Positions 1 to 64,000 of a stretch of DNA of 64,000 bases are shown here, piece after piece. This DNA comes from Hyperoplus lanceolatus. Taxonomy: Eukaryota > Chordata > Actinopteri > Uranoscopiformes > Ammodytidae. Position numbers and translations under genes: made by a program. Numbering within the stretch: position 1 is the stretch's first letter; every line of letters starts with the position of its first letter. The notes under the pieces are model-generated. The model ran no database searches and was not told the origin of the DNA. It saw only the letters and a list, made by a program, of their open reading frames with translations. The stretch is taken from contig CM049397.1 in assembly GCA_026929865.2 (NCBI GenBank), forward strand, positions 62,001-126,000. The letters are read 5' to 3'.

Positions 1-87
1 TTATTTAAGGTTTATTTAAAGTAAATAGTTGACAAAGATTGAAGGACAATTTTCTTAAACAAGGCCTAGCAGATCTAATGGTTTTAC

Positions 88-209
88 CTGCAAAGCTCAC
101 AATGACAAAGTCACCATCATCATCTTTCTGGCCATCTGAACTCTCATCAGTGGTGTCGTTAAGTGGAATTGAGATGTCACTCTCTTCTGAGCTACTGTAG
201 ACAATCTAG
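88..209 (-). pseudogene. TE-derived acidic exon fragment ending at a splice donor
   Basis: On the minus strand an open frame reads IVYSSSEESDISIPL, then an acidic stretch and GDFVIVSFA. It ends at a consensus donor (GCAG|gtaaaa, donor bases 81-87). The same opening recurs at 2588-2650, so this is a dispersed element and not a unique host exon. The GDFVIVxFA motif resembles domains I associate with fish transposon-encoded proteins, but I cannot name the family. No start codon or acceptor is evident, because the frame runs into the AT-rich repeat to its right. Confidence 0.4.
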
Positions 210-380
210 GGCTGTCAAACGATTAAAATTTTTAATCAGATTAATCACAGGATTCTGTGGATTAATCACGATTAATCACGATTAATTTTACCATTTGAAA
301 TATGCTTGAAAAATTCAAATTTTCTCTATATATTGTTGTATGAACGGAAAGATAAAGGACAGGAGGTGGATATGTACATT
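205..380. repeat. AT-rich dispersed repeat with GATTAATCAC units
   Basis: It starts with GGGCTGTCAAACGATTAAAA and contains several copies of GATTAATCAC, a signature I recall from abundant fish repeats. Its boundary with the upstream exon fragment is abrupt near 208. The right end is not defined. Nothing coding is visible to about 590. Confidence 0.4.
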
Positions 381-590
381 TAAAATTAGTATTGTTATTA
401 ATTAAAAATCCAAATGATGGTTTGAATACTGAAAATAAATTTAAATCAAATTAAAATATATACCTACCACACCATAATTCAATTGGTCTGTCTCTTTACT
501 ATGTCTTTGGGCAAATATAAGCTATATAATGGCATTTATTTTGTGAATCTATAGGTTGTGCATTCTTGAATACAACTTGATTACAGTCCG

Positions 591-650
591 CGGTGTGTGT
601 GTGTGTGTGTGTGTATACGTACGTACGTACGTACGTACGTTTGTACGCGC
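591..650. repeat. Compound microsatellite (GT)n then (GTAC)n
   Basis: About eleven GT units pass directly into a (CGTA)n tract and then a short GT/GC tail. Several overlapping reading frames here are simple-sequence translations. The flanks (660-2100) hold no gene I can support, only a short (CAGA)n tract near 1628-1656 and an imperfect inverted pair CCCCG..TTCG / CGAACGGGG near 1885-1910. Confidence 0.9.
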
Positions 651-2100
651 GAACACGTCCTAGGGGACTGTTCATTTGTACCAGGAAGCCGACGTTATGT
701 TGTCTACTCACACACACCTCTGAAAACTGCAGACGTTTGTGTCCTCGCGCGCTCTGTTGAGATAGGTAAGAATATTGCAACTTTTCATTGTACATATCTT
801 GTTCTTAGGAGAATGTGAAATGTATATTTCTTGTTTTCGTAGGGAAAAGTATGATAATTTTAATAAGACAAGTAAGGCAAGGTAACAAGTGACCTTTAAT
901 ATTAAGGTATAATCACTAAAAGTTATCCTGAAATATATACATAATTGTGAATTCATAAGGCCTCTCTGAAAAGGCATGCCTGGGCTTGTCCTGGGACAGG
1001 TCAGGGGTGAGAGAGACAAGGGAGGCAGTGGGTCCTTGAGCTGGACACACACACCCTCATCTTTACCCCCACCCTCTCCCCTCCTAATAATACACACACC
1101 CACTCTCTCTGTCTTCAGACTATTTAAGGCCAGGGTTTTGAGCAAGAAGGGCTGGTTTTTGGGGAAGTCTTGACTGTTCCACTTTTTTGTTCTTTCAGCA
1201 TGGACGTAAGACTTAGAAGAAAAACTCGAAAGAAACACTCTGAATCTTTTTCAGTGCAAAATACTTAGAAAAATTGAGGTCAGTTATTTTTTCTTTTTAA
1301 GAAGGGGAAGAAGCTCTGAACAAATTCTTCTTTTTTCTGAGAAGTTTGGTAAGGGAACATTTGGGTTACTAATAGGAATTAATTGATGAACCAGGTTTGT
1401 GGAATGGCATCGAGTTGAGGTTTTAGACTGTTGAACCAACTTTTCCTGACTATTTGTGTTGCAAAATCACCAGTGTTATAAGGATTTGAAGAAATTCAAA
1501 TTTAAATGACTTTGGTGAAAGCTCGGCCATTTACTCAAGCTATTGAAGCTAGCTCATTAAATATGTCAAGAGATCCTGAGCTACGTTTCAATTGGTTCTA
1601 TCTGATATGGGCGGGCCAGAGCCCTATGTATGCAGACAGACAAACAGACAGACAAGTAGAGCCCTATGGTGCTCTGGGGCGGACATAACCGGATGATGAC
1701 AGTGCGCCGTCGAAGCCGTGAAGGTTAACAGAGATGGCTGCGGATATGTTGTTTGAGTTTGAGACGGCTTTGGCCTCGACCCTTTACAATTTGGAAGACG
1801 GCACTCAAATCTTTCATTAGCAAGTAAGATGAATGTTCTGTTTTGCCGACCGACCACGGCAAAAGTTAAATTTAACAGTTAACCCCGCTGTTCGCTAAAC
1901 GAACGGGGCTTAATATGTCACCTTGTACATTTCTCTGATTGGTTGTAGTGCTATCAAATTGTGTGCAGTGGCATTTGAAGAGACAAATCTAATTCATGAC
2001 AGGCACCTGTTGTACCCCTGCAGGTAAGCCAGGCAGTTTTTCAGGTTAGAGGCCAGTCTAAAAGCAGCATTGCCATCACCCATTGGCAGTAAGATGATAA

Positions 2101-2405
2101 GTGTGGAGCTCATGTGCATATTCAAATTCATTTAAAAAGAAACTTGTAATACAAAAAGGGTTACTTCTCAAGTATACTTTTACTATATAAAGTTTTATTG
2201 TGGTAGGAGTAAAGGAAAAAATTAAGCCTATTTGGGTATATTTTGGGCATGTACAATTAGTGTATAGCTCATTTGCATATTAAAATTCATTTTCAAAGAA
2301 ACTTGTAATACAAAGATTTTTAATTTTCATGGATACTTTCATTGTGTAACTTTTCATTTTGATAGGACTAAAGGAAAAAAATAGCCCTATTGGGATTTAT
2401 TGGTG
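2101..2405. repeat. Imperfect tandem duplication, period about 159 bp
   Basis: The block starting GTGTGGAGCTCATGTGCATA at 2101 returns as GTGTATAGCTCATTTGCATA at 2260. Both copies continue through ACTTGTAATACAAA and a GGANTAAAGGAAAAAA segment. The copies differ by scattered substitutions and small gaps, so the duplication is not recent. There is no coding content. Confidence 0.8.
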
Positions 2406-2587
2406 TCTCGCCTTATTAGCACACATCTTGGATTGATGAGAATTAAACATATTTCCTCAACTAGGATTTCTTAGGACTTTTAGTATGTTGTTCTGGACAC
2501 CTCATAGAAATCATCTGAGCTGAAAAAAAATCTTTTACAATTTATTCTATTTTTGGCCCCAAAATGCCTTACTTTGCCTGGCCTAGT

Positions 2588-2650
2588 GGTGTTGTTAATG
2601 GAATGGAGATGTCAGTCCCTTCTGAGCTACTGTAGACGATCAATTTATTT
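2588..2650 (-). pseudogene. Second copy of the 88-209 TE exon fragment (partial)
   Basis: The minus strand reads KLIVYSSSEGTDISIPL, matching the opening of the 88-209 fragment with a few changes (EGTD for EESD). It lacks the downstream acidic stretch and the splice donor. It abuts a LINE 3' end on its right. Confidence 0.4.
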
Positions 2651-2659
2651 TTGGTGACC

Positions 2660-3016
2660 AGAGTATACAGCCATGCCACTGGCACAACTCTCAGAAATGT
2701 ACTTTGCACTAGCTGCTCCGTGCTTGTGGAACCAACTGCCACCTGACAAATGTGATTCCCCCTCCATTTCTGCATTTAAATCAAGGCTCAAAACCCATAT
2801 GTACCCTTATGGCTTTTCCTCCCAATTAACTATCTTACCTCTGCACTACTATCTTTGTTTATATGTGGATGAATGGGCTTTATGTCTTTTATTTTTGTTA
2901 TTGTTATTTTACCTTAATTGTTTACTTACTGAATGCACTATGTACAGCACTTTGGACAGTGCAAACTGTTATAAATGTGCTTTTATAAATACATTTTACT
3001 TACTTATTTACCTATA
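2660..3016 (+). mobile_element. LINE (L2-like) 3' end: last ORF2 codons and 3' UTR
   Basis: The plus-strand frame from 2673 contains APCLWNQLPP and AFKSRLKTHMYPYGF. This is the conserved C-terminal tail of CR1/L2-group ORF2 proteins (consensus like RLWNSLP...FKSRLKTHL). A 3' UTR follows with GTACAGCACTTTGGACAGTG and TGTGCTTTTATAAATA. The element closes in a short ACTT-type tandem tail (about 2995-3012), as L2-group elements do. Everything 5' of the last roughly 40 codons is missing, the usual result of incomplete target-primed reverse transcription. Confidence 0.7.
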
Positions 3017-4618
3017 ACTCACCTAGGCCCTTTGGCACAAGTCACCCCAACCCCAGAATTTTGGACAATTAGCATGATGCAGCAGTTTAGGGCTGACATC
3101 GTGCTAACTGTATAGACTCAAAGTGTAGCATACTAAAGCACTAAAATATGTGTCAAATGTTTTCAAACTTGTCTATAATTTTTCAGACACAAAAATCAAA
3201 AAACCTTGATTATGGAAATTTTACTTTGAAAGGCAAAACACAGCTTTCTGAACTTAAATGTGCTTATATCGTATTCCTTGTGTATCCCTTCTTTACAGGA
3301 TGAGTCAAATGGATGGCTCTTCTTAATTATATGGTCACATTTCCAATTTCTTCCACGGTTTTCTAGAAACAAGGGGTGGCACAACTTCTCCACTGGCACA
3401 ACTCAGGCCACTCTCCCCTATATAGATATATTTTAATTGATTTTTTTTCTTTATTGATTTTGGTTAATTATGAATCGATGAAAATCGCAGGAGATAGTGT
3501 AGTGTATTTCGTTATGACACATTCTAAGATTACTGATAATCAGGAGAGGAGCAGCTCTCGTGGGTATATGTGTGTGCAGGATAGGAACGTGGATTGCTTA
3601 AGTTGAGGAAGCCAGCAGGCTGATCTGCAGATCATTCAAATTGTACACAATAGAGGGCTCCGAGAAGGTCCTTGGTGGGGGAAATTTAGGACAGTTTGGT
3701 GAAGATCTAACGGCTAGTTTATTGGCCCCTGGCTAAAAGGATTGTCCTAAAGTTACTGAATCAGACTTCCCGGCCCCAAATGGCATAGCACCTTCAGGTG
3801 ATGATTACCCCAGATGTCCTCTGGACAGTGTAGGTCAGAGCTAGTTAGTGTCCACCAATCAGGAGTTAGGCGAGGTGGAGCTTACTGACCTAAGGACCAA
3901 TCAACTCACTTAGATTTGCAGATTAAAAGCCACCACAATTCAGGAAGAGACAGGTCTTTTAGTATACAGGAACTCTTCATAGCTTTTTATTTTATGCATG
4001 TACCTCTATTAGTTTTTTTTGGCTACAAACACTTTAACTTTTTATTGGCTTCGTTTTGACTGCAGGATGAGTTTTGTTGTTTAAATAAAAGAATTGTTCC
4101 TGAACACCTCCTCATCTGCCTCAAACTGCGTCTTCTTTCATCAACCCACTACCAACGCCGTTTTTCTGAGTAAAGGCCGGAAAATATACTGCAATAGGAA
4201 TCCATATTTACACTACTTCTGAAGTAGCACGTTCAATATCTCGGTCTTAGGGAACCTAATGTAACAGAGGCTACAGATAAAAACTAGCCTTTTGGCTAAA
4301 TCTGGCATATTTACAGAATGTTCATATGCACTGTCCCTGTCAAATAAAATAAAGATTAAAGATAAATCCAGGGAACTAAAACATAAATCAATAAGTGGCA
4401 CTTATCAATGGTCAATATTTTATTCCAACTATAACCAAATCTGTAATATCTGTAAAATTGAGTAAGCAAAATGTTGCAAGTAACTAAGTGTTTTGATTTC
4501 TCATTTTCTCTTGAAGCTTTAAACATTGGGATTCGACTGACACATACAGTATGTATATGAGCAACTTGCTTACTTCAGACTAGTGTGTGTGTGCAGTATA
4601 TTCTTTGTATATTTTCAC
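3017..4618. other. Gene-free stretch, no assignable element
   Basis: No coding region or clear transposon terminus was found. A TTTAAATAAAAGAATTG segment near 4080 contains a poly(A)-signal-like AATAAA and sits in sequence that could be an old solo LTR (about 3650-4170). I could not find a TG..CA pair with a TSD to support that. Confidence 0.4.
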
Positions 4619-4764
4619 CTTGATTCGGCTGACAGCCTCCTGTGCCTGCATCATGCGGATGTTCTTAGACGGGGTCTTATCCGACAGCAGCTGGGTGGAG
4701 CCCAGGTAGTTGGCTGCAAAGATGATCCCATCAATCAGGTCCTGTGGATCACATGGACCTGGGA
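4619..4764 (-). CDS. apba1: APBA1/Mint1/X11-like exon, start of PTB domain
   Basis: This 146-bp internal exon reads [35 protein letters not shown] and [14 protein letters not shown]. This is the opening of the phosphotyrosine-binding domain of APBA (Mint/X11) adaptors, neuronal proteins that bind APP-family tails and Munc18. [10 protein letters not shown] and the ending RIK fit APBA1 better than APBA2 (LLSERNPSKN, RVK), from memory of the human proteins. The acceptor is TTCCTTCCTTTAG before TCCCAGG and the donor is AAG|gtgaaa. The exon starts in phase 1 and completes the codon begun by the exon at 21569-21608. The rest of the PTB domain and the two PDZ domains must lie left of the window. Codons are intact with no stop, unlike all the transposon genes around it. 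Confidence 0.85.
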
Positions 4765-5575
4765 CTAAAGGAAGGAAAGTAGATTGGTCTCACCATATAA
4801 CACAATGTTATCCCTCACACTTTGAGATTAATATAGTAAGTTGCAATGTAATATTTTATGTTAACTGATCATAGCTTCCAGTTGAAAAAAATAGCTGACT
4901 TTAACTAACACCAGCAATATGGAAAGGTAAAACTTAAATACATATGAAATAATGAGTGCTTTCAGAATCCGAAATACTTTATTGATCCTCAGGGCAGAAA
5001 TCAGTGAATTCAGGTTGTGTTTTAGCCCGTGAGATGTCTATCATTGCTGACTGAGTTAAAAAAGACTATATAATCCATAGTTTGTTAATCTGATCATTCG
5101 CACCATAACCCACAATTCTTTTTTTAAACCTGCGCTGCAAACAACTGTGAGTGATCCAGAGGGCATCCCCAATTAAGTAGACATAGGCAAAAACTACAGG
5201 CAGAAAAGAGTGTAAGACACAGACAGACAGACACAGAGAGAGAGAAATACCTTTTTTTAAATAAATATAGTTTCAGGTTTTAAATGACTTGAGTCATCAG
5301 TGACTTTATTAAGCTGAATTTATCAAACACATTGTGCCAGCCGAGACTCATGGAAAGAGAACATGGAATCTATCTCAGCTTAATATCATGACTTTAAAGC
5401 ACTAAGTGACTTGCTTTAACCAATGTTCTACAGTCAGAAACTGACGGATCACAAGAAGTCTCAGAACTCTGATGAGAGAGGAATCCTGATTGTCAGTCAT
5501 CTAAACAATTTATCAACGAGTTAAAAAGTTACAACAATAATGAGGTCTTTCTAAGGGGCAAATAAAGTAGGTCAT
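4765..5575. other. Intron-like sequence, no element recognised
   Basis: This is AT-rich sequence beside the apba1-like exon, with a short (CAGA)/(GA) tract near 5222-5247. No open frame or terminal repeat can be supported. Confidence 0.5.
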
Positions 5576-5579
5576 GCTG

Positions 5580-5666
5580 GGGTCGCTCGTGGTGTAGTGG
5601 TTAGAGCGCCCGCCCATAGAGTCTCAGTGCACAGAAGCAGCAGACCACGGGTTCAGACAGGCCCAG
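5580..5666 (+). repeat. tRNA-like SINE head
   Basis: GTCGCTCGTGGTGTAGTGG followed by TTAGAGCGCCCGCC matches a tRNA 5' half with an A-box (TGGTGTAGTGG). CCACGGGTTCAGAC about 50 bases later is a degenerate B-box. The lack of a foldable acceptor stem and the extra sequence between the boxes argue for a tRNA-derived SINE head and not a tRNA gene. The 3' body cannot be delimited. Confidence 0.55.
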
Positions 5667-5785
5667 ATCTAGACATCGGAATTCTAGGTACATGCCTAGG
5701 GCCCATTAAAGAATTACTCCCCCGGTGGAACCATGAAGGTGTATTGAACTCTATGCTCTTATGTAGTATAAATGTGCAAAAAGGA

Positions 5786-5870
5786 AGGAAACGCCCACTC
5801 GGCTACAAAACTAGCCTAGTCTTCAAGCTCTGAAGCTAAATATTCTGGGCAAGAAGAGGACACTCTAGAC
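5786..5870 (+). repeat. Dispersed repeat shared with 50447-50540
   Basis: AAACTAGCCTAG, CTAAATATTCTG and GAAGAGGACACTCT occur in the same order here and at 50447-50540. The preceding GGAAGGAAACGC recurs at 47229. This is an unnamed interspersed repeat that was probably the insertion target of the element at 47252-50402. Confidence 0.6.
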
Positions 5871-6580
5871 TTTTCTAATGCACCACCTCCTGCAGAACGC
5901 ACTCGCGTACAGGTAAGACTTTCAACCTATTAGACTGACTGACTAACTGTCGTGTTTTATGGTGATTTCAGAATCCGATGTCTACAGTCTCCCACTCAAC
6001 TGCAACCAGTGCCCAAGGAGGCTGCAGTGAGCTTCACAGAGAGGATATCAGACCCCTACCTCCGCAGCATCCCATCTAAGGCTATGCTAATACTATGTCC
6101 TCACACCTCTAGACCTATTGTAAATATTTTTTGTTTGTAGCTCATCCTTTATATCTTATCTTTATCATGTTCGTATATTGGACATTTTACTTTTAAGGAG
6201 TGTCTCAATGTGTGTTACCTGGTTTCTATACCATTGATCATGATGTCATAGGATTTTGCTTTGTAAACAATAAAATATCTTATGTTGTTGCATCTTACCT
6301 TGGACTCCTCCTGTCTACACCCATGTTCACCATTACAGACTTGTTAGTTAGAGGCTGAACAATAGTTACTGATTTTGATGCACATATTATTGTATGTCAT
6401 GTTGTTTTTAATCTACAATTTATGAGGTAAAGGATGTTATAAAATCACAAGGATGCAAGGTAGGTCCAGCATACTGACAAAATCACAGGAAAAAACACAG
6501 ATAAACCAGAAAAATAACTAAGCTATCGAATATATTACAATGAAGTACTTCAGGTCACATTTCTATATTGATAGCATATT
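5871..6580. other. Gene-free stretch
   Basis: A short open frame at 5952-6140 has no recognisable motif. CAATAAAATATC near 6268 could be an orphan poly(A) signal. No transposon ends were seen. Confidence 0.4.
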
Positions 6581-6584
6581 TTTT

Positions 6585-6960
6585 TTGCTTATTTATTGAA
6601 TACATTAGCTCCGCATGAAGTTTGTCCTCAACCTTTTTTAAAACGAGACCATCCACAAGTAATATGGTTGCTCACAGCAATAATAGTGTTAGCGGTTAAC
6701 TCGTTAGCTTTCAATGTAAACAGCCCGGCAAGCTATTGTTACACTACACACATTAATCAGCTTATTATTTCAACGAGCCTTGGGTGAATATAGTCATGCC
6801 ATACACCGTTAGAAAGCTTAGATTGTCATGATTAAAACGAGACCATCCACGAGTAATATGGTCAAGGTAAACAGTCCGGCAAGCTATCAACACTACACAT
6901 TTGCTTATTTATTGTTGAATACAGTAGCTCAGCATCTGAAGATTGTCCTCAACCTTTTAC
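6585..6960. repeat. Interrupted direct repeats (A-B ... B'-A')
   Basis: TTTGCTTATTTATT followed by a GTCCTCAACC segment occurs at 6585-6640 and again at 6899-6958. AAAACGAGACCATCCAC with a downstream CGGCAAGCTAT occurs at 6642-6735 and again at 6834-6890. This order fits a tandem duplication of one unit followed by deletions. No protein is implied. Confidence 0.6.
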
Positions 6961-7849
6961 CCCAGTAAAAATGAGTATTTCTCTAATAGTACTCGAGTTG
7001 AACAACACTCTGGTTAGTAGACAAACCACATCAACCAACTTGAATTCAAAGTTTTAATGGCACAAATATGAATAACTATTTATCAAAATAAAATGTGTAG
7101 TGTGTTGGCTCCAGTCATTCTGGTCACAGCTGCTCTTGTCTCTTGATAGCCACGGTCCTGGGTCTCTCTCTTTGCAGGATTCACGCCAGGAAATGGCATG
7201 AATCGGCGATATTGTCTATAAAACATTGAGCAAAACATTAGTAAGGCCAGCTAATTTTAGCCTGCAGTAGCTTACATGAAAAAGAACTGCAAGGTTACGT
7301 CACGTTAGTTTTGCTGCCCATGTTACCAAAAATAGGAAAACATAGTGCCAATAAGACATTTTAGAACAGGATTCAAAACTGTAATAAGATATAACACTTG
7401 TGCCGTCTTTACGCCCGGGTCAAACCTCATACGTCTGTACACTGCTGCATCTAGACTAGCTCGCAGCTTTTTCCCCCCCACAGTCAGTGTCTCGCTGCTT
7501 TTAGCAGCCTGTTGCTACATGAGTTTTTCTATGATAATTCCCATTAATAAAATGCTGTGTAGCTGCTCTGATCTGCTAACACAAGCGCCGGGGAAAAAAG
7601 AAATGCAAACGCAAGATGTGTGGCGGTGATGAATGAGTAAAAATAAAAACTTACTTTGTTGTGGTCGACGTTCGTCTCTTCCCGCAGCCTGTGGCTGGCG
7701 CCTCCAGTTCAACTTCTCAATACTGAAATATGTCTCCAGGATCCCTCTGTCCATATGTGGAGCAAAGCTACAGTGAAGTTTCTAACAGTGAAAGCCGCGA
7801 ACACACCAGGCACAGCGGCAGGGGCACACTCCACAGCATGGAGTAGCTG
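6961..7849. other. Gene-free stretch
   Basis: Short overlapping frames on both strands (7345-7853) show no domain and look like chance translations. No terminal repeats were found. Confidence 0.4.
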
Positions 7850-8130
7850 CTAGTGTAGCTACAGCTAGCTTCTCCACTTTGTTCACTGCAGTAAACATTA
7901 CAAATCCCCTTCAGGCTTTTCTAATGGAAAATTTCCTTCTGCCATGATCGGTGTTTCGGCTTCTCGCTTAGCGGGGAAGAAACATGGCGGACATTCTGTT
8001 TACATCTCGTGAGGGAGGTCCCGCCTCCCTCATTCCTTATTGGTTGGCATAAAAATGTGCGGAACTAGCAGTCTGTAGTCCACGGGCCCAACATAGCGAC
8101 ATGGGGATGTCGCTATGTAAAATGTGGGGT
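7850..8130. mobile_element. MITE-like segment with CGCTTAGCGGGGAA motif and perfect hairpin
   Basis: CTCGCTTAGCGGGGAAGAAA here is close to CGCTTAGCGGGGAAAACAAC at 43868 and, reversed, near 50960, so the segment belongs to a dispersed family. It ends in a perfect hairpin: ACATAGCGACAT (8091-8102), loop GGGG, ATGTCGCTATGT (8107-8118). No TSD could be fixed. Confidence 0.45.
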
Positions 8131-8307
8131 GTGGAATATCAGGACAGCTGGGCCAAGTGAAGAGTGAGTCAAGACAAACCTCTTTCCTTACATTATAATA
8201 GCCATTTTATAATAATAATAATAATAATAATAATAAATTTTATTTATAATGCACTTTATATTCAAGAATCTCAAAGTGCTTAAAAAGGGGGGAACCTCAA
8301 AGAAAGT

Positions 8308-10356
8308 TTAGCCAAATGCTCTTTTAAAGAGATGAGTTTTGAGGTTCCGTTTAAAAAGAGCTGTAGTCTGTGGGGCCCTCAGTTGGTCAGGGAGAGCGTT
8401 CCATAGTCTAGGAGCTGCAGCAGAAAAGGCCCGATCACCCATGGTGCACAGCTTTGTATGTCGGGTTTGGAGGGTGTGAGTGGATCCTGAACGGAGTGTA
8501 CGTGAGGTTGTCGGGGGGGTGAGGAGTTCCTGAAGGTAAAGGGGGGCATGTCCGTGAAGGCACTGGTGGGTGAGGAGGGAGACCTTGTACTCAATTCTGA
8601 GTGAGACAGGGAGCCAGTGCAGTGATTTCAGGATGGGGGTGATGTGGTCGTGCTTGCGCACCCTCATCAGGATCCTGGCAGCACTGTTCTGAATGTACTG
8701 GAGCCTCTGGATGCTCTTGCCAGGGATCCCGATGAGGAGTGCATTGCAGTAGTCCAACCTTGAGGAAACAAAGGCATGGACAAGCTTTTCTGCATCTGCC
8801 AGGGTGAGTGTTTGACGGAGTTTGGCGATGTTCTTGAGGTGGTAGAATGCTGTCTTACAGAGGTGTTTGATGTGGGTGTCAAAATTGAGTTGAGGGTCCA
8901 TTTTAACACCAAGGTTGGTGACAGATGTGGAAAGGGGGATGTTTTGGCCAGAGAAGGTGATATTGGTGATGGTTGGGGAGCGGAGCTGATGTGGCGTGCC
9001 AACAAGGATGGCTTCTGTTTTGGAGCTGTTTAGTTGTAGGAAGTTGAGCTTCATCCACGCCTCTATCTCCTCCAGGCAGGTGGTCAGTGTGGATGTTGGC
9101 AGAGGGGCAGAAGAAGTGGGGGTTGTCCTGATGTAGAGCTGTGTGTCATCAGCATAGCAGTGGTATGATAACCCATGCCTGCTAATGACACTGCCCAGGG
9201 GGAGCATGTACAGTGAGAAAAGGGTGGGGCCCAACACCGAGCCCTGGGGGACACCGCAGGTGACGTTGTTGGTGTGAGATTTTGCTTTGCCCAGGGCGAC
9301 GTGCTCAGTTCTGTCAGTGAGGTACGAGGTGAACCAGTTTTGTACGTTTCCTGATAGTCCAATGGTGTATTGCAAGCGGTGGAGGAGAATAGTGTGGTCA
9401 ACCGTATCAAAAGCAGCTGTTAAGTCCAGGAGGATGAGGAGAGATGGGGAGCCGGTGTCTGCTGCCATCAGGAGGTCATTTGTGACCCTTACCAAGGCTG
9501 TTTCTGTACTGTGGCCATGGCGGAAACCAGACTGGAATTTTTCAAACTGGTGATGTTGTATGAGGTGATCCTGAAGTTGTGCTGCAACTGTTTTTTCCAG
9601 AACTTTTGACAGAAATGGGAGATTTGAGATGGGCCTGTAGTTGGAGAGGACTTCTGGATCAAGGGTAGGTTTTTTTAATGTTGGTCTGATGACAGCAGTT
9701 TTTAACGCAGATGGGATATGGCCGGCGAGGAGGGAGTGGTTTATAATTTTGGTGATGAGCGGAGAGACGGCAGAGATGTTGGCCTTCAGCAGAGCTGTAG
9801 GGAAGGGGTCTAGTGCACAGGTGGATGGCTTCATTTTCCTGATGACGTCCTCCACCTCTTCCTGTGTGATGCTGGAGAAGGAGCAAAGGGTCTGGACAGA
9901 GTCAATCGGTGGGTCAGCAGTTGGAAGGGGCAGGACAGCAGTGGAGGAGAGTTTTGAGCGGATGTTATTTACTTTTTGTTTAAAAAAGTTGATGTGCATG
10001 TTGCACCTCTCCTCAGTGGCCTCAGATTGGGATGGTGAAGGGGGTTTAAGAAGGTGATTTATTGTTGAAAAGAGTTGTTTGGAGTTACCCGGGCTATTGT
10101 TAATGATTGTGGAATAGAACCTGGACCGTGCATTCTTCAGGGCATCAGCATATGCCCTCCTGTGTTCCCTGTATGCCTGTTTGTAGACAGTCAGACCGGA
10201 GGCCTTGAGGCGCCGCTCAAGGACACGCCCAGCCGCCTTCATTGTACGTAGCTCACTGGTGTACCAGGGTGCGGAGCGCGAGAAGGAGACTGACCTCGAT
10301 GTTAAGGGGGCGTGGAGATCCAGGAGACTGCTCAGGGACTGGTTGTATAAGTCCAC
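8308..10356 (-). pseudogene. L2-like ORF2: reverse transcriptase and C-terminal tail
   Basis: This 682-residue open stretch is the RT part of an L2-group ORF2 protein, which copies its RNA at a nicked chromosomal target. Visible RT blocks in order are LSNYRPISNLPFLSKVLEK, LLILLDLTAAFDTVDH, GVPQGSVLGPTLFSLY and the catalytic YADDTQLYI near residue 400. The C-terminal tail has APRLWNALPDQLR and FKRNLKTHLF. The frame is open throughout, so this copy is fairly young. It is separated from its endonuclease by a one-frame shift near 10360-10385: the frame below continues DSVDLYNQSLSSLLD while the upstream frame runs out at TYTTSP. The first Met is internal to the real protein. Other CR1-group clades cannot be fully excluded. 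Confidence 0.85.
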
Positions 10357-10948
10357 TGAGTCAGCAATAGAGAGGAGTCAGTTGAGCCAGAGGAGAGATG
10401 TTGAAGGTCCAGGGCCAGTGCGTCCATGTTGATATTTTTCAAATTCCTGAAGTGGATCTGCCGCTTTGGTTTGGTGTGGGGGGAAAGAAAAGGGAGCTCC
10501 ATTGACACAGCTTTGTGATCCGAGACGCCGAGATCATAAACCTGTAGGTTGCTGATGGGGGCGGAGTTAGAGATGACCAAGTCAAGTGTGTGTCCTCTGG
10601 AGTGTGTGGGGACAACAACATGTTGTTGTAGGTTGAGGGAGTCTAGCAGCTGAAGAAAATCAGCAGCGGGCTGGCATGAGGGAGTGTCAACATGAATATT
10701 TAAATCACCCAGGATGATGGTATTGGCAGAGGTAGTACAGAGTGTTGTGAGGAGATCAGACATTTCCGGGATGAAAGCAGAGTTGGGTTTTGGGGGCCAT
10801 ATATGAGGAGAACAGTCATGGGATGGGGGGGCTTACATGTGAATGCGAGACACTCACAGGAGGAAGTTGTAGGCAGCGGCATGAGGGACAACTCCAGGTC
10901 CTGTTTGTGGATGACAGCTAGGCCACCATGATAGAACGCCGGTTCCAT
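10332..10948 (-). pseudogene. L2-like ORF2: apurinic endonuclease remnant in two frames
   Basis: Two overlapping frames together give the C-terminal half of the AP-type endonuclease that nicks target DNA. 10700-10948 carries YHGGLAVIHK and LLIYGPQ. 10332-10763 carries TIILGDLNIHVD, HTLDLVISN and LGVSDHKAVSMEL. GDLN and SDHK are the catalytic endonuclease blocks. A frameshift lies near 10760-10800, and another joins this to the RT stretch. The N-terminal endonuclease blocks (the WN and QET motifs) are absent because of 5' truncation. Confidence 0.75.
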
Positions 10949-10956
10949 ATGGGGGA

Positions 10957-12644
10957 AGTGTTCCTTTAATATAAAGACAACACGTTATAAAGCATCCTGC
11001 TTAATTTAACCTTGGCTTGATTGCAAGACGGACACAATGCCTACACTACACCTGAGGAGAACAAGGCCACTTCGCCCATACAGTATGTTATTCATCTTCT
11101 GCACCCAAAAAATCACCAACTTTAACTCAATAGTAGCAAAACTGTCAGGATCGCATAGCCCTGTCCAGGGTGCTGATCTGGCCTCTGGAGCAGAAAAGTA
11201 TGTCTGTTTCTCCCTAGCGCACAGCAGAGGGAAGATCAGCTATAATTCAAATTAATGTGTGTGAATATAAACCAGTGGCTTATATTCACACACAATCCCT
11301 TCCTGGGAAAGGCTGGAAGTGTGAATTAGGCTTTACTAACTTAGTCCGATCGCTGTTTTTTCACACGAGCCAGTTATCTTTTTTATTAAGAGGCAGATTG
11401 AGGTTCGAACCGGGCACAGCTAGTGCACGGGAACAGCACTCTTTTCACTCCAAGTGAGGAAAATAGAAAGTTTGCATGAGTTGAAATTCGCATAGGCCTA
11501 CACTATTGATAGTGCTTCAAGATCAGATCATCATTGAAGTGTTTGTAACGCAAGAGGGACGATATACAGTATATCTGTTGTATATTGTCTATCTATTGGG
11601 AAATATTTCGAAACATTGAAATGTTGCCATAATGAGGCGTCGGAATTGCGGCATGGCATATTAGCATAATAATCGCGGGTTGATGTAATTTATTCACCTA
11701 ATAACAAAGTATCCGTTTGGGGAGGAGCGGGAATATGCAGTACAACACCTAGTGTAATCTTTCCATTTAATCCGGCCCTGGGTTAGGAACCGGCCCGTGG
11801 TTGTTTTCTTCATGTCATTCCCCTCTCTGCCCCATTTCATCTCGGTCTCTCTGAAACTGATTTTAAGGTTGACTATGCAACATCTTCATTAAAAAACTAA
11901 GTATAGTCACACACAAATAATCCGACTCAATGATCACTTCTGCCTCACTAGAATGTGTTGTGGTGTGTTTACTCACACCACAACACTACTTTCCCCCCTA
12001 CTTTCCTACTTTATCCAATCCAACTTACAAAAAGTTCTGTGTAACGTATCGCTTATTTAAGCCTGCAAACAAGTCTAGTGCTGCTTCCGCCTCTCACGAT
12101 GCTGCTGCTGGCACATCCGAGGGTCATTGCTTGACCCCTCAGCAAGCGCTCTCCCAAAGCTTTCTCTTCTATCGACTCAGGCTGCCTACTGTAAATATAT
12201 GGGTTTTCAGGTTGATGAAAGGTGCAATTTAAAAATTAGATATTTAAAAAAGGGTGATGTTTATGAAAAAAGTTTGTATTCATTAAAATTATGGAAACAA
12301 AACATGCAAGAATTAAAACTCCCACACAGCAACAATCAAAGTCGATTGTGTTCTACTGGGTTTAAAAAAATAATTAATTTGATTTTTTTCCCTTACAATT
12401 TTACTACTTTTGTCTGAAAAATTCCTTAATCAGTGTTTCTGTCAGCAGAAATGGATATTCAATTCAGAGATACTGTGATATTTCATCAAGTTCTGAGGTG
12501 TCTTCACGAAGGTGTTGTAATGGGTGCAACCTGCGTTCCCATCTTCGTTAAGACAACTCTATTCCAACACCCGGTGGCGAAACACTGCAGTGCACCCTCA
12601 CCTTTTTCAAACGCTCCATTCATGTGTCCCTGGACCCGTATAAA
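10957..12644. other. Gene-free stretch with one perfect palindrome
   Basis: No gene is supported. It contains a perfect 15-bp inverted repeat at 11256-11270 and 11280-11294 (arm TGTGTGTGAATATAA, loop ACCAGTGGC). The open frames 11930-12232 and 12433-12690 have no recognisable domain. Confidence 0.45.
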
Positions 12645-12854
12645 ACATGGTATCTGCACATTTTTAAAGTTCAAATTTAAAGACATTTAAGACCTTTTTA
12701 AGACCTCTAAAATGAAAAAATAATACCAATACCGCGGTAACAGAAATCGACAAACTACACTATACACCGTAAAGGGTTGCATTAAATCTGACTACCAAAT
12801 ATTCAATGCACTTTAGCTAACAACTGCTGTCTAATTACAGAAAATAAAAAACGA

Positions 12855-12922
12855 AAAGGTCCAACTAGCTGATCTTTTGAGGGAACTATTAGTATCTTTA
12901 AAGATGAGCTAGTTGGACCTTT
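12855..12922. repeat. Inverted repeat at the broken left edge of the Tc1 copy
   Basis: AAAGGTCCAACTAGCTGATC(TTT) at 12855-12877 is the reverse complement, with one mismatch, of 12900-12922, which lies inside the transposase reading frame (KDELVGPF). The left arm is thus an inverted scrap of coding sequence joined where the real 5' terminus should be. The same junction exists in copy B (29059-29081 / 29104-29126). Confidence 0.8.
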
Positions 12923-13351
12923 TCAGGTTGAAGATGGCCTCAAAATCCACTCCCAAACCTACTGCCAGTTTCTAGAAGATACTTTCTTCAGTGGTACAGT
13001 AAAAGGTCTGCATCTTTCAAGAAGACCATGATTTGTATGCAGGACAATGCTCCATCACATGCATCGAAGTACTCAATTGCATGGCTAGCCAGTAAAGGCC
13101 TTAAGGATGAAAAAATAATGACATAACCCCCTTCCTCACCTGACCTAAACCCTATTGAGAACCTGTGGGCCCTGCTTAAACGGGATATTTACAGTGAAGG
13201 AAATCAGTACACCTCTCGGAACAGTGTCTGGGAGGCTGTGGTTGCTGCTGCACAAAAAGTTGATCGTCAACAGATCAAGAAACTGACAGACTCCATGAAC
13301 GGAAGGCTTGTGACAGTTATTGAAAAGAAGGGTGGCTATATTGGTCACTGA
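12900..13351 (+). pseudogene. Tc1/mariner transposase C-terminal half (DD37E spacing)
   Basis: The plus-strand frame reads KDELVGPFQVEDGLKI, then (after a one-base shift near 13010) MQDNAPSHASKY, SSPDLNPIENLWALLKRD and ends EKKGGYIGH. This is the second catalytic Asp (QDNAPSH) and the catalytic Glu (NPIEN) of a Tc1/mariner DDE transposase. I count 37 residues between them, a DD37E spacing. The Trp usually before PPSSPDLNP is a TAA stop (near 13127). The N-terminal DNA-binding domains and first Asp are missing. The 3' terminal repeat survives: TTGCACACAGTGTA ends near 13681 and reads on the other strand as TACACTGTGTGCAA. The element cannot be autonomous. Confidence 0.85.
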
Positions 13352-14902
13352 TTTTTTTTTTTTTTATATGTCGGACATTTTTATTTGTAAATGTTGAGTT
13401 GTTTTATTATTCTCACTGTAACAGATGAAAATAAACAAGTGAGATGGGAACATTTTCGTTTTTTTATTTAGTTGCAGAATAATTCTGCATTTTAATAGTT
13501 GCCTAATAATAGCAAAACATATATATATTCTTGTAAGAAAGACAAAATCTCACCTTTACTTTCGTAAACATTCAGGTTTAGGTTCTTTAACATTTTGGAT
13601 TGACCGAGAGCACTGTAGTTGTTCAATAATAAAATTAATCCTCAAAAATACAACTTGCCTAAAAAATTTGCACACAGTGTAAGAGATCACTGTAAAGGCA
13701 ACCTGAAAACCAATCATTACCACCTTTTCAACCAATTACAGAACTGTATCAATTGGTTTACATTTAGCCTACTGATTAATCGAGTAACAAGAACAGTTTA
13801 ATCAATTTAGAAAATATGTGTTAGGTGCAGCATACAATATTTTAATTAAGCTAAATTAAAAATGGGATATTTTGGGGGAAGAATAATCCGAATGTTCTTC
13901 ATATTTTAATTCCTTATTCAATAAATAACAAACTTAGTCCATTAACTTTATTTTTCAGAACTTATGGCAGAAACTATTTAAAAATTGGTTCCACAGGTCA
14001 AGGGAGGTTTTTGCAATTTCAAAATCGTATGTTGGCCAACTGTAGATTTACATCCATGCTCACGAGACCTGCGGTAATTTGCGCAAAGTAATTTGTTCTT
14101 CATACAGTATTGTTGCAGGCGAGTTGTACTAATTGGCAAAGGAAACGTAGGCTACTATCTGCGATTGATGGGAGGATCGGCAATAGTTTTTATCTAGCTG
14201 TCAGAAAGGGAGTGCAGTGTGGAGAGAAAGAAAGTGACAGAAAGAGACCCGAGTCTCACTCCATGAGCTCACGCCAAGTCAACGCGACCTGAATGAGCTG
14301 AATGAACGTCTGATGAGCAGCTATTTATAAATATAGATACATAAACATTGTTTACTAAACACAATCAACGTGTTGTGTGATTTGCGACAGTAGCCTACCT
14401 ATATCAGCAGACGGGTGGTTGCGCACTTACAAGCAGCGGCAGTGTGTGGTCGCGGGTGAAAAAAGCCAGCCAGTCGTCCTCCCTCCACCTCTCACCGAAT
14501 TTATAATAGCTGGGCATGCATTTCGCTGGGACGTTCTCTCCTTTTTTGCTCTACCGCGGCCGACTTCAAATTCGAAAGCAGGGAACACACATTCTTCTTC
14601 TACGTTTTAAATGCGGTACTCAGCCTCAGACGGCCGTACTGCCTCTAGCGTATGTGTCGGACTTGCCGGATATCTTTGAAGTATAGGCTATAAAACACCG
14701 ATAAAATAAAAACATAAAAATCTAACAATTAAACTAGAAAACTAGAATGAAACAAATAAGGCGAGCTCATTAATTCTGCCCCCGATTAAATTTAATGCCG
14801 CCCACCCAATAATTCCAGACTTTTTAAGACATTTAAGGCCTTGAATATTGAAACTTACATTTAATGACTTTTAATGCTTTTCAAGATCCGCGGCAACCCT
14901 GC

Positions 14903-15543
14903 ACTATGGTCACTCCACTTTTTAAATAGGTCCATGGTCTCAAAGCGCAAAGATCTTGCAAGGGCAAAACATTTCCTAACCCTAACCCACCTATTATTTC
15001 TATCAGCCCACCCTAATCTAACTGGCTAACGCGTCCTGCCAGACTTGGAACTGATGACGTGCCTGTATTTCTAGCTTTTGGAGCAGATATCTATGTAGGC
15101 ATTTACAGATTTGTCTACACACACAGATCTATGGGTTTTCACATCTGATTATAGACACACAGATTGAGATACACATTCATAAATTCTTTGCTACAAAATT
15201 GGCCCCATATGGCCCATGAATGATCTGTGTATGTGTGAATTAACATACACAAATTACCTTTGATTGCAAACAATTATAACCAGGCTTGAACTTACAGTTG
15301 CAGTCTTAGCTGTTTTCATGAACAAGATGCTGAAGATTTTACTGAAAATCAAGTATGAATAGTATGTCTTCTGGACAGACAGCATGACGGTTCTTCAATA
15401 CAGTGCCAGAAACATGAATGGATTCAAAAAGTACGCGCTGAAATTAAGTCAGAACAGAAGACTAGATTGACTTGTAATCCAAACCCCTAAACCATCTCTT
15501 GCAGATCAGAGCAAAACCACTTCTACCACCGGGCTTGTTTAGA
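14903..15543. other. Gene-free stretch
   Basis: AT-rich sequence with a single AACCCTAACCCA near 14988, too short to be telomeric. No open frame or terminal repeat is supported. Confidence 0.4.
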
Positions 15544-15590
15544 GGTTGTTGTTGTTGTTGTTGCTGCTGTCCTTGTTTTGCCAAGGGCAG

Positions 15591-16749
15591 AGGCCTGTTT
15601 CAGGTAGCTGGTTTTGAGGCAACCCAGAGTTTGTTCGCTCTGAGTCAGAGGAAACTCTGGGTTTTCCGTTTCAGGTAGCAGGTTCAGCGCAACCGAGAGT
15701 CAGTTACTGCGGCAACATACGCCATGGGTCTAACCTGCTCGGTAGGTGGTTAGACCTACCCTGAGTTTGTTTTCACTTTACGCTGCAGCTCCGACTGAAG
15801 AAAGAGTGTCACTGTCACACGCGTCCCTTTACAGTTTGAAGCAAAATCACTCCATAGAAATCTCCATCGGGATGTTTTTATCATGTACTGATGATTTTAC
15901 GTTTGACTGATCATTTATCTGATCAGTAGCCTTGTTCTCAGCCCTCGGTCCGTTCATATAGGCGGCCACCTTACACATCGTGACATGCTCTACATTCAGA
16001 TTAATAAACCTATTTGTATTGTATGGTTTTTAACGTCTGTGCCACTGAACAGATTTATGTCAGGTGGATTCATGTAACGCTGCGGCTGCACGCGATCGTT
16101 ACTGTTCACTTGTGCGATCCTAAAGTCACAGACGAGCCTCGTTAAATAGCCTAATATGAATATAAAAATTATATAATAATTTAAACTGTTATCACTTGAG
16201 GAAAATGGATCTGGTAATAATTCAGGCTCTTAAATAGAAACTGTCACCTAATGTGTCTGTTTACTGCACAGTATTAGGCTATAGCTTGCCAACATATTAT
16301 ACAGCGATTAAACACTGTCAGCAATGCTGTGCCGTGCCAGCTTAATACTTTACTGCTGATATGCGTAACTTTTTAAAATAGACTATGGCTTCTCATACGG
16401 AAGTGAAATTATTCTCTTCTCCATATGCTCATTCGTTAATATTTCTAACTCTAGTGGGAGGAGCAGTGTTTTTTTTTCTTTTTTTTTGAGAAGTGGAGAA
16501 GTGGGAGGATCAATCATTTGTTTCTCCTGTTTCCATGGTGAATCATGTTATCAGCGATCCATTGACGATGGCTTTTACGCACACGCAACACCCAGAGTGA
16601 ACACGCTCAGAGTTGATTGACCCAACGCTGATCCACTGTTCTGAAACCGAAAACCCGGAGTTGCTTGTCAACCCTGCGCTCTGAGTTGACCAACTCAGAG
16701 CGCAGGATTCAACTCAGAGTATGTAAAACCAGCTACCTGAAACAGGCCT
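15591..16749. mobile_element. PIF/Harbinger-type MITE with CAG target-site duplication
   Basis: It starts AGGCCTGTTTCAGGTAGCTG and ends in the exact reverse complement CAGCTACCTGAAACAGGCCT. It is flanked on both sides by CAG (15588-15590 and 16750-16752). Three-base CWG or TWA duplications are typical of PIF/Harbinger elements. Subterminal motifs built on ACTCTGAGTT repeat in both orientations. The interior (about 1.1 kb) has no transposase frame, so it is non-autonomous. A (GTT)n tract lies just left at 15544-15562. Confidence 0.8.
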
Positions 16750-16752
16750 CAG

Positions 16753-17865
16753 GGCTCTGCTGCTGACACAAACACATAGGTGTGCACACGCTCAGTCAGA
16801 GAAACACCGGAGGAAAGAAGAACTACATGTGTTACGTTAATGGGCAAGAAAGTGGATTGGTGTGAAAAAAAACTACCACTAATGTAAGTAAGTGTAACAG
16901 AGAATGTAGAAGAAATGCAGTTTAATCATGGAGCCTCTGAATTACTGCTTTTATAAGTTAATTAGAAAGGCATTATAAATTATGTTTGACTAGATCAAAG
17001 TGCTCTGCGCGCGCTCAACCTCTGGTCGGTGGCAAGTTTGTTGTTACATAGGAGTAGGCAAGGAAATATGATGTTTTTTATATGTAACGTTTGAGTTTGT
17101 CAGCATCATCACTTTTGGTGTGCACTTTATGTGGCAGAGGGTCAATGAGGGAGTTGTAAAGGATCCCCGGAGCTGCAAGGTTTGTGATGTTTGAGTTATT
17201 TATTAAATTAAAAGATACTGTAGTTGTTAAACAGCAATGTTGTCCATCAGTCAGTCCATCTTGGTGGTCTCACACGAACACTTGTTGCTGGTTTGCCTCT
17301 GCTGAAGTCAGTGTACAGCTGGCCGTGTCCCAACACACTGTGGGCAGGAAGATACCAACTCTCTTGTCCTCTTGTCCTGCAGAAGACACAGGGTCAGGTT
17401 ATTACCAATCAAAAGAAAGTGCAATGTGAAAATGTGAAAATGCAAGATGGATTGTATCTCACCTTTACTGACTGTGACAGCAAAGGCCAAGCGAAGAGGG
17501 AACCACCTCTGGACCACAGCGAATGGGAACTCCTAGGCCCGCTCATGGAGAGGCGCCTCCATGGTGCCATTTTCTCCTACTGGGAGCTGGTGTCCCTTCC
17601 ACGGCCGTCCACTTTTTCGTTACCAGTTGGTTTGTGTTTGTCCTCTAAATGACAAATTGTTACTGGTATTATTACCACCATAACTTTGATCTGTGAAAAA
17701 GCAGGTGTAATAATAACCTAGAATAATACTAACCATGTGTGTGGCTGGGCAGCAGAGCACCTCCGTGTGTGTTTAAAACCTGAGATGTTGAGTGGCTGGG
17801 AACAGAAATGATCATGGTTGTGTTGTTGAGTTCTTAAACTTGATAATTGTTATTATAAACAAGAA

Positions 17866-17867
<2 letters not shown>
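16753..17867. other. Gene-free stretch with an unassigned open frame
   Basis: The frame 17224-17652 (142 codons) contains no domain I recognise, and overlapping frames compete with it. I do not call it a gene. No transposon ends were found. Confidence 0.4.

Positions 17868-17948
<81 letters not shown>
17868..17948. repeat. (GT)n microsatellite
   Basis: About 40 uninterrupted GT units. The histidine/threonine-repeat frame on the minus strand is a translation of this tract. Confidence 0.95.
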
Positions 17949-17952
<4 letters not shown>

Positions 17953-18372
17953 AGATTCTAGACCTAGTTTAGCCAATGAAAGAAATGTTATAGTATTTTG
18001 CATGTATAACGTGCATGGGCAGAATTAAATGTGTTGCATGTCATTACCTGTTCTAAATGCAGACCCATTAAAACCAAACAAAGCTGGATGCATCAAAATT
18101 CCAACGTTATATTGTGTATGTCTGTCATTTGTTGTTGGTGTGAAGGCCCCATGACGGACATGCAAGAGAGATGTGTAATTCTGGCCCCCACATGTGTCGC
18201 TTTTGTGGGCCCTGGTTTTCCTGTGACCCATGTTGAGCTACTGTTGTTCACATGAATCAGTAGTTATTCAAGTCACTAAGAACTGTTCATACCAAGTTAA
18301 AAAGTAATCTTAATCAGTAATATGGGGTTAAGTATGTACAGTTTTAATATTGGGCACATTTTCTGCCTGAAG

Positions 18373-18479
<107 letters not shown>

Positions 18480-18490
18480 AACCTTGCCAG

Positions 18491-18570
18491 GGAGATCCGT
18501 TTTACACACGTCTGCAGAACTGGACTTTAGGGAGATCCGTCTTACACACGTCTGCAGAACTGGACTTTAG
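18491..18570. repeat. 40-bp tandem duplication (2 copies)
   Basis: GGAGATCCGT(T/C)TTACACACG continuing through CTGGACTTTAG at 18491-18530 is repeated at 18531-18570 with one mismatch. It lies immediately beside the (TG)n tract, suggesting replication slippage. Confidence 0.9.
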
Positions 18571-18649
18571 GAAGTGGAAAACTTTATCTTGCCCAGTAGA
18601 AATTGCAGCGACACCATTCGGTTGGTTTGTATGTGGCGTGGTCAGCGGC

Positions 18650-18940
18650 GATAACTCATCTCACAGAGTTGTAATGGCCACGGTTGCTATCTGTCCGTAT
18701 GCGAGTGTCAAGCTGTTATCCGGTAACTTCTGCCTTTGTTTATATGGCTGTTGGCATCACAGCCGCCGCGTGTTGGGTGAGCATTGTATCTCACGGAGTT
18801 GCAATGGTCGCGGTTGTTGTCCTATGCGAGTGTGAAGCTTTTATAATAGGTCCATGGTGTGGGGTGTGAAGCATGGACCTATAAAGAAAGCTGTTATCAG
18901 GTAGCACCATCGCCTAACTTCTTCTTCTGCATATTTGGCG
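18650..18940. repeat. Degenerate tandem duplication with a 48-bp foldback insertion
   Basis: ATCTCACAGAGTTGTAATGG .. TATGCGAGTGTCAAGCTG at 18656-18716 recurs as ATCTCACGGAGTTGCAATGG .. TATGCGAGTGTGAAGCT at 18788-18840. The second copy is split by an insertion (about 18841-18888) whose ends fold back: TAATAGGTCCATG and CATGGACCTATAAA. AAGCT flanks it on both sides (18836-18840 and 18889-18893), like a 5-bp TSD. Confidence 0.6.
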
Positions 18941-19239
18941 GTTGGCACCATAGACATTATAAAGGATAGACACAGCATTGGGCGTTGAGCGCGAGAAATG
19001 CGGGCGCCATCTTGGACCGGTCACACGTTCCACTCAGTGTAGTCTGTTTGGCAGGTGGAATGAACTGTCAGCGCATGTAATTAATCATATCTCATTAAAT
19101 ACCAAACTGATTTTCACGCGGTTTTCTTTGCTGCAAAGATCATACACGTAGTTAAGATACAGGGCACAAGTTTCGACGTGTTTTAATATTCATAGTGGGC
19201 TTAACAGTCATAGAAGATTCTCATATGATATAAGTAACC

Positions 19240-19500
19240 AGACGTCCGAGTCACACACTTCGTCCGGGAGGAGATTGAAACGGAGGATGTGTTTCTGCTT
19301 GGGGAACATATTGAGGAGACACAGTTTGGCATCGACAAGCACCATTCCGACTTGTTGTCATTGGTTGTGTCTGTCTTTCACAAATTAAGGCTGCACCACA
19401 TTGCCAAACTCGATCGCCTCGCTTGAATTTCTCTTCGGAGTAAAATGCGATTGTAAGGATGGTTAACTTTATTTTATGCATTTGAGTATTATTGTTTGCT
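19240..19500 (+). pseudogene. Short coding-like remnant, possibly P-element/THAP transposase tail
   Basis: A plus-strand frame reads FVREEIETEDVFLLGEH .. LLSLVVSVFHKLRLHHIAKL and then meets stops. The KLRLHHxxKL pattern vaguely recalls the C-terminus of P-element-like transposases, but I cannot confirm it. It sits between the inverted-repeat arms and could be a decayed piece of the element's own gene. Confidence 0.2.
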
Positions 19501-19854
19501 GTTGTTGTTTGATTTTCCCTTAATTTAATACTTTTGATTGCTGTGGTTTTGTATTGAATGTGTTTTTAAATGTACCGCGCTGCAAGGCACGCATTGATTT
19601 CCTGTCTGTGTATGAGGAACCAACTCGAGACTAGACTGAACTTGGTATTCCCCCCCTAGTAGGCCTATAGAACATTGGACAACCAAGAAGACTTTGCTTT
19701 TAAATAATCCCGTCCTCTTTTAAGAGGCAATTGCCTAACAGGCTTGTGTTTTAAATTAGAGAAATACAACATATTTTTACATGAACACTCATGTTGTCCT
19801 TCTCTTTTAATGAGATATTATATACACTGGTTTTTATTTATATTTAATGCCTTC

Positions 19855-20019
19855 ATGGGAAACATCCACCCTTCATATGTACCATGCTCGACTACTCCTC
19901 CTAAATTGCCCCGAGCTAACTCCAGTTTAGGAATAACTGCCTTTTCATGTAGTGCCCCTAATTCATGGAATGCTCTGCAGAGCAACCTAAAAATGACTGC
20001 TCTTCCTACTCTTGGTTAA
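19855..20019 (+). pseudogene. LINE ORF2 C-terminal tail captured inside the foldback element
   Basis: The frame ends PRANSSLGITAFSCSAPNSW then NALQSNLKMTALPTLG. TAFSxSAPxxWNxLQxxLK is the conserved end of CR1/L2-group ORF2 proteins. Only the last roughly 45 residues are recognisable. The 5' part (19501-19854) shows no conserved motif, and the coding end runs directly into the right inverted arm. Confidence 0.6.
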
Positions 20020-20291
20020 GCCCACTATGAATATTAAAACACGTCGAAACTTGTACTTGTATCTTAGCTACATGTATGATCTTTGCAGCAAAGAAAACCG
20101 GGTGAAAATCAGTTTGGTATTTAATGAGATATGATTAATTACATGCGCTGACAGTTCATTGCACCTGCCAAACAGACTACACTGAGTGGAACGTGTGACC
20201 GGTTCAAGATGGCGCCCGCATTTCTCGTCAGCGCCAATAGGCAGTAGCGGCCAACGAGGCGTCTATCCTTTATAATGTCTATGGTTGGCAC

Positions 20292-21568
20292 CATTGACAT
20301 ATTACAGCCACCGTTTGTCGGTTAAGTAATGTTGTGGTCTACTACCGCCACCCTCTGGAAGGAGGATAGATGGTGAGCAGAACGTTTTAAATCATTAATT
20401 TTGTCGCCACAACGTGATTTATTTGTGATTTTCTTTTTTTTCCACTGCTGCCAAATACTGCCCAGACCCCTAGAGAATATTTTGGAAATGTTTGGAAGCA
20501 TGGGATGCAGTGGTGCCACACTTACACACAAACATACAAAAACACTCGCACACGGCTCCAATTATAGTAGTGGGATTGCCTAAAACCGAGAGACATGATC
20601 TTTTCATTAGTCAGTTAACTTAATTGCTACTATATTCTCACCTAGTCAAGCCAACAGTTTTGAGATTATTAACTGTTGAAGTCATTGCTACGTACAGATG
20701 CCTTGACACTCCTGCTATACAGTTCTTCTATATCACTGTTCAGACTTTTCTTATTAGTACCATACATAGGAAATGTTTTGATTTCCTCATTTTACGTCTG
20801 TACTGATTGTCATTCATTCATTTGTTAAAATATTAATGAGTTTTTATTGGCATCTGAAAACTGCGAAGACAATTAAATATACATTATAATAAGATATACA
20901 CTATAATATAGTAAAATAATTGATACTCTTGTAAATATTTAAAATGTATTATGCCGTTCACTATTTTCACCTTACCAGTAAAATACTTCTTTGAAATAAA
21001 AAAGTATAAATGAAGGAGTATTTTTAATGCATGTGAATAGTCTTGTTTCATATGATGTTTCATCTCTCTTTTCTTTACAGCAGTTTAAGTCAAATGTTTA
21101 CTTACTTTGGAGAAGTAATCAAACTAGTAAGAATTTTCCATGTCCAATGTTTTTACTTCAAATTGATAGTTTAAAATTAATACTAAGCGTACCTCATTAT
21201 CACTATCAACTAAAATTAAAAGTATTATATCAATTGTCATCATCTGCGTAGTCTGATGACAAATGTTTGCAGTAAGCCACAATCACTGGCAGCCATGTTA
21301 AATGGTCTGCTTCTTCTTGTTATGTTGAAATGAAACAGTATAAGTACATTAACATTGATGGTGAACGGTGTCACACCCACTGTGGCTGCAGGAACTATTG
21401 ACTGCATTAGTGAGACTTTTATTTTATACCTTTTAAAAGCATATAGATACCGTCCATTTCATGTTAAACTCTATCTCCTGTTGCACCTCACCTTGAACTC
21501 TTCCATGCCTCCCTGGTAGACACATTTAATAGTTTGAAAAAGTCCACATCAGAAGAAGAATCACTCAC
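20292..21568. other. Gene-free, AT-rich intron-like sequence
   Basis: Several short open frames (20322-21251) lack motifs. No terminal repeats were seen. By position this would be apba1 intron. Confidence 0.5.
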
Positions 21569-21608
21569 CTTCTACATATGTGGGGAAGGATGCAAGGCTT
21601 CTCCTGGA
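21569..21608 (-). CDS. apba1: APBA1-like 40-bp exon just upstream of the PTB domain
   Basis: The acceptor TTGTATTCATAG precedes TCCAGGAGAAGC. The exon reads SRRSLASFPTYVE plus one base and ends at the strong donor GAAG|gtgagt. Joined to the exon at 4619-4764 it gives [20 protein letters not shown]. This is the expected sequence leading into the PTB domain of APBA proteins (YVEVPGPCEPEDL in the human paralogs, from memory). The phase-1 end is completed exactly by the next exon. The intron between them is 16.8 kb and contains the L2-like LINE, composite copy A and the foldback element. Confidence 0.75.
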
Positions 21609-21713
21609 CTATGAATACAAACAATGACATTGTTTCAAATATTACATCAACTTGATGTGTATAGTGGAAAGGACAGGCAGTGCAGAGAATATCTAATGAA
21701 TAGTTGAACACAC

Positions 21714-21812
21714 CTCTTTGCTTGAGGGAGAACATTCAAAGCTGTCATCCTGCAGCAGGTGTCTACTGGAGGACTCTGCTCCGGGAGGAGAGGGTGAGCC
21801 TGAATCAGGAGA
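21714..21812 (-). CDS. apba1: APBA1-like 99-bp exon, Ser/Pro-rich linker
   Basis: The acceptor TGTCTTGTCTCCCTGCAG precedes TCTCCTGATTC. The exon is 33 codons, reads SPDSGSPSPPGAESSS, RHLLQDDSFECSPSSKE, and ends GAG|gtgtgt. It starts and ends in phase 0 and joins the 21569-21608 exon (SSKE-SRRSLASFPTYVE) without a stop. Low-complexity acidic/Ser-Pro sequence is typical of the linker before the APBA PTB domain. Only 105 bp of intron separates the two exons. I recognise the gene mainly from the downstream exons. Confidence 0.65.
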
Positions 21813-22689
21813 CTGCAGGGAGACAAGACAAAAAGCAGGACACATTATGTCAATTGAAATCCTTATTGAAATCCAGAACAAAAAAACACTTTATTGCAGA
21901 TATACTATGCGTTACCAAATAAATGTACCTTGTAACGACAACGTATGTAAAAAAATTGCATTATGTAATAAAATTTCAAAATCGTATACATTTGTACTTC
22001 ATTATGTAATAACAGCTGCATTATGTAATATTCTGCCGCATTTTGTAATAAAAGCAAGTTATAAAATAAATTTCTCCACATACTACAATACAAATTTGAG
22101 TGTGCCTGCACTAGCGATGGGTATTGTTTAAATTTGAACGATCATGGTTCTTAACAGTTCCCATTTTCTGATTTGATATTGTTTTTGAAGACAGGCAACA
22201 TATAAAAAATTAAACCCACAGTCATAAGTCTACTCACAGCTTACGAACAACATAGTTGCTTCTTTTTATTTTCTTCTTTATTACGTGTGCAGTTGACTGA
22301 TGAATGTAAACCTACAAATTTGCAGGTTTGAGATTGAATGATTGATTAATGAATCGACTTGATTTTGACTTTGTATTCGAGACTTGAGACGGATGACTTG
22401 AAAGCACTCAACTTTGTATTAATGAAATACAAAGTATTATTAGCTTTATTCAAGCTATTGGAAAGTAACGTTTTGGTTTTAAAACATGATGCTCGCTAAC
22501 CTGGCAACCTTCCAGAGTGTGACACACCTGACAGACCAGAAAAGGTCAACGCAGAAGGCAGCCGTCATGGAGGGGCAAATGCCAAATTCGGATTCAAAGA
22601 TTATAGTGGATCAGCGATGGCAAGGTCTACAGCTCAAAAATGACAGACACACTATTTTTTACTGTAATGCATGTGTCTGTGTGGCGCTC
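21813..22689. other. Gene-free stretch
   Basis: A TTATGTAATA-rich stretch (21960-22090) and short frames without motifs. Nothing else can be supported. Confidence 0.4.
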
Positions 22690-22930
22690 ATTGGGCCTCA
22701 TTTATCAACCATCTGTGGACCAGAAAAGTGGCTGTATTTCCACGCAAACCTCGGCATTTATCAATATGGACGTGAGCATAGGATATGCTCAAATCCCACG
22801 CCAGCTCTCAGCTTGTGTACGCAAGTTTGTAAACAGCATGGACTCGCAGTGCAGGCTGTGCCGGGTAGCCGATGACTTTGTTGGACAAATATTAGAAGAT
22901 AATACAAATTCAGTGTTTGCTCAGACCAAA
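22690..22930. mobile_element. MITE fragment beginning GGGCCTCATTTATCAA
   Basis: GGGCCTCATTTATCAA is a terminal motif I recall from abundant fish MITEs. The body includes TTTATCAATATGGACG. No matching right terminus or TSD was found, so the extent is approximate. It ends where the L1-A 5' region begins. Confidence 0.4.
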
Positions 22931-23081
22931 ATAAAGATATTAATCACTTAAAAATGTGAAGCTTTGTTCCGGTTAAGCATGTGAGGAGGAAGAACGCGTC
23001 GCGCCGAGGCTCCGGAGCTTTCAATGCTTTTTTATATATTATAACACCACACACTAACTGAAAGCCGTTTTTGGTTGGTTA

Positions 23082-23972
23082 TTGATTTTGTTATTATTTG
23101 GTGATGATGGGCCGCAGCAAGCAGGAAAGGAAAAAGGGCAGAGTTCGCCGGAGAAAGAGGCAGCCACGAGGTCGGACTGTCATGGCGGAGTTGATTCCCT
23201 GCCGCCTAATCTAGACAAGCTACGCGCCATGCTACTATCCGACCTAACTACAACCCTCACTACAACCATGAACATGGTAGTGAGTGAAGCCTTGAGGCCC
23301 ATCTCTGCTGCCTTAGATACCGTCAAGTCGACCACCGACTCGCTCAACCTGAAAATGACCGCCATGGAGACAGCACTGTCTGACCACAGCGACCGAATCA
23401 CGGCCCTGGAGCAGACATGTGCACGCTTGCAGTCTGAGAATACACAGCTGTTGGCTAAGACCGAGGATTTGGAGTCACGGTCACGACGCAATAATCTGCG
23501 AGTGATTGGGGTCCCGGAGAGGACCGTGGGAACAGGCCCGGTAAAGTTCATGGCTACTTTCTTCAACAAGGTCTTGGGCGCAGGATTTTTTTCATCACCA
23601 TCGGTTCTGGATAGGGCTCACCACATTGGCCCAGCGCGCCCGGTGGTGGAAGGCAGTGAGTCCAGACCTAGAGTCTTTATCGTCCGATTTCACTACTTCA
23701 GCGATAAGGAGCGTGTTCTGAGATGAGAGAGGGATGCACAGCAGCTCAGGTACCATGGACAGAAGGTTTACTTTTTCCCTGACATGACCGCCAACATCGC
23801 TAAGAAGAGGGCATCTTTCGCCGGTGTGAAACGCTGCCTTTACGAGAAGAAAATCGGGTTCTCCCTCCTTTTTCCTGCCCGTCTGCGTGTCGAGCACGGC
23901 GGGGAGAGGAGATTCTTTGACTGCCCCAAAGAGGCCCAGGCTTTTTACGACTTGCACTTTTCATCTCCCTGA
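23082..23972 (+). pseudogene. L1-A ORF1 (coiled coil, RRM and C-terminal domain), one stop
   Basis: ORF1 protein of an L1-type element, the RNA-binding chaperone that coats LINE RNA. An acidic N-terminus leads into a heptad-rich region (LKMTAMETALSDHSDRITAL, then LEQTCARLQSENTQLL). SRRNNLRVIGVPE opens the RRM, and RVFIVRFHYFSDKERVLR follows. A TGA at 23724-23726 interrupts the frame, which continues YHGQKVYFFPDMTANIAKKR and ends AQAFYDLHFSSP. About 296 codons in total, near the usual ORF1 length. The single stop is a CGA-to-TGA type change. The likely true Met is at or just after 23082. Confidence 0.85.
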
Positions 23973-24120
23973 GGATTTTCAGACTACTGAACTCTCTCAT
24001 CCTGTAAGGTAAAAACAGACTCTACCCTAGATATTGGCCACTTAAAGAATATTTTTCCAGCTGACGTGTGTGGGGTGCTGTTGTTTTTGTTTTTTAAACA
24101 TTTATCTATGCTACTCCATT

Positions 24121-24265
24121 TAGGGTGACCAGAATGTCCCGCTTTGTACGTCCCGCAAATTGAGACGTTGTCTCGCAAAAGCCCCCCTGGCATTTATCGG
24201 ATAGCTGTCTGGAGACTGCTGTCCCCGTTTGTGTGTGTGCTTGTGTGTGCTTCTCTCCGTCTGTC

Positions 24266-24328
<63 letters not shown>

Positions 24329-24604
24329 CGCCGCTTGTCTATGTCACGCACCTGGGCTCAGTGGGCTCTGTGAAGGTGCTGCCGGCTACTTTCCTGTTAC
24401 GTCGAGATAAAAACCTACTCGCGTTTGTCCAGTGAAATGCTGTTGTTGAGCCAGTGAAATGCTTTTGTTGTGAAGCAGTAGCCTTAATGCTCTATTTGTT
24501 TAACAGTAACTTAACTGCTGCGCGCGATCTAAAGATAGTGTTTTTTTTAACGTACAAACGTAGTCTGTGTCCCACATCTGGTGAATTGGGTTCTGGTCAC
24601 CCTA
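24121..24604. mobile_element. hAT-type MITE with terminal TAGGGTGACCAGAA and imperfect 8-bp TSD
   Basis: It starts TAGGGTGACCAGAATGTCCC and ends GGGTTCTGGTCACCCTA. Flanks are ACTCCATT (24113-24120) and ACTCCATC (24605-24612), an 8-bp duplication with one difference, as expected for hAT insertion. It contains a (GT)n microsatellite at 24269-24325. It lies between ORF1 and ORF2 of L1-A and so is younger than that LINE. Confidence 0.75.
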
Positions 24605-24612
24605 ACTCCATC

Positions 24613-25344
24613 CCCACACGGGCCTCAAGATACTGTTATTAACCACACTGTTTGATGTTGAACGGTGGTGGGGTTCCCCAGCTGAGCTATGTGGTTTTCT
24701 TTTTTCTTGTTTACTACACATTGTTTTGTCGATCACTGCTGTCCGGCCCCATCCAGCCGCCCAGAGTTTTGTTTTGTTTTATTTTGTTTTAATCAATTTA
24801 TTATATTATATAGGCCTAGTTATTTTAAACTAATATACATCCAGTTCAAGGTGTCTTTTGCGGGCTGCTGAGGTTTTTGCTCATCGCCCAGTGGCCGAGC
24901 ACTGATCCTCTGTGTGTTCCATGCCCCCTTTTTATTTGATCAATTTTTTCCTCTCTTTCTCGTCAGGCTCGCTTATTGGCTGGATGTGGGAGGCAAACAG
25001 TGCCTAAATATGTGACTTTTCTCAATTGTGGTGTTCATGTGTGTTTTATATACACCCACGGTGCTCTGTTTGAGCGCTCGGAGCCTCTCTGCATGAAGAG
25101 AGGATAGTGTTTTCTTTTTCTGTCAAGATGCAACGGAAGTTTAAATCTACATTCAACCTGCAGTCTTCGTCGTTTGGGGATGAAGACATAGGGTTTGGGG
25201 AGTGGGGGGGTGGGTTATCCTTGGTGTTATTCTATCTTGTTTACATCTGCATGCAATGTGTGTTTTTATCATCTTTCTATGTTTGGTCTATTCATATCAC
25301 TGTATTATCTTTTAGGACATTGTCTACACACTTACCCTAATGAT
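24613..25344 (+). other. L1-A inter-ORF region
   Basis: Between the MITE and the ORF2 start. The frame at 25107-25340 shows no motif. After removing the 484-bp MITE the inter-ORF spacer is about 0.85 kb, long for an L1 but plausible in Tx1-like elements. Confidence 0.4.
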
Positions 25345-25521
25345 GTCTAATAACTCAGTAAACTCTATTAGGTTTCTGTCATGGAATGTCAAAGGCTTGG
25401 GTCATCCGATTAAAAGATCCAGAGTTTTGTCACACCTTAAACATTTAAAACGGATATAGCTTTCATACAGGAGACGCATATGCGCAATACTGATCATGTC
25501 AGATTGCGCAAATCTTGGGTA
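25341..25521 (+). pseudogene. L1-A ORF2 start: N-terminal endonuclease
   Basis: The frame reads MSNNSVNSIRFLSWNVKGLG, HPIKRSRVLSHLKHLK, then AFIQETHMRNTDHVRLRKSW. SWNVKGL and the catalytic Glu in QETHM are the first two blocks of the AP endonuclease. A stop (TAG in CGGATATAG near 25457) falls within KTDIAF. After VSQ the frame is broken by the Harbinger-type insertion and resumes at 27421 with VFHSTFNSKARGVAIL, so the junction can be reconstructed to the codon. Confidence 0.8.
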
Positions 25522-27417
25522 AGCCAGGGGCCTATCCGAAAAGTATTTTTTGCATAGGAAATTTCCTTTCCTATCGAGATGAACCGGAAGTACTCGGCGG
25601 ATAGGTGATCCGAATTCTCAAAATGCTTAGGAAAGGCATAGGAAAGGAGCCTCGATTCATCCTTTAACCCTGCTTTAGCATAGGTTACTCCGGACCAACC
25701 TATGCTAAAGGAAAGGAGATAGTGGTATCCCATAATCCTTTACGGCGGCAAGATTTAAAGCAACAGGCCACCGCCGGAGTTTACCGACTCTACACGAATA
25801 CGAACGAGAGGTAAAACAGAAGAGAGGAGAGGAGAAGAGAGGAAGATTTAACTCGGCTAAAACAAAATACCCCCACCCTCCCCCATTAAGATAATAAAGA
25901 ACTCATAAAAGACCAACATCATAATAGTTATTTTCGTAGCACATAATTTACACCATAAGAAAATAAAATACCAACTTCACATTTAATGAAGTTACTGGGG
26001 GCAGTTCATTTCAACATCAACATAAGTGTAGCCTCTTTTTATTCCACATGTGAATTGGGATATATGGGAGTGATTCTCACTCTGTTGGTGACAACCTGAT
26101 TAAAATCAATATGAAAAGAACGCATGGATCAAACGAGCGCTTGTTGTAGTCAATTTTCGGAGAATAGTGTAGTCTCCAGTCTCACGCTAGTGACTCACGT
26201 CAGCAATACTCGCCGTCGCGCAATGACGTCGGTTAGGAAAAGTGGAGTCGAATTCATTTGAAACAGCGCTGTCCTTTCCTATGTTCGATAGGAAGCACCT
26301 TTCATCTCTCCTTAACCCCGATGACGTTTAGGGGTTAAGGTATAGGAAAGGAGGCTTATAGGTTAGGAGATTGGACTTTTCGGATAGGCCCTTGGATTTG
26401 GAAAGTGGCCAGATTTAGCTCAAAATGCTACCTGCGATTAATGTGCTGTGCAGCCTGAATGCGGAGTTGTGTGTGTCTCAGTGGCGATTCCAGGAAATGT
26501 TGACTGGGGTGGCCAAGGTGGGCCACAGAGCTAGAGTGGGGTGGTCATCACACCCCTGAATGAATAGCATGTGATATGCTGTACAACCAATTCAAAGATG
26601 ATTTACAATCCAAAATGCCCAAATCATGTTAGTATCCAATGTAATGTTTGTCAGAAAACTAAACCCCTGAAGTGGGTCTGGGGGCATCCCCCCAGAAGAT
26701 TTTTTTGTGTTTTTAACATGTAATCTAAGCATTCTGGTGCATTCTGGCGAAGATAATAAAGGAAAAAGTCAATATTTATTTCAGTTCAGATGAATAGTAA
26801 AATTAGCAAGACAACATAACTTGCTAGCAGCCAGATGCCTAACAACTGGACAGAAGGACGGATGAACTAGCTTTTGACCAAATATCTTGCTAAAAAAATA
26901 AACCTTTATTTATGAAATTCTGCCCTAAGAACATGTTACACTTGCTAACTACAAACTTAAATTTTTTTATTCAGATTTCAAAAATCTGCTGGGACACGTG
27001 CCCATACACGTGCATGGGTGGCACGCATGTCACAAGCACACTTATGCTGTTTTCAAGACTTATGCTGTTTTCAAGACTTTTGCTGACCAGAGACCAGTTC
27101 TAGTGGCCACAGTCCTACCATTAATTCAGTACTTGAAAATTGCAAACTGATCTCATATCAGTGGATTGGAGTGTTTGAGTGATGAACTTGGCAACTACCT
27201 ATCAAAAAAAGTTAAGAAAGAAAAAAAATACATATCATCTCTGAACTAGGCTACATATCAGGAAAAAAATTGAAATTACAAAAAACAAAAAATAAAAAAA
27301 AATTAAGATTTTTTTTTTCCATCCCCTCGCGCCCCCCCGGTAGAGTGTCCGCGCCCGGGGGCGCGCCCCAACGGTTGAGAACCACTGGGTTAGGAGATTG
27401 GACTTTTCGGATAGGCC
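25522..27417. mobile_element. Harbinger-like MITE with a second insertion and duplicated right end
   Basis: The left end CCAGGGGCCTATCCGAAAAG is mirrored exactly by CTTTTCGGATAGGCCCCTGG at 27403-27422, where the LINE frame resumes. The flanks are CAG on the left and CTG on the right, compatible with a CWG-type 3-bp duplication. An almost identical right end already occurs at 26370-26396 (GGTTAGGAGATTGGACTTTT .. GGCCCTTGG). About 1 kb of other repeats lies between the two right ends. The MITE proper (25522-26393) contains a 13-bp perfect hairpin (25674-25686 / 25697-25709). Confidence 0.7.
26397..27388. mobile_element. Mixed hAT-like fragments between the duplicated MITE ends
   Basis: It contains CAGTGGCGATTCCAGG (26475) with GGGGGCATCCCCCCAGAAG, a pattern like other fish hAT-type elements. 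It closes with GGTTGAGAACCACTG (27374-27388), whose reverse complement CAGTGGTTCTCAACC is a hAT-type terminus. The two termini do not match each other, so at least two fragments are joined. No coding frame was found. Confidence 0.4.
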
Positions 27418-27420
27418 CCT

Positions 27421-28847
27421 GGTCTTCCACTCTACATTTAACTCTAAGGCTAGGGGTGTGGCTATATTGATCCATAAAATAACACAATTCATTCCCACTA
27501 GCTCAATCTCAGATCCCAATGGAAGGTATTTGATTGTAACAGGTACCATACAGCTCAACGTGTATGCTCCTAACTTTGATGAAGCTGGCTTTGCAAACAG
27601 ATTACTTAGCAGCCTCCCAGCTTTAAATACACATCGATACATTTTTGGTGGCGATTTGAACTGCGTTATTAACCCCGAATTAGATCGCTCCAGCCCCAGA
27701 CTAGCTCATCCCTCTTCCATGTCAAGGGCATTTGCAGACTTTGTTACAAAATGGATGCGCTGGTCCATGGAGGTTTCGTAATCCACAAGCAAAAGAATTT
27801 TCTTTTTTTTCACCAGTACATCGCTCTTATTCTAGAATTGATTTTTTTTTTGTGGATGCTAGTCTCCTTCCTAATGTGGTTTCCACTGATTATTTGGCGA
27901 TAGTTATAAGCGACCACTCCCCGTTGGTTCTTGACATGCTATTGACATCTCATCCAAGACCCCATCCTTTGTGGAGACTGGACTCTCTGCTTCTCTCTAA
28001 CCAGGGTTTCTGTGATTATATTTCCTCCTCTATTGACGAGTTTGTTTCTATTAACAAAAAATATTCTACCTCTTACTCTCTACTATGGGAGTCTCTAAAG
28101 GCATACCTTAGAGGTCAAATTATAGCTTACTCTGCCAATGTAACTAAATTGTATAAAGCTGATCGGACTCGACTCACGGACCTAATCCTTAATTTAGACC
28201 ACCAATATGCCAGTAACCCTAGTCCTGAACTGTTTAAGGAGCGCTTGGGTCTGCAGGCCGAGTTTGATTTGCTTACCACTAGGCAGGCAGAACGTATGCT
28301 TTTGCAATCTCACAGTAATTACTATGAACATGGCGATAAGGGTGGTCGTTTGCTCGCCCATCAGCTAAAGCGCCAAGCTTCCTCACGTCTCATTACTCAA
28401 ATTAAGGACCCACTCGGTGCTCTCCTGTCTGCCCCTTCCGATATTAATGCAACATTCAAAACATTTTATTTAGCACTTTATAAATCGGACTCCCAATCCG
28501 ACAACAACACCATGGACCGATTCTTTAATAATCTCAATGTGCCCATTATTGATCCTGCAATTGGACACAACCTAGATTCGCCATTGGTGCTACAGGAAAT
28601 AGCTGATGCAATAAGTTCAATGCAAAGTAACAAAGCCCCTGGCCCTGATGGCTATCCCACCGAGTTCTTTAAGAAATTTAGTAGCAAACTAGCCCCACTT
28701 CCTCTGGCTGTATATAGTGAGTCAATCGAACGGGGTATACTACCACCTACCCTGACCCAGGCATCAATCTCTCTCCTACTAAAGAAGGATAAAGACCCTA
28801 CTTGTTGCGGGTCCTACAGGCCTTTATCTCTCCTCAATGTTGATGTC
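27421..28847 (+). pseudogene. L1-A ORF2: rest of endonuclease and N-terminal reverse transcriptase
   Basis: Endonuclease continues with ARGVAILIHK, LNVYAPNFDEAGF and FGGDLNCVINPELDRS. A frameshift near 27745-27780 follows, then YSRIDFFFVDASLL and IVISDHSPLVL, the last catalytic block. The RT N-terminus shows FYLALYKSD, the intact motif 0 SNKAPGPDGYPTEFFKKF, then SISLLLKKDKD and GSYRPLSLLNVDV. The frame is cut after VDV by composite copy B. Catalytic RT blocks (YADD) and the zinc-knuckle C-terminus are absent. Confidence 0.85.
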
Positions 28848-29103
28848 AACATGGTATCTGCACATTTTTAAAGTTCAAATTTAAAGACATTTAAGACCTT
28901 TTTAAGACCTCTAAAATGAAAAAATAATACCAATACCGCGGTAACAGAAATCGACAAACTACACTATACTCCGTAAAGGGTTGCATTAAATCTGACTACC
29001 AAATATTCAATGCACTTTAGCTAACAACTGCTGTCTAATTACAGAAAATAAAAAACGAAAAGGTCCAACTAGCTGATCTTTTGAGGGAACTATTAGTATC
29101 TTT

Positions 29104-29380
29104 AAAGATGAGCTAGTTGGACCTTTTCAGGTTGAAGATGGCCTCAAAATCCACTCCCAAACCTACTGCCAGTTTCTAGAAGATACTTTCTTCAGTGGTA
29201 CAGTAAAAGGTCTGCATCTTTCAAGAAGACCATGATTTGTATGCAGGACAATGTGTCTGGGAGGCTGTGGTTGCTGCTGCACAAAAAGTTGATCGTCAAC
29301 AGATCAAGAAACTGACAGACTCCATGAACGGAAGGCTTGTGACAGTTATTGAAAAGAAGGGTGGCTATATTGGTCACTGA
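29104..29380 (+). pseudogene. Tc1/mariner transposase remnant, copy B (internally deleted)
   Basis: Same frame start as copy A (KDELVGPF). The deletion joins GGACAATG to TGTCTGGGAGG at 29253/29254, removing the NAPSH..NPIEN catalytic block. The tail VTVIEKKGGYIGH is retained. The 3' terminal repeat ends near 29710 (GCACACAGTGTA). It is non-functional and further decayed than copy A at this locus. Confidence 0.8.
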
Positions 29381-29955
29381 TTATTATTTTTTTATATGTC
29401 GGACATTTTTATTTGTAAATGTTGAGTTGTTTTATTATTCTCACTGTAACAGAAGAAAATAAACAAGTGAGATGGGAACATTTTCGTTGTTTTATTTAGT
29501 TGCAGAATAATTCTGCATATTAATAGTTGCCTAATAATAGCAAAACATATATATATTCTTGAAAGAAAGACAAAATCTCACCTTTACTTTCGTAAACATT
29601 CAGGTTTAGGTTCTTTAACATTTTGGATTGACCGAGAGCACTGTAGTTGTTCAATAATAAAATTAATCCTCAAAAATACAACTTGCCTAAAAAATTTGCA
29701 CACAGTGTAAGAGATCACTGTAAAGGCAACCTGAAAACCAATCATTACCACCTTTTCAACCAATTACAGAACTGTATCAATTGGTTTACATTTACACACA
29801 CACACATCAAGGGCGCATGTGCACGCTGCGACCGGCAGGAAAAGTTTGGCTGTCAATGTTTTTATCGTGTTTTACTGTTTGATGTCTGTTTTTGTCTGTG
29901 ACATCGAGATCCCAAGTGACTTTAAACTGTGCACGGTGCTTTTGACTGAAGCAAC

Positions 29956-30564
29956 ATGGATCTTTTTTGGGTCGTATCGCTGTTTTTGTTTCCTCTCCTG
30001 TTTTATCCGGATATCATCTCTGCAACCTGCCCAGCCAGGAGGCAATACAGCAGAAGTGAGTTGCTGCAACGTAACTTTGTGAGACCGGCTGGCGTGCCAG
30101 ACACCACGCTACAGATTCCGGGTCTCATCCGAAGATATCCAAATAACATCCACGGAGAAACAGGGGAGAAGAGGAAAAGGAAGAGGGGGAGGCGAGGAGG
30201 AGTCCGGCTACGACTGAGGAAGATGCCGCTTAACCGGCTCCCGCTGCCCTCTATGATCCTTGGGAATGCCCAATCATTAAGAAATAAAATGGATGAACTC
30301 CAGGGGAATGCCCGATTTCTTAAGGATTTTAAAGACTGCTGCGTGATGGCGTTTACAGAGACATGGTTAACCGAACGCGACCAGGACTCAGACCTGATGA
30401 TCAGCGGCTTTGGAGCTCCGCACCGCCTAGATCGGGACAGTGAGGTGACGAAGAAAACACAGGGAGGGGGGGTATGTCTTTATGTTAATCAGAGATACTG
30501 TACGTCTGTGACTGTGAGAGAACGCATTTGTACTCCAGATGTGGAACTTTTATCAGTGTCGTAG
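29956..30564 (+). pseudogene. Rex1/L2-type LINE ORF: N-terminus and first half of endonuclease
   Basis: MDLFWVVSLFLFPLLFYP opens the frame with a hydrophobic stretch resembling a signal peptide, then QYSRSELLQRNF and a basic run GEKRKRKRGRRGG. Endonuclease starts at about residue 98: SMILGNAQSLRNKMDEL, MAFTETWLTERDQD (catalytic Glu), GGGVCLYVNQRYC and DVELLSVS. It then stops because the middle of the endonuclease has been deleted out of frame near 30555-30570. The next frame resumes at VVQKLQSISPDAPAF. A signal-like start is odd for a LINE protein and may simply be 5' UTR translation. Confidence 0.75.
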
Positions 30565-32777
30565 TACAAAAACTGCAGTCTATCTCCCCTGACGCCCCGG
30601 CTTTTGTACTGGGTGACTTCAACTATGTTTCCCTCAAGAAGTCAGTCCCCAACTTCCACCAATATGTAACATGTCCCACCAGACGGGATAAGACTCTCGA
30701 TCTTTGCTATGGGTCAGTAAAGGAGGCATATAAATCATTTCCGCTACCTCCTTTGGGCCATGGAGACCACAACTGTGTGTACCTCATGCCCACATACAGA
30801 ACTGTACTGAAGAGGGAAAAGGTCTCTACAAAGGACATTACAAACTGGACAGAAGAGTCTGTGCAGTGTCTACAAGCCTGTTTTGACTGTACTAATTGGG
30901 ATATGTTTATAGAGGCAAGTGGGGGGGACTTAGATGAGTTAGCCGATGTAACATGTTCTTATGCCACATTCTGTAGAGACATGATCATACCATCTAAAAG
31001 GATAAACAGTTACTCTAATAACAAGCCATGGGTGACAAAATCTGTCAAATCCAGCATACAGACTAAGAAACGTGCTTTCAAACATGGGACTGCCTCTGAA
31101 TTGTATGAAGCCACGAAAGATGTGAAAATGGAAATTCTAAGGGCAAAACAGGACTATAAAATTATTCTGGAAAATAAAATGGCTGCAAATAACCTGGGCT
31201 CAGCATGGTCAAGTATGAAAGCCATTGCAGGCACTAGTAACTCAAAGAATGTAAGCACTGTCACTTTAGAGGGTTTTGACACAGACTCTGACCTTGCAAA
31301 TGGTCTTAATAATTTTTTTTCCCGATTTGACACTTATGATTTCAGTGAAGAAAAACAGGAGCTCAGTCATAAATTAGCTGACCAGAACCACTTCACAATT
31401 GAAGAGGAAAATATTGAAAAGGTATTCTCTTCCATAAATCCAAATAAAAGCCATGGACCTGATAATATATGTGGTAGACTGGTTAAGTTGTGTTCTAGAG
31501 AACTTAGTCCAATATTTCATTACATCTTCAATAAATCCCTTCAAAATCAGCATGTCCCAAAATGTTGGAAAGATGCGGTAGCCGTTCCAGTTCCCAAGAC
31601 AAGCCGCCCCAAAAATCTGAATGATTTTAGGCCTATTGCTCTGACATCTATTGTAATGAAAGCTTTTGAAATATTAGTGAGAAATGAAATTTTAAAGAAA
31701 ACAGAGTCTGATATTGACCCATTGCAGTTTGCCTATAGGCCACACAGAGGTGTCGAGGATGCCACAGTCACTCTGATGAACATGCTTTTTAAACATCTGG
31801 AAGGTAAAGGAACACATGCTCAGCTTTTATTTATAGATTTCTCTTCTGCTTTTAATACAATTCAACCCCACATCTTAACAGAAAGACTTTTAGAGCAATT
31901 TGATTTGAATAAAAATCTTGTTGGCTGGGTTTTAGACTTTTTAACCAATAGGACACAAAGAGTGCGAGTCAATGGAGTACTGTCTGACCAGATCTGCTCC
32001 TCCACTGGCTCCCCTCAGGGCTGTGTACTGTCCCCTCTCCTGTTCATCCTTTACACAAACATGTGCCGCAGCAACAGGGAAGACAGATTTATTTTAAAGT
32101 ATGCAGATGATTCTGTCATTGTAAGCCTGCTACAAGGGGATGAAACAGGCCATGGCCCAGTCTCTCAGGATTTTGTAGACTGGTGTGATAGGTCCTTTCT
32201 ACATATGAACATTTTAAAAACAAAAGACATGCACATAGATTTCCGGAAACTCCCCAGTGCTAAGGAACTCACCAGCATAAAGGGTCAGACTGTTGAGTGT
32301 GTAGACAACTATAAATACCTTGGGACCATCATCGACAATAAGCTAAACTTTGAGACAAACTGTGAAGCTGTGTCCAAAAAGGGGAATCAGCGTTTATATT
32401 GTCTGAGGAAACTCTCCTCATTTCACATTGACAGTAAAATGTTAACCATGTTCTACCACTGCTTCATTGAATCTGTCATATCCTTTAGCCTGGTGTCTTG
32501 GTTCAGTAACCTATCCCTAAAAAATAAGAATTCCCTGAACCAAATTGTAAGGTGGGTTAGTAGGCTGATTGGAGAGCCACAGCTGAACCCAGAATCCCTG
32601 CATACAAGGCAGCTACAGAGACTAGCTGGGTCTATCTTAGAAGATGGATCCCACCCACTATATGGTGAATTTCAACTTCTCCCATCAGGCCGAAGGTACA
32701 AAATGCCTGCCTGCAAAACAAAAAGATACAGAGGCAGTTTTGTTCCCTCAGCTGTCAAAACATTAAATATTAAGTAA
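30557..32777 (+). pseudogene. Rex1/L2-type LINE ORF: second half of endonuclease and intact RT
   Basis: The open frame runs from 30528, but family-like sequence starts at about 30557 (VVQKLQSISPDAPAFVLGDF). Endonuclease block GDFN follows, then GHGDHNCVYLMP. RT blocks are NKSHGPDNI, LNDFRPIALTSIVMKAFE, FAYRPHRGVEDATVTLMN, LLFIDFSSAFNT, GSPQGCVLSPLLF and the catalytic YADDSVIVSLL (DNA 32100-32111, residue about 525). The C-terminus includes YNYKYLG-like DNYKYLGTIIDN and GRRYKMPACKTKRY. About 735 codons are open without a stop, so the insertion is probably young. The missing endonuclease middle makes it inactive for standard target nicking. Confidence 0.85.
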
Positions 32778-34165
32778 TTAAGCTACACACTAACTTATTA
32801 AATGGACTGTACGGCCTTCTTTATCTATTTATTTATTTATTCTGACCTTGTTTTTTGTATCTGCCATGATGGCTTGTATTCAGTATTTATCTTTTGATAG
32901 TAATACCTTTTTGTATGCTTTTATTCCATGTTCCTATGTCTGGAGCACTGTTGTCACTTTTATGTCACTGTCTGTCGATGTTGTTAATGTTGTCTGTGTG
33001 TGTAAGCAGCCAATTCTTCTTTTTAACTGCAACCAAATCTACCCTCGGGTACAAATAAAGTTACCTTAACCTTTTAGCCTACTGATTAATCGATTAACAA
33101 GAACAGTTTAATCAATTTAGAAAATATGTGTTAGGTGCAGCATACAATATTTTAATTAAGCTAAATTAAAAATGGGATATTTTGGGGGAAGAATAATCCG
33201 AATGTTCTTCATATTTTAATTCCTTATTCAATAAATAACAAACTTAGTCCATTAACTTTACTTTTCAGAACTTATGGCAGAAACTATTTAAAAATTGGTT
33301 CCACAGGTCAAGGGAGGTTTTTGCAATTTCAAAATCGTATGTTGGCCAACTGTAGATTTACATCCATGCTCACGAGACCTGCGGTAATTTGCGCAAAGTA
33401 ATTTGTTCTTCATACAGTATTGTTGCAGGCGAGTTGTACCGATTGGCAAAGGAAACGTAGGCTACTATCTGCGATTGATGGGAGGATCGGCAATAGTTTT
33501 TATCTAGCTGTCAGAAAGGGAGTGCAGTGTGGAGAGAAAGAAAGTGACAGAAAGAGACCCGCGTCTCACTCCATGAGCTCACGCCAAGTCAACGCGACCT
33601 GAATGAGCTGAATGAACGTCTGATGAGCAGCTATTTATAAATATAGATACATAAACATTGTTTACTAAACACAATCAACGTGTTGTGTGATTTGCGACAG
33701 TAGCCTACCTATATCAGCGGACGGGTGGTTGCGCACTTACAAGCAGCGGCAGTGTGTGGTCGCGGGGTGAAAAAAGCCAGCCAGTCGTCCTCCCTCCACC
33801 TCTCACCGAATTTATAATAGCTGGGCATGCATTTCGCTGGGACGTTCTCTCCTTTTTTGCTCTACTGCGGCCGACTTCAAATTCGAAAGCAGGGAACACA
33901 CATTCTTCGTCTACGTTTTAAATGCGGTACTCAGCCTCACACGGCCGTACTGCCTCTAGCGTATGTGTCGGACTTGCCGGATATCTTTGAAGTATAGGCT
34001 ATAAAACACCGATAAAATAAAAACATAGAAATCTAACAATTAAACTAGAAAACTAGAATGAAACAAATAAGGCGAGCTCATTAATTCTGCCCCCGATTAA
34101 ATTTAATGCCGCCCACCCAATAATTCCAGACTTTTTAAGACATTTAAGGCCTTGAATATTGAAAC

Positions 34166-34776
34166 TTAAAGAGGACCTATTATGCTACTTTTCTGGTCTT
34201 AATGTCTTGTTTTACACTTCTATAGAGCAACCTGACACGAATCACATCACAAAAAACTATGTAGATTTTCGGGAAGCTCTTTCTCTTATTTTGGCGATCC
34301 AGCACATCCTGTCAACACTTGAGTGTGTGTGCTTCGGCTCCCTCCGCCTGTGCTTCGGCCATCTCCGCTCCCCTCCCCCCCCTCCTGCAAACCCCACTCC
34401 GTTGTGATTGGTTACCTTCCTTCCGGAACACTTTCAGTGGCGGGAAGCGCGAGCATGGACCTATAAGGGCGCGAGGCAGACGCGAACAGGGAAGTGACAG
34501 CATTACCATACATGGAAACATCCGCGTGGAGACGTCACAAAGTTTTATGCGACGTCACAAATTATGAAAGGGTAGACCGCTTTGAAGACGTGACTTCTCG
34601 ACTGGCTAGAATAGTGTTTAGTGCTCTGCACAGACACCCCAGACGGTCAGCAGGGAATATGTCGAAATGCATGTAAGTCATTATTTGATAATTTAGTATG
34701 GTTAAGCATGACTATGAATCATCATAACAACGTTTATAGGTCATAAAAGTCAAAAAGCATCATAGGTCCTCTTTAA
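34166..34776. mobile_element. piggyBac-type MITE (copy 1) flanked by TTAA
   Basis: TTAAAGAGGACCTATTATGC at the left is mirrored by AGCATCATAGGTCCTCTTTAA at the right, both with TTAA. Removing it and one TTAA restores CTTAAATTTAGTGAC, matching CTTACATTTAATGAC in copy A. The interior (CACTCCGTTGTGATTGGTTA, then GAACACTTTCAGTGGCGGGA) recurs in the copies at 45506 and 47273. No transposase frame was found. Confidence 0.85.
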
Positions 34777-34820
34777 ATTTAGTGACTTGTAATGCTTTTC
34801 AAGATCCGCGGCAACCCTGC

Positions 34821-34850
34821 TACCAACTGAGCTAAGGGCGCCCCCTTTCA
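34821..34850 (-). repeat. tRNA-like 5' fragment cut by composite copy B
   Basis: The minus strand reads GGGGGCGCCCTTAGCTCAG then TTGGTAGC, a tRNA 5' end with D-arm and A-box (TAGCTCAGTTGG). It stops exactly where the composite's terminal GCAGGGTTGCC begins. It may be a SINE head or tRNA pseudogene into which the composite inserted. Confidence 0.5.
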
Positions 34851-35683
34851 TTTGAATCGTATTAAAACCTTTTGAATTATAATATGTTGTATTTGATTTT
34901 GTTCAGAGTTACTTTCAAGTGTTTAGAAAATTTGCTTTGCTTAATTGACTAAACCCCATCATTCTTTTACTAGTCCGACATTAGTTCTGGAATGTGTGGC
35001 TAGCTTTCAGGATTCTAACTGTTACAATATGTGTTGTTATGGTAGTTTCAGAGTGGAAAAAGTATGTGGATCAGTTTACCCCCAGCTGGTTCACTGTACC
35101 CCCTTGATTTTTCTGGTCTGTCTCAGTTTACCCCACAGCTGGGGTAAAGTGAGCCACATGACAACTTTTTTTAAAACAATCATATTTTCACTGCCCTTTG
35201 TCTTGAAAAAATTCTGCTAATGCCCATTTCTAGGAAACATCCTGAATTAATGGGAAATGTGTAAATTTGAGTGATAAATCATTTTAGCTCGCTTAGATGG
35301 GAGCAAATGTAAAACGTGGCCCTGTTCTCCCCTATTTAAAATACAAAACTCAACTGAAATTGGAAAAGCACACAGATTCACACACATGAAAAATAAAGCT
35401 AATATAATACCAATCAGTGTGAGCTTAGCATTACAAATATACTTCAGGTGAGCTCAGCTGCTTTGTGAGACAGTAAGAGTCAGGGGAAGAGGACAAGTAA
35501 GAGAGAGGCAGGAGGACAATGACAAAGGAGACAACAGACGGAGACGGGGTCACTATAGTGGACCATGTTATAGATCATGGCCTAACAATATAGGAGGCTG
35601 GTCTGAGATTCCAGCTTAACAACACAATAGCTCCATAATTAGGACATTTAGACTGGATATCAGGAATATTTTCGCTGTTGCTT
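34851..35683. other. Gene-free stretch
   Basis: It contains a short perfect palindrome TTTACCCCA-CAGC-TGGGGTAAA near 35130-35150. No open frame or transposon terminus was found. Confidence 0.4.
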
Positions 35684-36345
35684 CTCAAAGGATGACATTG
35701 CATGTGATGTCGATGAGGCGATGTGGCCAGATGCAAACGGGAGGCGCTATCCAAAGGATTCATAGTCCACTCGCCCCATTCCTTACAATTTTTTTTTTTT
35801 TTTTTTTTTTACATTTTACTGTAATTGTTTCAGAGTTAATAGTGACAAACTGAATTGCTTGTTGAACTGCGATCCTACCTATTTGTTGTGTTTTTTTCTT
35901 TTGTTGGCCAAAACCATGAAATTGCAATATGAACTTTTTTCAGAAGCTTTTCTATATTTTGTTCATGTGTCTAATTGAAAATATAGTCGATCAATCTTTC
36001 CCAAAAATTCTGCAAGAGGTTGGATACGGCATGCAAGGCGATATCTCCCCCGTTGCTGGACAAGAGAGGACATTGTCTGTGACGTGGATGAGGTGATGTG
36101 GCCAGATGCCAACAGGAGACAGGATCCATAGCCTAAATGTCTTCCAATCATTCCCCTACAACACTATGTTTTGTAGAACATTCTAGTGGTACCAATTATT
36201 GTGTGTCTTTGTCTTTGTGTTTTTTTTCTTTTTTTCTTTTGCAAAAACCTGAAATGGCAAAATAAAATAAAAGATCTGAAGCTTTTACATTTTGTTTACA
36301 TGTGTCTAGATGAAATGTAGTGGATCAATCTTTCACAAAAAAAAT
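35660..36345 (+). pseudogene. Tandemly duplicated C-terminal end of a DDE-type transposase
   Basis: Two units with a period near 370-380 bp each carry the end of a coding frame. The first reads YFRCCFSKDDIACDVDEAMW, PDANGRRYPKDS, stop. The second (from about 36000) reads GWIRHARRYLPRCWTRED, IVCDVDEVMWPDANRRQDP, stop. Shared downstream text includes TTGTGTTTTTTTCTTTT and GAAGCTTTT. The CDVDEVLWPD ending recalls transposase C-termini I have seen in vertebrate genomes, but I cannot name the superfamily. Confidence 0.5.
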
Positions 36346-37659
36346 CTGTATTAGACTTTTAAAGTCAAAAACCATCGAAAGTACTGAATACAGCTGTGCA
36401 TAAAGTACATCTGTGTGTTGTTGCTGCCAGGAAAGAGTAATTCAAAAGTGCATGTGTGTATTGTTTTGATGCTAAAAACAGTTTTGAAATGGGATTGTTA
36501 GGTTTTGTTTCAAGAGTTTCATTTTCACGTATAAGTTAGAAGTTTATCTCCATGTGCTTTGTCCTATTCGGCCTGTGTTTTAAGTTTTGACACAGTTGGC
36601 CAAAGTCTGAAACATGTGTGTAACGGCCTCCACACACATCCTACCTCTACTGCGCGTCTGCATCTGACTTTTTGTCACTGACCGTGTAATCAACCTAGAG
36701 CGGGCACACATCCAACCTCAGACGCACTGCTGATGCGCGTCGGAGGCACGTCTGCAGCGACGCTCCCCTTTACCTCAGGAGGCTCGCCTATTTTTTTCTG
36801 AGAGCCGCGCGTCTCTCTCGGGTCTCTCTGCTTTAACTGATAGAGAAATACTCTGCTGAGAGTCATATTGACTTCACACCGGCAGCTTTCGCTGTAGTTT
36901 CACCATTTCCTGGTGTGTCCCTTTCAAAATAAGACTTCCAACAACCGAAAAAAAAAAAGAAAAAGAAAAAGGCAATGGGGCGCACGGATTACTGTCCAGA
37001 CTCAATATTAGCCTCAATATAAATCATATGCATCATAAATGACAGGAAATAACTTCATTTTTAATGTGAATTATCTATGAAAACTCTATGTAGAAAGATA
37101 GGGCTTTTAGAAGTAGCGCTGCAGCAGCAGCTGCTGCTGAGACGTTCCATGTGTGTCCGAGAAAAGTCCGAGAGACGCAGCAGTAAGGTAAGGCGACACG
37201 CTCCAGAGGTAGACACAGGATGTGTGCAGAGGCCGTAAGCATTCGGCAAAAACTGTAAGTTAAAACAGTCCTCCAAGACTGATGTTAAATTTCAACACAA
37301 AAGCCTTGTGCGAGCGAAGCAGCGATTCACCTGGTGAAACTCTGTGATGGTGGTTAACGGTGTCATTAACAGTGAGACCTCGCCGGTGTGAGCTGCTGCG
37401 CCGAAAAGCTCTGTGGCTTTACGGCTCATGATAATCGGGTATATCCTGTCAGTTAGTGCTGTTGAGGGGAAAGGCTTCCGCTATCTGATGGCATTTCTCG
37501 AGCCTGAATAGACAGAGCCATGTCGGCAAACTGACTGCGCGATTAAAGGAAAAGTACAGTGAGCTGCTCCCCTCCAATAGTTTCAGTTTACAGCCGAAAA
37601 AGTTAGTCACCACCTAAGCAAGGACATCGTTTAAATAAGCTTCTAATTTTTATGATCAA
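36346..37659. other. Gene-free stretch
   Basis: Relatively GC-rich sequence at 36620-36850 and 37100-37400 with no open frame that can be supported. An A/AG-rich tract lies at 36948-36970. Confidence 0.4.
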
Positions 37660-37926
37660 AATATCACAATGGAGACCCCGGAATGTTGACCATCTGAAGT
37701 TGTATTTCAAGCAATAATGGGAAAGTATTTTGCTTTCAAAATGTCAACAATTAATGTCACCAGTTCCCAAACGCTTACTCAGTGTTGTTAAAAGAAAGGG
37801 TGATGTAAAACAGTGGTTAATATGCCCCTGTCCCAACTTTTTTGGAACCTGTTGTAGGCACCAAATTAAAAATGTGTGTATATTTACAAAAAATTATAAA
37901 GTTTATCAGTTTAAACAAACACATAT

Positions 37927-39350
37927 CAGTGATTCTTGAGAACCGGGACAAAAGGCTGGGACAAAATGTAACTGCTGTTATCTTTAAAAATAAAAATATT
38001 TAAAATTGTAGATGTTATTAGGGATTAAGAATAGAATGTCTGGAGCACAATTATCCGCTTAAATTTAATTTTATTATTATGTCAAATTTATGACACTTGC
38101 TATCTTCTCATGACGTCAAAAACAGTGTGTCCACAGAGAAGATTTCAATCTTTCATATGCAATAAAACCTATTTAAAATGTACTTTAATGATTAAAACGA
38201 TCTTTTTTCATCAAAGGCAACACTAAATAATCTCCCATATCAATATATTTTTTTTCCACAACACATTCATGTTTTATAAGGTTTCTAAGTGGGGGGACAC
38301 GTTTTGTCACCACCGTCAGACATTTCATTAAAATGTAATAAAATCAGGCAATATGAGGGGCAGCTGTCTCCGTGAAGGACCCACAAGCTATCTGTGCAGA
38401 GTACATTAGAGTCAGAAAGGCTCTGATTAGTGTTGTAGTTTTAGAATATTTTACATTACAAATCTTGAAAGTCACAAATGATACGTCAACACCAAATTAC
38501 AATTTCTGAAAAAGTTATATGAAATGTTTCAATAATTTTATTTTCCTGAAGTAGTTCATACTAGCACCTATCATCAACAGAAAAAACAAACTGCTACTAG
38601 AAAAACTCTATTTGTTCTGTTTAAGAAACGTTAAATATGTCAACACTGTCAGATATCAAAAACATGTATATTCATATGGTAATGGTAAATGGACTTGTAT
38701 AGCACTATATCTCCGTTTATCACAGACCCAAAGCGCTTTACATTGTTTTTGTACACATTCACCCAGTCACACACACATTCATACACCGATAGCAGCAGCT
38801 ACCATGCAGGGTAGGCTTAGCACTAGGGTGCTAGGCTAACTAAGCTAACTATCGGGAGCAATTCGGGGTTCAGTGTCTTACCCAGGGACACTTCGACATG
38901 TGGCGGGGAGACGGGGGATCGAACCTCCGACCCTGCACACCAGAGGCGAACTCCCTCCCCACTTCGCCACTGCCGCCCCTAAAAATAATAATATAATTTA
39001 AATTTTGAAAATATTTTTTTGTGGCTCTATCAGTTTTGGTGAATTTTTGTTATCACTATACATCTCATGGGTCTAGCATAAAATGAGAGAAGATTTATTT
39101 GTGTCTTTTGGTGTCTGACGGAGTTCACACAAAATAAGGAATGGCAAGCTAAAAAGCCCATGTTAAAAAGGAGAAGCAAGATAAAAAGTCAATTTTGATA
39201 AAAAGGACAAAAGCTGGGAGGTTGTGTCAAACCTTAGCTCAGTAGCTTAGTATATGTTGGATACATACATGTCATTTAATTTGACTAAACATAGGGTTTG
39301 TATTTTTTCAACATTGCACCCTGTTTTGTCCCACTTCTCAAGAATCACTG
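37927..39350. mobile_element. DNA transposon with CAGTGATTCTTGAGAA termini and ATAT duplication
   Basis: It starts CAGTGATTCTTGAGAACCGG and ends CTTCTCAAGAATCACTG, perfect inverted ends of at least 16 bp, flanked by ATAT (37923-37926 and 39351-39354). Subterminal GGGACAAAA / TTTTGTCCC also match. No transposase frame was found. It carries a complete-looking SINE at 38684-38982, so three layers are nested here. Confidence 0.8.
38684..38982 (-). repeat. tRNA-derived SINE with L2-like tail
   Basis: Read on the minus strand it opens TAGGGGCGGCAGTGGCGAAG, with A-box TGGCGAAGTGG followed by B-box GGTTCGATCCCC about 45 bases later. A body follows with CACATGTCGAAGTGTCCC, then the tail AAAGCGCTTTGGGTC and AAGTCCATTTACCATTACC. 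RNA polymerase III boxes plus a LINE-like 3' tail are the standard SINE layout. Both boxes match consensus well. I do not assign a family name. Confidence 0.75.
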
Positions 39351-39490
39351 ATATAATGTGTTTGTACTGTTTTATATTGAATACATGTCGAAAAGGATTA
39401 GGAAATGATCACATTCTGTCTTATTCACATTTGACATGACGTCCCAACTTTTCGTAATTGGGGTAGTTATTATTTATTTATTATCGGAAA

Positions 39491-39518
39491 CTACACACAC
39501 ACACACACACACACACAG
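39491..39518. repeat. (AC)n microsatellite
   Basis: About 13 AC units. Flanking sequence to 40226 has no supported gene. Confidence 0.9.
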
Positions 39519-40226
39519 GGCGGTGGGGATCCTCCTCTTTCACCCACTCCTTCCTGAGCTCCCTACGCTTTTGATTGTGTATATACAGTATGAAGCTATA
39601 AATTAAAATTATACAAGTTAAAATTAGAATTAATAATCCAGTAATAATTGGTTAAAAGGTAACACTCGGTTTCATTGAAACGTTTGCTAGTATATATAAA
39701 TTGTACTTTTAGTACTTGGACTTTAAACAGCATTTTTACAGAAGTAAAGTCTCTGAATATTTCCCTTTCATTAATTTAGGAAGGCATGGTTGTGTACTGC
39801 ATGGTTTATAAAGGGTTTATAAAGTTGTTTTTCTCATGAGAAAAAGCATAATCTCATAAGAGAAGAAAACTGAAAATAAATTGAAAGTACAGTAAGCCGA
39901 CCATATTGTTATGGTCCTGACCATCATTTATGCATCCACAAGATATTGAAATAGCTTAATTATCACACATTATCTGTAAAAGTCTTGATTTCCAAAATAT
40001 GTGGATATAACAGTACTATCTAACAGCAGCACCACTAAGTTTCTGTATGACTCCACATAAGGGTTATGAAATGAGAAATGTGGTCTTTTAACACCTAATT
40101 TTGTATTATTCAGAACTCTTCACACATTATAACACTCATTGAACAATGTATTCTAAATAAAAAGATAAAATAAAAACCATTTCCTACATGGAAAAAATCA
40201 TTACAAACTCTTCAAACTGTCCATAC

Positions 40227-40342
40227 CTCATGTCCATCATTTTGGTCATTCTGCTGCTTCTGCTTAGCTTGTTCCTCCTCAATCTTTTCTACTTGGTACA
40301 TCCAAAAGTTTTCCATGGCTTCAATTAAATTCACAAACCAAG
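40227..40342 (-). CDS. Candidate further-upstream exon of the apba1-like gene
   Basis: The minus strand has a T-rich acceptor region (TTTTTTTTTTTAGGTTGAG) and an open frame WFVNLIEAMENFWMYQVEK, IEEEQAKQKQQNDQNDGHE, ending GAG|gtatgg. With the acceptor after GTTGAG the exon is 116 bp, begins in phase 1 and ends in phase 0. It could be read directly into SPDSGSPSPPG of the 21714-21812 exon. With the earlier acceptor (TTTTAG|GTTGAG) a TGA precedes, and translation could start at MENFWMYQ. I do not recognise the peptide. Open frame, both splice sites and matching phase support an exon; membership of apba1 is inference. Confidence 0.45.
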
Positions 40343-41138
40343 CTCAACCTAAAAAAAAAAAGCACCAAATGAACTAGCATGGAGAGTGCCAGTGTGTGGT
40401 TAAATGCAACACGAGTGTAAAAAGACTGGGAGTCAGCTTCTCAGGTGACGACCGGGTATCGGGATTCATCATGGAATCAACAGGCTGGGTCTGTCTGGCT
40501 GTCAGTTGGCCTGGATTTGCTCTGTTTATATTGTGATGTCATCTTCATTTATCAAATGAATGTACACAGTCTGCTGTGACCACAATCTAAAAATTAAATT
40601 TGAAGCATAATTGTTGAAGGTATGTTCAGATCGCTTTAAACAGGAGAACAGCTCCCGCCCTTCTGTCATTGGATCCTCATTTAATTATTTAACCTTACCT
40701 CTTTCTCTCTCACCCTTCCTCAATAAATCATTGGGAGAGGGGGGATACCATATGACTGGGATATCTATTCAGAACAATGTTTGGCTTAACCAACAAGAAC
40801 AATACAGCTGCATTACAAAGCCAAAATAAAGATAGGGTCAGCATGCTATCCAAAGACCGGACTGCAATGGCTATGGTAGCGCTGCATAGCAAACGTACAC
40901 AAACAGCTAAGCTAAGCTAATGTTAGCATTTCGCCAGGAATAACCCAGTTGAAATAAGGATTCTGATTATTAATAAGAATACATAACAACTTTCTTGGTT
41001 ACATAAGAGTTTATTGTTTTCCATAATATTTTGTTGCAGTTGGGTAATGTTGCATACTGTGGAAATGCTATTTGAAATATTGTATAAGTGACACAAATAA
41101 TCATACATGTTGTATAATACATCCTTGGTTCAACTTAC

Positions 41139-41220
41139 CTGTAAAATAGCCATCCAGCCACCAGGGGGCGCGAAGAGATGTTTGTGGGTTGATGTGGGGA
41201 GAAGAAACAAAGAGAGAGAA
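41139..41220 (-). other. Possible 5' exon end (consensus splice donor)
   Basis: The minus strand reads GGATGGCTATTTTACAG|gtaagttg, a perfect donor. Its phase would fit the candidate exon at 40227-40342 (ACA G + CT TGG). No acceptor or start codon is convincing upstream, so it may be a non-coding first exon or chance. Confidence 0.25.
41155..41173 (+). promoter_or_regulatory. Strong CTCF-type motif
   Basis: CAGCCACCAGGGGGCGCGA matches the vertebrate CTCF core CCACCAGGGGGCGC exactly, as I know it. Position next to a consensus splice donor suggests a regulatory boundary or promoter-proximal site. Occupancy cannot be judged from sequence. Confidence 0.55.
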
Positions 41221-41868
41221 AAGAAGAGGGCATTAGCTCGGAGATTATGAAAAGAAAAAGACGTTAGATAAACGAAGCACACGTTTTGTATTAAGTTATG
41301 TAGTTAAAGTTGATGACATATTAGCTGTTAAGCTTCAAGTGTGACTGGTGCATGTGGATGTAAACTTCAGCACGGACTTTACAAAAGGCCTTACCAGCCC
41401 ACGGTAACGACGAGCGAGTGAGCAGTTAGTTTGCCCAGCTAGCTGAGCAGCAGTAGCATGTTGGCTAACACAACCAACAAGCCAGCGAAGAGGATTATTT
41501 TCTTCACAACAGAACTGCAATGAGGGGGTGTGTGGGGGTTCTTTTGGTTTCATCATATTATGCCGGCTTAGTTATAACTGTGACAAGGTAATGCACATGT
41601 GTATTTGTTTATAGCCTACTGGTTTAAGCTATATGGGTTATTGAAAGAGGTTTCATTGTGTTCCCATTTATATTGTATTGAAGAATGCAAATTGAGTTTA
41701 TTTTTGACAAACCTGGTATCTAGGTTACGCAGTATTTAATATCTTATTTTAAAAATAAGTAAACATTTGATTACTTACCTTTTTGTTTGTCTGCTTACTC
41801 ATACAGCGAAGTGGTGTTATTGGGCATGTTTAAGAGTAATTAAGGGTACTGTTTGCATATGTGTAAAT
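41174..41868. other. Gene-free stretch
   Basis: The minus-strand frame 41335-41556 shows no motif. It could be promoter or 5' untranslated sequence if the donor at 41139 is real. Confidence 0.35.
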
Positions 41869-41870
41869 TA

Positions 41871-42676
41871 CAGTTTTTTACGATTGCTAAACCACAGTGG
41901 GTACAACTGGAACGACAAGTGCAAAACTCTAACAACAGTATGCAGAGCAGCGGTTCATTCGGACCAAACTGTAGCTCGTTTTTCATTGCTTATACACAAC
42001 GTTAAAAACTCTACACACCTATCTCATGGCTTAACCACAGCCTGCACAACACTGTGAATCATGGTCTCTCATTGAGAGAGGCAGGGTTGAGAGTGCAACC
42101 CAATCTGCAAAAATCTAAAGTTGCATCTGTAATACGATTTTTCCAGCAAACAAACAGCTTAGAATTGCATCCTTACAGTAAATGACAACATTACAGGAAT
42201 TGATTTCTGTATTACAATTTTAGAATATTTACACAGATAAATACTATATTTGGAAATGTTTTCAATAAAGTATACAAAATGCAAGCAAACTTCTGATTTT
42301 CATTTCTTTTTGTTATCCTAAAAAAATGGTATGTTATAAAATAAACAATTTCATGTGAAAGAATTTCACCCTTTCATCAAAGAAAATATTATGTAATTTG
42401 TGTGAAATAACTCAAATTATTCAAACTGTAAAGATTAAAAGTTTGTAATTTGTGTATTGGGGTTTGATGCTAGTGTTTGTACTCCGAGCATATTCTGAGT
42501 GACATTGTGTGTTATCTCAGTGAGGACAATTCATAGTGTTTGCTGCAATGAGTCTATTTTGCAGGTGAAGTAAACTGTTCAGCTCCAGTGACTATTGGTA
42601 GTGCAGACTGTAGTTAGAGTTTTGGACATTGAGCTACAGTTGTGCCCACTGTGGTTTAGCGATCGAAAAAAAACTG
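41871..42676. mobile_element. Tc1/mariner-type MITE with TA duplication
   Basis: The left end CAGTTTTTTACGATTGCTAA continuing ACCACAGTGGG(T)ACAACTG matches the right end (GTTGTGCCCACTGTGGTTTA, then GCGATCG, A-run, CTG) over about 39 bp with a few mismatches. TA flanks both sides (41869-41870, 42677-42678). TA duplication and CAGT ends fit the Tc1/mariner superfamily. The 0.8-kb interior is AT-rich and non-coding. Confidence 0.8.
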
Positions 42677-42825
42677 TAATATAGGGAATCCAAAGTAAAA
42701 TTAAAGTAAACAAGTTGGGTTACAGAACCTAGGGCCCTACCCTCTATATTATTGGGGTAAAAGGGGCTACACAAGCATTGCTTTTCCTTCCAAGATCGCG
42801 CTAATGTTGTGTTATAGATATCACC

Positions 42826-42960
42826 AGTGGCGTTTTTAGATGTAAAAAACAGGTGAGGCTCAGACAACAAAGAGGGGGGTCTGGGGTCGCCCCCGCCCCA
42901 GGAACATTTTGAGCTAAAAAGACACTGTTTCTCGCATTCTGGAGACTTTATAAACACCAG
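42826..42960. mobile_element. hAT-like fragment starting CAGTGGCGTTTTTAG
   Basis: CAGTGGCGTTTTTAG followed by a GGGGGGTCTGGGGTCGCCCC segment parallels the fragment at 26475. Only one terminus is visible and there is no TSD, so the extent is approximate. Confidence 0.4.
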
Positions 42961-43066
42961 AATGAGATGTTCACATCATCGTGCACTTTCACATTTTAGC
43001 CAAAGAAGGAAAGGATGCCTTGCTGCCTTTATCTTGACTAACATCCGACAGTCAAAAACTTTAGAC

Positions 43067-44326
43067 CAGTGGTTTTCAAACTGTGGGGAGTTATGGCAGG
43101 GGGGGCGCAGATGAATATGGGGAAAAAAATATAATAAAATAAATCTTTTTTTTTAGTTTGTGTTTTTGATATTAACATCATATTAAGCAAATGTAAGTTA
43201 TCATACAAAAAAAGGAATACAATGTTTTGGTCTAGATAGTTAATAGCCTAATAATTTAATTAGATCATCTGCCCAACCCAGAGGACCCTGCATAATATTT
43301 ATTTTTAAATTAAAAACAGTAGCTTTATAGTTTGATTTCTACAGGAATAACTTCCCACCCTTTGTGGTGTTGAAAACGAGGCATTATTAAACTGCAATGG
43401 GAAAGCTAAGTTAGTGTTATAGAAGCAAACGTTGGATGCTACATCCGAAGCTACATGTGCGCTAACGGCTAAAAATAACACTCAGACGATTTAAAACCAG
43501 TGAAAACAGTAGCTTCACAGTTTGATTTCTACAGGAATAACTTCCCACCCTTTGTGGTGTTAAAAGTGAGGCATTATTAAACTGCAATGGGAAAGCTAAG
43601 TTAGTGTATTAGAAGCTAACGTTGGGTGCTACTCCCGAAGCTACATGCTACACTAGGTAAATAACAGGCAAACAACCATTGAGGAGATTCCTTTTAGTTT
43701 CACCGATGGAATTACTACACAAGTAGCTCCCTAAGCTTTGTCTCGTTGTAAACGCGGCATTATTAAGACTGCTGTGACTAAGATAAATTAGTGGATTAAG
43801 AGCAAAATGCTTCTGTGTTGGTTTATGCAACACTGTGCATGGTTTGCTGTACAATGGGCATCTTGTCGCTTAGCGGGGAAAACAACATGGCTGTCGCTCG
43901 GAATATTTTTCAGAGGATCTTGGGGCCGTGGACCAATAAGAAATGGGGGGGGGGGGGTTATCATAGACTACTGCACGGTGGAAGTTTCTGGTTACTAATG
44001 TGGGGGGGAAGCATCATGAAGCGTGGACATATAAAGAAAATATGGGGAAGTGGCTTCTTCTCGCTATGACGACATATCGGGAAGAATTATGAACATTGGG
44101 GGGGAGGGGTGGGGGTTTCAGAAAGGGGGAGAGTGAGAAAAGGAGAGATTGTTATTTTTTTATATTTTGGCAGTCTCTAGGCACACCGTGGACCCATGTT
44201 AGAACACATTTAAAAAGTGCATTTAGCATAATATGGGACCTTTAAGAACTTTTTTTGGGGGGGGGGCTGAGCTGAAATTTTTTCTCTGTGGGGGGGGCTC
44301 ACTCTCTCACACTTTGAAAACCCCTG
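43067..44326. mobile_element. hAT element with 8-bp TSD CTTTAGAC (non-autonomous)
   Basis: It starts CAGTGGTTTTCAAACTGTGG and ends CACTTTGAAAACCCCTG, inverted ends typical of hAT. The 8-bp duplication CTTTAGAC is exact at 43059-43066 and 44327-44334. No transposase is present. Inside sits unrelated repeat sequence (43314-44245), including a 190-bp tandem duplication and a TTAA-bounded terminus, so it is itself a host for another insertion. Confidence 0.85.
43314..44245 (+). mobile_element. Nested repeat: 190-bp tandem units, CGCTTAGCGGGG motif, TTAA-type end
   Basis: AAACAGTAGCTT opens two tandem units of about 190 bp (43314-43503 and 43504-43693). TCTTGTCGCTTAGCGGGG and ACAACATGGCTGTCGCTCGG follow. 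The right end TAGCATAATATGGGACCTTTAA terminates in TTAA (44242-44245), as in piggyBac-type MITEs. The left end is not visible. The 43500-43890 part recurs inverted at 50943-51340. Confidence 0.6.
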
Positions 44327-44334
44327 CTTTAGAC

Positions 44335-45505
44335 TATCATGGGGCATACCTGAGTCTATAAAAAAAATATGGCCAAGAAATTCCTATGTGGGCGGGACTT
44401 ATTTAGAAAAATTTGCTTTTTAACGTTGTTCCTGTTTCCGCCATTTTCAAAGTTTTTTGGCGGCAAATTCAAAAAAGTGTCTTTACAGTGGAGAGGCTGA
44501 CAATCTGCTTTTGCTCATAACTCCCCATCCAAACTTCGCACATTCAAAAAATTGACATGCACTTGTTTGGTAAATTGAGCTGCAGCTTTCTACCTTAGAC
44601 AGTTTTGCGAAATGTATCAATAGGGGCCCCCGTTCATAACAGCTTGCAGTTCTAATCGTTTCTCTTTGATTTACCTACACTTGAATGAGGACTGGATCTT
44701 GAACGATCAAAAAATGTACATCAATTTCAAACACATTATGCAAACTGCAAATATTACATTTTTATCACCTGTTGAAATAAGTCCCGGTGGCTCCAGCAGC
44801 AGCTGTGTGCAGCGTGAAGCTCAAATTGCGTCTAAACTAACTGGGTCAAGTGTCAACACAGCGATCGGACAAAGTTAGTAATGCTTCATTCACGAAGCCT
44901 TTCCCTTTAAGGGAACATTTGCGACTTTATTATCACCGAGTGGACTCACTCTGAAACATTTACTCTTGGCTACTTGTCTAATGTCAGCACATCTGGTGAA
45001 GCCTACAATAATCAGTTAGTTACAAAAAACCAACATCACATAGTGATAAAATACAGCAAAAACTGACACAGGTCCCAGTTTACTCTGCAGAGTTATGGAC
45101 TCACCATATGACAGCAGCTGATGACGCACAGCTCCACGCTGTGTCTCACATCACAGACCATCTTTATTTTTTTATCTTTATTTTCTGACGACAAAACAGT
45201 TCAAGAATTCATACCGACTCGGCGCGCAGACTAAGGTGGACTAGACAATTTGTCTGTTTCTGATCTTTAGATAACAGTGAGTGAAGTCTGTTTTTGCGGC
45301 GGCGCGCTTCGATGGTGACGACGCAGCCTGCACACATGTATCATGTTAAAGTAAATAGTGATTAATCAGGTCCATAAATTAATCATACACAAATAAAAGC
45401 CCCTCTGGATCCCCCGTATACTTCACACCCTGCACATGATGCTTTATGCCCCAGGATGTCACAAAGGAGATTTGAAAACTCTGCAGCTGATTTGTAGGCT
45501 ACCGC
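44335..45505. other. Gene-free stretch
   Basis: No supported gene. Short frames (44666-44878) lack motifs. A GC-rich patch near 45215-45320 has no open frame. Confidence 0.4.
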
Positions 45506-46599
45506 TTAAAGATCGCCTATTATACTACTTTTTTGGTCTTAATTTCTCATTAATGACTCCTATAGAGCAACCTGACATGAATCACAGCACAAAAAACCAT
45601 GTAGATTTTCGGGAAGCTCTTCCTCTCATCTCAGCGATTTCAGCATTCTGTGTACACCATGGACATATAAAGAAATGGACACCGGATTGAAACACAGCGC
45701 CCATTCATTCCTATGAAAGCTGCTCATTGGCGCAGAGAAGCAACAAGGAAGCATAATCCGGAAATTCCATGCGGCCCGGAAGCATGACGTAGCATGGACG
45801 TAGCTATATTATTGACCTATCAAGAAAGAGGGCGGCAAGCGTAGCGGACTGGAGGCGGGTGTAGAATCATTCTCGTTCTGTAGCATCTAGACTGGTGAAA
45901 ACAAACTGAAAGCCGTTAAAAGCCGTTTGGCTAATACAACGCTTGAGGTGGCGTTTTGAAATGAGAAAACTTCCATTTTAATAGTATATGGTCTAAAGAT
46001 AAGTATGAGCCTATGATTGATATCCAGAAAAAATTTGCAGAGACACAATCTAGTTCGCCGCTTGTATTATGTGGACAGGGAAATCTGCCTACGGACCGCA
46101 TGAAAATAAGCTCCACCCCCAACCATGTAATACCAATGGGTTGGCCACATGTCCATGCTGGCTGCTCGGAGAAGGCAGAGTCCTGGGGGCCTGGTGTACA
46201 CACTCGGCTTTGTGCTTCTCCGCCCCCTCGCCCCCCTCCTGCAAACCCCACTCCGTTGTGATTGGTTACCTTCCGGAACACTTTCAGTGGCGCGTGGGCA
46301 GATTTGAGCAGGTAGGTGGGGCATGGCCGGAGTGTGCCTGAGCACGTTGCAGCATTACCGTACATGGAAAAATCCGGATTCTCTACATGACGAATCCCGG
46401 AAATTTGAACAAGTGAATCGCGACCGGCTGCCCTAGTGTTTAGCGTTCTGCACAGCCACCCCAGACGGTCAGCAGGGAATACGTCTAAACGCATGGAAGT
46501 CATTACTTGACACTTTAGTATGGTTAAACATGACTATAAATCATTATAACATTGTTTATAGGTCATACAAGTCTAAAAAGTATAATAGGTGCTCTTTAA
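45506..46599. mobile_element. piggyBac-type MITE (copy 2) with an internal insertion
   Basis: TTAAAGATCGCCTATTATAC at the left and GTATAATAGGTGCTCTTTAA at the right, with TTAA at 45506-45509 and 46596-46599. Body motifs (AATCACAGCACAAAAAAC, CACTCCGTTGTGATTGG, GTCAGCAGGGAATA) match copies 1 and 3. It is longer than they are by the 536-bp insertion at 45658-46193. Confidence 0.8.
45658..46193. mobile_element. Insertion with perfect 8-bp TSD GTGTACAC inside MITE copy 2
   Basis: GTGTACAC at 45650-45657 and 46194-46201 flanks sequence starting CATGGACATATAAAG, which resembles the start of the 18949 foldback element (CATAGACATTATAAAG). The right end ..GGGGGCCTG does not mirror it well. The 8-bp duplication points to hAT. 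No coding region was found. Confidence 0.6.
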
Positions 46600-46791
46600 G
46601 GAATCTCAAACCACAACACATTTTTCTGTTTCCCACCGAACAACCAGTTGTTATATTCTTAAAGACCTATTTCCCCGGTGGAAATATAAAAGTAGAAATG
46701 TGCAAACATTTTAGAAATCGGTTCATCACAGCCTGAGAAAAGACAGAAAGAGTGTTTTTATGGTCTATCTGGCTGTCTCTGGCTCAAAAGT

Positions 46792-47040
46792 AACGATGGA
46801 TTGGATTTATATTGCGCTTCTCAAGGCACTCAAAGACGCTTTACAGGGTTCCAGGTTCCATTCATTCACACACAGTCATACTGGTGGTGGTAAACTACGA
46901 TAGTAGCCACAGCTGCCATTCAGTGCATACGGCCCCTCCGAACACCACCTCAAACATACAGCAGTCATACACATTCACAAGAGATCCTCCAACTACCACG
47001 ACACACTGCACTCGCTGCTAGCTTGCTGCCCTTCAAGGCC
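46792..47040 (+). repeat. SINE/L2-tail-like interspersed repeat
   Basis: GGATTGGATTTATATTGCGC then CTCAAAGACGCTTTACAGG and TGGTGGTGGTAAACTACGAT form a pattern common in fish L2-derived repeats. It resembles the tail of the 38684 SINE (ATATAGCGC .. AAAGCGCTTTAC) in opposite orientation. No pol III boxes were found. Confidence 0.5.
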
Positions 47041-47272
47041 CCACCCACCTTTCCGTGTCGTCTGGTCTGACCTCTGACTCGGATTAGAATTGTGTAAACA
47101 AACTACTTCCCGTGTTAATACAGTTTTTTGGCGATACCTTGGCAAATACAGACACTTTGTAGACTCCACAATGTATTATTTTTTCTAAAATATGAATGTA
47201 TTGTTTCCGGTTTCACTGTAACACGGAGGGAAGGAAACGCGCACTAGGCTAAGACCCCGTTTCCACTTGTCT

Positions 47273-47896
47273 TTAAAGAGGACCTATGATGCTTTTTGAC
47301 TTTTATGACCTATAAACGTTGTTATGATGATTCATAGTCATGCTTAACCATACTAAATTATCAAGTAATGACTTACATGCATTTCGACGTATTCCCTGCT
47401 GACCGTCTGGGGTGTCTGTGCAGAGCACTGAACACTATTCTAGCCAGTCGAGAAGTCACGTCTTCAAAGCGGTCTACCCTTTCATAATTTCGTGACGTCG
47501 CATAAAAATTTGTGACGTGACCACGCTGATGTTTCCATGTATGGTAATGCTGTCACTTCCCTGTTCGCGTCTGCCTCGCGCCTTTATAGGTCCATGCTCG
47601 CGCTTCCCGCCACTGAAAGTGTTCCGGAAGGAAGGTAACCAATCACAACGGAGTGGGGTTTGCAAGAGGGGGGGGGGGAGGGTAGCGGAGATGGCCGATG
47701 CACAGGCGGAGGGAGCGGAGATTGCCGAAGCACACACACTCAAGTGTTGACAGGATGTGCTGGATCGCCAAAATAAGAGAAAGAGCTTCCCGAAAATCTA
47801 CATAGTTTTTTGTGATGTGATTCGTGTCAGGTTGCTCTATAGCAGTGTAAAACAAGAAATTAAGACCAGAAAAGTAGTATAATAGGTCCTCTTTAA
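47273..47896. mobile_element. piggyBac-type MITE (copy 3), inverted relative to copy 1
   Basis: TTAAAGAGGACCTATGATGC at the left and AATAGGTCCTCTTTAA at the right, TTAA at both borders. It is close to copy 1 (34166-34776) in opposite orientation across its whole length, which suggests a recent amplification. It has a poly-G run (47668-47680) where copy 1 has poly-C. Confidence 0.85.
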
Positions 47897-48897
47897 CATC
47901 TGATTTCTGTGATCTGATCAGCTGACAGCTCAAACTACAGGTGGAAAACTCTCAGGACGCATTGAGATTGGATCACAAAAACCACATTCGGTTGTGGTTT
48001 ACGTCGCTTGTGTCCGATCTGTCCGCATTCAAATAGTACTGTAAACAGCAATGTTACTCTTGTCCACATTAGGGACCTCCTACTCAACTGCCGCACCCTG
48101 CCTGAGCGGAAATACGTTGAAAATGCAACACTGGAGTTCATTCAGCTTTTATAGAAGCCTCATGAATGTTAGTTGCATCCGCCAGTATTGCAAATGACAA
48201 GCTTTCTGTCCTCTGTTTTCATTTCACTGCGTAAATCTGAAAACACAGAAATCGCTGCTATTGACTGGTGCACTGCAGGGCAGCGACTTCCTGTTCTTAT
48301 CTGCTTAAAAATAAAAGTCAACTCGCGTTTGGCTAGTAACGTGAAGGCACACAGGAAATATTCTGTTCGAACAAGCAGTAACTTAACTGCATTAATATGG
48401 AAAGCCTGTACTGGTGGTGGTGACAAGAGTGTATCAGAGGCAGACTTTAGAAAAGCCACCCGGCGAGCACACATCTTTCACCAGCCAAAGTGGCGTAATA
48501 ACTAACTCACCTAAGAGTTTTTACTTTTATATACTATCTATTATATTTACCTGCATTTGGCAACTGTTAATGTAGAGCCCTCTAAGCAGTGTTGTGCATC
48601 GCTCCTCCTTGTCTAAATGAGACAGTAGCCTATCTCGTCAACCTAGACTTGAAATTGTCTTTGCACGTAATGCATTTTAATAGCAAATACGATTAAAACT
48701 GTGGCACTGTACAGCCCTGTTTGAACCCCACCAGTTATAAACAGCAATGCAAACGGAAATGATGTACGTGTTGATTTACATACAGAACGGGTAAATGGAA
48801 TCCGATCACAACTGGACAAAGAAGTCACATGTGGACTAGTCTGGCATGACCACTTCCGCCAGCGTCTATTCGCTTGCGGCGGCAAGCTACGCGAGTA

Positions 48898-49261
48898 GGG
48901 TCCAGCTGCAGCCCCGGAGAACGACACCCTGGCGTGACAACGACACCCTGGCGTGACGGAAGTAACCGTGGTGTGACGGAAGTGATTTTTGACTATTTAG
49001 CTTCCATGACATGTCTGCTATGTCACTAACCCTAACCACCCAACTGTGATGCCTGAACCTAATCGCCAAAACAATATAAATAACACAAACTTAGTATCGG
49101 TCTGCTGTCTTGTTATTGTTTGACGTGACGTACTCAAGATGGCCGCCGCCGTGTTCCGTCAATGTTCTATCTATATTCTAACCAGATTCTAACCTCTCCC
49201 GTCACACCACGGTTACTTCCGTCACGCCAGGGTGTCGTTCTCCGGGGCTGCAGCTGGACTC
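48898..49261. mobile_element. Palindromic MITE with TA duplication
   Basis: The left GGGTCCAGCTGCAGCCCCGG and right CCGGGGCTGCAGCTGGACTC arms extend inward through GAGAACGACACCCTGGCGTG and GTAACCGTGGTGTGACGG, over about 60 bp each. TA flanks at 48896-48897 and 49262-49263. The left arm has an extra tandem 19-mer (AACGACACCCTGGCGTGAC twice). TA borders suggest Tc1/mariner-type mobilisation. Confidence 0.75.
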
Positions 49262-49384
49262 TATTGGGCTACGCAGCCCTGACGCAGCCCCCTCCTGTTC
49301 CGGTTGCTGGCTTTCCCCTATTGTGATCCCCCTCAAATTCGGAAACAATTCGCTCACTGTCAACCCGTGTGCTTATGTGCAGCG

Positions 49385-49419
<35 letters not shown>

Positions 49420-50446
49420 TGTGAGAAGTCACATTACTGTAGACAGAAATAAAGTGTGGCAATACTTAATAATATTGGCGGCGGTGGTCCGGGACACAAA
49501 CTAGCCTAGCTGTCCAACTTCATTGTACAACTACCCCCGGGCAGAAATACCCTCATAAACTCTGGAAAATGAAGCGTGGGGGTTTGAATTGAGCACCGGA
49601 CCTTATAACCAGCTAGATTAAGATCCGCCGTTCCCTTTCTTTGGTGAATTAGGGACTAAGCAGCGGTGTTTTAGCGACGGGGAAAGATTCCAACGGCTTC
49701 CACTATCACCTAGCAACTCTTACGGCTACTTGCTGCAGTTGGTGTAGCGCTCACAACGTCAAAACCCTGTTCTGCCTGTAAACAGACGGACTACGGCTCT
49801 GACTACAGCGATAGGAGGTGGTGACATAAGTTCTCGAATGCTAAAAATTCTACTCGACCGCCGTAGCCTTGCCTCTCAACTACCGATGATAATGTTACCA
49901 GAGATAACACTACGTGGCTAGTTAACTCCGGTTAAGTTATCCCGTGAGCTCCTCGGGGGCTAAAATGTATGGTGTCTTGACATGCTGGTTAGAAAGCAAC
50001 ACACTATGTATATTCCTTTTGTCTTTAATAATTTTTGTGTGGCGTTTGCGGGTTTAGCCATTTCTCTGACAGTCTCTGGACGTGAAGACGTTCCATCAAA
50101 ATAAGTCCCCCCCCTGCACTATTTTGCAGGACACCGCTGCTGCTTCCCGGGGTTAGCCCCGCCCTAGATGATTGTGATTGGTTTAAACAAATACAAACAG
50201 GCTAGCCCAGTTTCCCCCGGTTTCCCCACCCGAATAGACGGCTCTAAACAGAGTGCTTCCAGACCATACTACTTGCTGTAGTTTGGTCTGGCTTTGCGAG
50301 ACTACATGTGGACAGACAGGTGTGAACACACGGACTGAGAGCTGGCCACTTGTGATCAGATTACCAAAATCACATCATAATCCCAGGTGGAAACAGGGCC
50401 TAAATTTTCTTCAGTTCTCAAGATATTGAGCTTTTCCGGAAGTGCC

Positions 50447-50540
50447 TGCGGGCTATCAACAAAACTAGCCTAGCCTTTCCATTTCAAACAGGAGTACTCT
50501 GAAACTAAATATTCTGCGCATGAAGAGGACACTCTGGACG
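50447..50540 (+). repeat. Dispersed repeat, second copy of 5786-5870
   Basis: AAACTAGCCTAGCC, CTGAAACTAAATATTCTG and GAAGAGGACACTCTGG occur in the same order as at 5786-5870. It lies right of the 47252-50402 element and is probably one half of its insertion target. Confidence 0.6.
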
Positions 50541-50616
50541 AGATGGACGTATTTTTGCTGTGGACAGGTTATGTGGACAGGTGTTGCACCGAAAGTTGTG
50601 ACCCATCAGAATGACA

Positions 50617-50633
50617 GACCCTAGAGGGCGCTG
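50617..50633 (+). promoter_or_regulatory. Weak CTCF-like motif
   Basis: GACCCTAGAGGGCGCTG fits the degenerate CTCF core but less well than the site at 41155. No supporting context. Confidence 0.25.
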
Positions 50634-50653
50634 TTTCTATTTATTAACTGATT

Positions 50654-50960
50654 TCAATCGACTGTTGGCCTATACCAACCCAGTCTCACAGTGGGACTAG
50701 ATATTTGACGTCGGCTCTGGTTTTCATAGGTTTCCAGACGTTCTATTGCCTTCTGCAGTTGAAATTCCATGGCTCTCATCCGGGGTGCTGATGCCGCCGA
50801 CACATCCTTGAGGTCCGAGACCCGCGGTTCAACTGTCCCCATCCTCTGTATTAGACTGTCAAGTTTCTCCAAGACTTCGTTAAGTGGCTTGATTATGTTG
50901 GCTAGTTTGCGGTCTAACATCTGTTCTATGTTTTCCGAGCGACAGCCATGTTGTTTTCCC
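50654..50960 (-). pseudogene. L1-type ORF1 N-terminal fragment (coiled coil)
   Basis: The minus strand reads MLDRKLANIIKPLNEVLEKL, DSLIQRMGTVEPRVSDL and QKAIERLETYENQSRRQ. This is a heptad-rich coiled coil followed by the ENQSRRxN-type motif that precedes the RRM in L1 ORF1 proteins. The RRM is absent. Upstream MAVARK lies one frame off, suggesting a frameshift near 50930. It is fused to the CGCTTAGCGGGG repeat, which may be its 5' UTR. Confidence 0.6.
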
Positions 50961-51664
50961 CGCTAAGCGACAAGATGCCCGTAGTACAGCAAACCATGCA
51001 GAGTGTTGCATAAACCAACACAGATGCATTCTGCTCATAATCCACTAATTTATCTTAATCACAGCAGTCTTAATAATGCCGCGTTTATAACGAGAAAGTT
51101 TAGGGAACTACTTGTGTAGTAATTCCATTGGTGAAACTAAAAGGAATCTCCTCAATGGTTGTTTGCCTGTTATTTACCTAGTGTAGCATGTAGCTTCGGG
51201 AGTAGCACCCAACGTTTGCTTCTATTGCATTAACTTAGCTTTCCCATTGCAGTTTAATAATGCCTCGTTTTTAACACCACAAAGGGTGGGAAGTTATTCC
51301 TGTAGAAATCAAACTTTGAAGCTACTGTTTTCACTTGTTTTAATCATGTCATGTCAAACTGTTCAAAGTATGGCTTCGCGCCGGGTAAACACTGTGTTCG
51401 CAGTCACGCAGTGTCTCTCTAGTATCACGAGAGCACGGCAGAGACAGTGGGAGGGCCCGGCAGAGAGGTGGGAGGGGCCAGCCAGATCGCAGGCTGCAGA
51501 CACCAATATAGGTCATCCGGAGACCAGAGGAACATCAGGGTATAGAGGCTTGCTACAATAAACGATCTTAACAGGTTTTTCAGCAAACATTTAAAAAAAT
51601 AAGTATTAGGGACTACTTAGACCATATTAAATTGACAGCAAAGTGCATAATATGTGAGCTTTAA
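50943..51664 (-). mobile_element. Inverted copy of the 43314-44245 repeat family
   Basis: 50943-51340 is the reverse complement of about 43500-43890 with modest divergence (for example GGGAAGTTATTCCTGTAGAA vs TTCTACAGGAATAACTTCCC). The other end carries GCATAATATGTGAGCTTTAA with TTAA at 51661-51664. It appears as a single unit here, not the two tandem units of the other copy. Confidence 0.65.
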
Positions 51665-52150
51665 AGTTACAGGACAGTGTTTATATCTCTGTGTGGGGTG
51701 CATCACATGTTATTAATATCCCAAAATAGACAACTTCTTTCAAGTCAAACAAACACACCGCTTATATAGGTGTTTTCATCTCTCACCAGTGACCCCTAAT
51801 CTTTAAGAACTGTCTGCTCTGCAACTCTGGTAATAGAGGCTATTCAAATATACCACATTCCTCCATTTAGAAGAAACTTCTTTTCCCAAAAACGAGATGG
51901 AACCATACATATTTGAATGGCCCATAAGAAACACCTATCAAACACAGAACACTTTTACATTTTATAAGTTATGTAGAATACAATGCATAGATGTACGCAT
52001 TACTGCAGTAAACTATATTTTATTAGGACCAACAATGCAAATGCATCATACACTAAACGATGTAGATATTGAGACAGGGAGAACAGAGAGCACCCTTCAA
52101 ATGACAATGGCACCTGATAACAGCTGCTTCTCTCACGGGCTGTATCTCGA
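51665..52150. other. Gene-free stretch
   Basis: A plus-strand frame 51897-52184 has no recognised domain. The left boundary of the Harbinger element is expected near 52140 but no terminal repeat was matched. Confidence 0.4.
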
Positions 52151-52344
52151 TTCAGGGGTTGCGGTCTACGAAGGCTGCATTTGAAGACCGATTGCGTCAT
52201 AGCGGCGTGCAAAGGTTGTTCCATTTGCAAGGCTCCTCATATGCAGCCGTGAAATGCAGCTTTCGTTTCACGGTTTTGAAGGCTGCAACAGATGGATCCT
52301 TCGCGGCCCTATAAATCCCAAGATTAATTTCGGTTTCGTCAGAG

Positions 52345-53994
52345 ATGGCATCTCAAGACGAATTACCAGCGGCAGCATCAGCATGTTACGCCTTCAAATG
52401 TAAGTATTGGGTTTCAGTAGCCTAACTCAAATAACTAACGATACAAATGTAAAAAAAAAAAAAAAGTAACCTCATAAAACCTCTATGTCCTTCAAAATAA
52501 TTGGTTAAGTAAGGTAACGTTCTAATAATGTTAGTGACGCTAACTTTTAGGAAAATGTATTAAAAAAACCACACTTTCCGAGCTTTATATCTTGACATAT
52601 ATTTCTTGTCATTTATCTAGATTTTACTTTGTTAATAGGAAGTTAAGAGACACTTCAAAATCATTAAGAAATATCCCAAAAGGTTTAGAATTCCTCCACT
52701 GACCGCAACGGAAAACACCTCCAACACCACCAACTCCCTGCCCTGTCCCGTTTGGTTAACTTGTTAAAAACGTTGGCATTTTTACACAGCTAACTTGGTT
52801 ATTTTGCTATTTAAGCTGCTTTTGTTTGATAGTGTGAAGCAAAACTAATTTTAACGTGTGCTTTTGGTTTAGGGAGCCAGGAGCATACGGCTCAACTAAT
52901 TAAGTTGAGGGGGGAGAAGGACGGCCTCTTCACCGGGGCCAAAAACTCTGCTTCTGTGTCTTGGAGGTAAGGAAACACTAGTTTATTTACAATGTCAGTT
53001 AGTTTATAACAATTATTCACAATAGGCCATTTGTAATATTTACATTTGACCATCTTGTAAAGGTTACAGTTAAATAAGTCCTCATTAAGGACACACACAA
53101 GATCCCCCAGAAATCGTTTACTTGAATGTCTTATTTTGAGTTATAAAGAGAAACACAACAAGGTCACAACTTACATCCCTGTGAAAGCACTATAAAAACA
53201 CACAACAAAGAAAAAGGGTATTGTCCCAGCTACTAGTGGTCTTATTATCATGGGCTTTGTATAGAATCAGGGCTAATTTAACTGTAACCGTTACAAGAAC
53301 AGCCTATACAAAGATCAACTTGTAACCTTTACAATAAGGTTAAATGTAGTCATACAAATGGGCTATTGTTAACATGGGTTATTAACATGATTGTGAATGT
53401 TACCCCTTTATTTCGTTTTATCTCTGTGATTAGGAGTATACTGGAGGAAATGGGCCTGGAGGGGAAAGTCACGCCTCTTCAGGCCAAAAAAAAATGGGAT
53501 ATCCTCAAAAAGAAATATAAAGTACGTTAACATAATTTTAAATGTACATTATTTGTTTTAACCATGCAAAACACTTTAGCTGATTTTTTGTTGTTGTTGT
53601 TAACTGCCACGATTGATTTCCTCTGCCTTAGGATTGCAAGTGTCCAGCGTCGGGCGAGGGGGTGGACTGCAAGTCCACGGCTGCCAATTGGCCCTGGTTT
53701 GTCCTCATGGATGAGGTATTAGGACAGAGGCATTCGACAAATCCCCCTGTCCTAATTGCCTCCATCCCTGAGGACAAACCCGGGCAGGATGAAGAGGAGG
53801 ACGAGCCCAGCCAGCCAGGGCCCAGCCAGCCAGGGCCCAGCCGATCGCGGAAGAGGGACCGGGAGGACGAGCTGCTGGACCTCCTGAAAGAGGACATGAG
53901 GCAGCAGAGGGAGGCGTAGGAGAGGCGAGCTCAGGAGAGCAATGCCAGGATGGATAGGCTCTTCTCCATCCTGGAAAAAATTGTTGACAAATAA
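52345..53994 (+). pseudogene. Harbinger Myb/SANT-like DNA-binding protein gene, 4 exons
   Basis: Exons 52345-52399, 52873-52966, 53434-53521 and 53632-53994 join in phase at GT..AG borders. The product is the DNA-binding partner that Harbinger transposases need for nuclear import and target binding. It reads MASQDELPAAASACYAFKWS, TAQLIKLRGEKDGLFTGAKN, SILEEMGLEGKVTPLQAKKK and WDILKKKYKDCK, a trihelix/MADF-like fold with spaced Trp (W..W..W). ANWPWFVLMDEVLGQRHSTN, an acidic Ser/Pro linker and RKRDREDELLDLLKEDM follow. A TAG at 53917-53919 (expected GAG; context QREA-x-ERRAQES) interrupts the C-terminal helix, which ends SILEKIVDK at 53994. It lacks only this codon to be open, so inactivation is recent. 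Confidence 0.8.
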
Positions 53995-54160
53995 TTTTAA
54001 ATATTTGTTGTTAATTTAATTATTTATTATTTATTTACATGTAATTTTATTTTGGCTGTGTCATATTATTTTATAGTTGTTTTTTCCTAACAATGTAGGA
54101 TATTTTCATTTACATTATTTATGTTCAGTATTTAATATGTTTTTACTTTTTATATGTGTA

Positions 54161-54166
54161 AATAAA
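54161..54166 (+). terminator. Poly(A) signal AATAAA of the Myb-like gene
   Basis: AATAAA, 167 bp after the stop and followed by a T-rich stretch (GTTGTTTTTTC), is the natural 3' end of the plus-strand Harbinger gene. Confidence 0.5.
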
Positions 54167-54552
54167 AGTTGTTTTTTCTGATATTCAGGATACCATTATT
54201 ATTCTCCATATCACACAGGTAATTTCTGTAATATCTAGTTAGCACAAGAAACTCCAACATATATTTTTTTTGGTATGGATAATCTGATTTCAGGCCTAAC
54301 CTCGAGCATTAGAGAATTTAAGATTTGCTCCCTTGTGTATCTTCTCCCTCATAAACAGACAGATTGTTATAATTGTTATACTGTATATTCTAGACAGATC
54401 GACACACTTTAGGCAAATCAATGAACACTGGGTGCCTGTCGGCATGTTGGAACGATTATAGCAGGAGGCAGATCTTATACATTATCGCCCAACCTGCCAC
54501 CTCTACCATTGTTGCGTAAGAATCGAATGACAAATTTTTGTAAATGTTATGT

Positions 54553-54558
54553 TTTATT
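54553..54558 (-). terminator. Poly(A) signal of the Harbinger transposase gene
   Basis: The minus strand reads AATAAAACATAAC about 370 bp after the last coding exon. The stretch between (54560-54930) includes an open minus-strand frame (54547-54783) of unknown meaning, perhaps 3' UTR. Confidence 0.4.
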
Positions 54559-55151
54559 ATATAAATAAAAATTAATAATAAAAAAAGAAGCTGAGCAGGG
54601 AGCCCCTGGTGGTGCTGCTGGACCAGGATGGGCTGCCACATTGTGACCCTGGTGTCTGTCTCCTGTCAGTGGGACATCATCTGGGGTGGTCTCCAGAGTG
54701 CGTTGGTAGATGCCTCTCTCCACTGTCCACCGCATCGTCGCTGTAGTGGGTTTGCAGGGCTGAATTGACGGCTGCCATGTCACTAAGGTTTTTGGAAAAG
54801 GTCAAGAATAAGAGTGCATACAAAATAATACTTCTTTCTTCTTTTTTTGACAAAAGAAATCTCTGGACAAATTACAACAAAACATTTTAAATTAATAGAA
54901 ATCAAAGCTTTACAATTCTTTAACTTGCCTGTTATAAATACTGATGGTCAAGGGGGACCTCCTCCAGGGCAGACACCTCTGCCGACAGCTGGTCCCGCCA
55001 GTGAGCACCACTGGCTGCCTCCAAACCGTTCTCCCCTCATCCTCTGCCACATCCTCCTCAGGCTCATCCTCCTCCTCTGGGGCCATGATATCATGGAGTA
55101 TGGCACATGCTGTTATGACCTGAAATGGTAAAAATAAAATTTAAATAAATA

Positions 55152-55163
55152 AATATATATGTA

Positions 55164-55201
<38 letters not shown>
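55152..55201. repeat. (TA)n microsatellite in the last transposase intron
   Basis: About 20 TA units next to the acceptor of the last exon. The (TA)n expansion lies 30-80 bases from the 3' splice site on the minus strand. Confidence 0.9.
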
Positions 55202-55204
<3 letters not shown>

Positions 55205-56001
55205 CTCCTGATAAAAGAATTAATACTTTTTGATTTACTCTTCAAAATTTAAATAAAGTCCTGTTGAGTGATTACTTACGTGAGGTACTAAGATGTGGTG
55301 CACCTCCAGCGCTTGCACGAAGATGGCCCGGAACCTGGTTTTCATCATCCCAAAGGCACGCTCTATAATGGAGCGTGCCCTGGAGTGATGGGAGTTAAAG
55401 CGCTGGGCTCCCACACCTCATAGTGGCTGCTTGTATGGAGTGATGAGGGGTAGTGGGTGTTGGAGACACGGGTTCCCGCCGTCGGCCAGGATAAAGTGCC
55501 CTGGAGGAGGGTAGAGTGACCTCCGGTACAGGGGGCTCTGCCGGAGGACTTTAGCGTCGTGGACTGACCCAGGCCAGCCCACATAAGTATCTATAAAGCG
55601 ACCCTGATGGTCACAAACAGCTTGCAGGATAATGGAAGGGAACAACTTTCTGTTCCTGTAGCAGTGACCATCAGGGCCGCTCGGTGGCTTTATTCTGACA
55701 TGGCAGCCGTCAATTGCTCCAGCTACTCTGGCGAAGGCTTGATGTCGCCCCAGCCCTGCAAGCCCACGGGTCACTGCCTCCAGGTCCTCTGGGGTCTTCG
55801 GGAGGTAGATGACCTTAAGATAGGATAAGATCGGGGGTTAAAATGACATCGTAGAGGAAGCACGTAGTTCCAGGAGGCTCCGGTGATACTTTTCAGTTAT
55901 CCGATTACTTTACACATTTGCGTTGCAGAATTGTCATTTTTGGCGGTGGGAGTAACTCTGTAATGAGTTTGGACAACTATTTCTTTAAAATAACTGACAA
56001 C

Positions 56002-56617
56002 ATGACCAGAACCAGGCCAAAAAAGAAGCTCACAGGGCAGAGCGGGGAAGCTAACACCTTGGAAATGGCCGAGTGTGAAGATGCTAGCTGCAGCAGCACT
56101 GACACAGATATTTTCCAAGCAATGGATAAACTATCTGAAAACATCACCAAAGTCATCGACGCTAAAATAAACACGGTGCTTGCGGCTATAAGAGACCAAA
56201 CAACCCAAATTCAGGCTCTGGGAACACGAGTCGGCGAGGCGGAAGATAGAATTGCTGGCATAGAGACCACAACGGAGTCGTTGCAGGCCAAAGTCACAAG
56301 TCTGGAAAAACAAGTGAGCGGCATGTTGGAGCACATTGATGACTTGGATAATTGTGGGCGCAGATGTAATATTCGGGTTGTGGGACTGCACGCACTGGAC
56401 CACGCATCACTGGACCACGCATCTCTTTCTTCAACAACTACTCGGCAGCAGTGGTCAGGAAGCGCAAGGCATTTGATTCCGTGAAAGAGTGATTAAAGAA
56501 GATGGGTATCGTTTACGCATTGATCTACCCCGCCACGCTGAAATGGACGGTCAACGGGACGGAGAAGAGGTTTGACACACCGGAGGCTGCTGCGGCGTTT
56601 GTGGACTCTCTCGGTTA
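56002..56617 (+). pseudogene. L1-B ORF1, RRM region deleted
   Basis: Likely start MTRTRPKKKLTGQSGEA at 56002 (the open frame begins at 55918). A coiled coil follows: IRDQTTQIQALGTRVGEAED and TTESLQAKVTSLEKQVSGML. DDLDNCGRRCNIRVVGL opens the RRM, which is mostly missing: after LHALDHASLDHASL the frame shifts to the C-terminal domain NNYSAAVVRKRKAFDSVKE. A TGA follows, then LKKMGIVYALIYPATLKW and TPEAAAAFVDSLG at 56615. The short direct repeat LDHAS-LDHAS marks the deletion edge. RNA binding would be lost. Confidence 0.75.
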
Positions 56618-57045
56618 AGATGACAGGCTCTTCATCATTCTGACGGAAAAGTACTCTCTTTCTCCGTCCTACACTCTGATTATTGGACCGATATAACAGT
56701 ATGTAAGTACTCATGTGGCCGTGTTATCGATCTTTTTTATTTTATTTCTTTATAACGCACAATGTGGACTAAAGTTACATCTCTGTGTGAGGAGTGGGAC
56801 TTGCATTTATTCTATGGTTAGGCACGAGATAGCGCAAGGTGGAGCTGTCGGCTTTTGGCTGAGAGCAAAAGAAGGATTGTTATTCCCTGCATGTTTAACA
56901 AGGATTTCCCCCTTTCTTTATGGGGTTTGTTCTGTATGTGTTGTGTTTTTGTACTTGTTTTACCGTTTCTATGCAGCTCAGTCTTTTTTATTTTTCAGTT
57001 TTTTAAAGGGAATGTGCCAAGGTATTACAATAGGAATTTGAAGTA

Positions 57046-57743
57046 GTGGCAAATAAGCTATGGGTTTGCACCTGGAATATACGAGGGATTCATAACCCCA
57101 TAAAACGTAGAAAAGTACTTACCTTCTTAAAAAGGGAAAATATAGATATTGCACTGGTGCAAGAAACCCACCTTGATGACACAGAGCATTTAAAATTACA
57201 ACAGGGTATGTTTGGACAAGTATATTTTTCGTTTTTTATACTATACTTATTCGACGTACTTTGCCCTTTAAAATGGTGAAATGCCTCAAAGATAAAAATG
57301 GTCGTTATGTTATAGTTAAAGGTAGTTTACAAGGACAAGAGATTTTAATAATGAATGTTTATTATCCACCTGCGCACCCATTAGACTTTATCACTAAAGT
57401 GTTTGTGGACCTTGCAGAAATGAGAGCTGATACAGTAATTGTGGGTGGTGATTTTAATTGTATGTTAAATCCACTCATAGATAGGTTTCCTCATAGAGCT
57501 AAAGCTCCTTCTCCCCAAGCAAAAGCTCGCACTGCAATTTGTAACGATCTTGGATTTGATGATGTTTGGAGAAGTCTCCACCCTGCTAACAAAGAATATA
57601 CTTTCTTTTCTGCACCTCATGGTTGTCAGACCAGAATTGACTATTTTTTTCTGCCAAGAGCTCAATTGCAGTTAGTTTTAACTTGTCACATAGGTAATAT
57701 TGTTATATCTGATCATGCAAGTGATCTGTGCAAGTGGATATAA
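57046..57743 (+). pseudogene. L1-B ORF2: AP endonuclease in two frames
   Basis: 57046-57240 reads MANKLWVCTWNIRGIHNP and IDIALVQETHLDDTEHL (WNIRG; catalytic Glu in QETHL). After a frameshift with loss of a few residues near 57240-57280, 57261-57735 gives MVKCLKDKNGRYVIVKG, LIMNVYYPPAHPLDF, VIVGGDFNCMLNPLIDRF, TRIDYFFLPRAQL and NIVISDHA. All catalytic blocks of the L1 endonuclease are present apart from the junction. A second shift near 57715 leads to the RT N-terminus (57728-58069 frame). Confidence 0.85.
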
Positions 57744-59538
57744 AACTTCCAGTTTCGTCATATCAGTCTCGACAATGGCGACTTAACACTGTTATTCTTA
57801 AAGATAATACTTTTACATCCTACTTTTCCACTGAATTTAGAATTTTTCTTTCTATTAATTCACAATCAACAGATAATCCCTCACTTTTATGGGAGACCTG
57901 CAAAGCATATGCAAGCGGTTTGATCATATCATTTTCTGCCACTAAGAGGCACCAAAACTTAGAGAAGCAAAAATCTCTACAGGCTAAATTATCAGTTAAA
58001 GAAAAAGCTTATATTAGTTCACCAACTCCTATTTTGGGAAAGAGATATCTGCTCTCAGATCAGCTATAAATTGTCAACTTACTAAAGAGGCAGAAAAAAA
58101 CATTAGATATACCAAACAGAGGTTTTATGAGCACGGTGACAAACCAGGGAAGTGTCTTGCATACCTAGCTAAAAAAAGAGTAGAATCCCAGTTTATAGCA
58201 GCAATTATGAAGGACAATGGCGTTAGAGTGTATGAAAATAAATTGATAAATGACTGCTTTAAGGAATACTATACAAATGTATACGCCTCAGAACAGACAA
58301 ATGATGCACCTCAACTAATGGAAGGCTTTTTTACACAGATCGATCTCCCAACAATATCAGAAGAACAAAAATGTTTACTAGATGGTCCAATCACTAGAGA
58401 TGAAGTATTGAATGCTATTAAAAACGGTTCCGAATATTATAAAGAGTTTAAAGACCTGCTTATAGGACCACTACTTCAAATGTTTAATGATTCGATTTCA
58501 ACTACAGAATTACCACAAACTCTTAAGGAGGCTAACATATCACTTTTATTGAAAAAGGGGAAGTGTCCTGAGTCCTGTTCCTCCTATAGACCCATAGCCC
58601 TCTTGAATGTAGATCAAAAGTTGCTTTCCAAAATACTAGCCACTCGTCTAGAGGACATTTTGCCCACCCTAATTAAAGAAGACCAAACTGGTTTTATAAA
58701 AGGCAGGAATTCAACTGATAATATTAGACGTCTTTTCAATGTTATCCAGGCCTTTGAACAAAAATCCATGACCAGTCTTGTGCTTTCTCTGGACGCGGAG
58801 AAAGCGTTTGACCGAGTTGAATGGTCATTCTTATTTTACACATTAGAAAAATTTGGACTTGGTAGGAATTTTATAAAATGGGTTAGAATTCTATACAGTG
58901 ACCCTCAAACTGCAGTTTTAACTAATGGGTTAAGATCAAAATGCTTTCCTACACATAGAGGTACAAGACAGGGTTGTCCCTTGTCTCCTCTCCTGTTTGC
59001 CCTGGCCATAGAGCCATTGGCTGTGGCCATTAGAATGGATCCCTCTATATATGGCTTACAGGTTGGGGAAAGATGTCATAAAATAACTCTGTATGCTGAT
59101 GACGTCCTTGTGTTTTTATGTCACCCTGAGACCTCAGTCCCGGCCCTCCTTAAGATGATTAACGTATTTAGTACATTTTCTGGATACAAGATTAACTTAA
59201 ACAAATCAGAGGCTATGCCCTTGGGTAGTCTTAAAACAATACCTAATACTATACCACCCTTTCCTTTCAAATGGTCGCCCTCTGGTTTTGTCTATTTAGG
59301 TATTTTTATCACCCCATCATTTAGTCAGATGTACAAATCCAACTTTGTCCCATTATTTGGGAAAATAAGACAAGATCTAGAACGTTGGGATTCACTCCCT
59401 GTTTCTTGGTTAGGAAGAATAGCTCTGATTAAAATGAATGTGTTACCCATATTACTTTATCCCGTTCAAATGATTCCTATACTGTTTTCGAATAGGGCCT
59501 TAAAAGATTTGAATAGCTGGCTCAGTTCATTTATTTAG
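57744..59538 (+). pseudogene. L1-B ORF2: reverse transcriptase lacking motif 0
   Basis: The linker frame 57728-58069 has LLWETCKAYASGLIISFSAT. A shift near 58030-58080 leads to RRFYEHGDK-type sequence and then the long frame from 58207. RT blocks: SISLLLKK-like NISLLLKKGKCPESCSSYRP, IALLNVDQKLLSKILATRLE, DQTGFIKGRNSTDNIRRLF, LSLDAEKAFDRVEWSFL, GTRQGCPLSPLLFALAIEPL and catalytic YADDVLVFL (59092-59103). Between AIK and YYKEFKDLL the NKAPGPDG motif seen in L1-A is missing: 12 residues fewer, in frame. The frame stops at a TAG at 59536-59538. Confidence 0.85.
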
Positions 59539-60643
59539 AGTAAACGCAGACCTAGATTAAAAATGGCAGTTTTGCAGCTGCCAAGTTCCATGGGCGGCCT
59601 TGATTTGCCAAACGTTAAAATATATCAGCTTAGTGCTCATTTGAGGTTTATATCTGAGTGGTTAAAGAATTCGACATCTTCTATTTGGCTAGACATTGAA
59701 TCATCTTTGTCAAAATGTAAATTACAAGATTTGTTATTCTTTAAGAATTTTAAGAACATAAGAGATAACTGTACCAATCCAATAACAATAAATGCTCTGA
59801 AGGCTTGGCGATCAGCCCGTCGTCTAGAAGGGAGGCTCAAATTGACTTCCATGTTTACTCCAATAAATAATAATCTTGATTTTTCACCGGGAATGATGGA
59901 CTCATTCTTCTGGCAATGGCATGACAAAGGCATAACCAAACTTGGAGACTTGTTTTCAGATAACGGTTTAATGTCATTTGAACAATTGATAAAGAAATAC
60001 CAACTTCCAAAACAAGATTTTTTCCGTTTCTTACAAATAAGGCATTACATTACTAAGAGTACAACCCTTATTGAACACCCTGAGATTTCTGCTGTTGAGA
60101 AAGTGCTGTTTCAACCTTCAGGAAAGGTGTCTGTCTACTACTGACACACAGAGGATCAAGGGTGTGTGTGAGAAGGAATTATCAGTTAATATTGATGACG
60201 AGACATGGATGGATATTTGGAGTTATGCTAAAAAGATTTCCATCTGTACTCGGGCAAAAGCAATCCAGTTAAAAATAATACATAGGATTCATATATCTCC
60301 TAATCGCAGGCATTCTTTCAACCCAGCACTTTCTCCTCTGTGTCTTAAATGTAAAATAGAAATAGGTACCTTAACTCATTGTCTATGGTCATGTCATAAA
60401 TTACGGAAATACTGGTCTGACATTTTAAGTGAAATTGAAAAAATATTTGGTATGGAATTAGAAATGGATCCAATGTGTTTGCTATTAGGTCTACCAAGTA
60501 GAAGTATACCTTCTAAATCTGGCAAAAGGTTATACAACATTCTAACTTTTGCTGCTAGAAAAAATATATTATTACAGTGGATTAATGATAAGAGTCCCTC
60601 TGTTAATGGCTGGTGGAATATTTTACTGGAGTTGATCCTGTAG
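59539..60643 (+). pseudogene. L1-B ORF2: C-terminal region with CCHC zinc knuckle
   Basis: After the TAG the protein continues SKRRPRLKMAVLQLPSSMGG, LDLPNVKIYQLSAHLRF. A frameshift near 60110-60135 then leads to TQRIKGVCEKELSVNID, FNPALSPLCLKCKIEIGT and LTHCLWSCHKLRKYWSDIL. CLKC..THCLWSC is a CX2CX8HX4C knuckle, the usual end of L1/Tx1-like ORF2 proteins. The frame ends LLELIL at 60641. A 3' UTR of about 320 bp follows with the end ATTGTTAAAAAA. Confidence 0.8.
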
Positions 60644-61700
60644 AATATCTCACAAATATTATACATCACAAAGTGGACCAATTCTACAAAATCTGGCATC
60701 CCTATTTGAACTATCTTGGACCGGACCATTCTTTGATAATTGCACAAGGAGTCTCCTAAACCTGAACATGTGAACGGTGACTTTTGATCGGCCTGAAATG
60801 TGAACTGTTTCCTGTGGCCTCAACCTAATCTCTGTTGACTTGAGCTGTACTTTGTATTTGTTTATTTGTTTTTGTTTGTAAGTATTGTTTGTATATTTGT
60901 GGTGCTTCTTTGTAATGTTTTTGTTGAAAATAAGAAAAGCCAATAAATATATTGTTAAAAAAAAGATAGGATAAGATAAACTGTATTAATCCCACACATA
61001 GGAAAATGCACTTGTCACAGCAACTCAAGAGTCAAAGGTATGAGTGATGAAATCAATAAATATATACTTTGTGGCAAATGGCCACAGTGACCCTGTGGAC
61101 GATGTGGTGGACAGTAGAGTGAGGAATCGCAAACACCCTGGAAACCACCCTGTATGATGCCCCACTGGCCAACCAGAACAGGAACACCAGGGTCTCGATT
61201 GTGGCACCCCATCCGTGCCTCCGCTCCTGGTGGAGGATGTCCAGCAGCACCGCCAGGGCCTCCCTGCTCAGCCGGAAATCGGCTCTGGTGTCCTGGCCAT
61301 TAAAATATTGATCCAGGACCGGAACATTTAAATTGACTCTGCAGTACAGGGGTCTGGTCTGGTTCAGGGAAAAGAAAAAGGTTTAAACAATTGCTGGATA
61401 TTAAGTGTGGAGAGCTTAGATAAGGCTTAAATATATCTAGGCTACCTGATAACTGTTAGATATGAAAGTAACCCAACCTGTTTTAGCTGATTAATGACAA
61501 AACTATTTTAGATTTTTTCAATAGCCTAAAGTAAGGTTGGTACTATTTTAAACATGTAGGCTAATATAGGCCTATAACATATTACATTAGGCTATATGTA
61601 TTATATATAGCCGGAGAAAAATTACCCGCCGGCTCCGGCGGCGAATCCTCTCCAACTCCTGCAGCTCTAACTCAAATATTATATTATATATTATATATTT

Positions 61701-62057
61701 ACCAAGCCAATTACAGGGCACACACTAATAACTTTTTTATTGAAGGTAGAATTCTCAAATTACGTGATGTGGTAAATTACCACACAGTACAAATTATTTA
61801 CAAGGCTTCAAAATAAAAGCCTTCCTAACAGTTTACAAGTAATGTTTGAAGACAGAGAAGTTTCGCATGATTTAAGAAGAAAAGATAAATTCACTGAGAA
61901 AAATATACGGACCACACTTAAATCCTTTTCGATTTCTGTAAATGCTATTAAGCTGTGGAATGGACTTGATGAAGTTGTCACATGGAGTTGCAGTTTGCGC
62001 AATTTCAAAGCAAATTATGTTTCAAAAATTATTGAAAATTACAGACTAATAACCTGA
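61701..62057 (+). pseudogene. LINE ORF2 C-terminal remnant
   Basis: Frames QANYRAHTNNFFIEGRIL and MFEDREVSHDLRRKDKFTEK, FSISVNAIKLWNGLDEV and IIENYRLIT (stop at 62055) are joined by a frameshift near 61810. FSISVNxIKLWN is the conserved C-terminal box of CR1/I-type LINE ORF2 proteins. It lies directly at the broken right end of the Harbinger element. The family was not resolved. Confidence 0.5.
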
Positions 62058-62335
62058 GCACAATGTCAATGTCACTTTCATAACAATATTGTAACGAATA
62101 ATACAGGCCAGCAGACAGACTTGTTTTTGAATACTTTTGCAGAAGTGTTTAGACTACCAGTTAAGAAATGGAACAGGCCAAATATAAGGCCACTTCACAC
62201 TTTATACACTTGGCATTGTCACAGAAAAACTGAACTGTGCTGAACTGATCTTACAAGCTGAAGCAATTAGATTAAAATTGACAGTGTATTGGACTGCAGA
62301 TTCTTAAAAAAACAAATAAATAAATGTATATGTAT
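62058..62335. other. Gene-free stretch
   Basis: Probably the 3' UTR of the preceding LINE remnant. No motif was found. Confidence 0.35.
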
Positions 62336-62368
62336 ATATATGTACATATGTATATATATGTATTTTAT

Positions 62369-62428
<60 letters not shown>
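62336..62428. repeat. (TA)n / (TATG)n microsatellite
   Basis: Imperfect TATG/TACA units pass into about 30 TA units. The Ile/Tyr-repeat frames on both strands are its translations. Confidence 0.95.
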
Positions 62429-62432
<4 letters not shown>

Positions 62433-62482
62433 GTTTTTTGTTTTAATTTTATTTTCTGTAACAGTAACTGTGTATCTGAATC

Positions 62483-63806
62483 CAGGGCCGTCGTATAGGG
62501 GGTAAAGGTTATGACGATTATAAGGGCCCACAGCCAGCTAGGGCCCACACAGCCCCCAGTAGAATATATGACAAAATTATTATGCATACAGTGAACTAAT
62601 ATATAATCATACGAATGATTCCGAATTTAAACAAAGCCACAAGTCATACAATATTCTAATTTTAATAATTTCAATAACCCCCTTGGCCCCTTCTTAAAAA
62701 ATGGTTTGGTCCACCCCGCGGTTCGTTCTTCCTCATTGGAATTAAGTGAGCGCGAGCGAACTCCAGCAGGCCCCCAAAAAAGCTCGCACCAGAAAAGAGT
62801 TGAGAAGGAGGTCAGGAGTAGGATATGAGCAGCAGAGCAGGGGATCAAAAACTTTTTTTCTAAGAATGGTGAGAGTAAAACTACAGAGGGAGGCTGAAAC
62901 AATTAGCCTACTACTTGTTCATTCATAACATTACCTTGGACGGGGCGCAGGCTGGACCCTACGTTAGCTGTCATCTGGCCGCGCTACACTGATCAAGTCA
63001 CCAGTTCATAAAAAAAATAAAAAATAAAAAATAAAGTCGCCAACTATAACTGAACGTTACTACTACAGTGACTGTGTTTTACACATATTACTGTGTGACA
63101 GTGCTCCAGTATGCGCCCATTCAGAGGCTGCATTGAATTGTACCATGACGCATTCAACTTCTACTCGGTAATTATGAGCATCTGACGATGGTCAGTTACG
63201 TTCAGGGCCGTCGAACTGCGGTCAGGCTTGGGGGGCCCAAGGCAGAGGGGGGCTGCACCCCAAAAAAAAACTTGTTTTTTAATTTTTTAATTTTTTTTAC
63301 TGGCTCAGTATAGGCCCCTGATCTTTGAAGGCCCCAACATTTTTTTATTTAGGAAGATAAATATACATTATCTATAAATTATTCCAGAAAATATTACTAA
63401 ATAGGAAACAGTTGATTTACCCTTAGTTTTCTTCTCAAAGTGCACCAGATTGATGAATTTTATATTTTACATTATAAAAAAAATCTTCCGGGGGAGCATT
63501 CCCCCGGACCACCCTAGAAGGTCCAGGGTCCCCAACACAGTCTCCCAAATTCCTGTGAGAAACACGGTGTGTGTGCATGGTTATTAAGAGTCTTAGACCA
63601 GGGGTTGTGTTCAAGTACGCGTAATGATCTGGTCATTCGTCAATAGAAACATTGTGTTGTTATCTGGCTCGGAGAGGGACCAGTCACTCATACGTTTTGG
63701 ACTATAGACAAACATAGCTTTTACATGTTTGTATTGTAGGACCGCCTCTCAGAGGGCCCATCAGGACTTCCTGTATAGGGGCCCAGAATTTGGTGCAACG
63801 CCCCTG
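62483..63806. mobile_element. hAT element with 8-bp TSD TCTGAATC
   Basis: It starts CAGGGCCGTCGTATAGGGGG and ends GGTGCAACGCCCCTG. Flanks are TCTGAATC at 62475-62482 and 63807-63814, an exact 8-bp duplication. A second CAGGGCCGTCG with a GGGGGGCCCAAGG segment at 63203 suggests a related copy nested or duplicated inside. A short coding-like stretch at 62746-62928 includes KTFFL and a basic/coiled sequence, perhaps the N-terminus of a lost transposase. The rest is non-coding. Confidence 0.75.
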
Positions 63807-63814
63807 TCTGAATC

Positions 63815-64000
63815 CGAATTTGATGAAAATGGGGGCGGGACCTGATAAGCCTTTGGCTTCTTCCGTCTCCCTTCGGACAACACAAAGTATGATGTATGAA
63901 TATTTGCAAGAGAAAATTGTGTATTGTGTGGAATTGTCCGAAAGAATAATAAATAAATAAATAACTCTAATAAAATAAAAAATAACAAAACAGCAACGTG
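63815..64000. other. Gene-free window end
   Basis: AT-rich sequence with an (AATA)n stretch near 63945-63965. No feature is supported. Confidence 0.4.

Follow-up and report, generated by a model that had tools for sequence, protein, structure and literature searches.

An L1 retrotransposon nested in a short predicted intron of a decayed two-gene PIF/Harbinger transposon

Introduction

How does a transposase gene come to carry 5254 nt between two exons that would still join in phase? This question is raised by a locus in the window, that is, the whole stretch of 64,000 nucleotides analysed here, and it conceals a second one, the age of the intron in which the intervening sequence lies. The reading we favour, to which we give a probability of roughly 0.93, is that of a two-gene teleost PIF/Harbinger transposon with an L1 nested at the pyrimidine tract of a short transposase intron, both elements being now decayed.

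Results

The features of the locus are collected in Table 1. The exon-3 open reading frame (ORF) matches the Pfam family PF13359 at 1.4e-17, which identifies a DDE_Tnp_4-type transposase, and keeps the acidic residues of IDGCH, LADGG and IERAFG, which by motif assignment we take to be the DDE positions. The helix-turn-helix of exon 2 matches Pfam families weakly and stays under the curated threshold, and no solved structure matched the transposase at E 0.1. Tail to tail with the transposase lies a Myb/SANT-like gene with one in-frame TAG, whose spliced reading up to the first stop matches PF13837 at 8.3e-12. Among the matches listed (120 of 576), the relatives are HARBI1-like proteins of teleosts with an identity of up to 85%, close ones being found in Gadus, Merluccius and many other teleosts. 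In the search for terminal inverted repeats, which in PIF/Harbinger elements go with a 3-bp target-site duplication, 51900-52500 matched only itself in the window, the transposase end of the element being truncated, and no RNA family reached its gathering score in 50000-64000.

Table 1. Features of the nested elements, in positions of the window
Feature	Position	Strand	Remarks
Companion Myb/SANT-like gene	52345-53993	+	four exons: 52345-52399, 52873-52966, 53434-53521, 53632-53993
Transposase exon 4	54932-55119	-	frame change and loss of ~7 residues relative to relatives
Intron between exons 3 and 4	55120-55279	-	GTAAGT .. TTTCAG
Transposase exon 3	55280-55813	-	534 nt, DDE_Tnp_4
Acceptor AAG of the 108-bp intron, single	55814-55816	-	
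Target-site duplication, copy at L1 5' end	55817-55831	-	pyrimidine tract ahead of the acceptor
L1 retrotransposon	55832-60962	+	5131 bp, antisense to the transposase gene
Target-site duplication, copy at L1 3' end	60963-60977	-	exact 15-bp match
5' part of the 108-bp intron	60978-61067	-	90 nt, donor GTATAT
Transposase exon 2	61068-61358	-	291 nt, helix-turn-helix part
Transposase exon 1 remnant	61608-61673	-	~66 nt, reads ELELQELERIRRRSRRVIFLRL (translation); 5' part missing, donor not clear

The acceptor preceding exon 2 at 61358 reads CCTGAACCAG/ACC (the slash marks the border), the L1-bearing intron has the donor CACAAA/GTATAT and the acceptor TATCTTAAG/GTCATC, and the donor beyond the end of exon 3 at 55280 reads CTCAC/GTAAGT. 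An earlier, sequence-only reading of this DNA had stated that exons 2 and 3 are multiples of three and join in phase with GT..AG borders; when recomputed, they do so in phase 0, with the peptide ..AICHK/VIYLPK.., and the interval between them is a predicted spliceosomal intron. The remnant of exon 1, compared by eye, resembles the N-terminal part of the relatives P0002 and P0026, those of the P0002 type reading ..RRRRVIYLRLCQDHRQTRPLYCRIN.. at the corresponding place, and P0092 and P0104 read through an intron similar to that between exons 3 and 4.

The same reading had placed a 5.1-kb L1 in this intron of a Harbinger transposase, and the measurements agree with it: the L1 is flanked by target-site duplications that match exactly and extend no further on either side (chance in a fixed register, 9e-10), and the removal of the L1 and of one 15-bp copy, 5146 nt in all, leaves the 108 bp that it had given. 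Among the solved structures of the PDB, the only ones compared, the best match of the reverse transcriptase is the LINE-1 ORF2 protein (8sxt, 7.7e-93), followed by R2 (8.2e-21), and the endonuclease matches PF03372 (Exo_endo_phos) at 5.6e-07 on 57180-57743. An ORF1-like ORF lies near the 5' end of the L1 and an A-run forms its 3' end. The L1 endonuclease prefers TT/AAAA, and the insertion point on the + strand, CTT/AAGATAGG, fits this preference. ORF2, which comprises the endonuclease and the reverse transcriptase, is scattered across several frames, so that the L1 is not coding-competent in its present state.

The sequence-only reading had advised looking for L1-free copies with the intron in the same genome; among relatives, such copies were found at the peptide level in the lists examined (120 of 576, 120 of 1387 and 28 of 28). 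The unannotated ORFs P0092 and P0104 begin with MWDNKVDLILSYLK and then enter exon 3 (VIHLPK), and represent the 3' end of this intron in L1-free form. Four further unannotated ORFs, P0121, P0123, P0136 and P0137, read into the 5' half of a similar intron. A comparison of P0092 with the window across the acceptor gives identity at 16 of 17 residues (1.6e-7), of which 6 are intronic, and the duplication copy next to the acceptor reads ILSYL(K), as P0092 does. All six ORFs, which carry no species in their source, have a Gadus protein as their best match when compared with the other 168 relatives, and P0092 shares an identical exon 3 with the G. chalcogrammus protein P0001. These peptides support the existence of L1-free versions of the intron in Gadus-like copies, the empty site being represented by translated pieces from its two sides, no single relative spanning the whole intron. 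A search for DNA encoding a relative returned none in viral_contigs or genome_contigs.

Could the intron itself be young? A deeper reading of the nesting, and not an alternative to it, is that the 108-bp intron is a recent gain, which arose when a short piece of earlier mobile DNA (the truncated tail of a retrotransposon, perhaps) entered an AAG/GT site, the L1 coming to lie inside it afterwards. Among the 31 unannotated ORFs (those marked ena, lgn or jgi only in the three lists of relatives), 18 pass the junction of exons 2 and 3 uninterrupted, but several match weakly there (4 to 8 of 13-16 residues). Five of the 18 (P0040, P0085, P0153, P0069 and P0091) still read into intron 2 and thus look genomic while having no intron 1; three of these five, however, come from the source lgn, which we guess may hold RNA assemblies. 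A tree of exon 3 with 51 rows, the window and 50 hand-chosen relatives out of 174 (P0084 was dropped as too short), places intronless rows both inside (P0040, P0153, P0069) and outside (P0085, P0091) the clade of the window and the cod copies, yet its backbone is unresolved and the clustering of the labels does not exceed that of shuffled ones, 155 and 175 of 500 shuffles scoring as low. The restriction of the best matches of the six intron-showing ORFs to Gadus proteins also speaks for a gain, as do the borders AAA/GT and AAG/GT, a possible short target-site duplication, although AAG/GT repeats are expected from the splice consensus alone. The 3' part of the intron resembles what we assume to be a common teleost retrotransposon tail; a literature search with strings of this tail found no paper. 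Within the 64-kb window nothing emerged as a clear second copy of the intron: the best hit, at 20752-20773 (22 bases, E 0.08), is without the TATCTTATC tail. On balance, a recent gain falls somewhat short of an even chance, and its more specific form, in which a Harbinger of the cod lineage would have acquired a spliceosomal intron when the short tail of a retrotransposon entered a proto-splice site, the L1 nesting there later, is a shade more tentative still.

The absence of any insert at the junction in many relatives would also suit the reading that the interval is not an intron at all, the gene having been broken by two successive insertions between coincidental GT..AG borders. The gene models of P0064, P0065, P0116 and P0132, which join differently there, also count against the reading we favour. 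In favour of that reading, the junction is continuous in all 110 judgeable relatives among the 120 listed of 576, the other 10 not being judgeable. Against two insertions, the annotated NCBI protein P0001, possibly no more than a prediction itself, passes from exon 2 to exon 3 at just the borders found in the window, P0092 with its identical exon 3 has intervening sequence, and both phase and borders fit an intron; we regard two coincidental insertions as very improbable.

The earlier reading rightly located the duplicated target in the pyrimidine tract before the acceptor, but the further claim that the 3' splice site was duplicated is ruled out, since only the 15-nt tract is doubled and the AG is single. 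The former branch-site region now lies 5.1 kb upstream of this AG. A TTAAC in the L1 end stands 24 nt from the exon, where the former TTAAT stood at 26 nt, no AG occurs from it to the acceptor, and both splice dinucleotides are intact; splicing could still occur, with this branch-like TTAAC replacing TTAAT. On the other side, the interval contains seven AATAAA signals in the orientation of the gene.

The coding sequence did escape the insertion itself, the L1 lying inside the intron with the exon letters untouched. The TGA (in frame at 55418-55420 in exon 3) and the frame lesion of the last exon are present as had been claimed, but the list was incomplete, as it omitted two in-frame losses relative to relatives: EEV, three residues towards the end of exon 2, and NICLGAD, about 7 residues in exon 4 (the latter read by eye). 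The first exon, given as lost, lacks its 5' part but persists in its remnant. The lesson drawn earlier, that a LINE can land in a transposon gene without breaking its frame, carries little weight in a copy otherwise broken; about 62% of the L1-free element (2750 of 4427 bases, within bounds that we set, the left one, 52100, by eye) is non-coding, so that an L1 missing the exons is unremarkable, and we reject the sparing of the frame as meaningful. That the L1-bearing transposase would still be spliced and expressed, with selection keeping the L1 silent inside the intron, accords with the dinucleotides and the TTAAC but is made most implausible by the stop codon, the frame change, the in-frame losses and the truncated exon 1.

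Discussion

The model we propose for this locus starts from a two-gene PIF/Harbinger DNA transposon, close to the cod copies, in which a short intron would have separated transposase exons 2 and 3. Into the pyrimidine tract of this intron an L1 would then have inserted, antisense to the gene, presumably by target-primed reverse transcription, thereby generating the 15-bp duplication while the exon letters and both splice dinucleotides were kept. With the Harbinger copy decayed and the L1 broken, neither element is likely to be active now.

The nesting of an L1 in an intron is an ordinary event: we have here one more such L1, antisense, inside a dead transposon. Only the possibly young age of the intron is out of the ordinary. 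Earlier studies had found intron gain to be extremely rare, according to PMC3257199, whose title claims extensive intron gain in the placental ancestor, and one paper reports a higher intron turnover in teleosts. If the gain is real, a vertebrate intron would have been acquired within a mobile gene, with two successive stages visible, and multi-copy mobile genes with datable insertions could show such an intron appearing.

The element can finally be set beside three known systems. It resembles the L1-clade non-LTR retrotransposons in the endonuclease and reverse transcriptase, the A-run at the 3' end and the 15-bp duplication of its L1, which differs by its broken reading frames and shows nothing unusual for the clade. 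Introners are introns derived from transposable elements, as described in PMC9860276; the locus is like them in having a short intron, with AAA/GT and AAG/GT borders, that was seen in one lineage and may be missing in several relatives, and differs in that no multi-copy family is shown here. In teleosts, Harbinger elements combine a DDE_Tnp_4 transposase and a Myb-like protein gene by the account of Etchegaray et al. 2022 (PMC9179366); the window element is alike in both genes and differs by the truncated 5' end of its transposase, the stop, the frame change and the L1 that lies within it.

L1 insertion and its empty site

The nested L1 insertion was seen correctly in the sequence-only reading, and it is an ordinary event. 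The lengths of the two flanking transposase exons, their GT..AG borders, their phase and the 108-bp remainder of intron 1 (between exons 2 and 3, less the L1 and one TSD) all agree with the sequence; the two 15-bp TSD copies are identical, the match ending at 15 bp on both sides. Against the PDB, the RT segment of the L1 has LINE-1 ORF2 protein as its best match (7.7e-93), with R2 far behind at 8.2e-21; an endonuclease domain lies upstream of this segment. ORF2 is scattered across several frames, so the L1 is not coding-competent in its present form. A literature search returned no title or abstract opening describing this locus, which does not prove its absence from print.

Features of the Harbinger element and its surroundings (window positions)
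Feature	Position	Strand	Remark
L1 insert	55832..60962	+	5131 bp
Exon 2	61068..61358	-	EEV missing near its end, vs relatives
Exon 3	55280..55813	-	DDE_Tnp_4
Intron 2	55120..55279	-	
Exon 4	54932..55119	-	about 7 residues missing, vs relatives
In-frame TGA	55418-55420	-	
Myb-like gene	52345-53993	+	four exons, GT..AG introns, Myb/SANT-like domain
Antisense match of P0010 tail	53631-53795		64% over 55 aa
Palindrome-like part of last Myb-like exon	53691-53785		82% over 97 columns to own reverse complement
Inverted transposase copy	54590-54785	+	71% over 178 columns vs exon 2; 20 exact bases vs exon 3
Stretch adjoining exon 1	61690-62440		ORF, then AT-rich
ORF in that stretch	61776-62057	+	no Pfam match
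Inverted pair	50933-51343 / 43313-43903		two pieces, 95% (413 columns) and 94% (145 columns)

With the spliced transposase reading as query, 576 relatives were found, the best 120 of which were examined. L1-free copies, proposed earlier as a check, were found at the peptide level. Two unannotated ORFs among the numbered relatives, P0104 and P0092 (the latter with 28 member sequences and 10 contigs), start with MWDNKVDLILSYLK and continue with VIHLPKTPEDL, which is the intron end read into exon 3; over the TSD and acceptor the window reads ILSYLK and then VIYLPKTPEDL, preceded by L1 sequence. On the far side of the L1 its intron reads TGTGGGATTAATACAG, which by eye looks compatible with WDNK of the relative. 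Four others (P0121, P0123, P0136, P0137) share the exon 2 donor and continue from it into the 5' half of the intron; LTLELL, present in P0121, P0123 and P0137, is encoded in the window intron too, in a different frame. Exon 3 of P0092 is identical to that of P0001 from G. chalcogrammus, an annotated model without the intervening sequence. Compared with the other 168 relatives, each of these six ORFs has its best match in a Gadus protein (P0104, P0121 and P0136 at 98%, P0137 at 97%, P0123 at 93%, and P0092, whose alignment takes in the retained second intron, at 86%). On this peptide evidence, close relatives carry the interval as an intron, and the L1 came later.

The Harbinger host and its lesions

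The DDE_Tnp_4 transposase and the Myb/SANT-like gene make this a two-gene Harbinger, and PMC9179366 gives such a pair as typical Harbinger content. The tail-to-tail order of the genes comes from the window, the word "orientation" being absent from that paper. In P0010 (Parambassis) the C-terminal tail corresponds to antisense sequence of the Myb-like gene, which suggests that another teleost shares this order. The last Myb-like exon is itself partly palindrome-like. A shortened, intronless copy of transposase sequence lies inverted between the two genes. Its reverse strand is matched by the C-terminal ends of P0009 (Centroberyx) and P0074 (Notolabrus), so this copy may be an old feature that the Harbinger family shares. 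Named organisms among the 120 of 576 matches listed are ray-finned fish, except for "nr" Mustela labels on rows that carry an Oreochromis label too, and the best relative among the matches listed is from Gadus chalcogrammus (85% identity).

The transposase gene is disrupted at several places. Its in-frame TGA had been ascribed to a CGA codon. TGA is a single step from CGA, not from CAA or CAG, and the frequent R at this position in aligned relatives (33/120, best 120 of 576) fits such an origin, but Q is commoner (58/120). The proposed frame lesion of the last exon is borne out by a frame change in exon 4, and what had been called loss of the first exon is a truncation, exon 1 being cut at about 61673. 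By eye, the ORF in the adjoining stretch looks like the C-terminus of a LINE reverse transcriptase, and the stretch is possibly a second, 5'-truncated LINE insertion. An inverted pair also lies elsewhere in the window.

Sparing of the exons and splicing

Bounded at 52100 (by eye) and 61672, the L1-free element is coding over 1677/4427 bases, so that about 62% of random insertions would miss coding sequence and about 2.4% would land in this very intron. Since the Harbinger copy is now dead, selection need not be called on to explain the sparing of its exons.

The 3' splice site had been described as duplicated, which is wrong in detail: the TSD comprises the pyrimidine tract only, and a single AAG adjoins exon 3. 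Without the L1, the former TTAAT would stand 26 nt from the exon; in the window it lies on the far side of the insert. Because the antisense reading of the first L1 bases supplies TTAAC 24 nt from the exon, free of any intervening AG, and CTTAT at 12 nt occurs with and without the L1, splicing across the L1 would be possible on paper; as the gene strand carries seven AATAAA signals within the interval, it may also fail.

Age of intron 1

Of the 31 proteins whose sources are ena, lgn or jgi only, six show intron 1, 18 have an uninterrupted junction, five do not cover it and two exit into other sequence; some of the 18 are distant, matching at 4 to 8 of 13-16 residues near the junction. Within these 18, five (P0040, P0085, P0153, P0069, P0091) still read into intron 2 and are therefore probably genomic copies without intron 1. 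In a 51-row tree, three of these five lie inside the clade holding the window and cod rows and two lie outside it, a placement that would favour gain over repeated loss; but the backbone lacks resolution, the window and cod rows are not grouped with support, and a label test on this tree did no better than shuffles. The 3' part of the intron may resemble a common teleost retrotransposon tail.

A young intron 1 is the reading worth following. According to PMC9860276, introns made by transposable elements recruit splice sites from TSDs, and parasites and vertebrates are among the species in which no pattern of such gain is found; PMC12357937 reports that intron turnover is higher in teleosts.
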